DNA from: an uncultured Mucilaginibacter sp.
Lineage (GTDB): Bacteria > Bacteroidota > Bacteroidia > Sphingobacteriales > Sphingobacteriaceae
NCBI GenBank assembly: GCA_903863845.1
Contig: CAIPDP010000111.1
Coordinates: 1-51,445 of the forward strand
Length of the DNA: 51,445 nucleotides
Direction: 5' to 3'
In this document: positions 1 to 51,445 of the stretch, piece after piece
How the letters are laid out: each line of letters starts with the position of its first letter
Numbering within the stretch: the first letter of the stretch is position 1
Notes under the pieces: model-generated
Databases searched by the model: none
Told to the model about the DNA's origin: nothing
The model's input: only the letters and a program-made list of their open reading frames with translations
Program-made: the position numbers and the translations under genes

Positions 1-15
1 CCTGATAGAATAAAT

Positions 16-228
16 TTATTTAAGGAAACGTTTCCTTACATCATCCCAAGGCTCAGACTCGATTTTACCGGCTTCAAAATCACGTTCTCTGCGCAATAAC
101 TCCTCTTTTTGGGTATCGGAAATATCGTGCTGCACATCAGTTTTGTAGTCGTATTTCAAACTGTTTAGGAAGGCAAGCAACACACGCTCCTCATGCTCAT
201 TGTCAATATTGACTGTAAGTGTGGTCAT
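16..228 (-). CDS. Small antitoxin-like protein (70 aa)
   Basis: This is a 70-residue acidic protein with an ATG start and a TAA stop. It opens with a short beta-strand-like stretch (MTTLTVNID) and then a charged helical tail rich in Glu, Arg and Lys that ends in a WDDVRKRFLK segment. This architecture resembles antitoxins of RelBE/ParDE-type modules in Bacteroidota, in which a W-x-D/E-V/I-K/R tail wraps the toxin. The toxin gene would lie just downstream on the minus strand, which is beyond base 1, so the pairing cannot be checked here. It follows accA by 18 bases in the same direction and could be co-transcribed with it. The protein-coding call is fairly firm; the antitoxin role is inference. 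Confidence 0.6.
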   Translation of the reverse strand: MTTLTVNIDNEHEERVLLAFLNSLKYDYKTDVQHDISDTQKEELLRRERDFEAGKIESEPWDDVRKRFLK

Positions 229-246
229 ATTAACAAAATTAATAAA

Positions 247-1203
247 TTAATCTTCCACAACCACGCCCATAGCGCAGAACTTTTCGATCCTTTCGGTCAC
301 CAATTGATCAGCATCTTTAGCTTTAAGCTCTTTCAAATCTTTGATCAGATGCTTTTTCAGAATAGTTGCCATAGCAACCGGATCCTGGTGCGCACCACCA
401 AGGGGTTCTTTGATTACCCCGTCGATCAGTTTATTTTTCAGCATTTCAGGCGAGCTTAGTTTGAGTACTTCAGCTGCCTTTTCTTTATTTTCCCAGGTTT
501 TCCAGAGGATAGTTGAACAGTTTTCGGGCGATATCACCGAATACCATGAATTTTCCAGCATGAATACTTTATCCCCGATAGCCAGGCCTAAAGCCCCACC
601 CGATGCTCCTTCGCCAATGATGACACAGATAACCGGCACCCGTAAAACCGCCATCTCAAGCAAGTTACGTGCAATGGCTTCACCTTGTCCGCGTTCTTCA
701 GCTTCCAGGCCCGGAAATGCTCCTGGCGTATCGATCAGGGTAATAATTGGTTTATTGAATTTTTCAGCCAGTTTCATCAGGCGCAGGGCCTTGCGATACC
801 CTTCAGGGTTGGCCATACCGAAATTGCGGTATTGACGCTCTTTGGTATTGCGGCCTTTCTGGTGACCAATAAACATGGCTGTTTCGCCGCCGATGGACCC
901 AAAACCACCTATGATAGCCTTGTCGTCACCTACGGTACGGTCGCCATGGAGTTCAATAAAATCATCGCAGATCAGCTCCAGGTATTGCAGCGTATAGGGC
1001 CGCTCGGGGTGGCGCGATATCTGTACCCTTTGCCAGCCGTTGAGGTTGGCATAGATCTGGGCCTTGGTGGTTTCAAATTTTTCCTCCAACTCATTGAGGG
1101 TAGCCGACATGTCGACCTTGGTCTTTTCCTCAACTTGTTTCACCTTTTCGATCTGCGATTGCAGGTCGGCAAGGGGCTTCTCAAAATCGAAAGTGATCTT
1201 CAT
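247..1203 (-). CDS. accA: Acetyl-CoA carboxylase carboxyltransferase subunit alpha
   Basis: AccA is the alpha half of the carboxyltransferase that moves the carboxyl group from carboxybiotin to acetyl-CoA, giving malonyl-CoA for fatty acid synthesis in the cytoplasm. The 318-residue protein has the usual N-terminal helical region starting [10 protein letters not shown], the [11 protein letters not shown] segment, and the crotonase-fold core with [27 protein letters not shown] and [10 protein letters not shown], which form the acyl-CoA site and oxyanion region. I chose the ATG at 1203 because the family begins [11 protein letters not shown]. An in-frame start at 1224 would add seven residues with no family support. 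Only the alpha subunit is here; accD is not in the window. Confidence 0.95.
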
Positions 1204-1300
1204 ACGCTTTGTTACGGGTTGCAAATTTAGTGAATTTAGTTGGAGAATTTTTGGTTGTGTTGGTTGTATTGGTTGTACTGGTTAGGTATTAGGTATTGGC

Positions 1301-1333
1301 AGATTTACGAAGTTTTAAAAACTTCGTAAATCT
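1301..1333. repeat. Perfect 33-bp intergenic palindrome
   Basis: Two 16-base arms, AGATTTACGAAGTTTT and its exact reverse complement, flank a single central A. It sits between the stop of the secreted repeat protein and the start of accA. A close relative lies at 45044-45076, so this is a dispersed element rather than a local chance hairpin. There is no U-tract on either strand, so it is not a classical terminator, although the RNA hairpin would be strong. Just before it (about 1250-1298) lies low-complexity DNA built from TTGGTTGTA-like and TTAGGTATT-like units. Confidence 0.8.
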
Positions 1334-1360
1334 AATCGGCACCTTTCTGGCTTAGAAACC

Positions 1361-2251
1361 TTATTGCCCGGCTTTTTCAAGTGCCTCTAGTTTTTTGATC
1401 TGCGTCTCGCTCAAAATATCGCGGGTTTGGAAACATGCCTGCAGGATGGCGTTCCTTAGTTCGCCAAGGTAAAGCCCATACCGATTGGTATAAAAAATAA
1501 TTGTACCATCTACGATCTGGTGCGATTTAAACAGGGTATCCAGCGTTCGTTCATTGTTGATAATATTTCCGCCCATCTCCTTTTTCTTACGGGTCAGATT
1601 AGTGACGATAGTTTTTAATTGATTGAGCTGCCCCGGATTTAAACCTAACTGCACTTTGTATTTCAAGGCTTTATCGGGCATTGGATAATGGTTCAACTCG
1701 GCTGCCAGCGACATATCATCCATATCGTCGCCATTTAGATAACCCAGGTATTTTTTATCGCTAAGCGATTTTATCGGCGAGTGTTTGACCGCATCAGCAG
1801 CAGGCGGGACCGGCACCAAAGTCTTTACCACCGTTAGGTGAACAATACTGTCCTTTTTGGTCGACTTCCGCAAAGTAGCCGGCAGAACAACTTTAGTCAG
1901 GCTATCGCTTACCTTTTGCTTGACAGGCCTAGCTGCTGCCTGCGGAACCATTAACGGCTTTTGGGCGACCGTATCGCTCACCGTAAGTTTAGCAAGGCTA
2001 TCGGCCGCCTGCTTTTTCGCGAGCGAATCGGCATGAACATGAGCTATGCTATCTGCTGTATGTTTTACCAGGCTGTCGGCATGTCTTTTTCTTAAAACAC
2101 TATCGGTTGGCAGGTCTTTGACCGTTTCGATCAACTGTTTTTTTACTGTACTGTCAGCAATAACAGTTTTTGCAGAATCAGTTGAGGTTTGTGCCCGGGC
2201 CCAGGAAAAAACAGATAGTGCGATCAATAAAAAAAGTAGCCGTTTTATCAT
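1361..2251 (-). CDS. Secreted protein with Asp-Ser repeats and a helical C-terminal domain
   Basis: I do not recognise a named family. From the ATG at 2251 (13 residues inside the longest frame, directly before a signal peptide, MIKRLLFLLIALSVFSWARAQ) the protein has about 296 residues. Residues 20 to about 150 are low complexity, dominated by units such as ADSLAK, ADSIAH and DSTVKK, which suggests a flexible or coiled linker in the periplasm. The last 100 residues look globular and helical, with LNPGQLNQLKTIV resembling the LTxxQ-type helices of Spy/CpxP-like proteins; this resemblance is weak. It stands alone, on the same strand as accA. Confidence 0.75.
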   Translation of the reverse strand: MIKRLLFLLIALSVFSWARAQTSTDSAKTVIADSTVKKQLIETVKDLPTDSVLRKRHADSLVKHTADSIAHVHADSLAKKQAADSLAKLTVSDTVAQKPLMVPQAAARPVKQKVSDSLTKVVLPATLRKSTKKDSIVHLTVVKTLVPVPPAADAVKHSPIKSLSDKKYLGYLNGDDMDDMSLAAELNHYPMPDKALKYKVQLGLNPGQLNQLKTIVTNLTRKKKEMGGNIINNERTLDTLFKSHQIVDGTIIFYTNRYGLYLGELRNAILQACFQTRDILSETQIKKLEALEKAGQ

Positions 2252-2339
2252 ACGATGTGATTTGGCCTGCAAGGAGGCTGTGCACAGCAAATTTATAATA
2301 AAGTAGTAAATTTAATAATAACGATCCTATGAACATCAA

Positions 2340-4050
2340 CTACGCTACCTTCTTTAACGTAAAGTAAAACCTGCTTCCCCCGCCCAGATCGCTTTCAACA
2401 TTGATCTTACCCGATTGGGCTTCAATAAAGTCTTTGGCGATCGCAAGCCCCAGACCTGTACCGGTTTGGTCAATTTTTGAACCAGGTACCTTAAAGTAAC
2501 GTTCGAATATTCTTGGCAGGTATTTAGCTTCAATGCCCTGTCCGTGATCGGTCACCGAAAACTCTACATCGTTTCCTTTAGCTCGTTTAACCACCAGATC
2601 GACCGTTGAACGTTCGTGGCTGTATTTGATCGCGTTTGAAAGCAGATTGATCAATACCCAGGTTGTTTTGTCCAGATCAGCTCTAACTTCTGGTAAATTC
2701 TCTTCATAGCTGACGCTAATGGTCACTTGCTTTTGCTCAGCCGTAAATTTTACAGCTTTAACCGCATAGTCAACAATATTTTGTGGGTGCGTACTTCCAA
2801 AATTCAGGTTTAACTTACCTGTTTCCACCTGGGCCATATCGAGGAGCTCGCCGGTGATCTGCAATAGTCGGCGGGTATCATCATCAATATTACCCAGCAG
2901 TTGGCGCTGCTCGGTATTTACCTGCCCTATCCTTTCATCTTCCAATAATTTCAGACTCATTTTGATAGAGGAAATAGGTGTTTTCAATTCATGCGAAATG
3001 GTTGCAATGAAATTGGTTTTAGCCTCGTCCAACTGCTGAAATTCTGTAATATTTTTCAGGATGATCACTTTGCCGATAATCCGGTCCTCGCTGGTTACTG
3101 CTAAAATTTCTTTCGAAAAATAACTTTCCCGGTTGTCGGCATATATTTTCATTTTATGCTGGTCGTTCACCAGAAGATTTCGCAGCAGATCGTTTTCAAG
3201 AGCGATATCGGGGGCATATTTGCCGGTCAGCTTATCTGCCGGCACACCAATGAGCGAGCAAGCTACTTCATTAACAAAAATGATCAATGAGCGTTCGTCC
3301 AAACCTATGATAGCATCGTGCATGGAGTTAATGATTGTTTCGATCCTCTTCTTTTCAAACATGATACTGGCGAGGTTGCTATGTTCATACTCATCGAGCT
3401 TAAAAGTCATGGTATTAAAGGCCTGAGCTAACTCGCCAAACTCGTCATTCGATTTAAAGTCGAGCTGCTGGTGATAGTTACGTTTGGATATTTCCTTGAT
3501 CCTTTCGGTCAATTCTCTGATAGGATCAGCAACATAACCGGGGAAATTGATGATGAACGTAAATGCCACAATAAATAAAATAGATGCGATAATAGCCACC
3601 AGCAGGGTAGCATTAGCTGCGGTTGCCTTTGCTACTGCGTTCTTATGCTCCTCCGCATCCATATTTAACTTCATGATCCTGAAAATAAACCTGCGCATTT
3701 CGGCACGCAAAGAAGCTTGTTTTACGGGGTTATTCGCAAGTAGCTTCAATTGTTCGTATTTCGACCGCAGAGAATCAGTAGCCAGTTGTTCGCCAGGTTC
3801 GGTAATATTATGCTCCTGTTTAATCAGGTTCGTTTCGATGGTATTGATCTGGGCAGGGTTCAACTCGCCTGAATTTTCATCGATCACTACACCTATATTG
3901 CGCATGTAAACGATTGTTTCGTGATTATCCTTTAAGATCACGCTGCTATCGGCCGACAAGCGATTGAGGTAATAAATGGAAAGTGCACTGCACTAATGCC
4001 AGCAGGAACAAAAAACCAAATCCGGCACGGAGTTTATTCTTGATCGTCAT
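2340..4050 (-). CDS. Kdp-linked sensor histidine kinase (HAMP-PAS-HisKA-HATPase), frameshifted in the first membrane helix
   Basis: The long open frame (2340 to about 3959, 539 codons) carries a periplasmic helical region (1-115), a membrane helix (about 118-140), HAMP (about 140-195), PAS (about 205-310), the phospho-acceptor helix with HELKTP (His323) and a GHKL ATPase with NLLSNAIKYS, DHGQG and GTGLGLAI. The natural start is the ATG at 4050, which overlaps the kdpD stop as ATGA. From it one reads MTIKNKLRAGFGFLFLLALV, an intact first half of a membrane helix, but that frame stops at 3946. The neighbouring frame gives the missing half, SALSIYYLNRLSADSS, so one extra base near 3988-3992 breaks the gene. 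It is either a mutation or a sequence error. Likely role: kinase for the NtrC-type regulator at 12172-13518, sensing potassium or turgor with KdpD. Confidence 0.85.
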
Positions 4051-5177
4051 GATAATATCACTAAGTCTATATCAGTTTTTGACATCTTATTGAGCAATTG
4101 GGTAAATACCGCTGTTTTTAATAATACCTGATAGAATTTAAAATGCGGCTTACCCATGCAAATGGTTGTAATTTCATATTTTTCGGCTGTTTCCCAAACA
4201 GTTTTGGCTACATTATCACTCCTCACTTTTAATACTTCGCCGCCAAGTTGTGTGGCATTTTTCATGTTATTGATGAGATGACGCTGTGCTGCCAGGTTGA
4301 TCTTGTCGGCACTTTCACTGTCTTTCTGCACATACAATACATACCATTTCGAACGGTAATAGGAGGCTAAGCGGGCGGTTTTCCGTATGATGATCCGTGC
4401 TGCCTCATCGTTGGTACTGATACAAGCCAGGAAAATTTCCGACTTCAGCTTCACGTTCTTGGGAAGCTCTGTATCGATCTTACGCTCCAATTGATGGGCA
4501 ACCTCCTTCAAAGCCAACTCGCGAAGTTGCAGAATACGTTCAGATTGGAAGAAATTATTTAAAGCGATAGGCACTTTGGCCAGGTCGTATATCTTACCCT
4601 CTTTGAGCCTGGCGATCAGTTCATCAGCGGTCAGGTCGATATTCACAACTTCATCCGCCATCTGTAATACCTTATCAGGAATACGCTCGTTGATTGCTGC
4701 CCCGGTTATGCGCTCTACCTCGTCGTTGATACTCTCCAGGTGCTGTATATTGACAGCACTGATCACGTTGATACCTGCATTAAGGATATCCATTACATCC
4801 TGCCAGCGCTTTTCATTTTTGCTGCCTTCAACATTTGTATGTGCCAATTCATCAACCACCACCACCTCGGGTCGCAGGTTAATGATGGCGTTCAGGTCCA
4901 TCTCCTCCAGTTCCTTACCCTTATAAAACAACTTGCGACGGGGAATACAGGGCAATCCTTCCAGCAAAGCCTGTGTTTCCTTTCGGCTATGGGTCTCAAT
5001 ATAGCCTATTTTTACATCGATACCATTACGCAGCAGGGCCTGTGCTTCCATCAGCATCCGGTAGGTTTTACCTACGCCGGCACTCATACCAATGTAGATC
5101 TTGAACTTCCCACGTCTCGATTTTTTGATCAACTCGAGGAAATGTTGTACCGATTCTTTATTTTCAGCTTCGTCCAT
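4047..5177 (-). CDS. kdpD: Short KdpD: sensor N-terminal and universal-stress domains only
   Basis: The protein has 376 residues, whereas a full-length KdpD has about 900. It contains the KdpD N-terminal P-loop domain (FKIYIGMSAGVGKTYRML, Walker A at about 30-38; VVVDELAHTN as Walker B) and, from about residue 235, a UspA-like domain ending DIDLVILS. The four membrane helices and the kinase core of classical KdpD are absent, so the kinase role is supplied by the next gene, whose start codon overlaps this stop (ATGA). This split arrangement is known in Bacteroidota. It lies 126 bases after kdpC, with a hairpin terminator in between. Confidence 0.92.
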   Translation of the reverse strand: MDEAENKESVQHFLELIKKSRRGKFKIYIGMSAGVGKTYRMLMEAQALLRNGIDVKIGYIETHSRKETQALLEGLPCIPRRKLFYKGKELEEMDLNAIINLRPEVVVVDELAHTNVEGSKNEKRWQDVMDILNAGINVISAVNIQHLESINDEVERITGAAINERIPDKVLQMADEVVNIDLTADELIARLKEGKIYDLAKVPIALNNFFQSERILQLRELALKEVAHQLERKIDTELPKNVKLKSEIFLACISTNDEAARIIIRKTARLASYYRSKWYVLYVQKDSESADKINLAAQRHLINNMKNATQLGGEVLKVRSDNVAKTVWETAEKYEITTICMGKPHFKFYQVLLKTAVFTQLLNKMSKTDIDLVILS

Positions 5178-5213
5178 ACTATAGCCGGCGATTTAACTTT
5201 TCATAAAATTACT

Positions 5214-5237
5214 AAAAGGGATGCAAGCATCCCTTTT
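5214..5237 (-). terminator. Hairpin between kdpC and kdpD
   Basis: AAAAGGGATGC and its exact complement are separated by two bases, giving a stem of about 10 pairs with A/T-rich flanks. It lies after kdpC and before kdpD. It can act as a terminator or attenuator that makes the transporter genes more abundant than the sensor genes. No long U-run follows, so efficiency is uncertain. Confidence 0.5.
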
Positions 5238-5303
5238 ATGGCACAAGTTATCAATCAAACTAAATTAAAAACCCTGCCGCTTTTGCGTCCCTATAACGCT
5301 TCT

Positions 5304-5873
5304 TTAATGCTTTTGCAGCTCGTCCAATGCAACATTCAGTTTCAGTACATTTACTTTAGCCGGACCCATAAAGCCAAACAATGGTGCCTCAACATGCTCG
5401 TTAACCAGATCAGCTACTTTTTGTTCGTCCAGTTTACGGTATAGGGCAACCCGTTTTACCTGAATCTTTGCAGCTTCCGGCGAAATGTCGGGGTCAAGCC
5501 CGCTGCCTGATGCAGTCACCATGTCGGCAGGGATTTCGCTGCGTTTTAAATAGGGGTGATATTTCAATAGGGTATCAATTCGCTTTTCAACATCCTTCAG
5601 GTAATCCGGATTGGTTGGTGCTTTGTTAGATCCACCCGAACCGTTGGCATTATAGCCAACAGCAGAAGGGCGTCCCCAGAAATATTGAGGCTTGCTGAAA
5701 TTTTGTCCGACCAGGGCATAGCCAACGGTTTTACCATTTACTATGATGGCCTCGCCATCGCCTTTGCCTGTTGAAAACTTAGCGGCAAAAGCAATAAACA
5801 CTGGATATATGACGCACAGTAATACAATGAGTACGAGGGTGAGTCTGATGGATGGAACTATATACTTTTTCAT
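5304..5873 (-). CDS. kdpC: Potassium-transporting ATPase subunit C
   Basis: KdpC is the single-span subunit of the KdpFABC potassium pump that stabilises the complex. The 189-residue protein has an N-terminal membrane helix (about 8-30, SIRLTLVLIVLLCVIYPVFI) and the family signatures GQNFSKPQYFWGRPSA, SGSGLDPDISPEAA and VNVLKLNVALDELQK. It begins five bases after the kdpB stop, so it is in the same operon. Length and motifs are normal for the family. Confidence 0.96.
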   Translation of the reverse strand: MKKYIVPSIRLTLVLIVLLCVIYPVFIAFAAKFSTGKGDGEAIIVNGKTVGYALVGQNFSKPQYFWGRPSAVGYNANGSGGSNKAPTNPDYLKDVEKRIDTLLKYHPYLKRSEIPADMVTASGSGLDPDISPEAAKIQVKRVALYRKLDEQKVADLVNEHVEAPLFGFMGPAKVNVLKLNVALDELQKH

Positions 5874-5878
5874 GATAT

Positions 5879-7906
5879 TTATACTACAAGTGAAACAACC
5901 AGGTCAATTAATTTGATCCCGATAAAAGGGGCGATAACGCCGCCGAAACCATAGATCAGTAAGTTACGGCGCAACAATGCGCTTGCACCGATGGGCTTAT
6001 ATTCGACGCCCTTGAGCGCCAGGGGTATCAGCATCGGTATGATGATTGCGTTAAAGATCACTGCCGATAATATGGCCGACTGCGGGCTGTGCAATTGCAT
6101 GATATTTAAACTCTGCAAAGCAGGTATTGAAGCGATAAACAATGCCGGTACGATGGCGAAGTATTTTGCCACATCATTCGCAATGGAAAAGGTGGTAAGG
6201 GTACCGCGGGTGATGAGCAGTTGTTTACCGATCTCGACGATCTCGATCAACTTGGTTGGGTCATTATCCAGATCGACCATATTGCCGGCTTCCTTTGCAG
6301 CCTGGGTACCGCTGTTCATAGCTACGCCCACATCAGCCTGAGCCAAAGCAGGTGCGTCGTTGGTACCGTCACCCATCATAGCTACCAGCTTTCCACTGTT
6401 TTGCTCGAGTTTAATATAATTCATTTTATCCTCGGGCTTAGCTTCGGCGATGAAATCATCAACACCGGCTTTATTGGCAATGTATTTTGCAGTCAAGGGG
6501 TTATCGCCCGTAACCATCACTGTTTTTACACCCATTTTACGCAGGCGCTCAAAACGTTCTGAGATACCAGGTTTGATGATATCCTGTAGTTCGATCACAC
6601 CCAATACACTTTCGTTCTGGGAAACAACCAATGGGGTACCCCCATCCGAAGCGATCTTTTTAACCCGGTCATCTATATCTTCTGGAAAGGGATTGCCGGC
6701 GCGTGTGACGATACTGCGTATAGAGTCGGATGCACCTTTGCGAATTCTTACACCATTTTGGGTATTGATACCGCTTGAGCGTGTCTCGGCAGTGAATTTA
6801 ACAAACTCAGCGCCTTCAGGTGCATTTGGCAGCTTGATCTGGGTTGATGCCAGATCGACAATCGATTTTCCTTCCGGTGTTTCGTCGGCCAAAGAAGCCA
6901 AAACACAGGCGATAACCAGGTCATCTGGTGAAATGCCTTTAGTTGGCCAAAACTGTGTAGCCTTACGGTTACCGATAGTAATTGTGCCTGTTTTATCGAG
7001 CAGCAAGGTGTCGATGTCGCCGGCAGTCTCAACCGCTTTGCCCGACTTGGTGATCACATTGGCTCGTAAAGCACGGTCCATCCCGGCAATACCGATTGCT
7101 GACAGTAAACCACCGATCGTGGTCGGAATCAGACAAACGAACAGCGAAATCAACGAAGCAATAGTAATAGGGGTATTGGCGTATTTTGCAAACGGCTGTA
7201 GTGTAACACACACAATGATAAAAATGATAGTAAAGCTCGCAAGCAAAATGGTCAGGGCTATTTCGTTTGGTGTTTTCTGGCGCGATGCCCCTTCTACCAG
7301 AGCGATCATCTTATCCAGGAAGCTTTCGCCGGGTTGGGTAGTGACTAAAACTTTGATTTGATCAGACAACACTTTAGTCCCACCAGTAACGGATGATTTA
7401 TCACCACCTGATTCACGAATCACCGGAGCAGATTCACCAGTAATAGCCGATTCGTCGATAGTTGCTATCCCTTCAATGATCTCGCCATCTGTTGGTATAG
7501 TATCGCCGGTAGTGCAAACGAATACGTCGCCTTTGCGCAAATCACTTGATGATTTGCTGATGATCGTCCCATTTTCAAGCAAAACGTTAGCGGGTGTTTC
7601 TTCGCGTGTTTTCCTTAAACTATCGGCTTGTGCTTTACCGCGTGCTTCGGCAATCGCCTCTGCAAAATTTGCGAATAAAACAGTCAGCAAAAGGATAAAG
7701 AATATCCAGAAATTGTATCCAAAAGTACCCTGATCGGTATGCGAGAACGAGTAAAAGCTTACGATCAGCATAATTACGGTACCGATCTCAACGGTAAACA
7801 TCACCGGGTTGTGGATCATTACCCGGGGATCAAGTTTTATGAATGATTGTTTGAAAGCTGTCCTTACCAGGGCAGGTTCAAATAATTTATTTGATTGATT
7901 CTTCAT
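5879..7906 (-). CDS. kdpB: Potassium-transporting P-type ATPase, subunit B
   Basis: KdpB is the catalytic P-type ATPase subunit that hydrolyses ATP to drive high-affinity potassium uptake through KdpA. The 675-residue protein shows the phosphorylation motif DKTGT (near residue 305), the actuator motif [13 protein letters not shown] in the nucleotide-binding domain, [10 protein letters not shown] and the hinge motif [16 protein letters not shown]. Membrane segments lie near 35-90, 215-275 and in the last 100 residues. Five bases separate it from the kdpA stop. Nothing essential is missing. Confidence 0.98.
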
Positions 7907-7911
7907 TTTAA

Positions 7912-9633
7912 TTAGTGCTTAAGCATTGAAAAATATTCTGCCAGCGGGCCCAATGCCAGCGCAGGAAAGTATGACAAAGCGTTCAGGATCACGATCACCG
8001 CAAAAGTCATCACGCCGAACGTTAAGGTGTCGGTACGTAAAGTACCAGCAGATTCAGGGATAAACTTCTTTTGAGCAAGCAAACCTGCAATTGCAACCGG
8101 ACCAACGATCGGCAGGAACCTGCCAAGAAATATGACAATACCCGTGCTTACGTTCCAAAATATATTATTACCACTCAGGCCACCCAGGTTTGACCCGTTG
8201 TTGGCATTGGATGTGGTAAATTGATACAACATTTCGGTGAACCCATGATAACTTGGATTACCCAACCAGGCCGAAGGCTTCACCGCCCAATCAGCATTTG
8301 GATGAGCATATACAATATAGCAAGCCAGCGCTGTGCCACCTTTGATCAAAAGCGGGCTTAACAAGGTGATAATCGCAGCGATCTTTACTTCACGGGCCTC
8401 AACTTTATGTCCCATAAACTCCGGGGTTCGGCCTACCATCAATCCGGAAATGAATACGGCAATCATCAGGTATATGAAATAGTTCAAAAAGCCAACACCG
8501 TCGCCTCCAAAGAAACCGTTGATCATCATCGCCAGCAATTCCCAGGCCCCGGTAAGCGGCATCATGCTATCCAGCATACCGTTCACCGAACCGGTAGAAG
8601 TAACTGTAGTTAAGGTACTCCAATAGGCAGTTGCGGCTGGTCCAAAACGAAGTTCTTTTCCTTCCATCGAGCCAGTAGCCTGTGTGATGCCCATTTTTGC
8701 AATTTCGGGGTTGCCTCCTACCTCACTGATAATGGATGGTAACATCAACGATAAGGTGCCGATAAGCATCACGCCAAATATTACCCAGCCCAGTTTCTTC
8801 CGGCGTACGAAATAGCCCAGCGCAATGATCATCCCAACAGGTATAATAAACTGCGAAACGATCTCAACCACGTTGGTCAAATAGTTTGGATTTTCGAGCG
8901 GGTGTGCAGAGTTGGCACCAAACCAGCCACCGCCATTGGTACCAATATGTTTGATCGCGATCATCTGCGCAGCTGGTCCGCGCGACAGGGTAACGGTATC
9001 GCCCTGCATCGAAATGAACTTATCCTTACCGGCATAGCTGCTTGGCGTACCGTTAAAAGCGAGGATCAATGCAATAACAATAGAGATCGGCAACAAAATA
9101 CGGGTGATCGACTTTAGGAAATATTCCCAAAAGTTACCCAGGCTATTGGTGGTTTTGTCTCTGAATGCTTTAAATACGGCTATCGCGCAGGCCATACCTG
9201 TTGCTGCACTTGTGAATTGCAAAAACATCAGGATAAAATGCTGGGTAAAATAGGTTACCCCGGTCTCACCCGAATAGTCCTGCAGGTTACAGTTTGCCAA
9301 AAAGCTGATGATCGTGTTAAAAGACAGGTCGGCTGACATTCCCGGGTTTCCGTCGGGATTCAGCGGCAATTTATCCTGATAGATCAGCACAAAGAAGCCA
9401 TAGATCACCCAAAGGATATTGATGGTGAGCATGGCCTTCAGGAACTGCTTCCAGTTCATTTGTTCGTTAGGGTTGATACCCGACAGTTTGAAAAGGAATT
9501 TTTCGAAGGGTTTCAAAAAATCTGTCCATACTTTTTCTCCTGCATACATTTTTGCCATGTACTTACCCAGCAGAATAGCTATGATAAGGGTGATGGCAAA
9601 CGTTACAATTATTCCAGTTAATTCGGTGTTCAT
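7912..9633 (-). CDS. kdpA: Potassium-transporting ATPase subunit A
   Basis: KdpA is the channel-like subunit that binds and passes potassium ions, related to the SKT superfamily. It has 573 residues with about ten membrane helices. Selectivity-filter regions are visible: NCNLQDYSG near residue 115, [17 protein letters not shown] near 235, and [16 protein letters not shown] near 470. It sits nine bases after kdpF and directly before kdpB. Confidence 0.98.
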
Positions 9634-9642
9634 GGTTCCAGG

Positions 9643-9720
9643 TTAAAATTTTTCGGGTTTAAGCAATACGTACACCATATAGATGAATACTGCAATTGAA
9701 GTGATGAATAGTGCGATCAT
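9643..9720 (-). CDS. kdpF: KdpF small membrane subunit (25 aa)
   Basis: From the ATG at 9720 the frame reads a 25-residue peptide, MIALFITSIAVFIYMVYVLL followed by KPEKF and TAA. A single hydrophobic helix ending in K-P-E-K-F is the hallmark of KdpF, the lipid-like stabilising subunit of the Kdp complex. It precedes kdpA by nine bases. Position, size and tail motif together make the call firm although the ORF is tiny. Confidence 0.9.
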   Translation of the reverse strand: MIALFITSIAVFIYMVYVLLKPEKF

Positions 9721-9724
9721 AGTT

Positions 9725-9808
9725 TTAGATTTTTTCGAACCAGTCGATTGATTTGAAAGACAGCCAGCACAATACGATGAGGGCTGCAAAGAGATAAATG
9801 GTTAACAT
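9725..9808 (-). CDS. Tiny single-helix membrane peptide upstream of kdpF (27 aa)
   Basis: The ATG at 9808 opens a 27-codon frame with a hydrophobic helix (MLTIYLFAALIVLCWLSFK) and a charged tail, IDWFEKI, ending four bases before kdpF. It resembles KdpF in size and topology but lacks the K-P-E-K-F end. The tight spacing and clean membrane-helix composition argue for a real gene in the kdp operon; its job is unknown. Confidence 0.6.
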   Translation of the reverse strand: MLTIYLFAALIVLCWLSFKSIDWFEKI

Positions 9809-9841
9809 ATTTTCTATTTTTAAGGGATTGCTTGATAAAAT

Positions 9842-9961
9842 TCAATGCAGAAAAACTTTTATTTTCAGGTAAAGCACATATACAATTGAAAGGGCCAACA
9901 ACCAAAAAAAGATAAGGGCTAATGTTTCCCGGCGATCTCTTTTATCAACTTGTCTTTTCAT
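9842..9961 (-). CDS. Possible small membrane protein (39 aa) at the head of the kdp operon
   Basis: A 39-residue frame from the ATG at 9961, preceded by GGCGGGAA, has a basic, polar N-terminus (MKRQVDKRDRRETLA) followed by one membrane helix (LIFFWLLALSIVYVLYLKI). An in-frame start at 10045 would give 67 residues, but the extra part looks non-coding. It lies 33 bases before the 27-aa ORF. Function unknown; the composition and position favour a real small membrane protein. Confidence 0.42.
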   Translation of the reverse strand: MKRQVDKRDRRETLALIFFWLLALSIVYVLYLKIKVFLH

Positions 9962-10101
9962 TTCCCGCCTGTTTTCAAAGTACCGGGCCTCTCCCGATGA
10001 TAAGCGGGTTGCCAAAATGATGCCCCGGAGACTGGCAATACTCAAAAAAGCCTGTCAACCTGAAATAAACATGATTTTATTTTTTGCTTAAGGAAAAGCG
10101 A

Positions 10102-10147
10102 TGATAGTAGCGCCTATCAAAATGATAGCTAATTATCAATTTGATAG
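10102..10147. promoter_or_regulatory. Tandem palindromic operator or enhancer sites upstream of kdp
   Basis: A perfect palindrome CTATCAAAATGATAG (10114-10128) is followed by TATCAATTTGATA (10134-10146). A further half-site TGATAG lies at 10102-10107. The TGATAG halves start at 10102, 10123 and 10142, about two helical turns apart, so all face the same side of the DNA. The block lies about 140 to 185 bases upstream of the first possible kdp-operon ORF, at the distance typical of NtrC-type enhancer sites. The likely binder is the sigma-54 regulator at 12172-13518 (inference). Confidence 0.55.
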
Positions 10148-10186
10148 TTCCGCCACTTGCGTTTTTGAGCGTGGACAAAAAAAGAA

Positions 10187-10213
10187 AAGCCCCCTTTTTA
10201 GCAAAGGGGGCTT
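10187..10213 (-). terminator. Rho-independent terminator after the 61-aa ORF
   Basis: An 11-bp perfect stem (AAGCCCCCTTT and its complement) with a 5-base loop is followed on the minus strand by TTTTCTTTTTTTG. It ends the transcript of the small gene at 10243-10428 and insulates the kdp promoter region. Confidence 0.85.
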
Positions 10214-10242
10214 GAGCATTAAGTTAATTATTGATGAAAATT

Positions 10243-10428
10243 TTAATTGAGGTGATTAGTAAGCTCATTGCCGCGTATCTCAACAAGGCTTCCTTCTTCA
10301 TCTACTGCATAATGGGCATGGCTAACGTCGCTGTCAACCTTCAATGCATCTTTCTTCTTTTTTGGGCCGGCCATTGGCACCAGGATTATGGCTACCAGCG
10401 CAAGTACTTCTAAAACTGTTGTGAGCAT
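10243..10428 (-). CDS. Small membrane-anchored hypothetical protein (61 aa)
   Basis: From the ATG at 10428 the 61-residue protein has one N-terminal hydrophobic helix (MLTTVLEVLALVAIILVPMA), then GPKKKKDALK and an acidic C-terminal half with SHAHYAVDEEGSLVEIRGNE. The topology suggests a short cytoplasmic tail on a membrane anchor. A start at 10461 would extend it by 11 residues in front of the hydrophobic segment. A strong terminator follows. It lies between the oxidoreductase and kdp; no family was recognised. Confidence 0.65.
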   Translation of the reverse strand: MLTTVLEVLALVAIILVPMAGPKKKKDALKVDSDVSHAHYAVDEEGSLVEIRGNELTNHLN

Positions 10429-10621
10429 ATCTTTAATAATAAACCGGTAAAAGGATAACAAACCTTGTACCTAAATCAATTCCAATTTCCTGTTATACGT
10501 TTTTGGTTTACAATTGGTTAGTGTATTCAATTGAATGTCCAAATGTATGTATTACGTACAAATAGGACATAAAGTTTTTTAAAAATTGTAATTTAATGGG
10601 AAATAAAATTGATAAAATGAA

Positions 10622-10646
10622 AAAAGCCTCATTTATAGAGGCTTTT
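10622..10646. terminator. Bidirectional-looking terminator after the oxidoreductase gene
   Basis: The 9-bp stem AAAAGCCTC / GAGGCTTTT with a 7-base loop is flanked by A-rich and T-rich DNA on the two sides. It lies 44 bases after the stop of the Gfo/Idh/MocA gene on the minus strand. The rest of the 10462-10689 gap is AT-rich with no other recognised feature. Confidence 0.8.
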
Positions 10647-10689
10647 ATTAATACTATCGTAAAATATCGATTTTACCTTAGTGTACCAA

Positions 10690-12021
10690 CTACACTTTTG
10701 GAAGTTTATAGCCGTTATGGTATTCCTTGGTAAGGTATTGTTTATTGATCGCGTGATCGGTAAAAGCATTTCCAGCTTCGTTCCACTCCAGCTTTTTGCC
10801 GCTTCGGTAAGCAATATTACCCATTTGGGCCACCGTAGCAACATGTGCAGCAGCCTGAATAGGGCAACGCAAATCGTCCATTTTACGTGATTTGACTACA
10901 TCGATAAAGTTGACCCAATGCTGATCCAGGCCATTATCAGAGGGTTTTACAAAAGGTTTACTCACCTTATTTTTTGAACCACCTTCTTCAATCACTTCCC
11001 AACCGCCACGGTTCAGTATCAAAGTGCCGTTGTTCCCGATATAAGCGATGCCGTGGTCGCGGTTATAAGAGCCATTATCAATTCCCATAGCCGAGTCCCA
11101 AACCATGTTGAAACCATCGAACTCATAGATCGTAGTTAATGTATCCGGTGTTTCTTCATAGAGGTCAGGATAAGCAAAGCGTCCGCCCAGGGCCGATATT
11201 GTTTTTGGCACCGGCGATTTCATACCCAGCAGGCCATAATCCAGTAAGTGAACACCCCAATCGGTCATTAACCCGCCCGCATAATCCCAAAACCACCTGA
11301 AATTAAAATGAAAGCGACTCGAATTGAAAGGCACCGTTTTAGCAGGGCCCAGCCAGGCAGCGTAATTAACACCTGCGGGTGGAGCGCTGTCGGGCACAAT
11401 GGGTCCGGGTTTCATCCAGCCCTGGTAGCACCATACTTTTACGGTACGAATATTACCCAGCTGCCCGCTTTGTACAAAATCAACAGCATCACGGAAATGC
11501 TGCTGACTACGTTGCCATTGCCCTGCCTGTACAACCCGGTTGTACCGCTGTTGTGCAGCCACCATTTCAACACATTCGCCGATAGAATTACCAACCGGTT
11601 TTTCAACGTAAACATCTTTACCGGCTTCGCAGGCATGAATCATTATGAGTGCATGCCAGTGATCGGGCGTACCGATGATAACGGCATCAATATCTTTTTG
11701 ATCAAGTAAAGCTTTATAGTCGTCGTATTGCTTTACTTTGGAAGTATTGTAATTCATTTTTGCCAGATCTTTCATCCTGGCGGCTAACACGTTTTTATCC
11801 ACATCACAAATTGCTATCAGATTAACGCCGGGCACTTTTAATGCTGCCATTGTATCCGACCAACCCATACCATTGATACCGATAGCGCCAATGTTTACCT
11901 GGTCAGATGGTGCGATGCGGTTTTTAAACAGTGCAAATCCCCTGGTGTTCAAAGCCGAAGCTAACACGGCACTACCGGTGAGCATAGCTGATTTATGCAA
12001 AAAATCTCTGCGTGAATTCAT
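10690..12021 (-). CDS. Gfo/Idh/MocA-family oxidoreductase with Tat signal
   Basis: This 443-residue NAD(P)-dependent sugar or inositol dehydrogenase-like protein starts with a twin-arginine signal (NSRRDFLHKSAMLTGSAVL), so it is likely exported folded. The Rossmann fold (about 40-165) includes IGAIGINGMGW, AICDVD and the conserved EKPVGNS motif, whose Lys is catalytic in the family. The C-terminal GFO_IDH_MocA-like domain contains WWDYAGGLMTDWGVHLLD-like sequence (here FWDYAGG...). The substrate is unknown; exported members in Bacteroidota often act on glycans. It is flanked by the response regulator and a small ORF, with no sign that it is part of the kdp system. Confidence 0.9.
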   Translation of the reverse strand: MNSRRDFLHKSAMLTGSAVLASALNTRGFALFKNRIAPSDQVNIGAIGINGMGWSDTMAALKVPGVNLIAICDVDKNVLAARMKDLAKMNYNTSKVKQYDDYKALLDQKDIDAVIIGTPDHWHALIMIHACEAGKDVYVEKPVGNSIGECVEMVAAQQRYNRVVQAGQWQRSQQHFRDAVDFVQSGQLGNIRTVKVWCYQGWMKPGPIVPDSAPPAGVNYAAWLGPAKTVPFNSSRFHFNFRWFWDYAGGLMTDWGVHLLDYGLLGMKSPVPKTISALGGRFAYPDLYEETPDTLTTIYEFDGFNMVWDSAMGIDNGSYNRDHGIAYIGNNGTLILNRGGWEVIEEGGSKNKVSKPFVKPSDNGLDQHWVNFIDVVKSRKMDDLRCPIQAAAHVATVAQMGNIAYRSGKKLEWNEAGNAFTDHAINKQYLTKEYHNGYKLPKV

Positions 12022-12171
12022 GATCGTTTTTAATTGGTTGAGCTAAATGTAAAAATAATTGTCTGAACCTTTATTAAACCGATCAAATGATTTCCTTGAA
12101 AAAAACTAAACAAGGTTCATCTTAAATTCTGCATCCGGCGCTTCGCATTTCGAATTCATATCGATCTGGGC

Positions 12172-13518
12172 TCACTCTAACCCGTATTCTTTCAACTTCC
12201 TGTACAAGGTAGCGACGCCAATATTTAAAAGTCTCGCGGCATCCCCGCGGTTACCATGGGTATGGTTTAATACGCGCTGTATATGTAGTTTTTCTACGGA
12301 AGCAAGGTCAAAAGCCGAAAGCACCGTATCGGTACGTGTGCTGGCATGCTGTATTTCGTAGGGTAACAGATTGGCATCCAATTCAGCCCCGTCACTCAAA
12401 ATAACAGCCCGCTCAATAACATTCTTCAGCTCCCTGATATTACCCGGCCACCAGTAGGCCTCAATTTTCTCTATGAATGCAGGTGAAATACTGGTAACGT
12501 TCTTTTTAATTTTCGTTGCAAAGTACCGCATAAAATAGTCTGCCAGCAGCGGAATGTCTTTTACCCTGTCGCGCAACGCGGGCAAAGTAATCTGGAAAAC
12601 CGACAAACGATAGTACAGATCGGCCCGGAAATGATTGTTTTCGATCTCGGTCAACAGATCGCGGTTGGTAGCGGCCAATATGCGCACATTAACCTGTGTT
12701 GGTTTCGTATCCCCAACTTTAAGGAATTGTTGTGACTCCAGTACCCGAAGTAATTTGGCCTGAAGTTCATGATCTAACTCGCCCATCTCATCTAGAAAAA
12801 TGGTTCCGCCGTTGGCTTCTTCGAACAGACCTTTTTTATCCTTATTAGCACCAGTAAATGAGCCCGATTTATGACCGAATAATTCACTTTCAAGTAACTC
12901 TTTGGTAAAAGCACTGCAATTAACCGCCACAAAAGGTTTACCTCTCCTGCTGCTGGCCTGGTGTATGGCTTCTGCAAATACCTCTTTGCCAGTGCCAGTT
13001 TCACCCAATAATAATACGGTCGTATCTGTTTGCGCTACTTTTTCGGCCAGCTTTATAGCTTCCAAAATGGCAGACGACCGGCCAACAATACTATCAAAAC
13101 CCAACTTATCATTTAGCTTGCTTTCCAGCTCCTGAACCCGTATTTGCAGCAGGGCCTTGTCCATCGCCTTGCTTACCAAAGGAATGATACGTTCGTTATC
13201 GTCACCCTTCGTGATATAATCAAATGCACCCAGCTTGATGGCTTTAACACCATCATTTATTGTTCCAAAAGCTGTCAGCACGATAACTTCGGTGGTTGGC
13301 CAGTTTTTCTTGATCTGTTCGGTCAGCTCGATACCGTTGCTATCGGGCAGCTTTACGTCGCTTAAAACTACGTTAACAGGTTCTTGCTGTAATTTTTTCA
13401 AGCCTTCGCGACCAGTCGAAGCTGCAATTACGTCATAACCCTCCAACTGCAGTATGCGCGCCATCAGGTTACGCAACCTTTCCTCATCGTCGATGATCAG
13501 TATTTTACCTTTTTGCAT
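12172..13518 (-). CDS. NtrC-family sigma-54-dependent response regulator
   Basis: The 448-residue protein has a receiver domain (1-120; phospho-acceptor Asp54 in LSDVKLPDS, Thr82, Lys104), a sigma-54 AAA+ domain (about 142-370; Walker A GETGTGKE at 172-179, GSFTGA loop at 219-224 in place of the usual GAFTGA, Walker B GGTIFLDEMGEL) and a Fis-type HTH at the end (GNRGDAARLLNIGVATLYRKLKE). It activates transcription from sigma-54 promoters after phosphorylation. No OmpR-type KdpE is present in the window, so this protein is the likely output partner of the KdpD/HAMP-PAS kinase pair (inference from position). Confidence 0.95.
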   Translation of the reverse strand: MQKGKILIIDDEERLRNLMARILQLEGYDVIAASTGREGLKKLQQEPVNVVLSDVKLPDSNGIELTEQIKKNWPTTEVIVLTAFGTINDGVKAIKLGAFDYITKGDDNERIIPLVSKAMDKALLQIRVQELESKLNDKLGFDSIVGRSSAILEAIKLAEKVAQTDTTVLLLGETGTGKEVFAEAIHQASSRRGKPFVAVNCSAFTKELLESELFGHKSGSFTGANKDKKGLFEEANGGTIFLDEMGELDHELQAKLLRVLESQQFLKVGDTKPTQVNVRILAATNRDLLTEIENNHFRADLYYRLSVFQITLPALRDRVKDIPLLADYFMRYFATKIKKNVTSISPAFIEKIEAYWWPGNIRELKNVIERAVILSDGAELDANLLPYEIQHASTRTDTVLSAFDLASVEKLHIQRVLNHTHGNRGDAARLLNIGVATLYRKLKEYGLE

Positions 13519-13638
13519 TTTGTCACAAAATTGATAAAAATAATGCCAAAGATTATCGGGGATTAGAAATCAATTAGAATTGGTCATTTCTGACCTGCAA
13601 GGTTAATCCTTTCTCCCTAATATCTATCAAATCTATAC

Positions 13639-13661
13639 TAACCGCAACAGGATAGCGGTTA
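13639..13661 (+). repeat. Inverted repeat in the leader of the small lipoprotein gene
   Basis: TAACCGC and GCGGTTA are separated by nine bases, ending 19 bases before the ATG at 13681. It may form a leader hairpin or be a protein-binding site. The role is unknown. Confidence 0.35.
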
Positions 13662-13680
13662 AAAATTAAAACTTAAAAAA

Positions 13681-13797
13681 ATGAAAACGAAAATAGTTGG
13701 TTTAGCACTTTTAGCAAGCATGTTCGTATGCGCCGTTTCGGGTTGTGTCATTCGCGAAGATTATGGTCATTATTACCACTATTACCGCGGATACTAA
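13681..13797 (+). CDS. Small predicted lipoprotein (38 aa)
   Basis: The ATG at 13681 opens a 38-residue frame: a basic start, a hydrophobic signal (IVGLALLASMFVCAV) and a lipobox ending SGC (Cys22), so the mature peptide would be a 17-residue lipid-anchored tail, CVIREDYGHYYHYYRGY, rich in Tyr and His. It is too short for routine gene calling, but the lipoprotein signal and a following hairpin with a T-run support it. Similar tiny lipoproteins with Tyr/His/Gly tails occur in Bacteroidota. The function is unknown; metal binding by the His residues is only a guess. Confidence 0.7.
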   Translation: MKTKIVGLALLASMFVCAVSGCVIREDYGHYYHYYRGY

Positions 13798-13836
13798 TCA
13801 GCAGTTATCTATTACCGTTAATTGAAGTGTGAAAAG

Positions 13837-13872
13837 GAGTTCCGAAAAAAAATTTCTGGGCTCTTTTTTTTG
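13837..13872 (+). terminator. Weak terminator after the small lipoprotein
   Basis: GAGTTC pairs with GGGCTC (two G-U pairs), followed by eight T residues. The loop is long and A-rich, so the stem is modest; the T-run supports the call. Confidence 0.5.
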
Positions 13873-13928
13873 AAGACATATTTAGACCCTATTTTATATA
13901 TTTAGCAGAAATTAGAAAAATCAACCTT

Positions 13929-14348
13929 ATGGCTTCGGGAAAAAACTGGCACGATGAACACCATTCAACAAGAAACTTTGGACAGAGGCTTGCCGATACT
14001 GTCGCTAACGGCATGGGTTCATGGCGCTTTATTATCTGGCAAACAATCATCGTTGCAATTTGGATGATATTAAATGTGTTGGCCTATGTTCACCATTGGG
14101 ACGAATACCCTTTTATTTTATTGAATCTTGTATTTTCTACCCAGGCCGCCTATGCTGCTCCGATCATTATGATGGCCCAAAACCGCCAGAATGAACGCGA
14201 TCGTGCGCAAGCGGATTCAGATTTCAGAACTAATAAAGAAGCTAAATTGGAGATCGAAGAATTACAAAAGAAATTGAATGCGATAGAGGTTGAAAAACTT
14301 GACAGGATCCTCGTGTTGCTTGAAAAGCTGAACGGCGATAAATCCTAA
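13929..14348 (+). CDS. DUF1003 membrane protein
   Basis: The 139-residue protein carries the DUF1003 pattern: a polar N-terminus (RLADTVANGMGSW), two membrane helices (about 33-55 and 62-82, with WDEYPFILLNLVFSTQAAYAAPIIMM between and in the second), the signature QNRQNERDR and a C-terminal coiled coil (about 98-135, EELQKKLNAIEVEKLDRILVLLEKL). The family is widespread with no established function. It is a single gene, with a possible TATATTTA promoter element a short distance upstream. Confidence 0.88.
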   Translation: MASGKNWHDEHHSTRNFGQRLADTVANGMGSWRFIIWQTIIVAIWMILNVLAYVHHWDEYPFILLNLVFSTQAAYAAPIIMMAQNRQNERDRAQADSDFRTNKEAKLEIEELQKKLNAIEVEKLDRILVLLEKLNGDKS

Positions 14349-14486
14349 GGGGTGCAGCGATAGCAGTAATCGGGTAGCAGGTATTCGGTATCGGGCAATT
14401 AAACAGTGCTTATGCCTTGTAAGAAAAATGCTACAAAGCATGCAAATAGTGATATTGCTGCTATCTTGCATTAGCTAAGCCTTTGG

Positions 14487-17165
14487 ATGAAACAACGCCT
14501 TATTATTTTTTTTATACTAATTTTTTCATTGTCAGCTTTCGGACAGAATCGCGGCAATGTCAAAGCACTGGTGCTCGACTCCATCAGCAAACAGCCGGTT
14601 GGTTTTGCAACTGTGGCGGTTTTAAAACTGAAAGACTCTTCTTTAATAGCCTACACGATAACCGACAAGGAAGGCAACTTTACTTTACATAACCTTAGTA
14701 TCAACGAGCCATCGCGTTTGCTCATCTCCCATGTAGGCTATCAAAACCTTCACGTGAGCCTGAAGTTTAGGAAAACAGATCAAATGAACGACCTGGGGCA
14801 GTTATTTCTGGTATCGAAAACATTGAAAGAAGTAACGATAGTGGGTGAGCGCGCGCCCGTGATCATGAGAAAAGACACGTTGGAATTCAATGCTGAAGCC
14901 TTTAAAGTAAGGCCGAATGCCGTAGTGGAAGATCTGCTGAAGAAACTACCCGGCGTGCAGGTTGACCATAGCGGCGGTATTACGGTAAACGGCAAAACTG
15001 TCACCAAAATTAAAGTTGATGGCAAAGATTTTTTTGCCAACGATCCAAAAATTGCAACCCGAAATTTGGATGCTGATATGATATCAAAAGTTCAGGTTTA
15101 TGATGATCGGGAAAACGATCCTGACCATTTACAGCCTGATTATGCTGTTAGCAAGATCATTAATCTTAAGTTTAAAAAGGCGCTTAAGAAAAGCACCTTC
15201 GGCAGAGCATCTTTAGGTGGAGGGACCGAAGATCATTATCAGGCAAATGGTTTTATCAACCAATTCGAAGATGAATTACAATTGAGCGCCAGGTTAAGCA
15301 GTGATAACCTCAACAATACCGGTGGATATGGCGATGGCTCGTCACTGATATTACAATCGGAACCTAATGGCTCGTTGAAAAAAACCACTAATGGCAATTT
15401 CAATTTGAATGATCAGTTCGGTAAAAATTTGAAGCTAAATGTGACCTATGATTATTCAAATGAAATTACAACAGGAAAGTCAATCGTCAACCGTCAGCAA
15501 TTTATTGGTGATACTATTTTCAATAGCTTGTCAAAAACTAGCAGCACTCATCATGCAGTCGAACATAAACTGGGCGCAAAACTTGAATATGGTGCTGATA
15601 CTGCGACCAATATAAAGTACATCCCCGAGTTTAGCTATAGTACCAACAGTAATAACAGCCAAAGTTTTGCTTTGGGCTCTACTAATTTTGTACCGACGCT
15701 GAGTCAAAGTACCAACAGCGGTAATAGCGGCGAAAGTTTAAAATCATTTGAGCAGACATTTACTTACTATACCAAATTAGATAAATTAAAAGGCACTTCG
15801 CTTAGTATCAGCAGCAACCTGGGTATCAGCCCTTCCAACAGCTCAAGTTTTACCTACGACGATCTGCAATCCTACATAGCAGCTTTACAATCTGACACGC
15901 TGAATAAATATGCAAAAAGTGCTAATAATTCCGACAAAGGGGATCTAGGCGTTGGCTTTCACTATCCATTCAGCAAGAAACTATCCGCTACAGTTTCCAT
16001 CAGCAGTGCATATAACCGGAACGAGGGCGACCTTTTTACTTATCAGCAAAATTTAAGTACCGGCCATTTCGATATTTTTCTGCAAGATCAGAGCAATGAT
16101 CTGATTCGAAAAGAATGGGATGAATCCCTTCTCTCTGAACTGCAATTTAAATTCAATCCAAAATATGTCATTAAAGTAGGTTTGACCAGCCAGTTAGAGC
16201 AGATCGGCAATCATTTTAATACGAATATCAATGACATCGATCAACATTTCGGATACCTGTTCCCGTCATTACAACTCGATCTTGATAAAGTACATTTTAG
16301 CTATAACGAGCATGTAAATCAGCCTGCCATCAACGACCTGCAACCATTGACGATCGTATACAGTCCGCTTTTTACATTTATCGGAAATCCGAATTTGAAG
16401 CCTACTTATACCCACAATTTTGGGATGAATTATTTTACCTATAGCGATCAAAGTCACGTTTTTGCTTACTTCTCTGGCAATTTTGTGATCGAATCCAATA
16501 GTACTGTAAGGGAAAGGATCGTGAGTGCAACCGGCGCGGAAGTAACAACCCCGATCAATCGTAACGGGCGACTTACAACATATTGGAATGGCTCGCTTTC
16601 GAAAACTTTCAAAAAGAATGGCGATTGGCAATTCAGCGAAAGTACCGGCCTGTCTGCCAGTGCAGGGCACAATTTTTTTGAAGTAAATAATCAGCAAGGC
16701 TACCAAAATACGGTTGCTTTTTCAATCAGAGAGGAGATAACTGCCACCTGGAAAGATATAATAGAACTACGACCAAATTATAGCGTTAGTCCGGCTATGA
16801 CCCGGTACCAATTCGTGGAATTTAAGGGCACCAGTTTTATAACCCATGATGCCAATTTAGCGATCGATCTGCACCTGCCAGAAAAAATGACCTGGAACTT
16901 GAATTATGCTTATATCTATAATCCGGAAGTTTCACCGGGCTTTCAGAAAAGCACAAATTTGTTAAGTTTCTCGATAGCCCGTTCGATACAAAAAAAAGAC
17001 CTGGGCGAGATCAGGATCAGCTGTTATGATTTGCTAAACCAGGCGATAAGTACTTACCATTATGCCACTGAAAATACGATCAATGATATCCAGAACCAAT
17101 CCGTACGAAGGTATTTCATGTTGTCCTATTCGTACCGTTTTAGGAAATCATCCGGCAATCAGTAA
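14487..17165 (+). CDS. Outer-membrane beta-barrel protein with carboxypeptidase-regulatory-like N-terminus
   Basis: The 892-residue protein has a signal peptide (MKQRLIIFFILIFSLSAFGQ), a CarboxypepD_reg-like beta-sandwich (about 22-105, VLDSISKQPVGFATVAVLKL), a TonB-receptor-plug-like domain (about 125-215, VEDLLKKLPGVQVDHSGGIT and NGKTVTKIKVDGKDFFANDP) and a long barrel domain of the outer-membrane beta-barrel family (rest), ending in YSYRFRK. This family is TonB-receptor related. No SusD partner lies next to it, so it is not a typical polysaccharide-utilisation pair. The substrate is unknown. Confidence 0.9.
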   Translation: MKQRLIIFFILIFSLSAFGQNRGNVKALVLDSISKQPVGFATVAVLKLKDSSLIAYTITDKEGNFTLHNLSINEPSRLLISHVGYQNLHVSLKFRKTDQMNDLGQLFLVSKTLKEVTIVGERAPVIMRKDTLEFNAEAFKVRPNAVVEDLLKKLPGVQVDHSGGITVNGKTVTKIKVDGKDFFANDPKIATRNLDADMISKVQVYDDRENDPDHLQPDYAVSKIINLKFKKALKKSTFGRASLGGGTEDHYQANGFINQFEDELQLSARLSSDNLNNTGGYGDGSSLILQSEPNGSLKKTTNGNFNLNDQFGKNLKLNVTYDYSNEITTGKSIVNRQQFIGDTIFNSLSKTSSTHHAVEHKLGAKLEYGADTATNIKYIPEFSYSTNSNNSQSFALGSTNFVPTLSQSTNSGNSGESLKSFEQTFTYYTKLDKLKGTSLSISSNLGISPSNSSSFTYDDLQSYIAALQSDTLNKYAKSANNSDKGDLGVGFHYPFSKKLSATVSISSAYNRNEGDLFTYQQNLSTGHFDIFLQDQSNDLIRKEWDESLLSELQFKFNPKYVIKVGLTSQLEQIGNHFNTNINDIDQHFGYLFPSLQLDLDKVHFSYNEHVNQPAINDLQPLTIVYSPLFTFIGNPNLKPTYTHNFGMNYFTYSDQSHVFAYFSGNFVIESNSTVRERIVSATGAEVTTPINRNGRLTTYWNGSLSKTFKKNGDWQFSESTGLSASAGHNFFEVNNQQGYQNTVAFSIREEITATWKDIIELRPNYSVSPAMTRYQFVEFKGTSFITHDANLAIDLHLPEKMTWNLNYAYIYNPEVSPGFQKSTNLLSFSIARSIQKKDLGEIRISCYDLLNQAISTYHYATENTINDIQNQSVRRYFMLSYSYRFRKSSGNQ

Positions 17166-17222
17166 CCAAGAACCATTTTCTAAATCAATTCCAATACTGC
17201 ATTTTGCGTCGCGCCAACAAGC

Positions 17223-18686
17223 CTATTCTACTACCAAAGTTGCTATCGAATGCGGACTGCTGCTTACTTTAGCCGCTTTGCCTTTGATCCAGAGCATATA
17301 ATCGATCTTATCATCTGATTTGTTCATCACTACGACTGCAATTTTTCCATCGGGGTTCAGGTAGGCTGTGGTTAACAGCTTATCCCTGCTGGCCGAACTG
17401 GCAATACGCTTTGCCCCCGGTTTAATGAACTTGGAGAAATGCCCGATGTAATAGTATGAATTGGTATAGGTTATCTTGCCGGTTTGTGTATCGGCATGCA
17501 CGGGTGCAAAGCAGAAATTGCCTACATGGTTCGGTCCGCCTTTTTCGTCCAGCAAAACGTTCCAGTCGGTCCAGGCTACGGTACCGGCATTCAGGTCATT
17601 GATAATGGAATAGCCATATTTTTCGCCAAGCGACCAGTCGTCTAAACGCGCAGCATTAAACTGTTCGGCGCATCCTTCTGTAAAAACAAGGTTTTTGTCG
17701 GGGAAAGCCTGATGTACCAAACGCTCGCTTTCAAAGTTCATACCGGCCCCGGTCCATGTTTCGTACCAATGGTAGCCAATTCCCCAAACATATTTAGCAG
17801 CCTGTGGGTCTTCCAGTATAGTACTTGCACGCTGGTAGAGCAAATCGCGGTTATGGTCCCAAACGATCAGCTTTTTACCTGCTAAACCTGATCTCTGTAG
17901 CGTTGGGCCCAGAAAATTCTTCACAAAATCACGCTCATCTTCAGCCGTATACAGGCAGGATTCCCAGGTTTGTGTTGCCATTGGCTCGTTTTGAACGCTT
18001 AAGCCCCAGATAGGAATACCTGCTTTTTCGTAGGTTTTAATGAATTTCACATAAAAATTCGCCCAGCTCTGGTCAAATTCTTTTTTCAGCTTACCACCAT
18101 GCAATACATCATTATTGGTTTTCATCCAGGCCGGTGGGCTCCATGGGCTAACGAACAGGGTCAACTTACCCCCGGCTGCAGCAATTACTTCTTTTATAAA
18201 GGGTATGCGGTATTTTTTATCGTGACTGATATCAAAGGTTGATAACGACTTATCGCCCTCTTTAACATAACTGTAGCTATCGCTTGAAAAGTCGCAGCTT
18301 TGAATATTGGTACGACCAAAAGTGTAACCTATACCGTCGGTTTTGCTGTAATACGCTTTGAGTATCTCCTGCTGTTTATCCTTCGGCAGCTTATAGAAGG
18401 TTTCGGCCGAAGCATCGGTCAGCGCACCCCCTATACCCAGGAAATTTTGAAATGTTTTTGCCGGATCAACAAATACGGCAACTTCTGTTTCAACTGGCTG
18501 CGGTTTGCTTTCAAAGTTCAATGAACCGGCCGCGGTAAGCCTGTTATCGGTGCCTTTTTCTGTAACATAAACTTTTACCGTTTTGTTCTTCAGGGAGTAA
18601 GGCGCATGTTGCTGGGCAAAAGTTGCCGCTGTTGCAAGGATACTGCATACCAACAAAATACCGGCAGATTTGATCGTTGTTCTCAT
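17223..18686 (-). CDS. Secreted glycoside hydrolase family 30 enzyme
   Basis: The 487-residue protein has a signal peptide (to about AATFAQ, residue 25) and the GH30 (beta/alpha)8 barrel with its beta side domain. Diagnostic segments are FLGIGGALTDASAETF, YTFGRTNIQSCDFSSDSYSY, SPWSPPAWMKTN, the acid/base Glu234 in VQNEPMATQTWESC and the nucleophile Glu337 in VFTEGCAE. GH30 enzymes are retaining beta-glycosidases (glucosylceramidase-like, beta-1,6-glucanase, xylanase). The subfamily cannot be fixed by eye. It converges on the outer-membrane protein with 57 bases between their stops. Confidence 0.93.
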   Translation of the reverse strand: MRTTIKSAGILLVCSILATAATFAQQHAPYSLKNKTVKVYVTEKGTDNRLTAAGSLNFESKPQPVETEVAVFVDPAKTFQNFLGIGGALTDASAETFYKLPKDKQQEILKAYYSKTDGIGYTFGRTNIQSCDFSSDSYSYVKEGDKSLSTFDISHDKKYRIPFIKEVIAAAGGKLTLFVSPWSPPAWMKTNNDVLHGGKLKKEFDQSWANFYVKFIKTYEKAGIPIWGLSVQNEPMATQTWESCLYTAEDERDFVKNFLGPTLQRSGLAGKKLIVWDHNRDLLYQRASTILEDPQAAKYVWGIGYHWYETWTGAGMNFESERLVHQAFPDKNLVFTEGCAEQFNAARLDDWSLGEKYGYSIINDLNAGTVAWTDWNVLLDEKGGPNHVGNFCFAPVHADTQTGKITYTNSYYYIGHFSKFIKPGAKRIASSASRDKLLTTAYLNPDGKIAVVVMNKSDDKIDYMLWIKGKAAKVSSSPHSIATLVVE

Positions 18687-18763
18687 GATAAATTTGATAA
18701 CTGGTTGAGCTTGGTGTTCAAATCTATCAAAAAACTGTTATTATCCGGCAGAATTTCAAAAAA

Positions 18764-19165
18764 TCAAATGCTGTGTTTTGCGAGGTATTCTTCGCCATCG
18801 ATCACCGGGCGCAGGCTATTCAATTCACCATCGGTAAATAGCCTCGATCGGGTAATGAACCGAAGCCCCAGTGGTATCTCTAATGAAAAACTTGCTCCCC
18901 TGCCGGGTGTAATATCAATGATAAGCTGCGTGTGCTTCCAGTATTCAAACTGGTCGGCGCTCATAAAAAAGGCACAGCCGTCTATGTCACCAAGGTAAAT
19001 ATCGTTGGAGCCCACAATAAACTCGCCTTTTTCAAAACACATAGGCTGAGAGCCGTCGCAGCAGCCACCGCTTTGGTGAAACATCAGATCACCAAACCTG
19101 GCACGTAATTGCCCTACCACATTTGTCGCTTCGGCTGTAATTAATACCCTGTTGCTATTGTTCAT
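18764..19165 (-). CDS. DUF779 protein, partner of the aldehyde dehydrogenase
   Basis: From the ATG at 19165 the protein has 133 residues and the DUF779 pattern: VLITAEATNVV, LMFHQSGGCCDGSQPMCF with three conserved cysteines, IYLGDIDGCAFFMSADQFEYWKHTQLIIDITPGRG and SLEIPLGLRFITRSRLF. DUF779 genes commonly sit beside ExaC/AldB-type aldehyde dehydrogenases, as here. The function is unknown; the Cys/His set suggests metal binding. I rejected the upstream non-ATG start (19213) because it would translate through a strong hairpin; that hairpin and its T-run lie directly before this start. Confidence 0.9.
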   Translation of the reverse strand: MNNSNRVLITAEATNVVGQLRARFGDLMFHQSGGCCDGSQPMCFEKGEFIVGSNDIYLGDIDGCAFFMSADQFEYWKHTQLIIDITPGRGASFSLEIPLGLRFITRSRLFTDGELNSLRPVIDGEEYLAKHSI

Positions 19166-19168
19166 ATC

Positions 19169-19207
19169 AAAAATAAAAAAGGCACCGCCGCCAAACGCGA
19201 CGATGCC
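19169..19207 (-). terminator. Intercistronic terminator/attenuator between aldehyde dehydrogenase and DUF779
   Basis: On the minus strand GGCATCGTCGC pairs over 11 positions (two G-U pairs) with GCGGCGGTGCC across a 5-base loop (19181-19207), followed at once by TTTTTTATTTTT (19169-19180). It begins 20 bases after the dehydrogenase stop and its T-run ends four bases before the DUF779 ATG, so it should lower DUF779 expression relative to the dehydrogenase. Confidence 0.75.
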
Positions 19208-19226
19208 ACCCAATCAGAGACCGCAA

Positions 19227-20747
19227 TCAAAAGAAGCCTAATTTATTTTTGTCGTAAGAAATAAGCATGTTTTTATTCTGGCGATAATGGTTCAGCATCA
19301 TTTTATGTGTTTCGCGACCAAAACCTGATTTTTTGAAACCGCCGAAAGGAGCATGAGCCGGATAGGCATGATAACAGTTTACCCAAACCCTGCCTGCCTG
19401 TATAGCACGAGGTACGCGATATAATTCGTGTGCATCACGTGTCCAAACGCCGGCACCTAAACCGTAAAGTGTATCATTGGCAATTTCAATCGCTTCTTCA
19501 ACAGTTTTGAATGTAGTAACGCACACTACCGGGCCGAAGATCTCTTCCTGGAATACGCGCATTTTATTGTTGCCTTTCAACAATGTTGGCTGGATATAGT
19601 ATCCCTCGGTCAGGCCATCAAGATATTTTTTGGCGCCACCTGTCAGTACTTCAGCACCCTCTTCTTTACCTATTTCGATATAAGAAAGAATTTTTTCATA
19701 CTGATCTTTAGAAGCCTGTGCACCCATCATAGTATCTGGATCAAGCGGATGTCCCATTTTAATGGCTTCGACGCGTTCAATTACTCGTTCGATAAAACGG
19801 TCGTAGATCGACTCATGGATCAGCATCCGGGATGGACAGGTACATACTTCGCCCTGGTTTAAAGCAAACATTGTAGCCCCTTCCAGACATTTATCAAAAA
19901 ATGCATCATCAGCATCCATCACACTTGGTAAAAATATATTCGGCGATTTGCCCCCCAGTTCCATAGTAACCGGGTTAAGATTTTCTGAGGCATATTGCAT
20001 GATCAACCTACCAGTAGTAGTTTCACCGGTAAAAGCTACTTTTGATACCCTTGGTGAAGTAGCCAAAGGCTTGCCGGCTTCCGGACCAAAGCCGGTAACG
20101 ATATTCACTACGCCCGGAGGTATGATGTCTTTCAACAAATCCATCAGCATTAAAATACCAACGGGGGTTTGCTCGGCAGGTTTCATCACGATGGTACAAC
20201 CTGCAGCCATTGCCGGAGCCATTTTCCAGGTAGCCATCAGCAATGGGAAGTTCCAGGGAATAATCTGGCCAACTACACCTATCGGTTCGTGGATGTTAAG
20301 CGATACGGTGTTTTGATCCAGTTCGCTTACCGAACTTTCCTCGCTTCGTATAACGCCTGCAAAATAACGGAAGTGATCTATTGCCAGCGGCAAATCGGCC
20401 GCCATGGTCTCGCGGATAGGTTTGCCATTGTCAATGGTTTCAATCGCTGCCAGATAATTGAGGTTCTCCTCCATTTTGGCGGCAATTTTCAATAATACAT
20501 TGCTTCTTTCTGCCGGCGAAGTATGCGACCATGTTGCAAATGCTTTGTGTGCGGCATCGAGTGCCAGTTCGATATCCTCCCTGCCTGAGCGTGGCACGTT
20601 GGTAAATGCTTCCCCATCAATAGGCGATATACTTTCAAAATACTCTCCTTTTACAGGAGCTACAAACTCACCACCTATAAAGTTGTCGTAGTGATCTTTA
20701 AATGCCGGCCTGGCGACCAGCTTTTGTGTTGCTGCGATCGTTTCCAT
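19227..20747 (-). CDS. NAD-dependent aldehyde dehydrogenase (ExaC/AldB type)
   Basis: This 506-residue cytoplasmic enzyme oxidises aldehydes to acids. It has the family landmarks: the cofactor region [52 protein letters not shown], the general base Glu263 in ELGGKSPN and the catalytic Cys302 in [13 protein letters not shown]. The CxC around the nucleophile and the neighbouring DUF779 gene fit the acetaldehyde/long-chain group found with AraC-type activators. The regulator is divergent at 20929, and paired direct repeats lie just upstream of this promoter. Confidence 0.95.
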
Positions 20748-20780
20748 AAATTTTCTTTGATTTTAAATAATTGGTAATGC

Positions 20781-20892
20781 TAAAGCTACGGACGCCAATC
20801 AAACATCTTTATGCACTATAGTATCAGGCTTGTGCACTAAAATATTAAATGATTTAGATCACTATTTTATTAAAATTATCTGACTAACTTTA
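20781..20892. promoter_or_regulatory. Divergent promoter region with AraC-type direct repeats
   Basis: Two direct repeats, TGCACTATAGTAT (from 20812) and TGCACTAAAATAT (from 20833), match at 11 of 13 bases and start 21 bases (two helical turns) apart, the geometry of an AraC dimer site. Minus-strand TAGCTTTA (20781-20788) is a near-consensus -7 element for the aldehyde dehydrogenase, placing the proximal repeat over its -33 region, where an activator would bind. Plus-strand TAACTTTA (20885-20892) is a similar element for the regulator gene. Confidence 0.6.
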
Positions 20893-20928
20893 GCTTACCA
20901 ATTATAATATCCCGAGCGTAAATACCCT

Positions 20929-21849
20929 ATGGAAAGCAAGTTTAAGCCACGCCCGCTACCGCTTCATGATGAAAAAAACCTGAAAACGCTGGTCGAGAAC
21001 CGGTCGGTTTACACCTTGCAGCATTGCGAACTTAATGTATTTGAAACCCATCAGCGGTCGGAAAAGGTGAAGCTCAAATTTGATGATATGGTTTTAACGA
21101 CCATGTTACGCGGAAAAAAGGTAATGCATCTTTTCGGTTCACAGCATTTCGACTATCTGCCCGGCGAATCTGTTATAGTGCCGGACAATGAGGAAATGAT
21201 CATCGACTTCCCGGAAGCCAATGCAGCAAACCCAACTCAATGTATCGCACTGGCAGTAGACCCGGGAATGTTATCTGACACTTTAGGTTTATTGAACGAA
21301 AAATACCCCAAAGTAGAAAAAAACGAAAGCTGGGATATTGATCTGAATTGCTTTCACCTGCAAAATACTATCCAGATCACGGACACGATCGATAGGCTGG
21401 TACATATCAGCACCGAAAACTTTGCCGCCAAAGATGTTATAGCCGATTTTACTTTGAAAGAATTATTGATCAGGCTCATGCAAACACAGGCGCGCAGTCT
21501 TATTTTAGATAATTACCATAAGCATACTTCCACTAACCGTTTTGCGGCTGTAGTTAAATACATCAAAACCCATATTCACGAAGAGATCACCATCGATCAG
21601 CTGAGTAATATATGCTGCATGAGCAGGCCCAATTTTTTCAGGTGTTTCAAACGCGAGTTTGGCATAAGCCCTGTTGAGTTTATTTTGAACGAACGTGTAA
21701 AAGCAGCCAAACAACTACTGACCAATTCGGACGTTACCATTACACAGGCATGTTATGCCATTGGCATCAATAACCTGAGCTATTTCTTTAAATTATTTAA
21801 GAGGATCGAGGGGCAAACGCCGAATGAATTCAGGAAAAATCTGAATTAA
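20929..21849 (+). CDS. AraC-family transcriptional regulator of the aldehyde dehydrogenase locus
   Basis: The 306-residue protein has an AraC-type N-terminal domain (about 25-170, with MVLTTMLRGKKVMHLF and DYLPGESVIVPDNEEM) and two HTH motifs in the last 100 residues (ITIDQLSNICCMSRPNFFRCFKREFG; VTITQACYAIGINNLSYFFKLFKR, GQTPNEFRK). It is divergent from the aldehyde dehydrogenase, with paired direct repeats between them, so it probably activates that gene. Its stop overlaps the convergent peptidase stop by three bases. Confidence 0.92.
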   Translation: MESKFKPRPLPLHDEKNLKTLVENRSVYTLQHCELNVFETHQRSEKVKLKFDDMVLTTMLRGKKVMHLFGSQHFDYLPGESVIVPDNEEMIIDFPEANAANPTQCIALAVDPGMLSDTLGLLNEKYPKVEKNESWDIDLNCFHLQNTIQITDTIDRLVHISTENFAAKDVIADFTLKELLIRLMQTQARSLILDNYHKHTSTNRFAAVVKYIKTHIHEEITIDQLSNICCMSRPNFFRCFKREFGISPVEFILNERVKAAKQLLTNSDVTITQACYAIGINNLSYFFKLFKRIEGQTPNEFRKNLN

Positions 21850-22994
21850 GGTTTCATCATAGCTGTACTAAACTGTACCAGCAAGTTAAAAAGGTGATTG
21901 TATTCATTAAGTGGCAATGTCCTGCTGATATCGAAAACATCGTGATAGGCTTTGATACCGCCCATGGTATAGATAAAAAAAGCAGGCACGCCTTTTTCGG
22001 TGAACCAATAATGATCGCTATTGGCAGCTTTTCCCCGTGATGCTATTTTCACCAGGTAGTGGTTTTCGTCGTTGATCTTCTTTAACAGCGCAAATTCTTT
22101 CGGGTAAACGGTTACATTTACGGCCGTTATACCTTCCTCGCCGGTACCAAGAATATCCATATTAACGAGAAACCTGATCCTATCCAGCGGAATCATGGGG
22201 TGCTGCGAAAAATATTGGGAGCCTAGCAAGCCGGCTTCTTCGCCCGAAAAACAAATGAAAGCAATTGAATATCGTTGCGGATGCTGTGCAAAGTACCGCG
22301 CAAGGCTCAGCAACTGGCTTATCCCGCTGGCATTGTCATTTGCACCCGGGAAATAGGTTTTGCTGCCCATACCACCCAGGTGATCATAGTGCGCAGTAAA
22401 TACAAAAAACGAATCGGGTTTGGCTGAGCCCTTGACGAAACCGCAGATGTTGGCGGCTGGAAAATCTTTAATGAAATTATTTTCGATATCGGCCTTGATT
22501 GTTTTAGGCGTACCGTTTAGTGCTTTTTTGTCGACCTGCACCTCGGTAAAGTCAGCCACTTCCTGTTCAACAGACCATGTCAGTTTATCCTGCAGCGTTA
22601 ATACAATGCGGTTGACTCCGTCTACATAATGAATGCTGTCGGTTTTAACCAAAGAACCCGTTCCCTTTACCCCGCGGCTTTGCGGTCCGACGATAAAATC
22701 TTTCCCCGGTATTAAACTCAGGCCATTTACTGTTACCTCCATGGCACCGGGAAAAGTATTGGCTTTATAGGTAAAAGGCTGGTCGTAGCGTTCTCCGTTA
22801 AGCGGTAGCAAGCCATATGCGGTATATTGTCCTGCAATAAACCGGCCAGCTTTTCCCATGCCATCGTTGGTATAACCCCGCCCCCAGAAATACGGTGAGG
22901 TAAGCGTATCTACTATTTTTCGCGCAAAAACTGAGTCTTGTGCCGATGCAACAAATGCACAGAAAATTAAGCTAATGACAAGGATCTTTTTCAT
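21846..22994 (-). CDS. Secreted M28-family zinc peptidase
   Basis: The 382-residue protein has a signal peptide (MKKILVISLIFCAFVASAQ) and the M28 aminopeptidase fold with its zinc ligands in order: HYDHLG, ANDNASG (bridging Asp), the catalytic pair in SGEEAGLLG, NMDILG, and a C-terminal AYHDVFD. The family releases N-terminal amino acids or, in some members, acts as a glutaminyl cyclase. A PA-like insert seems reduced to about residues 60-170. It converges on the AraC gene with overlapping stops. Confidence 0.92.
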   Translation of the reverse strand: MKKILVISLIFCAFVASAQDSVFARKIVDTLTSPYFWGRGYTNDGMGKAGRFIAGQYTAYGLLPLNGERYDQPFTYKANTFPGAMEVTVNGLSLIPGKDFIVGPQSRGVKGTGSLVKTDSIHYVDGVNRIVLTLQDKLTWSVEQEVADFTEVQVDKKALNGTPKTIKADIENNFIKDFPAANICGFVKGSAKPDSFFVFTAHYDHLGGMGSKTYFPGANDNASGISQLLSLARYFAQHPQRYSIAFICFSGEEAGLLGSQYFSQHPMIPLDRIRFLVNMDILGTGEEGITAVNVTVYPKEFALLKKINDENHYLVKIASRGKAANSDHYWFTEKGVPAFFIYTMGGIKAYHDVFDISRTLPLNEYNHLFNLLVQFSTAMMKP

Positions 22995-23024
22995 TTTCGA
23001 TGGCTTTATCGAAGCCTAAAAATG

Positions 23025-23609
23025 TTATTTCTCCCGCTTCACCCGGGCATCCAAAAATTTATTGGCCAGTGCAACCTCATTGATCTTATCCAGGCCATCG
23101 ATCAATTCCTGATAAGGCAAAAAGTCTTTGATCTGATCCCTGTCGGCCATCAATTTTGCCAGGTTATCAAGGTCGTGAGCTGAAAGTGTCTTTAGTTTGG
23201 CAGCGAACGCTTTTGTATACTGATCGCCCAGTTGTATCAATATCAACTGCAATTGTTTTGGAGCGCCCGGCCCGTAACTTAGGTCTTTGCTGATACTTAC
23301 CAGTTTGTTGATCACTTCCTCCTGGTGATCTTTCGCTAAGCCGGCAAAAGTATTTACGTATTCAAAATATTCAGAATGTAGCTGACCCGTTCCATTAGGT
23401 TCGAATATGGCATCAAACTGCTGTTTATTTTCAGGGAATGATTTGATATAAGCCAATTGCTTTGGCTTTGAGCCCGGGTATATTTTAAGCTGCACATAAA
23501 TGGTTCTTAATTTTAATGCTTCGGAGGACAACTGCTGCGCTGCCGACTGCTGAACATAGCTTACAAGACCAATAACGAAGGCAAACATGCCTTTGGAGAT
23601 ACTTTTCAT
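23025..23609 (-). CDS. Secreted hypothetical protein (194 aa)
   Basis: No known family was recognised. The 194-residue protein starts with a signal peptide (about 1-25, ending SAAQQ) and continues as a mostly helical, Lys/Leu/Gln-rich protein with FPENKQQFDAIFEPNGTGQLHSEYFEYVNTF in the first half. It has no cysteines and no membrane segment after the signal. It lies 30 bases upstream of the M28 gene in the same direction, and the two may share a transcript. Confidence 0.75.
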   Translation of the reverse strand: MKSISKGMFAFVIGLVSYVQQSAAQQLSSEALKLRTIYVQLKIYPGSKPKQLAYIKSFPENKQQFDAIFEPNGTGQLHSEYFEYVNTFAGLAKDHQEEVINKLVSISKDLSYGPGAPKQLQLILIQLGDQYTKAFAAKLKTLSAHDLDNLAKLMADRDQIKDFLPYQELIDGLDKINEVALANKFLDARVKREK

Positions 23610-23692
23610 ATTCGGAGAAAAATCAGGTTATATTTTTACGACAAAAATATTGTTTGGCGGTAAATATATAAAAGATTATCCGCAGCCAAATT

Positions 23693-24340
23693 TCAATTAT
23701 CTGAGAGTAAAAGATCGGAATTTTTATAGGCCGACTTTTCCAATTCAACCCGAAGATTTTTGAATATACGTAATGGTGCATCGGTAGCGAAACTATTGAC
23801 CAGCCACGAGGGTAGTGAACCAGCCGGGTCGACATGTAAGGTATATTCAACCTGTACCTGATTTATTCCAACAGGAGTAATGATCCATTTGCCTACCGAG
23901 TTATTGATCCTTACGATGCCTGCTTTTTGCTGCATCAAACCCGGAACGGCTGGCCCATCAATCTCAACTACTTTGGTTTCCGGATTTTGTTTAAGCGTCA
24001 GATGCGCCACAAAATCTCTGTTCGCTGCCGGCCATGGTAAATTTACTTCCGAATAATAATAGAGTTCGTTTGGCGATACCCTTTTGATCAAAATACTGGA
24101 ACGCATACGGTAAACCCATTCCGTTGCCGCTTTAACATCCATAATTACTGCCCCTACCTGCATAGGAGTAGCATTAAAGGAAGCTATAACTTTTAAAGCT
24201 TTTATTTTGGAGCCCGGCACTTCACTCTCATAGATCGTCACACCATCTTTTTCAGTCCGAAGCACCCATTTGCTTTGAGCTCCGGCAGGAGCCAGTTTTA
24301 TCAGGGCAAGTAGCAGTAGCAGGTAAAATTTTGGTTTCAT
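23693..24340 (-). CDS. Secreted START-domain lipid-binding-like protein
   Basis: From the ATG at 24340 (preceded by GGGAAATG, and starting a clear signal peptide KFYLLLLLALIKLAPAGAQ) the protein has 215 residues. After the signal it follows the START pattern: WVLRTEKDGVTIYESEVPGSKIKALKVIASF, a central TEWVYRMRSS helix and YYYSEVNLPWPAANRDFVAHL. START domains bind lipids in a deep cavity; exported bacterial members have no fixed ligand. The long-frame start at 24370 would put ten charged residues before the signal and is less likely. Confidence 0.87.
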   Translation of the reverse strand: MKPKFYLLLLLALIKLAPAGAQSKWVLRTEKDGVTIYESEVPGSKIKALKVIASFNATPMQVGAVIMDVKAATEWVYRMRSSILIKRVSPNELYYYSEVNLPWPAANRDFVAHLTLKQNPETKVVEIDGPAVPGLMQQKAGIVRINNSVGKWIITPVGINQVQVEYTLHVDPAGSLPSWLVNSFATDAPLRIFKNLRVELEKSAYKNSDLLLSDN

Positions 24341-24542
24341 ATCATTTCCCTTCCAATTCAAACGAGGCACATGCGATGTTTGATGAGCGACAAATTAAAG
24401 CAGTAAAGTGCTTCATGCGTTTCATCCGAATGTCATGTCATTCAATCGATTGATTAATTGACATTTGTTTTACAAAAGACCGGCTGTGATTAACACTACC
24501 TACATCAGTAGCTAAAAGAAGGGCGGAGTAGTGTTCTTTAAA

Positions 24543-25466
24543 TTAAAGTGTATGCGTCCAGGCAAAGCTATCTGCTACCACCTCATTTTTCGACTGCCTG
24601 ACGTGTGCCAGATAGGCTGAAGCCACCGGGGAAAGTTTTTTGCTCCTGAGCCATATCAATCGCCATTGCGAAAGAATAGGAAATCCTTCAACCGGAAGTA
24701 TTTGAAGTTCACCAGTCTTTAATTCATTGCGGATTCCGATAACTGGCATGATCGAATAACCCAGGCCCGCAATAACTGCCTGTTTAACGGCCTCATTGGA
24801 AGTAAGTTCGATTTTCTTATTGACAATGATCTTGCTCCGGTCAAAAAAACTTTCCATAATAGACCGTGTTGCTGATCCCTGCTCGCGATAGATCATCGGC
24901 AATTGCGTAAATATTTGTTTTTTATATTTTGCGGAGGGCAAAATATGATCACGAGCCCCTATCAGGTAAAGTTTATTCTCCAGCAGCTTTTCTTCTTCCA
25001 CATTCAATTTATCGGGCAAAATGGAAACAAGCCCAAAATCGATCTGGTTTTCTTCAATACTTTTAATGACACCGGCTTTATTGGTCACATCCATCGTGAG
25101 ATCTATTTGCGGGTGCTTTTTGAGAAAATCTGATAAAAAATAAGGCATCACATATTTCCCCGTCGACACTACTGCGATCCTTAGCCTGCCGGATAAAATG
25201 CCTTTAAAAGCCGCCGTTTTGTAGTCGATCTCCTGTACCTGTTGCAAAATTTCTGTAGCTATCGCTGCGATCTCGTTGCCGAACTCGGTAATATGCAATT
25301 GCCTGCCCACCACTTCAGTAAGTGGAATGTCGAACTGATCCTGAAAATTTTTTAGTTGTATAGAAACGCCGGGTTGCGTTAAAAACAGCTCATTAGCTGC
25401 CTTGGTGACGCTTTTTGTTTGTACTACTTTGACAAAAACCTGTAGTTGATGCAGGGTGTAATTCAT
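24543..25466 (-). CDS. LysR-type regulator, divergent from the bicarbonate permease
   Basis: The 307-residue protein has the N-terminal winged HTH (LHQLQVFVKVVQTKSVTKAANELFLTQPGVSIQLKNFQDQF) and a LysR effector-binding domain (about 90-300, LRIAVVSTGKYVMPYFLSDFLKKHPQIDLTMDV). It resembles the CbbR/CysB-like branch that regulates carbon fixation or sulfur genes. It is divergent from an SbtA-type permease, as CcmR/CmpR-type regulators are in cyanobacteria, so control of bicarbonate uptake is likely (inference). Its own -7 element lies inside a palindromic candidate operator. Confidence 0.92.
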   Translation of the reverse strand: MNYTLHQLQVFVKVVQTKSVTKAANELFLTQPGVSIQLKNFQDQFDIPLTEVVGRQLHITEFGNEIAAIATEILQQVQEIDYKTAAFKGILSGRLRIAVVSTGKYVMPYFLSDFLKKHPQIDLTMDVTNKAGVIKSIEENQIDFGLVSILPDKLNVEEEKLLENKLYLIGARDHILPSAKYKKQIFTQLPMIYREQGSATRSIMESFFDRSKIIVNKKIELTSNEAVKQAVIAGLGYSIMPVIGIRNELKTGELQILPVEGFPILSQWRLIWLRSKKLSPVASAYLAHVRQSKNEVVADSFAWTHTL

Positions 25467-25475
25467 AATTTTTTG

Positions 25476-25532
25476 TTATGTCAAACATAATAATTATAAA
25501 TAAAAATTTATATGGTTTTTAAAATAGGTTTG
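25476..25532. promoter_or_regulatory. LysR-SbtA divergent control region
   Basis: TTATGTCAAACATAA (25476-25490) is a perfect palindrome with the T-N11-A form of LysR boxes, and minus-strand TATGTTTG (25482-25489), a consensus -7 element, lies inside it, which fits autorepression of the LysR gene. A second inverted repeat, TATAAAT-AAAA-ATTTATA, occupies 25495-25512. Plus-strand TAGGTTTG (25525-25532) is a consensus -7 for the permease gene, 34 bases before its ATG. No good TTG lies at -33 for either promoter, which would fit dependence on an activator. Confidence 0.55.
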
Positions 25533-25566
25533 CGACAGTTCAAAATCCTCTAAAAAATTTAAACAC

Positions 25567-26529
25567 ATGACAGCAAAATTACTACTCGACAATTTAACCA
25601 ACCCTGCACTGCTATTTTTCTTTCTTGGAATATTTTCTGTCAGGGTAAAAAGCGACCTGGAAATACCAGCGGATGCTTCAAAATTTATTTCTCTTTACCT
25701 GCTATTTTCCATCGGTTTTAAAGGTGGGCAGGAACTCGCCAAAAATAACCTTTCCGCCGAGATCATTTATTCGATCCTATTTGGCGTCGCCATTGCTGTT
25801 CTTATCCCTTTTTATACCTTCTTCATCTTAAAGAGACGACTGAGCATTGAAGATTCAGGAGCCATTGCTGCAGCGTATGGCTCAGTAAGCGCAGTTACCT
25901 TTGTAACGGCAGGCGTTTTTCTGGAAAACCAGCATATCATCTTTGGTGGTCATATGGTGGCAATCATGGCAATGATGGAAGCGCCTGCTATTATAGTTGG
26001 TGTTTTATTGATACGCTATTTTAACAACCAGGGTACTAAAACACCAATTAAGCATATCATATATCATTCGTTCAGTAATGGGAGTGTGTTGCTGATCCTG
26101 GGAAGCCTGATCATCGGTTATTTCGCAACCGAAAAACAAGCATTGGATATCAAACCTTTTACAACCGATATCTATAAAGGATTCCTTGCAATTTTTCTTC
26201 TGGATATGGGTATCATTTCAGGCAGGAAACTGGATGGGTTGCTTAAAGCCGGATGGTTCCCCATCATGTTTGCCCTGGTCATACCGCTGATCAACGGATG
26301 CGTTGTTGCATTGTTGAGCGGGTCAATAACACATGATACAGGCAACAGGTTCATACTTTCGATTCTTGCTGCAAGTGCTTCCTATATTGCAGTACCGGCA
26401 GCGATGAAGATAGCGGTACCAAAAGCCAATCCGGGGTTATTCCTGCCAATGGCACTGGCTATAACCTTTCCATTTAATATCACACTGGGGATGCCCATTT
26501 ACATGACCATTATTCAACACTTCCTATAA
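25567..26529 (+). CDS. SbtA-type sodium-dependent bicarbonate permease
   Basis: The 320-residue inner-membrane protein has about ten helices and the SbtA/DUF897 pattern: LLLDNLTNPALLFFFLGIFSV at the start, FISLYLLFSIGFKGGQEL, SGAIAAAYGSVSAVTFVTA, MVAIMAMMEAPAIIVGVLL, LDMGIISGRKL and AASASYIAVPAAMKIAVPKANP. Cyanobacterial SbtA imports bicarbonate with sodium for carbon concentration; heterotrophs may use it to supply carboxylases. No PII-like SbtB gene follows; instead a 93-residue protein of another type lies 44 bases downstream. Confidence 0.92.
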   Translation: MTAKLLLDNLTNPALLFFFLGIFSVRVKSDLEIPADASKFISLYLLFSIGFKGGQELAKNNLSAEIIYSILFGVAIAVLIPFYTFFILKRRLSIEDSGAIAAAYGSVSAVTFVTAGVFLENQHIIFGGHMVAIMAMMEAPAIIVGVLLIRYFNNQGTKTPIKHIIYHSFSNGSVLLILGSLIIGYFATEKQALDIKPFTTDIYKGFLAIFLLDMGIISGRKLDGLLKAGWFPIMFALVIPLINGCVVALLSGSITHDTGNRFILSILAASASYIAVPAAMKIAVPKANPGLFLPMALAITFPFNITLGMPIYMTIIQHFL

Positions 26530-26573
26530 TTAACAACAAACCAATTTTTATTGATTATTCAGAAAGCAGGAAT

Positions 26574-26855
26574 ATGATGGATAGTAACACATTCAAATTG
26601 ATCGAGGGCGTATTTAACGCCCGCGATGCTCAATTACTGGTACTTAATTTTTATAATGAAAAGATCATGTACCACAACCGGGAATTACTCGCGTTAAAAA
26701 TTAAAAACATTGAAAATACCGCGCAAGTTGAGTCAAAACTCGAATCCCTCCAAAGCGAAAAGGATCGTTTTATAGCTTATCTGCGAACTTTTACAGACGA
26801 CCGAACGCGGTTTGAACTTAAAGGTTCGATACAGATAATTCCGGCAGATAGTTGA
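26574..26855 (+). CDS. Small cytoplasmic hypothetical protein after the permease (93 aa)
   Basis: The frame starts with ATGATG (26574 or 26577) behind GCAGGAAT. The 92-93 residues are acidic to neutral with no signal or membrane segment: an N-terminal FKLIEGVFNARDAQLLVLNFYNEKIMYHNRE segment, a central charged coiled-coil stretch (about 45-75, SKLESLQSEKDRFIAYL) and a short FELKGSIQIIPADS tail. It does not look like the PII-type SbtB. The family appears to be a general Bacteroidota hypothetical, so a link to bicarbonate uptake rests on position only. Confidence 0.72.
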   Translation: MMDSNTFKLIEGVFNARDAQLLVLNFYNEKIMYHNRELLALKIKNIENTAQVESKLESLQSEKDRFIAYLRTFTDDRTRFELKGSIQIIPADS

Positions 26856-26931
26856 ATATTTTGATTATTGTTCGCCGCACTAACGTTGCAAGGCTGGTTT
26901 TTGCTATTTTTATGAAAGATAAAACGTAAAA

Positions 26932-29385
26932 ATGCCGAAAAATATAAAACTTGTACTGTACCTGCTTTTTATGGGCTCTTTATCTTTCGCCCAGGAAAAA
27001 AAGATAGCCGATCAGATCGATACAAAAAGTTTCGATCCCTCAACGATGCTTTGGTACAATTCACCCGCCAAAAAATGGGAAGAAGCATTGCCGGTAGGAA
27101 ACGGAAGGCTTGGTGCAATGGTATTTGGCAAAAATGGCGAGGAAAGAATTCAGTTGAATGAAGATACTTATTGGACCGGCGGCCCCTATTCAACCGTGGT
27201 TAAAGGAGGTTATAGAGTATTGCCAAAAATTCAAAAGCTGGTTTTCCAGGGGAAATATCTCGAGGCACATAATTTATTCGGCCGAAATTTAATGGGTTAT
27301 CCCGTTGAGCAGCAAAAATACCAAAGCCTGGGAAATCTGGTTTTCTTTATGCATAATGAAGATTCAGTAACGAACTATAAACGGTGGCTCGACCTGAAAA
27401 CCGGTATCACCAGCGTATCTTACCAAACAAAGGGCGTCACTTATACCAGGAATGTTTTTGCCTCGGCTCCAGACCAGGTGATCGTTGTCCGAATAACAGC
27501 GGATAAGCCGGGAAGTATTTCGTTATCCGTAAATCTGCGTGGTGAACGGAATCAAACCCATTCAAATTACGCTACAGATTATTTCAGGATGGACCCCGAC
27601 GGTCAGGCCGGCCTGAAGCTGACAGGCAAATCGGCCGACTACATGGGCGTAAAGGGGCGCCTGAGGTATGATGCGCGCGTTAGAGCAGTCGCGGAGGGCG
27701 GATCAGTAAAAACCGAAGGTGTCGATCTGGTCATTGACCATGCCAATTCGGTCACCTTGTTTTTTACTGCAGCAACAAACTTCGTGAACTATAAAAATGT
27801 ATCCGCCAACGAACATGCCCGGGTATTGGCTTATTTGGCAAAAATTAAAAACCGAAGCTATGCATCGATCCGCAGCAGAGCGGTTGCCGATTACAAAAAA
27901 TACTTTGACCGCGTTTCACTTAAACTGGATACCACAGCAAACTCTTTCTTACCAACTGATATCAGGAAACAAAAAATCCAGGACCATGCCGACCCGGCAT
28001 TAGCTGCGCTGAGCTATAATTTTGGACGGTACCTGATGATTGGCTCCTCGAGACCGGGCACACAGCCGGCTAACCTGCAGGGTATATGGAACCAGGATAT
28101 GAACCCGGCCTGGGATTCAAAATATACAACCAATATCAATACGGAGATGAATTACTGGCCGGCGGAATCAGGTAACCTTTCGGAATGTGCCTTACCACTG
28201 TTTCAAATGATCAAAGAACTGCAGGACCAGGGGAGCCAGGTTGCCCGGGAGCATTATGGTGCCAGGGGCTGGGTCTTTCATCAGAACACCGATATCTGGA
28301 GGGTAGCCGCGCCGATGGACGGCCCAACCTGGGGCACATTTACTGTTGGTGGAGCCTGGTTGTGCACACACCTTTGGGAACATTACCAATACAACATGGA
28401 TAAATCGTTCCTGAAGCAGGCCTACCCCGTAATGAAAGGTTCTGTACAATTCTTTATGGACTTTTTGGTAAAACACCCCAATGGTAAATGGCTGGTCACC
28501 AACCCTTCAACTTCGCCCGAAAATTTCCCTGATGGCGGAGGCAACAAGCCTTATTTTGACGAGGTAACGGCAGGATACCGGGAAGGAACAACGATATGTG
28601 CCGGATCATCCATAGACATGGAGATCCTCCACGACCTTTTCGGCTATTTTATTGAGGCATCGCATATTTTAGGAATACAGAGCCCCTTTATCGAACAAGT
28701 AAAGTCGGCCCGTGCAAAGCTGGTGCCGCCACAAATTGGATCTGACGGCTCGCTGCAGGAATGGACCGACGATTGGAAGTCGCTGGAAAAGAATCATCGG
28801 CATTTTTCTCACCTGTATGGCTTGTACCCCGGAAAGGTATTATATGATGAAAGAACACCTGAATTGATAGAAGCCTATAAAAAAGTGCTGAACGAGCGGG
28901 GCGATGGCGCAATGGGCTTTTCGCGAGCCTGGAAAATGGCGCTTTGGGCCAGATTAAACGACGGAAACCGTTCTTATAAAATTTACAAAGGGTATCTGAA
29001 AGACCAGTGCTGTTCGTCGCTGTTTGCGCTATGCGGAAGCGCTTTACAGGTAGATGGTTCCTTGGGCCTCAGCGCCGCAATTACAGAAATGCTGATACAG
29101 TCGCAGGATAAGTTTATCAGGCTATTGCCTGCCTTACCGGATGCCTGGGCCAACGGTTCGTTCAAAGGGGTGTGCACCCGGGGGGCGTTTGAGTTTAACT
29201 ATTCATGGCATGATAAACAAATCACATCACTTCAATTGTTATCAAAAGCCGGAAAAATTTGCAGGATCGAATACCGGCCCGGAGCCAACGTTACCTCAAA
29301 TGGCTTAGCGGTGGCGCATAAAGAATTACCTGGCGGCATTATTGAATTCCATACCGTTAAAGGCCAAACCTATGTCATCAATTAA
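26932..29385 (+). CDS. Secreted GH95 alpha-L-fucosidase
   Basis: The 817-residue protein has a signal peptide (ends SLSFAQ, about 21), the GH95 N-terminal beta domain (SPAKKWEEALPVGNGRLGAMVFG), a helical (alpha/alpha)6 barrel and a C-terminal beta domain. Likely catalytic residues are Asn401 and Asn403 (NINTEMNYWP), Glu530 (NPSTSPEN) and Asp708 (QVDGSLG), matching the inverting 1,2-alpha-L-fucosidase mechanism of the family. GH95 also contains alpha-L-galactosidases. It points toward the serine dehydratase gene and the convergent GH29 gene. Confidence 0.93.
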   Translation: MPKNIKLVLYLLFMGSLSFAQEKKIADQIDTKSFDPSTMLWYNSPAKKWEEALPVGNGRLGAMVFGKNGEERIQLNEDTYWTGGPYSTVVKGGYRVLPKIQKLVFQGKYLEAHNLFGRNLMGYPVEQQKYQSLGNLVFFMHNEDSVTNYKRWLDLKTGITSVSYQTKGVTYTRNVFASAPDQVIVVRITADKPGSISLSVNLRGERNQTHSNYATDYFRMDPDGQAGLKLTGKSADYMGVKGRLRYDARVRAVAEGGSVKTEGVDLVIDHANSVTLFFTAATNFVNYKNVSANEHARVLAYLAKIKNRSYASIRSRAVADYKKYFDRVSLKLDTTANSFLPTDIRKQKIQDHADPALAALSYNFGRYLMIGSSRPGTQPANLQGIWNQDMNPAWDSKYTTNINTEMNYWPAESGNLSECALPLFQMIKELQDQGSQVAREHYGARGWVFHQNTDIWRVAAPMDGPTWGTFTVGGAWLCTHLWEHYQYNMDKSFLKQAYPVMKGSVQFFMDFLVKHPNGKWLVTNPSTSPENFPDGGGNKPYFDEVTAGYREGTTICAGSSIDMEILHDLFGYFIEASHILGIQSPFIEQVKSARAKLVPPQIGSDGSLQEWTDDWKSLEKNHRHFSHLYGLYPGKVLYDERTPELIEAYKKVLNERGDGAMGFSRAWKMALWARLNDGNRSYKIYKGYLKDQCCSSLFALCGSALQVDGSLGLSAAITEMLIQSQDKFIRLLPALPDAWANGSFKGVCTRGAFEFNYSWHDKQITSLQLLSKAGKICRIEYRPGANVTSNGLAVAHKELPGGIIEFHTVKGQTYVIN

Positions 29386-29427
29386 TGAAAAAATATTTTA
29401 GTTAATTTCAATTAAAAAATCATTTGG

Positions 29428-31008
29428 ATGAGCAGCTTCCCCAGTATTTTCAATGATGTGATCGGACCCGTTATGCGTGGCCCTTCAAGCTCGCACTGTG
29501 CAGCAGCACTACGGATCGGACGTTTATCACGCGACCTGATGGATGGACAACTCCATGATATCCTCATTGAATTCGACCCGAACGGTTCGTTGGCGACAAC
29601 TCATAAAAGTCAGGGTTCGGATATGGGATTGTTTGGTGGCTTCCTTGGTTGGGACGCTGACGATGATCGGCTGCCTGAATCCGAAAAATATTTGGCTACT
29701 GCCGGGATCAACTATACTATCGTCATCAGGGATATAGCAGCGGACCATCCAAATACCTATAAATTAACTTTAAGCAATTCGAAAGAAACCCGGCAACTTA
29801 CTGCCATTTCAACAGGCGGCGGCATGATCGAGGTCATCAATATTGATGGCAACGAGGTAAACATGGCAGGCGATTATGTGGAAACACTGGTCTATTGCGG
29901 TTCATCCTATGAAACAATCCTATCCTACTTAAATAATACGATAGCATTTGATGATATTATATGCCATAGCAAGGGAAAACCATTTATTGAAATAAAATCG
30001 CAGGCTTTACCCGGCGAGCATATTTATAAAGAATTGCTTGCGTTGCAGGAAGTTGAGGCTGTAAAAATTTTAAAGCCGGTACTTCCCATCATGGCCAGAA
30101 AAGCTTTGAACGTACCCTTTATCACTTGTGATGAAATGATGCGTTACAATGAGGGTAAAAACAAAGCGCTTTGGGAATTAGCAATAGATTATGAAAGCAC
30201 GCGCGGTAATATATCCCATAGCGAGGTATTTGATAAGATGCGGCATATCGCAAAGATCATGGCAAACGCCATCGATACAGGCCTCAAAGGCACTAAATAT
30301 GACGACCGGATACTAGGTAGTCAATCGCCTTTATTTCAGGAAAACATGGTGGCCAATAAACTAATTGGTGGAAATGCCATTAACCGGGTTATTCTGTATG
30401 TGTCGGCCATAATGGAAGTTAAAAGCTCAATGGGTGTTATTGTTGCCGCCCCTACAGCAGGCTCATGCGGAGCATTGCCGGGTGCTATTTTTGGCATCGC
30501 CCATAGCCTTGATCTGACAGAAGACGAAATAGTTAAAGCTTTACTTGCAGCCGGTTTGATCGGTGTATTTATTGCTGCGCACGCTACCTTTGCTGCTGAA
30601 GTTGGCGGTTGCATGGCCGAAACCGGTTCGGGTGGCGGGATGGCCGCGGCGGCGCTTGTTGGTATGCATGGCGGAACCTTGGCGCAAGCTATTTCGGCAG
30701 CCTCTATTTCCCTGCAAAATTCATTGGGCATCATCTGCGACCCTATAGGTAACCGTGTAGAAGCACCCTGCCTCGGCCGTAATGTAATGGCAGCTACCAA
30801 TGCTGTCTCCTGTGCAAATATGGCTTTATCAAATTACGAGCATCTGATCCCGCTGGATGAGGTGATAGAGACCATGAAAGCAGTTGGTGATCAGATTCAT
30901 TACACACTTCGATGTACCAACCTTGGTGGATTATCAACCACCAATGCTGCTAAAAAGATCGAAGCATTGCTGGAGGAAAATTCAGGCAGTATGTTTAAGA
31001 GTTGTTGA
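29428..31008 (+). CDS. sdaA: L-serine ammonia-lyase, iron-sulfur type
   Basis: This cytoplasmic enzyme deaminates L-serine to pyruvate using a [4Fe-4S] cluster. The 526-residue chain fuses the beta domain (1 to about 215, with GPVMRGPSSSHCAAALRIG) to the alpha domain (about 225-526). Cys395, Cys437 and Cys448 have the 42- and 11-residue spacing of the three cluster ligands known from the family. It is longer than E. coli-type enzymes (about 450 residues), partly from an enlarged beta domain. It starts 43 bases after the fucosidase gene; no metabolic link is obvious. Confidence 0.93.
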   Translation: MSSFPSIFNDVIGPVMRGPSSSHCAAALRIGRLSRDLMDGQLHDILIEFDPNGSLATTHKSQGSDMGLFGGFLGWDADDDRLPESEKYLATAGINYTIVIRDIAADHPNTYKLTLSNSKETRQLTAISTGGGMIEVINIDGNEVNMAGDYVETLVYCGSSYETILSYLNNTIAFDDIICHSKGKPFIEIKSQALPGEHIYKELLALQEVEAVKILKPVLPIMARKALNVPFITCDEMMRYNEGKNKALWELAIDYESTRGNISHSEVFDKMRHIAKIMANAIDTGLKGTKYDDRILGSQSPLFQENMVANKLIGGNAINRVILYVSAIMEVKSSMGVIVAAPTAGSCGALPGAIFGIAHSLDLTEDEIVKALLAAGLIGVFIAAHATFAAEVGGCMAETGSGGGMAAAALVGMHGGTLAQAISAASISLQNSLGIICDPIGNRVEAPCLGRNVMAATNAVSCANMALSNYEHLIPLDEVIETMKAVGDQIHYTLRCTNLGGLSTTNAAKKIEALLEENSGSMFKSC

Positions 31009-31043
31009 TACTGGCGAGTTTAATAAAGATGCGGGGTTTGCTG

Positions 31044-32375
31044 TTACAGGCCACCTTTCCCATTGTATAATTTGACCGGGCCATCAAGCGTAACTTTCAG
31101 CACAGTTACGTATTTGTCCTGAACTCCTTTTGGAACTTCGATATAAACCAGTCCCGGCACTTTACTCCAGGATATTTTGCCAACGATCTTGTATCCTAAT
31201 TTCGCTCCCGAACCAAGCACAGTCACGTTTTTAATATTATTTAGCAAACCTTTAAGGGTAACGTTGCCGCTGATATCGCCCTGCAAAAACAGGTATAAAA
31301 CAGACCCATCTTTAGCAAGCGTGGTCGGACCATAGAAATGCCCTTGCGGGATTCCGGCGACCGTATTAAAAATTGCCTCCCCGTTTCGTTGGTTCCAGGC
31401 ACCAAGTTCTTTAAGTACGTTAACATCCTCATCAGGAATGGTGCCGTCGGCCCTGGGCCCGATATCCAATAACAGGTTACCTCCGTTTGAAACCACATCA
31501 GTAAAAATGGTGATAACTTCGTAAGGCGTTTTCCATTGGGTATCATCAGGATGATAGCCCCAGTTATTGTTAACGGTCATGCAAAGTTCCCACCAGGCAA
31601 ATGAAGGGCGGGATACAGGGAAATTTTGTTCGGGCGTCTGGTAATCTCCATAGCCCTGCAGCCTGCCATTAATGATCGCATTTTGATTACTTTTTAAGAT
31701 CAGGTCGCGCACCTTTGATGCCTCCCATTCTTCGGCGCTATGTTCCCAATCGCCGTCAAACCACCACAGATCAGGTTTGAACTTTTGTCCGATCTCGACA
31801 ATTTGCGATTGAAAAAAAGTACGAAATTGATGCCAGCGGCCATAATCATCAGTCAACTTATAACGCGAGCTATCCTTGGTAAACCCCGTATAATTTTTAT
31901 TCGACCAATCGAGCAACGAGAAATAGGCCCCGCATTTGATACTCCTTTTCCTTAGAGCGTCGAAAAGTGGTGCGATCAAGTCTTGCCGGGCTGGCGTCGA
32001 TCTGACAATATTCAAGCTATCTACTTTTGAATCATATAATGCTACGCCATCATGGTGTTTAGTGGTTACAACAGCGTACCGTGCGCCACTTTGAGCTATC
32101 AGATCCGCCCAGTAATCAGGGTCATAACTCTTCAGCGTAAACCCTTTCAACTGCTTCATGTAATCCTTGTAGCTTATCTTTTTGTTATAAAAGCTCCACG
32201 ATTCGTCGATCCCGTTAACAGCATAAATACCTTCATGAATAAAAATACCCAGTTTAGCATCAGCAAACCATTGCATCTTATTTTTAAAAGCGGCCGAATC
32301 GGTGATAGTTAACTGGGCATGTGCCAGTAAAATGAAGTGAATTAAAATTATTGTTAGCAGCAATTTAATTTTCAT
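31044..32375 (-). CDS. Secreted GH29 alpha-L-fucosidase
   Basis: From the ATG at 32375 (just before the signal peptide MKIKLLLTIILIHFILLAHA) the protein has 443 residues. GH29 landmarks are WFADAKLGIFIHEGIYAV, YAVVTTKHHDGVALYDS and the probable nucleophile Asp207 in LWWFDGDWEH, followed by a C-terminal beta-sandwich. GH29 enzymes are retaining fucosidases. The longer frame from 32444 would add a second hydrophobic stretch and is less likely. It converges on the serine dehydratase and shares the neighbourhood with a GH95 fucosidase. Confidence 0.93.
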   Translation of the reverse strand: MKIKLLLTIILIHFILLAHAQLTITDSAAFKNKMQWFADAKLGIFIHEGIYAVNGIDESWSFYNKKISYKDYMKQLKGFTLKSYDPDYWADLIAQSGARYAVVTTKHHDGVALYDSKVDSLNIVRSTPARQDLIAPLFDALRKRSIKCGAYFSLLDWSNKNYTGFTKDSSRYKLTDDYGRWHQFRTFFQSQIVEIGQKFKPDLWWFDGDWEHSAEEWEASKVRDLILKSNQNAIINGRLQGYGDYQTPEQNFPVSRPSFAWWELCMTVNNNWGYHPDDTQWKTPYEVITIFTDVVSNGGNLLLDIGPRADGTIPDEDVNVLKELGAWNQRNGEAIFNTVAGIPQGHFYGPTTLAKDGSVLYLFLQGDISGNVTLKGLLNNIKNVTVLGSGAKLGYKIVGKISWSKVPGLVYIEVPKGVQDKYVTVLKVTLDGPVKLYNGKGGL

Positions 32376-32594
32376 ATCCAAAACTATAAATAAGAGCGCG
32401 AAAGACATCAAGAGTAAGGATCGACTTTCAAAATATATTTTCACCCCAACCCCAGCGTAAATTGATTTGAGCCGTGGCGGTGTAATACAAAAAGTGGGTA
32501 AGGCCTACATTTTGACTACATCATTGATCGTTTTGGATACTTGCACTCTCCCGCGCCTACCGACTTTTGTTTCAACAAATAAAACACAAGCAAA

Positions 32595-33581
32595 ATGAAA
32601 ATTATTCTAACAGGTTCCATAGGGAACATAGGCAAGCCGCTAACCATATCGTTGGTTGCAAAAGGTCATCAGGTGATCGTAATTACCTCTAAAGAGGCAA
32701 ATCAAAAAGAGATCGAAGATTTGGGCGCAATAGCTGCGGTAGGCTCGATCGATGACGTTCCCTTTTTAACTAAAACATTTACCGGTGCAGACGCAGTTTA
32801 CACAATGATGCCACAATTCGCCCCAAAAATTGCTGAAGATCCAAATTTTGAAGCGCGGGAAGAGGCAAAAAGAATTTGTACAAATTATCTCAACGCTATT
32901 ACTGCCTCAGGTGTAAAACGAGTTGTACATTTAAGCAGCATAGGCGCTCATTTAGAAAAAGGGAACGGTTTATTGGCCTTTCATTTTTATGCAGAGCAAA
33001 CGCTTAAACAACTACCGGCAGATGTAGCTATAACTTTCATGAGACCGGTAGGATTTTACTATAACCTTTATGATTTTATGGATATCATCAAAGGGCAGGG
33101 CTTCCTGAAGGGCTTTGCAGGCAAAATAATGAGCTTACGGTTTTATGGTTTAAAGGGACTTTTACAGGGAAAAAATGGATTAATACTTTCAAATTATGGC
33201 GGTGAAGATAAAATGCCCTGGGTTTCGCCAAAAGATATTGCATCTGCTATAAGTGAAGAATTGGTTATGCCGGCAAATGGCATTAAAATATGTTATGTAG
33301 CAAGCGAAGAACTTACCTGCAATCAAATTGCCAGTATCCTGGGAGAGGCCGTTGGGAAACCATATTTAAAATGGGGCACCATTAGCGACAAACAAATGAT
33401 GAGCGGCTTAAAGCAATTTAACGTGCCGCTGCACCTCGCAAACGATATAACCGAAATGAATGCAAGTATGCGCAATGGCGGTATCTTATTTAATGACTAC
33501 TACCAGAACAAGCCGGTATTAGGCAAAGTTAAAATGAAAGATTTTGCAAAAGATTTTGCAGTAGTTTATAACCAGAAATAA
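32595..33581 (+). CDS. NmrA-like NAD(P)-binding protein
   Basis: The 328-residue protein has an atypical-SDR Rossmann fold: ILTGSIGNIGKPL as the dinucleotide loop at the start, VKRVVHLSSIGAHLEKGNG and VAITFMRPVGFYYNL later. Members include quinone reductases, isoflavone reductase-like enzymes and redox sensors. The catalytic YxxxK is not clear, which fits an NmrA-type redox sensor or a quinone-linked reductase. Twelve bases separate it from a downstream AraC-type regulator, so the two form an operon. Confidence 0.87.
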   Translation: MKIILTGSIGNIGKPLTISLVAKGHQVIVITSKEANQKEIEDLGAIAAVGSIDDVPFLTKTFTGADAVYTMMPQFAPKIAEDPNFEAREEAKRICTNYLNAITASGVKRVVHLSSIGAHLEKGNGLLAFHFYAEQTLKQLPADVAITFMRPVGFYYNLYDFMDIIKGQGFLKGFAGKIMSLRFYGLKGLLQGKNGLILSNYGGEDKMPWVSPKDIASAISEELVMPANGIKICYVASEELTCNQIASILGEAVGKPYLKWGTISDKQMMSGLKQFNVPLHLANDITEMNASMRNGGILFNDYYQNKPVLGKVKMKDFAKDFAVVYNQK

Positions 33582-33593
33582 CTAAATTGTAAT

Positions 33594-34514
33594 ATGGCGA
33601 ATCAACCACCCTACCGGATCAAAACTATAAGTCAGTACCATTACATACTTGATCTGCCAAAACCCGAGCATCCTTTAATAAGTGTGATCGATCTGGCAAG
33701 TTTTAAGCAGGCTACGATCAGCGAGCCGCTATCTCTGATCTATGATTTTTACTGTATCTCTATGAAAAGGGATATCAATTTTAAACAAAAATATGGCCAG
33801 CAGCAATATGACTTTGACGAAGGAATAATGTCGTTTATAGCACCCGGTCAGGTATTTGGGATTGATATTGATGAAGATTCAACGTTAAAACCTTCAGGAT
33901 GGATGCTGCTCATCCATCCTGACTTTCTATGGAATACACCTTTGGCTCAAAAAATAAAACAATTTGAATATTTCGATTATTCGGTTCACGAAGCACTTTG
34001 CTTGTCTCAAAAAGAAGAAAACATTATTAATGGCGTCATACAAAACATCGAGCAGGAATACCATTCAAATATTGATAAATTAAGCCAGGGTATCATTATT
34101 GCTCAATTGGAGGTATTACTCAATTATTCTGAAAGATTCTATCAGCGTCAATTTATAACCCGGAAAATAAGCAGTCACAAGATCCTTGAAAGTTTAGAGC
34201 GCATCCTGAATGAGTATTTCGAAAAAGACGATCTGATCAAAAACGGTCTTCCAAGCGTAAACCATATTTCAGAACAATTAAATGTGTCACCAAATTATTT
34301 GCGCGGCTTGCTCAAAACATTAACCGGATTGAACACACAACAACATATTCACGAAAAGTTAATTCAAAAGGCTAAAGAAAAATTATCAACCACAGATTTG
34401 TCGATCAGTGAAATTGCTTATGCGCTTGGTTTCGAACATTCACAGTCATTCAGCAAATTGTTCAAAACAAAGACTAACCTTTCTCCATTAGAGTTCAGAC
34501 AGTCGTTTAATTGA
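33594..34514 (+). CDS. AraC-family regulator paired with the NmrA-like gene
   Basis: The 306-residue protein has a variable N-terminal domain (about 1-195) and a C-terminal AraC HTH pair (LPSVNHISEQLNVSPNYLRGLLKTLTG; LSISEIAYALGFEHSQSFSKLFKTKTNLSPLEFRQSF). Regulators of this type are often cotranscribed with short-chain dehydrogenases or NmrA-like enzymes that they control, as the 12-base spacing here suggests. A strong terminator follows. Confidence 0.9.
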   Translation: MANQPPYRIKTISQYHYILDLPKPEHPLISVIDLASFKQATISEPLSLIYDFYCISMKRDINFKQKYGQQQYDFDEGIMSFIAPGQVFGIDIDEDSTLKPSGWMLLIHPDFLWNTPLAQKIKQFEYFDYSVHEALCLSQKEENIINGVIQNIEQEYHSNIDKLSQGIIIAQLEVLLNYSERFYQRQFITRKISSHKILESLERILNEYFEKDDLIKNGLPSVNHISEQLNVSPNYLRGLLKTLTGLNTQQHIHEKLIQKAKEKLSTTDLSISEIAYALGFEHSQSFSKLFKTKTNLSPLEFRQSFN

Positions 34515-34575
34515 CCCTGAAATTTGTATTGCCAAGCCGAATAACCCTGTACGAAAGGTCAAATTTTGCTAAAAT

Positions 34576-34610
34576 AAAAAAGCAGGCAAATGTACTTTAC
34601 CTGCTTTTTT
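34576..34610. terminator. Bidirectional terminator between convergent genes
   Basis: AAAAAAGCAGG and CCTGCTTTTTT form an 11-bp stem around a 13-base loop, with A-runs on one side and T-runs on the other. It lies between the AraC gene and the convergent secreted protein gene at 34655-35071. Confidence 0.85.
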
Positions 34611-34654
34611 CGATGTCGAATTTTGACAACGTTATACTTGCCGTGATGGTCGTT

Positions 34655-35071
34655 CTAATAAAACAACTGGCTGATAGAATCTAAAGGATTGTTGGTTTTT
34701 GGCTTCATTCCAAGGAATTTTTGAAGCTGGTTTTTTAGCAAAATACCCGCAAGTTTACTTTTCAGCGTCGCAAACAGGGAGCCTTGCTTTTGGGTATAGG
34801 ATGCCGGGGCGCTTTGTTGCAAGCCCATGATTTGCGATTTGCCGGTTAGGTAGTTAGTTACCGCATCAGTTACTGCTGGTTTTTGAGCCGCCGTAAGATT
34901 CAGCCCTGGACTTAATTTCCCCATGATCGATGAAGCCAGGCTCGATACGTCAAAACCTTTTGCACTTGCTACACTTTTAGCTTTATTTAACAGGTCGCCA
35001 ACCTGACCGTAAGACGATTTGCTGATAGAAATGCCGGCTAAAACGACTAAGATTACAATTATTTTTTTCAT
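34655..35071 (-). CDS. Secreted hypothetical protein (138 aa)
   Basis: No family was recognised. The 138-residue protein has a signal peptide (MKKIIVILVVLAGISISKSSYGQ) and a small mature part rich in Ser, Ala, Lys and Leu: GDLLNKAKSVASAKGFDVSSLASSIMGKLSPGLNLTAAQKPAVTDAV. The LNLTAAQ stretch suggests short amphipathic helices. It contains no cysteines. The neighbouring genes give no functional hint. Confidence 0.72.
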   Translation of the reverse strand: MKKIIVILVVLAGISISKSSYGQVGDLLNKAKSVASAKGFDVSSLASSIMGKLSPGLNLTAAQKPAVTDAVTNYLTGKSQIMGLQQSAPASYTQKQGSLFATLKSKLAGILLKNQLQKFLGMKPKTNNPLDSISQLFY

Positions 35072-35247
35072 GTTTTTTTCTTCAAAATTAGAAATAGGAA
35101 CCTTAAAACCAAGCGCAAATTCGTTTTGTTATTTTAGGTATTTGAATCAGGCGAATGAACCTATCGTGTAAGAAAAACTGGTATCGCTAGCGAAGCGTAA
35201 GTGTAAGAGCAGCATATCCTCTATGCAAACAGGTATCCCATAAAAAA

Positions 35248-35282
35248 AGCAAAAAGCCTTACTTTGTTTAAGACTTTTTGCT
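35248..35282 (-). terminator. Terminator of the ArsR-SRPBCC-VOC operon
   Basis: AGCAAAAAGCCTTA pairs with TAAGACTTTTTGCT (one mismatch) around a 7-base loop; TTTTTTT follows on the minus strand. It lies 38 bases after the VOC gene. Bases 35072-35240 upstream of the next gene hold no recognised feature. Confidence 0.8.
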
Positions 35283-35319
35283 TATAAAACCGGATGAATT
35301 TCGAATTAAATTATTCGTT

Positions 35320-35745
35320 TTAGCTCGGGTCAAACTCTACGATCCATTCAATGCCATATTTGTCTCTTAACATACCGGCGTAAGTACCCCATGGACTATC
35401 GTCTATTGGTCCTTCAATCGCACCGTTAGCTGACAAACCGTTGAATATTTTGTCAGCTTCTTCCCGACTTTCAGCACTAACAAATATTTTCGATCTATTT
35501 TCATTTTCGCTTACTCTACCTATGAAAGAAGGAACGTCATTAGCAATCAACAGGTTGTGTTTGCCAATTGGCAAAGCGATCTTCATGACCTTGTTTAATT
35601 CATTTTCCGGTATTGGAAAATTATCACTTGCCAGATCCCTGAAACGAATGATCTTTTTGAATTCTCCCCCAAAAACTGATTTGTAAAATGTGAATGCTTC
35701 CTCGGCATTTCCGTTGAAGTTGATCCATGGGTTAATTGTGCTCAT
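35320..35745 (-). CDS. VOC-superfamily protein (PhnB-like)
   Basis: The 141-residue protein has the PhnB/3-demethylubiquinone-methyltransferase-like vicinal oxygen chelate fold: INPWINFNGNAEEAFTFYKSVFGGEF at the start, a central VMKIALPIGKHNLLIAND and a C-terminal DSPWGTYAGMLRDKYGIEWIVEFD. The usual metal-binding His residues are not all present, so it may be a binding protein rather than an enzyme. It is the last gene of the ArsR-SRPBCC-VOC operon, 45 bases after the SRPBCC gene. Confidence 0.88.
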   Translation of the reverse strand: MSTINPWINFNGNAEEAFTFYKSVFGGEFKKIIRFRDLASDNFPIPENELNKVMKIALPIGKHNLLIANDVPSFIGRVSENENRSKIFVSAESREEADKIFNGLSANGAIEGPIDDSPWGTYAGMLRDKYGIEWIVEFDPS

Positions 35746-35790
35746 AATTTTAATTGTTAAATTGATGGTGATTTTTCTTTTGATATATTT

Positions 35791-36285
35791 TTATGATAAG
35801 GTTGCCAACAGCTCTTCCAGGTTTTGCAAAGTTGCCGTCATCCCGGTATTGAAGCCCATTTCTATCATCTTCTCCAGGCGTTCTCGCGATTCATTGTAAA
35901 TAGTTATACTTACTGTAGTTTTTCCTTCATTTTCACTGAATGCGTAATTCCAATCAGAACCCGGCAATTGGGGGTTTTCATATTCATCGGAAAAAGTGTT
36001 ATATGTCTTAAAGTTTGTTTTCGGAGTAATAGAAGTAAATTGGTGAATCGACCAATATTCATCTCCATCGGGACTGATCATCGCATAAAATCGCCTCCCG
36101 CCCTCTTCAAAATTCATAAGCTTTGTTTTGGCCCGCATTGGCGCAGGTGCGCTCCATTGGTCCAGCAGTTCGGCCTTTGTAAAGGCATCCCAAACTAACG
36201 AATGACTCGCTGCAAATTCCCGGGTTATGTAAACCGTTTTCGCTTCTTTGTCAACGTTAAAATCAAATAGCAAGTTGCTGTTCAT
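35791..36285 (-). CDS. SRPBCC (AHSA1-like) domain protein
   Basis: The 164-residue protein carries the START/AHSA1 fold: [38 protein letters not shown] at the start and [36 protein letters not shown] in the second half. The family binds hydrophobic ligands and is very often paired with ArsR-type repressors, as here. Its ATG overlaps the ArsR stop by one base (TAATG), so translation is coupled. Confidence 0.9.
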
Positions 36286-36602
36286 TATTTCTCGTCTTTA
36301 ATATTCGCTAATAGTTCATCCAGTTGGTTAAATTGAATCTCCCATTTTTGTCTGAATTGGGCCAACCAATAGTCAAATTCCTGCATCTTTTTGGCGTTAA
36401 AATGGTAATAGATCTCGCGGCCACTTTGCTCAGGTTTAATCAAATCACATTCATTCAATACTTTGATATGCTTTGATACGGCCTGCCGGGTCATGTCAAA
36501 TTTTTCGGCCATAGCATTTGGTGTTAATGCCTGGATGGCAATCAAAGTTAAGATCGCCCTGCGCGTTGGGTCAGCAATTGCCTGAAAAATATCCTGTTTC
36601 AT
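36285..36602 (-). CDS. ArsR-family winged-helix repressor
   Basis: This 105-residue repressor has the wHTH segment [39 protein letters not shown] and a winged C-terminus ending INQ-like helices. It lacks the Cys set of metal sensors, so it is probably not metal-responsive. It begins the SRPBCC-VOC operon and most likely represses its own promoter through the paired palindromes just upstream. Confidence 0.92.
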
Positions 36603-36619
36603 TTTATCCTGTCTAAATA

Positions 36620-36666
36620 TGCAACCTTAAGGTTGCAAACCTATGTGCAACTTTTTAGTTGCGCAA
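36620..36666 (-). promoter_or_regulatory. ArsR operon promoter with two operators
   Basis: On the minus strand TTG (36664-36666) and TAGGTTTG (36636-36643) are separated by exactly 20 bases, the Bacteroidota -33/-7 pattern. A perfect 18-bp palindrome TGCAACCTTAAGGTTGCA (36620-36637) overlaps the -7 edge and start region; a second, GCAACT-TTTT-AGTTGC (36647-36662), fills the spacer between -33 and -7. Binding to either would block the polymerase. The rest of the 36603-36940 gap, toward the MFS gene, is AT-rich with no feature I can name. Confidence 0.8.
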
Positions 36667-36940
36667 ATTTATTTTAAATTATTTTTTAGAGTGGCGATGG
36701 AAGGCGTTTTAGCGGTTTTCAAAGTACCCTTTAAAAAGCAAACTAATTACATTTAATTGCTTTTTATCGAATTCTCTTCATTGACGAAAGTTGTAATTGG
36801 AATCTAATTATCTAATACAAAATAGCCAAAATTTAAAGCGATAATTATTATCCAAAATCGGTATGGGTTCGTATTTTTCATCAATATTTTATATTATTAT
36901 TACATATTGATTAGCAAGACCGAACGCTTAAAGCCCTAAT

Positions 36941-38710
36941 ATGCAGCAGATCTCGCCTGGAAATTCCAAAAGATCATTGGTTCCTATTATCGCTGCATCT
37001 ACTGTCGGGGCGCTTTTCGAGTTTTATGATTTTTATATTTTTGGCAGCCTTGCTACAATCATCTCTACAAAATTTTTCCCGTCCGGTAATCCTACTGCAG
37101 CCTTTTTAGCAACTTTGGCCACTTTTGCCGCAGGCATGCTGGTACGGCCATTTGGCGCTTTGTTTTTTGGTCGTTTAGGAGATATGATCGGCCGAAAGTT
37201 TACGTTCATGCTAACTATAGTGCTAATGGGAGGCGCAACATTTGCCATTGGCCTTACACCAGCTTACCAAACAATCGGCTTCTGGGCTCCAATTATCGTA
37301 CTTACGCTAAGAATATTACAGGGACTGGCCATAGGCGGCGAATTTGGCGGCGCTGCGACTTTTGTGGCAGAGCATTCGCCGGTAAATAAACGGGGATTCC
37401 TGACATCCTGGATAACATTTACGGGTGGTTTTGGCATTGTGGTCGCATTTGCAGTTATCATGGCAACAAAAAATGCTGTGACCCTATCAGATTGGGAGAG
37501 CTGGGGATGGCGTATTCCTTTTCTTGTTTCCAGCATATTGGTAGTAATATCGGTTATTATCAGGAAAAATATGTCGGAGTCGCCTTTGTTCGCAAAAGCT
37601 AAAGCCGAAGGCAAAACCTCGCGCAACCCATTGAAAGACTCGTTTGGTAATAAGGAAAATTTGAAAGTGGTTTTGTTAGCCATCTTCGGCTTAACTATCG
37701 GTATTGGCGTTGTAGGCTACTCTACCACTTTTTTTCTACAAAGTTTCATGGTCAAATTTATGTTTGTTGATTATGACCAGGTCAACCGGCTATTAATTAT
37801 TGGTATAACCTGCGGCACTCCGCTTTACATGTTCTTTGGTTGGCTGTCCGATCGTGTCGGTAAAAAGCCAATATTGATGATAGGTCTGTTTTTAGGGATA
37901 ATTGGCTTCCGACCGGTTTTCGATCTTATTTACCAAACTGGTGATCTTCAAACAAAAACAGAGAATCCTACAGCTACGTCCCTTAATGTAAAACAACAAA
38001 GTTTGCCGGATAAAGATCAGCTCACCATATCTACAACACAGCGCTATTATACCGACGGCACTATAGTAACTGAAATAAAAAAGGAAACGCCTCACAACAT
38101 TTATCCGGATATTCAAAGAGTTATAACACTAAGCTCGCACGATGAAATAAAAATTATTTTTTATGTGTTGTTGCTGATGATCGTAGTCTCGATGGCACAC
38201 GGTGCTTGTGCTGCATTTTTAGTGGACATGTTTCCCTTAAAGATCCGTTATACCTCTTTGTCAATGCCCTACCATATAGGTTTCGGCATTTTCGGTGGTC
38301 TGGCGCCGGTAATATCAGCTTATTTAATAGCCAGAGCCCATTCGAATCACAGTCCGGATTATTACCTCGCCGGCTTGAACTATGCAATTATTATGATGTG
38401 TATCAGTTTGGTGATAGGAACTATATACCTCAAGGAAAACGGTTCAGAGCGGGTGAAGCCTTTAAAAATTCCACCTAACATGAACAAGCTCAAAAGAATG
38501 CTTGGTTTGGTTTGGATATTACTTGGGCTAATTTTCTCCTATTGGGGAATTGTTGTATTAGGCATTCCCCAAATAAAGACCGGCAAGCCCGACGACTTGA
38601 TATTTGGCGCTATTGTTTTATTTGTTGTTACGCCCATCATCGCCGCCGGCTTGATCACTTTTGGGAAATATGCTTTGCAGGGGGAATATGATGACAAAAC
38701 GACTTTATAA
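36941..38710 (+). CDS. MFS transporter of the metabolite:H+ symporter type
   Basis: The 589-residue inner-membrane protein has the 12-helix MFS core: an N-terminal half with LFEFYDFYIFGSLATI, motif A GRLGDMIGRKFTFM and RILQGLAIGGEFGGAATFVAEHSP, typical of the MHS group (ProP, ShiA, citrate or osmolyte uptake). It is longer than usual: a polar insert of about 70 residues (about 330-400) interrupts the C-terminal half, and two further helices follow after about 510. The substrate is unknown. It is divergent from the ArsR operon. Confidence 0.92.
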   Translation: MQQISPGNSKRSLVPIIAASTVGALFEFYDFYIFGSLATIISTKFFPSGNPTAAFLATLATFAAGMLVRPFGALFFGRLGDMIGRKFTFMLTIVLMGGATFAIGLTPAYQTIGFWAPIIVLTLRILQGLAIGGEFGGAATFVAEHSPVNKRGFLTSWITFTGGFGIVVAFAVIMATKNAVTLSDWESWGWRIPFLVSSILVVISVIIRKNMSESPLFAKAKAEGKTSRNPLKDSFGNKENLKVVLLAIFGLTIGIGVVGYSTTFFLQSFMVKFMFVDYDQVNRLLIIGITCGTPLYMFFGWLSDRVGKKPILMIGLFLGIIGFRPVFDLIYQTGDLQTKTENPTATSLNVKQQSLPDKDQLTISTTQRYYTDGTIVTEIKKETPHNIYPDIQRVITLSSHDEIKIIFYVLLLMIVVSMAHGACAAFLVDMFPLKIRYTSLSMPYHIGFGIFGGLAPVISAYLIARAHSNHSPDYYLAGLNYAIIMMCISLVIGTIYLKENGSERVKPLKIPPNMNKLKRMLGLVWILLGLIFSYWGIVVLGIPQIKTGKPDDLIFGAIVLFVVTPIIAAGLITFGKYALQGEYDDKTTL

Positions 38711-38833
38711 TGCCTGAAATTTTGTTAAACAAAAAGCATTTCGGATGTGTAGACAATCGCAGCAATGGTACTATGAGTAATCCGATTGTTATAGTCGTGA
38801 ACTAAACTAAAGATAAAGCTGCACCATTTTTTG

Positions 38834-39535
38834 TCAGTTGCGCGGGTTATGTGCGTAGCCTCGCCATTTATAAAATTGGTGGCGTATGCCTTTCCAACCC
38901 AGCGTTTCACTAAACTCATAATTATCGTCCATAAACGGATCGGCCTCGCCAATAACGAGCAACATGTCAAGGCGGCGGATGCTGCTCAATAACCATTCGT
39001 CATGCATATTTGCCATATATTGACGGGGCATGTTAAAATAAATATTCTCGTTAAAGTAACCGTCAAACAGGTCGCGAAAATATTGAACCGGGCGGGTAAG
39101 GTCGTACCTCCCGCTCATACAAACTAACTTATTGAAAAGGTAGGGGTATTTTAGCGCAATATTGGCGGCATGGTAAGCGCCCAGACTACAACCGGCTGAC
39201 ACGAAATCATTATCCGATTTTCTACTACGCATCAACGGTAGTACTTCATTAATAATGTATTGCTCGTATTGAAGATGCCGGTTGATCTTTGCCTCGGGAT
39301 GCAGCCATCCATTGTACAAACTCTCGCAATCTATGCTATCAACACAAAAAAGCTGTAATTCACCCCGATCTATTCGGTCGGCGAGGGCAGAAATAATACC
39401 CCAGTTCTCATAGTCATAAAAACGGCCCATACGCGGTGGGAAAAACAATACCACGCTGCCGGCATGACCAAAGACCAATAGCTCCATGTCTCGTCCGAGG
39501 CGATCACTATACCACCGGTGATATTCCCTGTTCAT
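38834..39535 (-). CDS. Esterase-family alpha/beta hydrolase, cut short by TGA
   Basis: From the ATG at 39535 the protein reads 233 residues with a likely triad of Ser117 (SAGCSLGAYHA), Asp199 (GEADPF) and His229 (GYAHN). The family usually continues about nine residues further in a W-x-x-M-V-x-x-Y-L ending. Here the Trp position is TGA (38834-38836), and the same frame then reads QKMVQLYL to TAG at 38807. So the C-terminus is lost to a point change or a sequence error; the triad is still intact. The function within the esterase D-like group is unknown. Confidence 0.85.
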   Translation of the reverse strand: MNREYHRWYSDRLGRDMELLVFGHAGSVVLFFPPRMGRFYDYENWGIISALADRIDRGELQLFCVDSIDCESLYNGWLHPEAKINRHLQYEQYIINEVLPLMRSRKSDNDFVSAGCSLGAYHAANIALKYPYLFNKLVCMSGRYDLTRPVQYFRDLFDGYFNENIYFNMPRQYMANMHDEWLLSSIRRLDMLLVIGEADPFMDDNYEFSETLGWKGIRHQFYKWRGYAHNPRN

Positions 39536-39599
39536 AGGCAAACCTATTTAAGGGCAAAAATCCGGTTCTAATATTAACCAGACAGCAAAAAACGGTTAA

Positions 39600-40196
39600 C
39601 TAAATATTATTTAACAATGAGTTTTGAATGATGTTTGTCCAAAGTTGGTAGCCTTGTTTGCTCAGGTGGAGACCGTCATTTTCAAAATATTCAACTTTAG
39701 GATAGCCGTTTTCATTGAGCATAGCGCTGTAAATATCTATCCAGGTCCAGTTTGGGTGATTGTTTTTAATTTCATCCGATATCAATCCATTGGTAAAACT
39801 GAACTGACTAATCTGGCCCCAACGGCTGATGCTTGGCTTTAATGAGATGAAATAACAAGGCAGAGCACCAAAGCGTTTGTTTACCCGTTCAGCAAATTGC
39901 TGGAAGAAGAGAAATATCTCTTCGGGATGCCGGCCATCGCCAAGGTCGTTATCTCCGGCATAAAGAATTAGCCTTTCAGGTTGATAACCGACCATGACCC
40001 GATCGAAGAACCAGGTACAGGCAGCCAGGGTCGATCCACCAAAGCCCAGGTTGACAGGTTTGTAACTACTAAAGTCACTAGCCAGACTATCCCATAACCT
40101 GATAGAAGAACTACCATAAAAAAGGGTTTGCGGCTGGAAGTTTATTTCAGCGCGCAGCTTTTCCAGGCGTTTTATTTCCTCTTCATACCAAAACAT
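39600..40196 (-). CDS. SGNH/GDSL-family hydrolase
   Basis: The 198-residue protein has the SGNH blocks in order: LFYGSSSIRLW (Ser), VNLGFGGSTLA (Gly), LYAGDNDLGDG (Asn) and YFENDGLHLSKQGYQLW (Asp and His). There is no signal peptide, so it is cytoplasmic, or its export is not signalled. Substrates of the family range from acyl esters to acetylated glycans. It lies between the truncated esterase and tRNA-Asn. Confidence 0.9.
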   Translation of the reverse strand: MFWYEEEIKRLEKLRAEINFQPQTLFYGSSSIRLWDSLASDFSSYKPVNLGFGGSTLAACTWFFDRVMVGYQPERLILYAGDNDLGDGRHPEEIFLFFQQFAERVNKRFGALPCYFISLKPSISRWGQISQFSFTNGLISDEIKNNHPNWTWIDIYSAMLNENGYPKVEYFENDGLHLSKQGYQLWTNIIQNSLLNNI

Positions 40197-40269
40197 TTCT
40201 TTCAGGTATTAATTGTAGTTACCTTTAAAACAAAAGCCCCGTCCCAATATTGATGTGGACGGGGCTGTG

Positions 40270-40343
40270 CTCCTGAGGCTGGGCTCGAACCAGCGACCCT
40301 CTGATTAACAGTCAGATGCTCTAACCGGCTGAGCTACTCAGGA
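40270..40343 (-). tRNA. tRNA-Asn (GTT)
   Basis: On the minus strand a complete cloverleaf is readable: the acceptor TCCTGAG/CTCAGGA with discriminator G, D arm GCTC...GAGC, anticodon arm TCTGACTGTTAATCAGA with anticodon GTT in the loop CTGTTAA, and T arm CTGGTTCGAGCCCAG. CCA is not encoded. Its promoter (TTG at 40396-40398, 20 bases, TACTTTTG at 40368-40375) lies just upstream. A partial copy stands at 40793-40883. Confidence 0.97.
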
Positions 40344-40367
40344 ATCTACTTTCCGGTTTGGAGTGTG

Positions 40368-40398
40368 CAAAAGTATGCGTTTCATATCAAATTTACAA
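40368..40398 (-). promoter_or_regulatory. Promoter of the intact tRNA-Asn
   Basis: The -7 element TACTTTTG (40368-40375) and the -33 TTG (40396-40398) are spaced by exactly 20 bases, 24 bases before the tRNA start. Confidence 0.75.
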
Positions 40399-40462
40399 CG
40401 CTAGTTTGAAAAAAAGCATCAAATTGTTGACTATGAATAAGTTCTTATTAATAATTGAATGA

Positions 40463-40753
40463 TTAAACCGCGTACTTCGCTTTCAGTTTTTCAATTATTT
40501 CAGGATATAACTTAAGCGATTGAAAATATTTTTTGGATTTCATCTTTTTTATGTGTGATTCGATATTTACAGCCTGCTTCCTATCAAGACACTCAATAAA
40601 ATAATAAACTTCCCAGGGAATACCCACCTTCGTTGACGAGCCTGCAAAGGTGCCGTTATTGTGTTGTTGTAGTCTTTGGCCTAAATTTTCCGTTTGACCT
40701 ACATAATACTTTTGGGTTGATGCCGAAAAAAGTATATAAACGTAAATGATCAC
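40463..40753 (-). CDS. GIY-YIG nuclease-domain protein (UPF0213 type)
   Basis: This 96-residue single-domain protein begins at a GTG start (MIIYVYILFS). GIY-YIG blocks: YVYIL near the start, KYYVGQTENLGQRLQQHNNG with the catalytic-type Arg27, and NIESHIKKMKSKKYF with the metal-binding Glu. Free-standing UPF0213-type proteins are common in Bacteroidota and their role is open; other GIY-YIG proteins are homing or repair nucleases. It lies between two copies of the tRNA-Asn promoter and 5' half and reads in the same direction as the tRNA, so it may be transcribed from the upstream copy. Confidence 0.9.
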   Translation of the reverse strand: MIIYVYILFSASTQKYYVGQTENLGQRLQQHNNGTFAGSSTKVGIPWEVYYFIECLDRKQAVNIESHIKKMKSKKYFQSLKLYPEIIEKLKAKYAV

Positions 40754-40792
40754 TAAACAAAAAAGATAAATGTCAAATTATATTTAAGAGGT

Positions 40793-40883
40793 TGATTAAC
40801 AGTCAGATGCTCCCCCGATAGCTATCGGGGCCGGCTGAGCTACTCAGGAATCTACTTTCCGGTTTGGAGTGTGCAAAAGTATG
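40793..40883 (-). repeat. Partial tRNA-Asn copy with its 5' flank
   Basis: Bases 40793-40883 copy 40302-40377: the anticodon stem, D arm, acceptor 5' strand, and 34 bases of leader including the -7 element, with no other differences seen. The exception is that TAA in the D-loop is replaced by CCCCGATAGCTATCGGGG (40813-40830), a perfect 18-bp palindrome. The copy stops immediately 3' of the anticodon loop. It cannot form a tRNA. Together with the intact gene it brackets the GIY-YIG gene in direct orientation. Confidence 0.92.
40813..40830. repeat. 18-bp perfect palindrome in the tRNA copy
   Basis: CCCCGATAGCTATCGGGG takes the place of three D-loop bases. Palindromes with the core CCCGATAGCTATCGGG are, from memory, frequent in genomes of this family, so this may be an inserted copy of a dispersed element. 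No other copy was seen in this window. Confidence 0.8.
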
Positions 40884-40904
40884 ATTTCCAGGTTAATTTC
40901 ACAA
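40874..40904 (-). promoter_or_regulatory. Second copy of the tRNA promoter, before the partial tRNA
   Basis: TACTTTTG (40874-40881) and TTG (40902-40904) again have a 20-base spacing. The -33 lies just outside the duplicated block, so it was either already there (this being the original site) or is a chance match. If active, transcription would run through the partial tRNA into the GIY-YIG gene. Confidence 0.55.
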
Positions 40905-40937
40905 TATTTGCGTAAAATTTTTATAAAAAAATTCAGG

Positions 40938-41855
40938 GTGAGTTTATTAGTTATTGGTAGTGTGGCATTTGACGCCATTGAAACCCCTTTCGGGAAGACA
41001 GATAAAATTGTTGGCGGTGCTGCAACCTATGCCAGTTTAGCGGCGTCGTATTTTTGTGATTCGGTAAAAATTGTTGGGGTAGTTGGCGACGACTTCCCGC
41101 AGAGCGAGATCGACAATTTTAACCAGCACCATATTGATACTGAGGGACTGCAGGTAAAAATAGGCGAGAAATCGTTTTTCTGGAGCGGAAAATACCATAA
41201 TGATATGAACAGCCGGGATACTCTGGTAACCGAATTGAATGTATTGGGCACCTTTGACCCTATCATTCCTGAGTCGTACCAGGACAGTGAATTTTTGCTG
41301 TTGGGTAACCTATCACCCCAGGTTCAGCAAACCGTTATACAACGCCTTAAAACACGCCCCAGGCTGATCGTATTGGACACCATGAACTTTTGGATGGACG
41401 TGGCGTTGGAAGAATTACTGGAAACCATAAAAAAGGTTGATGTACTTACCATCAATGATGCCGAAGCACGCCAACTCTCTGGCGAATATTCATTAGCAAA
41501 GGCTGCACAGCGTATATTGGAACTTGGCCCGAAATACCTGATCATCAAAAAAGGCGAGCATGGCGCATTGCTGTTTGGCGAAGGAAAAATATTTTCGGCA
41601 CCGGCCCTCCCACTGGAAGAGGTTTTTGATCCAACAGGGGCCGGAGACACTTTTGCAGGTGGATTTGTGGGTTATTTAGCAAAAGTTGGAACCATCAACT
41701 TTAATAATTTAAAAAATGCCATCATCTATGGCTCGGCTCTTGCATCGTTTTGCGTTGAAAAATTCGGCCCCGAAAAACTAAAACACTTAACCCAGGCAGA
41801 AATAGCCGAGCGCGTGCAACAGTTTGTGAGCCTGTCGAAATTTGAAATAGGGTAA
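40938..41855 (+). CDS. PfkB-family sugar kinase
   Basis: I start the protein at the GTG at 40938 (305 residues, beginning SLLVIGSVAFDAIETPFG after Met), where the family normally starts. The ATGs at 40869 and 40881 would add residues encoded by the duplicated tRNA flank. PfkB blocks: IVGGAATYASLAASYF near the start and DPTGAGDTFAGGFVG at the end with catalytic Asp237. Members phosphorylate sugars, nucleosides or related compounds with ATP; the substrate is unknown. Confidence 0.9.
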   Translation: MSLLVIGSVAFDAIETPFGKTDKIVGGAATYASLAASYFCDSVKIVGVVGDDFPQSEIDNFNQHHIDTEGLQVKIGEKSFFWSGKYHNDMNSRDTLVTELNVLGTFDPIIPESYQDSEFLLLGNLSPQVQQTVIQRLKTRPRLIVLDTMNFWMDVALEELLETIKKVDVLTINDAEARQLSGEYSLAKAAQRILELGPKYLIIKKGEHGALLFGEGKIFSAPALPLEEVFDPTGAGDTFAGGFVGYLAKVGTINFNNLKNAIIYGSALASFCVEKFGPEKLKHLTQAEIAERVQQFVSLSKFEIG

Positions 41856-41865
41856 GCGCAGAAGG

Positions 41866-42038
41866 CGGGGTGCGAAATTTTTTGAATGCGAATTGCGAAA
41901 TGCCAAGTCCGAAATCAATTGATTGCGGAAGGCGAAGTGCTAAATGCGAAATTAAATTTTTTTGATTGTGGAGCGCAAAAAACCCGAAGATTTGAGCACT
42001 TTTCTTACACTCCGCAGTTGACATTCCGCACTCCGCAT
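41866..42038. repeat. Dispersed GCGAAATGCG-type intergenic repeat, with inverted ends
   Basis: The block holds several forms of TGCGAATTGCGAAATGC and AGTGCTAAATGCGAAAT. The right end (about 42010-42038) carries the complement, CACTCCGCAGTTGACATTCC and then CCGCACTCCGCATTC, so the left part (from 41882) can pair with it. Related sequences lie at 44203-44240, 44985-45030 and 12127-12162. It looks like a decayed repeat family. No ORF is present. Confidence 0.6.
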
Positions 42039-42275
42039 TCAAACCAACCTTCCTATCGGTTCAAAATGTTCAAACACCCACTCGTCGTGGGGAGCGTCTA
42101 CTAACTCGGTGGTTAGATCCTGGCCGGCCCAATGCTCATAATGTTTTCCGTTTCGCCATAAGCGGCTTCGGCTCACATCATAAATATTACCCTTGTATGC
42201 TACCCAAATTTCGGGTTTTTCCTGTCCATTGCGTAAAGCCAGCTGCGACCTTGTATAAATAGGTAATTCGTTCAT
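42039..42275 (-). CDS. Cytochrome b5-like heme-binding-domain protein (78 aa)
   Basis: From the ATG at 42275 the protein has 78 residues of a minimal cytochrome b5-like fold: PIYTRSQLALRNGQEKPEIWVAYKGNIYDVS, then LWRNGKHYEHWAGQDLTTELVDAPHDEWVFEHFEPIGRL. His residues in KHYEHWAG and DAPH are candidate heme ligands. Soluble bacterial members of this sort bind heme or steroids; the partner is unknown. The longer frame (42311) has an unlikely Cys-rich start. Confidence 0.85.
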   Translation of the reverse strand: MNELPIYTRSQLALRNGQEKPEIWVAYKGNIYDVSRSRLWRNGKHYEHWAGQDLTTELVDAPHDEWVFEHFEPIGRLV

Positions 42276-42344
42276 AATTATATTTGCCTGGCGCGCCAAA
42301 CATGTTGTCAATATAGTGATGCATTAGCTGCCAGCAAAAAAAAA

Positions 42345-42370
42345 ACGAAACCCGCCAAAGCAGGTTTCGT
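42345..42370 (-). terminator. Terminator after the sigma-factor gene
   Basis: ACGAAACC pairs with GGTTTCGT, followed on the minus strand by a run of ten T. It lies 28 bases after the sigma-factor stop. Confidence 0.88.
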
Positions 42371-42398
42371 CGCGATAATATATGATGATTGTTTATTT

Positions 42399-42935
42399 TC
42401 AATCTTCTTCAAAAACCGGCTTATTGATACCCTGATCATAAGCCTTAAGGTTTTTCTTCAATAATTTACGTGCAACGTGGATACGTGTTTTAACTGTCCC
42501 GATCGGAATTTCAAGTTGATCGGCGATCTCGTGGTATTTAAACCCGTCAAAATACATCGTAAATGGCTGGTAATAATCTTGCGGAAGGCGGTCCAGCGCC
42601 CTAACAATATCATCCATCACAAACTTTGCCTCGCCGCTATTGCAGGTCGAACTGAATACCAGGTTGGCCGAAGATATCTCATCAGACTTGGTAACAAATG
42701 AGCTCATTTTAACAAAACGGCGGTAATTGTTGATGAACGTATTTTTCATGATGGTATACAACCATCCTCTAAGGTTGGTGCCTTCTTTAAACTTATTATA
42801 ATAAGTAATGGCTTTCAATAATGTGTCCTGTACAAGGTCGTTAGCATCATCAGCGTCCCTTGTGAAGTGCAGCGCATACGACCTCAATGAGGGTGCCTGA
42901 CGTAGTACCATGGTGTTAAACTCGATCGCTGTCAT
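42399..42935 (-). CDS. ECF-type RNA polymerase sigma factor
   Basis: From the ATG at 42935 (MTAIEFNTMVLRQAPSLRSYA) the protein has 178 residues. Sigma region 2 is clear (LHFTRDADDANDLVQDTLLKAITYYNKFKEGTNLRGWLYTIMKNTFINNYRR), as is region 4 (LDRLPQDYYQPFTMYFDGFKYHEIADQLEIPIGTVKTRIHVARKLLKKNL). No anti-sigma gene is adjacent. The start at 43001 would add 22 residues before region 2. A strong terminator follows. The gap upstream (42936-43178) shows nothing recognisable. Confidence 0.93.
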   Translation of the reverse strand: MTAIEFNTMVLRQAPSLRSYALHFTRDADDANDLVQDTLLKAITYYNKFKEGTNLRGWLYTIMKNTFINNYRRFVKMSSFVTKSDEISSANLVFSSTCNSGEAKFVMDDIVRALDRLPQDYYQPFTMYFDGFKYHEIADQLEIPIGTVKTRIHVARKLLKKNLKAYDQGINKPVFEED

Positions 42936-43178
42936 TATGTTAAGTGTTTGTAGGCTCAACAAGGCAAACTTGATACCGTTATCCGGATAATGACGGCCCA
43001 AATTAATGACATAAGCTGTTCAGTTAACGAAAAACACGCTATTTTCAGAAGCAGAAATTTAACTACAAAGCACTGATAAACAGTTATTTATAATTCAAAT
43101 AAAGCATGAAACACCTTGCAGAATTGCTGGCGAAACCGTTGAAAAAATAGAGCGGCAATTAATTATGAAGAAATTTTA

Positions 43179-44195
43179 TTACGCAATGATATTGACCTCG
43201 CGTTCGAGTAAAACGCCAAATTTACTGTACACAGTGTCTATGATTTGCGACGAAAGACTGTACACTTCTTCGCCCGTTGCGCCGCCGTGATTCACCAAAA
43301 CCAGGGCCTGGTTTTTCCATGTTCCGGTATTGCCGGTAATTTTACCCTTCCAGCCACATTGTTCAATTAGCCATCCGGCAGCTAGTTTGATCGAATCTCC
43401 AGCGGGATAATTAACTACATCGGGAAATTTTGACCACAAATCTTCAAACCGGGTGCGGCTAATAACAGGATTCTTAAAAAAGCTTCCGGCGTTACCAATG
43501 GTAGAAGGATCCGGAAGCTTAGAAACACGGATATAAGAAACCACCTTTGAAACATCTTTTAGCGTTGGGGCGGTAATATTTCGGTTATGGAGTTCCTGTG
43601 CGATCGCGCCATACTTTAGATTGAGGTTGGGTATTAGCGACAAGTGTAGTTTTACCGATACAATAATGTATTGATCTTTAAGGGCCCTTTTAAAAACGCT
43701 TTCACGATAGGCAAAGCCACAATCTGACTTATCAAAGGTTTTAAACTGACCGCTTGCCACCTCAAAAGCCCGGCAGCTTTTAAAAACATCGTTCAATTCA
43801 ACCCCATAGGCGCCAATGTTTTGAACCGGCGATGCACCAACCGAACCGGGTATCAGGCTCAGGTTTTCAATACCTGCATAGCCCCGGTCGACACAGTAAT
43901 TTACCAGGTCGTTCCAAACCTCCCCGGCACCTGCCTCTACAAAAACATCGTTATTTTGAAGCCGGCGTTCAATGCCACGGATATTTATACGGATCACCAG
44001 GCCATCAAAATCGCCTTTGAAAAGCATATTACTGCCACCACCCAGTACCAGGCGCTTCACCGCCAGCCATTGCGGATCCAGGAAAAGCTCCACCAGTTCA
44101 TCCTCATGGCATATCTCCACATAATACCGGGCAGAAACATCGATACCGAAAGTATTAAAATTTTTGAGGGATATGTTTTCCTGGATTTGAAGCAT
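43179..44195 (-). CDS. murB: UDP-N-acetylenolpyruvoylglucosamine reductase
   Basis: MurB reduces the enolpyruvyl group to give UDP-N-acetylmuramate for peptidoglycan synthesis, using FAD and NADPH. The 338-residue protein is a type I MurB: NTFGIDVSARYYVEI, the FAD-binding VLGGGSNMLF, LSLIPGSVGASPVQNIGAYG, the catalytic Arg in FAYRESVFK, Ser in NAGSFFKNP and Glu in LEREVNIIA. Length is normal. It stands alone, not in a cell-wall cluster. Confidence 0.96.
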   Translation of the reverse strand: MLQIQENISLKNFNTFGIDVSARYYVEICHEDELVELFLDPQWLAVKRLVLGGGSNMLFKGDFDGLVIRINIRGIERRLQNNDVFVEAGAGEVWNDLVNYCVDRGYAGIENLSLIPGSVGASPVQNIGAYGVELNDVFKSCRAFEVASGQFKTFDKSDCGFAYRESVFKRALKDQYIIVSVKLHLSLIPNLNLKYGAIAQELHNRNITAPTLKDVSKVVSYIRVSKLPDPSTIGNAGSFFKNPVISRTRFEDLWSKFPDVVNYPAGDSIKLAAGWLIEQCGWKGKITGNTGTWKNQALVLVNHGGATGEEVYSLSSQIIDTVYSKFGVLLEREVNIIA

Positions 44196-44202
44196 GAGTT
44201 GA

Positions 44203-44240
44203 ATGCGGATTGCGAAAGGCGAATTTCGGAATTTAATTTG
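44203..44240. repeat. Copy of the GCGGATTGCGAAAGG-type repeat
   Basis: The stretch starting TGCGGATTGCGAAAGGCGAA and ending TTTAATTTGGG resembles the blocks at 41866 and 44985. It lies between divergent murB and the small coupled gene. Confidence 0.5.
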
Positions 44241-44293
44241 GGTTTAAGAGGGCTGAAATTGGTAAAGTGAAATTGCTTATATTTACTTTAATT

Positions 44294-44485
44294 ATGAAAA
44301 TAGTCCCTGTTGTCAGAAAAGCGGTATTAAAAAATATCGATGAGGAAATGGAAGATATGCACTATTGGCTATCACGGCCCCCTGCTGAGCGAATTGCCGC
44401 GGTAACCAGGCTGATCTCAAAAAGCCTGAGTCCGGGACAACGGATGGATAAAAGCGTAGTAATTAAAAGGCAGCTTCACCCATGA
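44294..44485 (+). CDS. Small protein coupled to a nucleotidyltransferase (63 aa)
   Basis: From the ATG at 44294 the 63-residue protein begins MKIVPVVRKAVLKNIDEEME and continues DMHYWLSRPPAERIAAVTRLI to a basic tail ending VIKRQLHP. The YWLSRPPAERIAAV segment is typical of small Bacteroidota proteins found beside stand-alone nucleotidyltransferases. Its stop overlaps the next start (ATGA), so the two are made together. Antitoxin-like by context; no DNA-binding motif is visible. Confidence 0.75.
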   Translation: MKIVPVVRKAVLKNIDEEMEDMHYWLSRPPAERIAAVTRLISKSLSPGQRMDKSVVIKRQLHP

Positions 44486-44940
44486 CCCTTGAAAAGGATT
44501 TTGAAGATTTTGTTGCTCTGTTAAACAAACATCAAGTTAACTATATGATCGTGGGCGGATATGCACTTGCTTTTCACGGAAAACCCAGGCACACAGGCGA
44601 CCTTGATATTTGGATCGACATCTCTGAAGACAATGCCGAAAAAATGACTGCGGTGATTGCTGATTTTGGCATGAAGTCATTAGGTATAACAAGCGACGAT
44701 TTCTTACAAAAAGGAATAATCACCCAAATAGGTCATCCACCCTTGCGCATCGATATTCTGAACGAAATTGACGGTGTTTATTTTCAAGATGCCTATATAA
44801 ATAAACTAATTATCGATGTCGACGGCTTAATAATAAATTATATCGGTTTAGACGATTTAATCAAAAACAAGCAAAGCAGTGGAAGAAGTCAGGATCTGAC
44901 GGATGTTAAGACGCTAAAAAAAATAAAGAAGAAAATATAA
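44482..44940 (+). CDS. Stand-alone nucleotidyltransferase (MNT/DUF6036-like)
   Basis: The 152-residue protein has the Pol-beta-type nucleotidyltransferase core: YMIVGGYALAFHGKPRHTGDLDIWID with the GG...DxD active-site signature, then LRIDILNEIDGVYF (third acidic residue) and a C-terminal helical stretch. Such enzymes occur as toxins of AbiEii/MNT-type pairs or as tRNA/protein modifiers. Translation is coupled to the small gene upstream. A toxin-antitoxin or defence role is inference. Confidence 0.88.
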   Translation: MTLEKDFEDFVALLNKHQVNYMIVGGYALAFHGKPRHTGDLDIWIDISEDNAEKMTAVIADFGMKSLGITSDDFLQKGIITQIGHPPLRIDILNEIDGVYFQDAYINKLIIDVDGLIINYIGLDDLIKNKQSSGRSQDLTDVKTLKKIKKKI

Positions 44941-44984
44941 GATGTCTTCAATTTGAGTGCTATCTTTTCCTGGCTTTCAGGTAT

Positions 44985-45030
44985 GATATAAATGCGGAAT
45001 GCGATATGCGGATTTCCGAATTTTTTGGGT
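44985..45030. repeat. Copy of the GCGGAATGCGATATGCGG-type repeat
   Basis: The stretch ATGCGGAATGCGATATGCGG then ATTTCCGAATTTTTTGGG matches the dispersed family seen at 41866 and 44203. It is followed at once by the 45044-45076 palindrome. Confidence 0.55.
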
Positions 45031-45043
45031 TTGTTAGAATCTA

Positions 45044-45076
45044 AGATTAGCGAAGTCTTAAAGACTTCGCAAATCT
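45044..45076. repeat. 33-bp palindrome related to that at 1301
   Basis: AGATTAGCGAAGTCTT and AAGACTTCGCAAATCT (one mismatch) flank a central A. Layout, length and the GCGAAG/CTTCG core match the 1301-1333 element, so both belong to one dispersed palindrome family. It lies downstream of the nucleotidyltransferase gene, convergent with lpdA. Confidence 0.8.
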
Positions 45077-45133
45077 CTGCAATTTTTTGTCAACGCCCGT
45101 TACAAACAAGACCGCCTTGCACCAACCGCCCCT

Positions 45134-46537
45134 CTAAATATGTATCGGCCTGTTATCCGTCGCCGCCAAACAAGCTTCCCTGAAGGCTTCAGTATAAGTT
45201 GGGTGAGCATGGCTCATGCGGGATATATCCTCTGCTGATGCACGGAATTCCATCGCTACCACAGCCTCGGCGATCATATCGGCCGCGCGCGGACCAATAA
45301 TATGCACACCTAAAATCTCGTCAGTAGCTGCATCTGCCAAAACTTTAACGAAACCATCCAGGTCGCCACTGGCAACTGCTCTGCCGCTGGCGCGGAATGG
45401 GAAGGAGCCGGTTTTATATTTGATGTTAGCTGCTTTTAGCTGTTCCTCGGTTTGACCTACTGCCGCTACTTCCGGCCAGGTATATACCACGCCTGGGATC
45501 AGGTTATAATTGATATGTGGTTTCTGACCGGCAATAACTTCAGCAACAAAAGTACCTTCATCTTCTGCCTTATGGGCAAGCATCGCGCCTTTAACAACGT
45601 CGCCAATAGCGTAGACACCTTTTACACTGGTTTCCAGGTGATCGTTGACGGTAATTTTGCGTCCGTGTTCTTCAACGCTAAGTCCAATTTTATCCAGGCC
45701 CAGTCCATTGGTGTATGCAATGCGACCGACAGCTACCAGGCAGTAGTCGCCGGTTAATTCTTTCTTGTCGCCATTAGGTGCATCAAAGGTTACGGTAACT
45801 TCCTTACCTTTTGCAATAGCGCCGGTCACTTTATGACCAAGGTAAAATTCCATGCCCTGTTTTTGTAATACCTTTTGAAGCTCTTTCCCCAAGCCACGGT
45901 CCATCGTAGGGATGATGGAGTCCATAAACTCAATAACAGAGACTTTTGCACCAAGGCGGGCATAAACCGAACCTAATTCCAAACCAATAACGCCGCCGCC
46001 GATCAATACCAGATGCTTAGGTACTTCTTGTAGCGTCAAAGCTTCAGTTGAAGTAATAATGCGTTTCTTGTCGATCTGAATAAAAGGCAGACTTGAAGGT
46101 TTTGAACCCGTCGCTATAATGATATTTTTGCCCGTAATTTCTGCTGTAGTTTCGTCCGGCTTTTTGATGCTGATGGTATTTTTATCCCTGAACGAACCTA
46201 TACCCTGGTAGCCGTCAATCTTGTTCTTTTTAAACAGGAAGCTGATACCGGCTGTATTCTTGGCTACCACTTCAGTCTTGCGTTTCATCATCTGCGCCAT
46301 ATCCAGCGACAGGTTATCCAGATTGATCCCATGCGTTTTAAACGCATGTGAAGCATTGTAATAATGCTCGGACGAATCCAGCAAAGCTTTGGACGGGATA
46401 CAGCCTACGTTTAGGCATGTGCCGCCATAAGTGGCGTATTTTTCGACACAGGCTGTTTTGAGCCCCAATTGGGCCGAACGGATCGCAGCCACATAACCTC
46501 CAGGGCCCGAACCGATCACGATAACATCATATTGCAT
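45134..46537 (-). CDS. lpdA: Dihydrolipoyl dehydrogenase
   Basis: This FAD enzyme reoxidises dihydrolipoyl groups of pyruvate and 2-oxoglutarate dehydrogenase and of the glycine cleavage system. The 467-residue protein has the FAD site VIGSGPGGYVAAIRSAQLG, the redox disulfide Cys41-Cys46 in GGTCLNVGCIPSK, the NAD site LIGGGVIGLELGSVYARLG, YAIGDV, and the His445-Glu450 pair in HAHPTYTE. Length and motifs are normal. No E1/E2 genes lie nearby. Confidence 0.97.
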   Translation of the reverse strand: MQYDVIVIGSGPGGYVAAIRSAQLGLKTACVEKYATYGGTCLNVGCIPSKALLDSSEHYYNASHAFKTHGINLDNLSLDMAQMMKRKTEVVAKNTAGISFLFKKNKIDGYQGIGSFRDKNTISIKKPDETTAEITGKNIIIATGSKPSSLPFIQIDKKRIITSTEALTLQEVPKHLVLIGGGVIGLELGSVYARLGAKVSVIEFMDSIIPTMDRGLGKELQKVLQKQGMEFYLGHKVTGAIAKGKEVTVTFDAPNGDKKELTGDYCLVAVGRIAYTNGLGLDKIGLSVEEHGRKITVNDHLETSVKGVYAIGDVVKGAMLAHKAEDEGTFVAEVIAGQKPHINYNLIPGVVYTWPEVAAVGQTEEQLKAANIKYKTGSFPFRASGRAVASGDLDGFVKVLADAATDEILGVHIIGPRAADMIAEAVVAMEFRASAEDISRMSHAHPTYTEAFREACLAATDNRPIHI

Positions 46538-46573
46538 AGTATTGTAGCAGATTGGTGCTCAAAGGTAAGGATT

Positions 46574-46745
46574 TTAGGGATTAGTGATTGGTTAACTGGT
46601 GATTTGTTAATTGGGCTTTTATATTTTACTTTTTTTAGAGAAAATGCAAGCCTCATGCCATGTGCGATACCTTCCCCTTTTCAAAAGGGCAAAGAGGAGT
46701 TTGGTGCCCTGACGAGCCACAACCATATTTTACCCAAAACTTACC
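46574..46745. repeat. Low-complexity intergenic DNA
   Basis: The stretch holds TTAGTGATTGG, TTAACTGGTGATTTG and TTAATTGGG units and a CCTTCCCCTTTTCAAAAGG segment. These resemble decayed dispersed repeats. No ORF of its own is supported. Confidence 0.4.
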
Positions 46746-46751
46746 ACATTA

Positions 46752-46759
46752 TACCTTTG
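46752..46759 (+). promoter_or_regulatory. Candidate -7 element for the first M1 peptidase
   Basis: TACCTTTG matches the TAnnTTTG consensus and lies 65 bases before the ATG at 46825. No TTG stands at the right distance upstream. Confidence 0.45.
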
Positions 46760-46824
46760 CGAAAACAAATCACCCCTTTATCGTTATTGTTGCTAAATTT
46801 ATACTGACGGATCACCTTCAAAAC

Positions 46825-48492
46825 ATGAAGAAAATACTTTTTTTAATATTGACCATAGCCTCATTTTACAATGCTGCGCAGGCCCAATTGTTAGAAGGTA
46901 AAACTAATTTTACCCATGCAGATACGTTGCGCGGAACTTTGACTCCGCTGCGTACCTGTTATGACATCAACTATTACCACCTAGACGTAAAATTTGATAT
47001 CGAAAAAAAATTCATCAGCGGTAGTAACCTGTTCAGATTTACGGCGACGCAGGATTTCAAAAAACTGCAATTCGACCTGTTTTCAAACCTTAAAGTCGAA
47101 AAGGTAGTGTACAAAAAAACAATCCTGCCGTTTACGCGTGAGGCAAATGCGGTTTTTATTACCTTCCCCAAAACGATCCAAAAAGGTGCCCGCGATACTT
47201 TCAGGGTTTATTATTCAGGCAATCCTACCGTAGCAAAAAACGCACCCTGGGATGGAGGCGTTGTATATGCTAAAGACAGCACAGGGAAGCCATGGGTTGC
47301 TACTGCATGCGAAGGTTTGGGTGCCAGTGTATGGTGGCCCAATAAAGACCATCTGAGCGACGAGGTTGATAGTATGCTCATCAGCATTACTGTGCCTAAG
47401 GGCTTAAAAGATGTTTCAAACGGCAGGCTCCGAAAAGTGACCGAACTGGGTGACGGCTTTACCCGCTTCGACTGGTTTGTGGCTAACCCCATCAACAATT
47501 ATGATGTTACAGCGAATATTGGCGACTACACCGAATTTAAGGATACCTACAATGGCGAAAAAGGCAAATTGGACCTTGATTACTGGGTGCTGCCGGCCGA
47601 CCTTGCTAAAGCACAAAAGCAATTTCCCTTAAATGTGCCTCCGATGTTGAAAGCTTTTGAATATTGGTTTGGCCCCTACCCTTTTTATGAAGACAGCTAT
47701 AAGCTGGTGGAAACGCCACACCTGGGTATGGAGCACCAAAGTGCTGTTGCTTATGGCAATCAATTTATGAACGGCTACCTTGGGATGGACCTTTCACAAA
47801 CCGGCTGGGGTTTGAAATGGGATTATATAGTGGTTCATGAAAGCGGACACGAGTGGTTTGGAAACAACATTACAGCGAAGGACCTTGCCGATATGTGGAT
47901 ACATGAAGGTTTCACCTGTTATTCGGAAGACTTATTTATTGATTACCAATACGGAAAGAAAGCAGCTGCTGAATATGTTTATGGTTTAAGGCAAGGTATT
48001 GCAAACACTAGCCCGATAGTTGGTTACTACGGTGTAAACAAGGAGGGCTCGGAAGATATGTACCCCAAAGGCGCTGTACTGCTGAATATGGTAAGGGTGA
48101 TCATCGACAATGACGACAAATGGCGCGAAATACTCCGCGGTTTGAATAAAACATTTTACCACCAGACCGTTACATATGATGATATCATCGGCTATATTGT
48201 TAAACAATCGGGTATTAGCCTTGCACCTGTATTTGATCAGTACCTGCGTTATGCCAAATTGCCTACATTGGATGTGGTTTGGAAAAACAACAAACCCTTT
48301 GTCAAATGGATAGCAGATGCCAAAGGATTTAACATGCCGGTAAAAATTAAGGTGAAAGGCGGTGAATACCAGGTAATTTATCCAACAACACAGCTACAGG
48401 AATTAAAACTTTCAGGAGCAAGTAAAGATAATTTAGAAGCTGATACTTTTGATTTTTATATCAATTTGTCGGGAATCGATAAAAGCAATTGA
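46825..48492 (+). CDS. Secreted M1-family zinc metallopeptidase, copy 1
   Basis: From the ATG at 46825, next to a signal peptide (MKKILFLILTIASFYNAAQA), the protein has 555 residues. The zinc site is HESGH (338-342) with the third ligand Glu361 in MWIHEGF, giving the HEXXH-X18-E pattern of M1 aminopeptidases; GMEHQSAVAYGN stands in for the GAMEN exopeptidase motif. The long-frame start at 46660 runs through intergenic repeat DNA and was rejected. The next gene is a close paralogue 75 bases downstream. Confidence 0.93.
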   Translation: MKKILFLILTIASFYNAAQAQLLEGKTNFTHADTLRGTLTPLRTCYDINYYHLDVKFDIEKKFISGSNLFRFTATQDFKKLQFDLFSNLKVEKVVYKKTILPFTREANAVFITFPKTIQKGARDTFRVYYSGNPTVAKNAPWDGGVVYAKDSTGKPWVATACEGLGASVWWPNKDHLSDEVDSMLISITVPKGLKDVSNGRLRKVTELGDGFTRFDWFVANPINNYDVTANIGDYTEFKDTYNGEKGKLDLDYWVLPADLAKAQKQFPLNVPPMLKAFEYWFGPYPFYEDSYKLVETPHLGMEHQSAVAYGNQFMNGYLGMDLSQTGWGLKWDYIVVHESGHEWFGNNITAKDLADMWIHEGFTCYSEDLFIDYQYGKKAAAEYVYGLRQGIANTSPIVGYYGVNKEGSEDMYPKGAVLLNMVRVIIDNDDKWREILRGLNKTFYHQTVTYDDIIGYIVKQSGISLAPVFDQYLRYAKLPTLDVVWKNNKPFVKWIADAKGFNMPVKIKVKGGEYQVIYPTTQLQELKLSGASKDNLEADTFDFYINLSGIDKSN

Positions 48493-48567
48493 GGTTTAGG
48501 ATAAATGATTTCAAAGCTCGGCACTATCCAATAATAAGTTATTACTAAGCAACACGATCAATAGAAC

Positions 48568-50232
48568 ATGATAAAAAAACTCTTATTTCTTAGCCTGCTG
48601 CTCGTTGGAGCAATAAGTTTCAATTCGTACGCCCAGTTAGGTACCGACAAAGAAACCTTTACCCGCGCCGATTCGTTGCGCGGCTATTTGTCGCCTTTAC
48701 GCACCTGTTACGATATCAATTATTACCACCTCGACGTTAAGTTTGATATTCCGGATAAATCCATTAGCGGCAACGTTTTATTCAAATTTACGGCAACGAC
48801 AGATTTTACAAAACTTCAGTTCGACCTTTTCTCAAATCTGAATGTTGACAAAGTAATATACAAGGGACAAGAAATACCTTACACCCGCGAGTTCAATGCG
48901 GTATTTATTACTTTCCCGCAAACGATACAAAAAGACAGTAAGGACGAGTTTACAGTTTACTATTCGGGTCACCCAACTATAGCTAAACGTGCGCCATGGG
49001 ATGGCGGCGTAGAATACAATGTGGATTCGCTGGGTCATGCCTGGGTAAATACGGCCTGCCAGGGTATGGGGGCCAGCGTTTGGTGGCCCAATAAAGATCA
49101 GCAGGCCGACGAAGTTGACAGTGCACTGATCAGCATCAGTGTACCAACAGGTTTAAAAGATGTTTCAAACGGTCGCCTGCGTAAAGTAACCAAGCTAAAA
49201 GATGGTTATACCCGTTTCGACTGGTTTGTAGCCAACCCGATCAACAATTATGACATAGAAGCTAATATTGGCGATTATACTCACTTTTCAGATACTTTCG
49301 ACGGAGAAAAAGGCAAGCTGACCATGGATTTCTGGCCATTGAGTTATAACCTCGAGAAAGCCAAAAAACAATTATTACCCAACGCCAGAAATATGCTGAC
49401 CGCCTTTGAATACTGGTTTGGGCCCTACCCATTTTATGAAGACGGCTATAAACTGATCGAATCGCATCACCTTGGTATGGAACACCAAAGCGGTACAGCC
49501 TATGGCAATCACTACCAAAATGGTTATTTAGGTAATGATTTGTCCGGCACTGGCTGGGGTTTGAAATGGGATTTCATTGTGGTGCACGAAAGCGGACATG
49601 AATGGTTCGGTAATAATATTACATCAAAAGATTTGGGTGATATGTGGATTCATGAAAGTTTTACCAATTACTCGGAGTCGCTGTTCATCGACAAGTTTTA
49701 TGGAAAACAAGCCGGGCAGGAATATGTACACGGTACGCGTCCAAGGATTACAAACGACCGTCCTATTGTAGGGCCCTACAATGTGAACAAAGAAGGTTCG
49801 GGCGATATGTATTATAAAGGCGGCAACCTGTTGAACATGATACGAACTATTATCAACGATGACGAAAAATGGCGTAATATCCTACGGGGTTTAAATAAAA
49901 CATTCTATCATCAGACAGTTACTTATGATGATATAGTTAATTACATCAGCGATCTGTCGGGGATAAACCTGCGCCCGGTATTTGACCAGTACCTGCATTA
50001 TAATAATTTGCCGATACTTGAATTTTCTGTCACTGGCAAAGGGAAACTGACAGCACGCTGGTTAGCCGATGCCAAAGGATTTAATATGCCAGTAAGGGTT
50101 AGAGTTAAGGGTGGCGAATACCAGTTCATCAAACCAACAACAAGACCAATAATAATAGATATCAATGGAGCGACGAAAGATAATATCGAAGTAGATACTT
50201 TCAACTATTATATCGGTGTGCTTGTAGAGTAG
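48568..50232 (+). CDS. Secreted M1-family zinc metallopeptidase, copy 2
   Basis: The 554-residue protein has a signal peptide ending NSYAQ, HESGH (340-344), Glu363 in MWIHESF and GMEHQSGTAYGN. It is alignable with copy 1 from end to end without gaps of note, with many identical blocks (RTCYDINYYHLDVKFDI, FDWFVANPINNYD, LNKTFYHQTVTYDDI). The two are tandem duplicates, probably cotranscribed, with possible differences in substrate range. Confidence 0.93.
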   Translation: MIKKLLFLSLLLVGAISFNSYAQLGTDKETFTRADSLRGYLSPLRTCYDINYYHLDVKFDIPDKSISGNVLFKFTATTDFTKLQFDLFSNLNVDKVIYKGQEIPYTREFNAVFITFPQTIQKDSKDEFTVYYSGHPTIAKRAPWDGGVEYNVDSLGHAWVNTACQGMGASVWWPNKDQQADEVDSALISISVPTGLKDVSNGRLRKVTKLKDGYTRFDWFVANPINNYDIEANIGDYTHFSDTFDGEKGKLTMDFWPLSYNLEKAKKQLLPNARNMLTAFEYWFGPYPFYEDGYKLIESHHLGMEHQSGTAYGNHYQNGYLGNDLSGTGWGLKWDFIVVHESGHEWFGNNITSKDLGDMWIHESFTNYSESLFIDKFYGKQAGQEYVHGTRPRITNDRPIVGPYNVNKEGSGDMYYKGGNLLNMIRTIINDDEKWRNILRGLNKTFYHQTVTYDDIVNYISDLSGINLRPVFDQYLHYNNLPILEFSVTGKGKLTARWLADAKGFNMPVRVRVKGGEYQFIKPTTRPIIIDINGATKDNIEVDTFNYYIGVLVE

Positions 50233-50357
50233 TTTTTGTTTACCGGGGTTCTTGACATTCTTGTTCAATTTTCGGTGTTCGATATGAAATATAAATTAGC
50301 TATTCGTGCAACCTATTCATAATAATCGCTGTCTTATGGCTATAAAAACTAAATAAG

Positions 50358-51086
50358 ATGAAATTAATCAACAAAACTCTTTTAGCATGTCTGGTAATTG
50401 CCGGCATTTCCTATAGCGCTATTGCACCAGCAGCAATGGCACAACAAAAAACAGAAGATCGCCATTTATCGGGCTTCCATGCGCTTGAGGTAGCCGGGCC
50501 ATTTGATGTAAGACTCTCCCAGGGTGCGACCGAATCGGTAAAAGTTGAAGCACCGGAAGAAGTGATCGGTCGTATCACCACCGAAGTTAATAACGGTGTT
50601 CTTAAGGTATACACTAAGCATAACGAAAACTTTCACTTGGGCGATGCTTTTCACCACCGCAAAATATTGGTTTATGTTACGGTAAAAGACATCAATAGCA
50701 TTATGGTTACGGGATCAGGTGATGTTGCCTTTACAGAGGGTATTCATGCTGATAGATTAACCTTGCATGTGTCGGGCTCGGGTGATGTAAACGGTATGCT
50801 GGAAGTAAAAGACCTGGAAGCCGGCATTTCGGGTTCGGGTGATGTTAAACTTTCTGGGCATGCAGACAATTCACAGATCAGGATCAGCGGATCAGGCGAC
50901 TATAGCGCACGCGGCCTGCACACCTCCAATACTTCGGTACATATCAGCGGATCGGGCGACGCTTCGGTGTATGTTACCGACAAATTGGATGCATCAGTTT
51001 CCGGTTCAGGTGATATCAGCTATTCGGGTAGCCCGAAAAGCGTTTTAAAATCAAAATCCGGCAGTGGCGATATTGGTGGCAATTGA
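50358..51086 (+). CDS. DUF2807 head-GIN-type secreted protein
   Basis: The 242-residue protein has a signal peptide (to about PAAMAQQ, residue 30) and a DUF2807 right-handed beta-helix-like domain: FHALEVAGPFDVRLSQGATESVKVEAPEEV and then seven GSGD turns (for example VTGSGDVAF, VSGSGDVNG, ISGSGDYSA), spaced about 17 to 21 residues. These proteins are exported and may be adhesins or cell-envelope proteins. It stands alone, followed by a terminator. Confidence 0.9.
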   Translation: MKLINKTLLACLVIAGISYSAIAPAAMAQQKTEDRHLSGFHALEVAGPFDVRLSQGATESVKVEAPEEVIGRITTEVNNGVLKVYTKHNENFHLGDAFHHRKILVYVTVKDINSIMVTGSGDVAFTEGIHADRLTLHVSGSGDVNGMLEVKDLEAGISGSGDVKLSGHADNSQIRISGSGDYSARGLHTSNTSVHISGSGDASVYVTDKLDASVSGSGDISYSGSPKSVLKSKSGSGDIGGN

Positions 51087-51114
51087 GTTCATTGTTTGTG
51101 GATACTTATTAAAC

Positions 51115-51143
51115 AAAAATGCCGCGAAATCCGCGGCATTTTT
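51115..51143. terminator. Bidirectional terminator between convergent genes
   Basis: AAAAATGCCGCG and CGCGGCATTTTT form a 12-bp stem around a 5-base loop, with A-run and T-run edges. It separates the DUF2807 gene from the convergent partial gene. Confidence 0.9.
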
Positions 51144-51166
51144 GTTTAAGGGTTAAATTAGTCAGT

Positions 51167-51445
51167 TCAAAAACTTGCGAGCTTTCTCCTGCCTAAATCA
51201 TAGGTAACTCTAAATACTTCCTGGTTACTGGTATATCCCGGTGTTCGGTGCACACTTAGTACAAATTTACCGGTTAGCCCTTTTGCATTAAATGCATTCC
51301 ACATCAGGTCGAGGCGGTCATAAAATCGTTTTGTATAAAAAGCATCTGCGTAAGTAAGCCCTTTGCCGGGTTGCCCGTCATAAAACTCGTTATGTATAGC
51401 AAAATGACCATATCCTGCATAAATATCAGACATAAACCCCGAAGA
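51167..51445 (-). CDS. C-terminal part of an unidentified protein (runs off the window)
   Basis: The frame stays open to the right edge (preceding codons read SSGF), so the internal Met at 51433 need not be the start and this is the last 92 or so residues of a larger protein. The visible part, with GYGHFAIHNEFYDGQPGKGL and KGLTGKFVLSVHRTPGYTSNQ, has alternating polar and hydrophobic residues and ends in Phe. I do not recognise the family. Confidence 0.6.
   Translation of the reverse strand, partial: SSGFMSDIYAGYGHFAIHNEFYDGQPGKGLTYADAFYTKRFYDRLDLMWNAFNAKGLTGKFVLSVHRTPGYTSNQEVFRVTYDLGRRKLASF

Follow-up and report, generated by a model that had tools for sequence, protein, structure and literature searches.

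A small GIY-YIG nuclease gene between an intact tRNA gene and a displaced, hairpin-bearing piece of the same tRNA: a probable minimal selfish element of bacterial chromosomes

The window analyzed here, a 51,445-nucleotide stretch of DNA from an uncultured Mucilaginibacter sp. (contig CAIPDP010000111.1), contains a small GIY-YIG nuclease gene that lies between two copies of tRNA-Asn sequence. The features of this locus are as follows.

40234 to 40267, minus strand: terminator-like hairpin and T-run, 3' of the intact tRNA (read from the sequence)
40269 to 40343, minus strand: intact, rebuilt tRNA-Asn(GTT) gene (ARAGORN; Rfam RF00005, 69.9 bits)
40344 to 40377, minus strand: downstream (second) copy of the tRNA leader, 5' of the intact tRNA, with the same bases as the other copy and containing TACTTTTGC
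40463 to 40753, minus strand: GIY-YIG nuclease gene, 96 amino acids, GTG start, single domain (open reading frame; PF01541, 55.3 bits, 8.4e-15)
40793 to 40849, minus strand: 5' remnant of tRNA-Asn, positions 1-42 minus three D-loop bases, plus a hairpin
40813 to 40830, strand not applicable: palindrome CCCCGATAGCTATCGGGG in place of the D-loop TTA, inside the remnant
40850 to 40883, minus strand: first (PfkB-side) leader copy, which occupies the leader's place in empty relatives and now reads into the remnant and the GIY-YIG gene
40869 to 41855, plus strand: flanking PfkB-family kinase gene, the anchor of the orthologous locus (PF00294, 108.4 bits)

Along the minus strand the order is thus PfkB-side leader, tRNA-Asn 5' piece, GIY-YIG gene, second leader and intact tRNA-Asn. 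The kinase reading frame, whose start was set mechanically, overlaps the first leader. We take the leader to be a promoter, with TACTTTTGC resembling the Bacteroidota -7 element; the sigma-70 consensus scan that was run on the window has a range outside which promoters of the Bacteroidota type fall. A consensus terminator scan with a loop limit of 8 reported no terminator at 40234 to 40267.

The bracketing of the nuclease gene by direct repeats of tRNA-Asn, noticed in a first-pass annotation of the sequence, is borne out: the repeats are identical at 53/53 and 20/20 bases in two blocks and stand 415 bp apart, and the 96-amino-acid gene is the one open reading frame of at least 50 amino acids between them, with no second protein gene. 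The same annotation placed the break directly after the anticodon GTT, which has to be corrected. The partial tRNA runs to position 42, five bases past the anticodon (35-37), and ends at 47 (L023, G041) or 53 (L024, G030) in relatives, so that a fixed point of entry at the anticodon is not upheld. As to the reported replacement in the D-loop, the difference is real and can now be specified as CCCCGATAGCTATCGGGG for TTA, an 18-nucleotide palindrome carried by G041 and G030 at the same position. We rejected the idea of a random D-loop variant, since the palindrome belongs to a repeat family and is a hallmark of the class described below.

The intact gene at 40269 to 40343 is the only tRNA-Asn gene found in the genome (201 contigs, 99.9% complete), where five other matches to tRNA-Asn are partial and 75 to 79% identical. 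Compared with Rfam, the window gave only a tRNA at gathering score. It does not contain a group I intron in a tRNA gene: there was no Rfam intron match at gathering score, the tRNA is uninterrupted, and the GIY-YIG gene is an open reading frame of its own outside any intron or intein. The genome also holds a second, decayed copy of Met type, with a tRNA-Met remnant and its own hairpin (L003).

Occupation of the orthologous site was followed through the PfkB-side flank, which is present in 94 of 100 genomes of the genus, the window's own counted; 94 stretches were fetched at this flank (G083 gave two), making 95 with the window. Stretches were sorted by a profile match to GIY-YIG at E 1e-3 and by tRNA pieces of at least 15 bases at E 0.05. 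The empty sites among relatives to which the first-pass annotation had looked were indeed found: 74 of the 95 stretches have a single intact tRNA-Asn, with no GIY-YIG gene or tRNA piece detected at these thresholds. At least one of these 74 (L124) holds a decayed tRNA-like scar, recognized by a looser search and reading, so that some empty sites may be former filled ones. A GIY-YIG gene is present in 7 of the 95 stretches, in five with one or more tRNA pieces (the window, L083, L132, L126 and L153) and in two without a piece (L072 and L111). Two further stretches have two tandem intact tRNA-Asn genes and no GIY-YIG gene (L074 and L098), three have an intact tRNA and a piece but no GIY-YIG gene (L101, L130 and L143), and nine have no intact tRNA within the stretch. 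The tRNA piece of L143 is 1.2 kb away and may be a chance match.

The filled loci occur in two polarities. In polarity A (the window, L083 and L132), a 5' piece is followed by the GIY-YIG gene and the intact tRNA; in polarity B (L126 and L153), the intact tRNA and its terminator are followed by the GIY-YIG gene and a 3' piece. Most relatives are of polarity B, opposite to the window. One and the same palindrome stands at a single D-loop position in all three polarity-A Asn elements, although the proteins of L083 and L132 are 65 to 69% identical to that of the window. Of the genomes drawn, G054 is the closest relative (PfkB flank, 90%); it is without the window's arrangement and has another, decayed GIY-YIG gene on the far side of its tRNA, and G072 (82% over the PfkB flank) has an empty site. 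The flank on the other side of the window's tRNA matched nothing in the stretches fetched from G054 and G072, which leaves the empty site with an anchor on a single side.

The intact tRNA-Asn in six of the seven filled loci, the window included, has the same 75 bases as many empty-site tRNAs; these bases are common to 45 tRNA genes of the 94 fetched stretches, and five of the 45 lie in filled loci. The filled allele therefore lacks the protective change in the tRNA that a classical homing endonuclease needs. Leader copies look by eye more alike within species than between species, a pattern to be expected from local duplication or gene conversion no less than from import.

A link between partial tRNAs and GIY-YIG genes elsewhere, which the first-pass annotation had proposed to seek, recurs at many isotypes. 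Among the tRNA genes that adjoin GIY-YIG loci of the genus are those for Asn, Leu, Val, Gly, Asp, Ser, Arg and Met, and the nuclease gene usually has a piece of the adjoining tRNA on its far side. A tRNA call lies within 300 bp in 23 of 27 genus loci, or in 23 of 30 if L042, L043 and L051 are kept, three loci that were dropped as UPF0213-type after they had been seen to be without tRNAs (the L043 protein matches the places of L043, L042 and L051 at 100%, 92% and 76%). For two of the 23 (L038, "Ile"; L040, "Stop"), it was the remnant that ARAGORN called, and a separate tRNA is present in 21 of 27. In a draw from the phylum, a tRNA lies within 300 bp in 25 of 29 loci, and in 27 of 29 including two arrays with the tRNA farther off. 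By contrast, no tRNA was found in any of 30 fetched stretches (1.7 to 3.3 kb) around UPF0213-type GIY-YIG genes of the genus (0/30 versus 23/27 with a nearby tRNA; Fisher test, 3e-12), nor does TCCCG..CGGGA follow any of these genes (0/30). The window protein had been called UPF0213-type at first; it is not an ordinary member of that tRNA-free clade. In the profile search, 189 of 296 genomes have a GIY-YIG match, which is an upper figure for the tRNA-linked class because the profile also matches UPF0213-type proteins.

Named contigs were scanned as well, and the best 80 of the 108 relatives found there were retained. Their labels include Bacteroidetes, Ignavibacteria, Cloacimonadota, Neomarinimicrobiota, Verrucomicrobia, Lentisphaerota, Nitrospira and Deltaproteobacteria, although many records are metagenome-assembled genomes and single phylum labels may be wrong. 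Among these best 80 of 108, a tRNA lies upstream on the same strand within 350 bp in 58 and a remnant of that tRNA was found in 54; in 15 of the 80, the locus begins less than 350 bp from the gene.

As a hold-out, 47 further loci of the phylum were taken, one per genome, with the expected figures set beforehand. Five of them lie at contig ends, one (L317) with a tRNA just downstream. Among the other 42, a tRNA lies upstream within 350 bp in 28, just downstream (polarity A) in 7 and farther upstream, behind other GIY-YIG units, in 3; none was found in the remaining 4 (L324, L330, L334 and L353). The upstream proportion fell narrowly short of the expected 70% or more. A remnant was found in 28 of 47. 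The CCCG..CGGG palindrome, expected in at least 50%, failed this expectation with 10 of 47; CCG..CGG was found in 20 of 47.

Pooling all sets gave 183 loci, 178 of them distinct after removal of duplicates across sets. A tRNA lies upstream within 350 bp in 121 of the 178 and only at 351 to 1300 bp in 10; 16 have only a downstream call (some of these on the remnant), 15 have less than 350 bp of upstream sequence and no tRNA, and in 16 no tRNA was found at all. When the region from -40 to +200 of the domain end was compared with the upstream tRNA, a remnant of it was found after the gene in 119 of 131 loci (113 at E 1e-3). A tRNA of another isotype gave 16 of 131 (3 at E 1e-3), and the locus's own tRNA against a region shifted to 600-840 bp downstream gave 2 of 91 (2 at E 1e-3).

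The remnants share an anatomy. Where an insert separates two alignable remnant blocks (n = 113), it contains CCG..CGG in 105 cases, and a stem of at least 5 is formed in 105 of 113 against a shuffled mean of 9.7. The insert falls in the anticodon arm in 55, the T arm or loop in 50, the variable region in 6, and the D arm and the acceptor in 1 each. Commonly, 13 to 17 bases of the anticodon arm are replaced by 14 to 19 hairpin bases, or 8 T-loop bases by 15 to 19. D-loop swaps that follow a very short block escape the block method; such swaps were seen by eye in the Leu units L025, L026 and L028. Polarity-A loci (n = 14) have a 5' piece in 13, the fourteenth (L317) starting at a contig end; by eye, the hairpin of these 13 pieces lies in or near the D arm in 11, in the anticodon arm in L344 and in the T arm in L356. 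The GIY-YIG reading frame runs into the remnant and often stops, as read by eye, on a codon of the tRNA or the hairpin.

In a motif scan, TCCCG..CGGGA was found near the gene end in 11 of 27 genus, 19 of 29 phylum and 51 of 80 named loci, with duplicates removed within sets only and some loci shared by the phylum and named sets (e.g., L177/L229); the named-set frequency is qualified further by the Asp-heavy query with which that set was found. Among the controls, neither the 30 UPF0213-type loci nor the reversed motif gave any match, and 240 shifted windows gave 3. As a universal signal this motif was rejected: frequent as it is in the named set (51 of 80), a CCCG..CGGG stem is present in no more than 10 of 47 hold-out loci, and the broader CCG..CGG hairpin performs better. 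We also rejected a strict rule by which the complete arm nearest the nuclease gene is swapped, as it fits only 60 of the 90 remnants with a CCG..CGG insert. These 60 comprise 34 that start in the D-arm stretch and have the anticodon arm swapped, and 26 that start at the anticodon loop or later with a variable-region or T swap. Another 11 start in the D-arm stretch but have a variable-region or T swap, and 19 start at or before position 10, where the D arm was never the first swap (18 anticodon, 1 variable region or T).

Tandem arrays are found as well. In G390 (L179), five units of 315 bp follow one intact tRNA-Asp, so that there are five remnants, with the hairpin in every unit; L175, L182 and L167 have arrays of two or three units. 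The single G390 array contains 5 of the 7 TCCCGANNNNTCGGGA sites of the whole genome, so that the hairpin there is not merely a host repeat. In the window's 4.0-Mb genome, the palindrome core CCCGATAGCTATCGGG occurs at 83 places. The looser pattern TCCCG(4-10)CGGGA occurs 12 to 204 times per genome in 21 other host genomes and exceeds its reversed control in 20 of them. Palindrome counts per genome are uninformative on mobilization by the nuclease; one pattern used for them, with a 4-base spacer, missed the window's own palindrome.

The catalytic residues of the GIY-YIG domain are Tyr, Gly, Arg, His and Glu. In our alignments, Y, G, R and E are invariant in 23 rows, with H in at least 90%, and Y17, G19, R27, H31 and E65 are invariant in 19 rows. 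Most of the tRNA-type proteins have 80 to 97 amino acids, and a few have up to 118. Two were scanned against Pfam, and each has one domain over most of its length, with an additional weaker T5orf172 match for the window protein and no separate DNA-binding region after the nuclease domain in either. Only a weak match to PHROG 5123 was obtained (E 0.004-0.005), which gives no assignment to Seg. Profile matches in the PDB are UPF0213 (1zg2 and 1ywl), SLX1, UvrC and an intron endonuclease, UPF0213 and SLX1 being the nearest solved proteins. The SLX1 entry is named a structure-specific endonuclease, so that a hairpin as the site of the nuclease remains conceivable.

A tree was built from 80 columns of 121 nuclease domains, 98 of them labeled by isotype; many of its forks are unresolved. 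Mapped on this tree, tRNA isotype requires 30 changes against a shuffled mean of 63.2, and 0 of 200 shuffles were as low. Near-copies contribute part of this clustering. One clade, Val/Arg (support 98, starred), extends over several host families, and within the window's genus there are several separate isotype lineages. The nuclease lineages thus appear largely tied to one tRNA isotype while crossing host families. They likely also cross phyla: Asp and Met rows from Cloacimonadota, Neomarinimicrobiota and Ignavibacteria/Bacteroidota group together, and Asn rows labeled Myxococcota and Nitrospirota pair, with fork values of only 81-89 that make the crossing likely rather than firm. The median dN/dS is 0.12 (range, 0.06 to 0.59; 15 of 42 relative pairs with estimable dS), pointing to purifying selection on the nuclease gene. 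With the L180 protein as query, 15 of 50,697 phage records matched, all below 60% identity, and 2 of 72,556 plasmid records; given this rarity, spread does not seem to depend on those vehicles.

Several known systems resemble parts of this arrangement. For SegB of phage T6, Chihara et al. (2026, PMC13096335) report cleavage inside tRNA genes, colocalization with tRNAs in phages and amplification of a tRNA-Tyr segment; the amplified unit includes the nuclease gene, and the tRNA 5' region is proposed to recombine with the 3' region of segB. SegB is likewise encoded by a small free-standing GIY-YIG gene beside tRNA genes but is borne by a T-even phage and amplifies an intact tRNA, while the present class is chromosomal, has proteins mostly of 80 to 97 amino acids and has as its own features the displaced, usually hairpin-swapped tRNA end and the isotype-tied lineages. 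With Seg-type homing endonucleases the window shares an open reading frame outside introns and inteins and gene-free related alleles (74/95); a separate DNA-binding region after the nuclease domain is absent from the two proteins scanned. As to the changed target by which a Seg-type filled allele resists cutting, the remnant is altered but the rebuilt tRNA is identical to many empty alleles.

A closer likeness in layout is offered by the mORFs of fungal mitochondria, in which a host gene is followed by an imported end, an endonuclease gene and a displaced native end; the endonuclease is GIY-YIG in atp9 and LAGLIDADG in others, and in atp9 the native end is fully replaced (Beaudet et al. 2013, PMC3630166). 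Polarity B has this layout, with an endonuclease reading frame between the completed host gene and the displaced, putatively native end. The mORFs, for their part, concern mitochondrial protein genes and a diverged end thought to be foreign, whereas the present class concerns bacterial tRNA genes; at the Asn locus the tRNA sequence of its end is unchanged, and it is the displaced end that has received a hairpin.

Islands integrated into tRNA genes by tyrosine integrases also leave an intact tRNA at one end and a displaced end at the other; the class differs in having no integrase in the unit, a size of about 0.3 to 0.5 kb, a hairpin-swapped remnant and displacement of either tRNA end. In REP/RAYT systems, too, short palindromes flank a nuclease-type gene and belong to a family that is sometimes genome-wide, but the protein of these systems is a Y1 tyrosine transposase rather than GIY-YIG, and the palindrome here lies inside the tRNA remnant and replaces part of it. 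By sequence profile, the nearest solved relatives remain the UPF0213-type proteins (1zg2 and 1ywl). Within the part of a 2006 survey of the GIY-YIG superfamily that was available (PMC1564403), no word begins with Bacteroid, and tRNA appears in other contexts. No description of GIY-YIG elements with tRNA remnants in bacterial chromosomes was found among the matches listed in the open-access literature, outside which most subscription papers and preprints lie. The element can be placed among endonuclease elements that bring along an end for the gene they enter, with a case for a class of its own should the arm-swapped remnant prove functional.

Taken together, we consider it quite probable that the locus is a minimal selfish element of about 0.3 to 0.5 kb, in which one small GIY-YIG gene is joined to a disarmed piece of one tRNA gene, and which uses the tRNA gene as target, promoter and homology and leaves a rebuilt tRNA behind. 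As read from the DNA, the element sits inside one tRNA transcription unit whose intact tRNA is kept, the displaced tRNA end lies beyond the nuclease gene with an arm or loop usually replaced by a CCG...CGG hairpin, and units can form tandem arrays. The original suggestion of a small nuclease-encoding element that entered the tRNA gene and rebuilt a full copy fits and is supported. In the proposed mechanism, the nuclease would recognize and break tRNA-gene DNA of its own isotype, and the break would be mended by homologous recombination with an element-bearing copy via the tRNA leader or terminator. This repair would copy the element in, and the donor's tRNA end would complete the host tRNA. 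Expression probably starts at the tRNA promoter in either case, with transcription passing directly through the remnant in polarity A, as in the window, and reading through the tRNA terminator in polarity B. Most likely, the arm swap spares the remnant from cutting, from use as a repair template or from folding as a tRNA. Since the rebuilt tRNA equals the empty-site tRNA, cleavage of the tRNA gene by the nuclease would strike its own host too; escape might come from sister-chromosome repair, low expression or a target other than the tRNA, such as the hairpin.

It could be argued that nothing mobile is involved and that a tandem tRNA duplication passively captured a housekeeping GIY-YIG gene, after which the second copy decayed and gained host palindromes. 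Tandem intact tRNA-Asn genes without GIY-YIG do exist (L074 and L098), as do tRNA pieces without it (L101 and L130; L143 perhaps by chance), and the window palindrome is a genome-wide repeat in its genome. We nevertheless regard this account as improbable: the same anatomy is found at many isotypes in records labeled as several phyla, all 30 UPF0213-type loci of the genus are without a tRNA, and one array in G390 holds 5 of the 7 TCCCGANNNNTCGGGA sites of that genome. The tandem duplication capturing the gene that the first-pass annotation offered as an alternative is possible as the DNA-level event behind each insertion but leaves the recurrence unexplained. Another origin for the intact gene with a displaced end is suggested by the fact that this pair is the classic footprint of integrase-mediated integration. 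The nuclease gene would then be cargo left behind when an integrase-bearing, tRNA-integrating element was lost. The footprint matches; however, the units read by eye are small, with the nuclease gene alone and its frame running into the remnant, the hairpin swap recurs, and both polarities occur, and we think such debris very improbable.

Two other accounts give the nuclease a function for its host. It could act in defense or as a toxin, cleaving the tRNA of its own isotype under stress or phage attack, with the intact gene as supply and the remnant RNA as decoy or antidote. The isotype-tied lineages, the purifying selection and the tRNA-like segments that remnants retain with a swapped arm would all suit such a role, and PADLOC gave a weak local PDC-S14 match for the window protein (26 bits over 29 residues) and none for that of L179. 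GIY-YIG enzymes, however, are known as DNA nucleases, in line with the profile matches to UPF0213, SLX1, UvrC and an intron endonuclease; moreover, the window unit has no second protein gene, and the tandem arrays and decayed copies look selfish. On balance, such a role seems unlikely to us. Alternatively, the nuclease might be kept as a dosage device that amplifies the adjacent tRNA gene when that tRNA is limiting. SegB of phage T6 is reported to amplify tRNA in this way (PMC13096335), and nine tRNA-Asp and tRNA-Gly genes stand in a run upstream of the L172 unit. In four arrays read by eye (L179, L175, L167 and L182), by contrast, the repeated unit carries the remnant and not a working tRNA, and we give the dosage account very little credence.

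The preferred reading, a minimal selfish element at the tRNA gene, can be extended to a fuller and clearly more tentative one, which we hold to be possible but rather doubtful: the arm-swapped remnant would be a working part of a categorically new class of one-gene mobile elements, with the hairpin as a mark or site and the palindromes as offspring. In this extension, the CCG...CGG hairpin would serve as a self/non-self mark or as a binding site of the GIY-YIG protein, in the form of a DNA cruciform or of RNA, and the genome-wide palindromes of some hosts would be its nonautonomous offspring, with the host tRNA promoter, terminator and homology supplying the rest.

The loci described here would represent a widespread class of very small selfish elements at essential tRNA genes, one easily overlooked because tRNA remnants and 80-amino-acid reading frames are rarely examined together. 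They provide a natural set of isotype-tied small nucleases, could explain why tRNA pseudogenes stand next to intact tRNAs in Bacteroidota, and open a direct way to ask how a selfish gene can settle in an essential gene that has a single copy. Should the hairpin be the site of the nuclease, they would also provide a mechanism for the spread of palindromic repeats.

Besides the unit in the window, the same genome (G000) holds a decayed second element, whose tRNA-Met remnant contains TCCGCCTTAGGCGGA. The palindrome CCCGATAGCTATCGGG, the core of the D-loop replacement in the window's tRNA-Asn remnant, was found by motif count at 83 places in this genome, examples of which were read at loci L007-L021.

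G000 contig C51 (locus L003), 1449-1628: decayed second element, a truncated GIY gene followed by a tRNA-Met remnant
G000 locus L011, about 1501-1516: palindrome copy CCCGATAGCTATCGGG, read from sequence

At the orthologous tRNA-Asn locus of the nearest relative (L072, G054) and of G015 (L111), a decayed GIY gene lies directly 3' of the tRNA-Asn terminator, unlike that of the window; that is, these two genes would be separate arrivals at the same tRNA gene. Hairpin-swapped arms were also seen in tRNA-Asn remnants of G051 (L101) and G073 (L130), with no GIY gene detected between remnant and intact tRNA, and these remnants are possibly deletion footprints of earlier elements.

At other tRNA genes, nine tRNA-Asp and tRNA-Gly genes, possibly amplified intact tRNAs, stand in a row immediately upstream of a GIY unit in G369 (L172), and next to a Leu-type unit in G015 (L027), parts of the region upstream of tRNA-Leu are repeated at about 1246-1374.

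Reading the palindrome copies in G000 revealed a longer inverted repeat centred on CCCGATAGCTATCGGG at L011, and CCCGATAGCTATCGGG embedded in another short repeat at L014-L017. Judged from these sequences, it looks at both as if CCCGATAGCTATCGGG had substituted for hairpin tips, as in the tRNA remnant.
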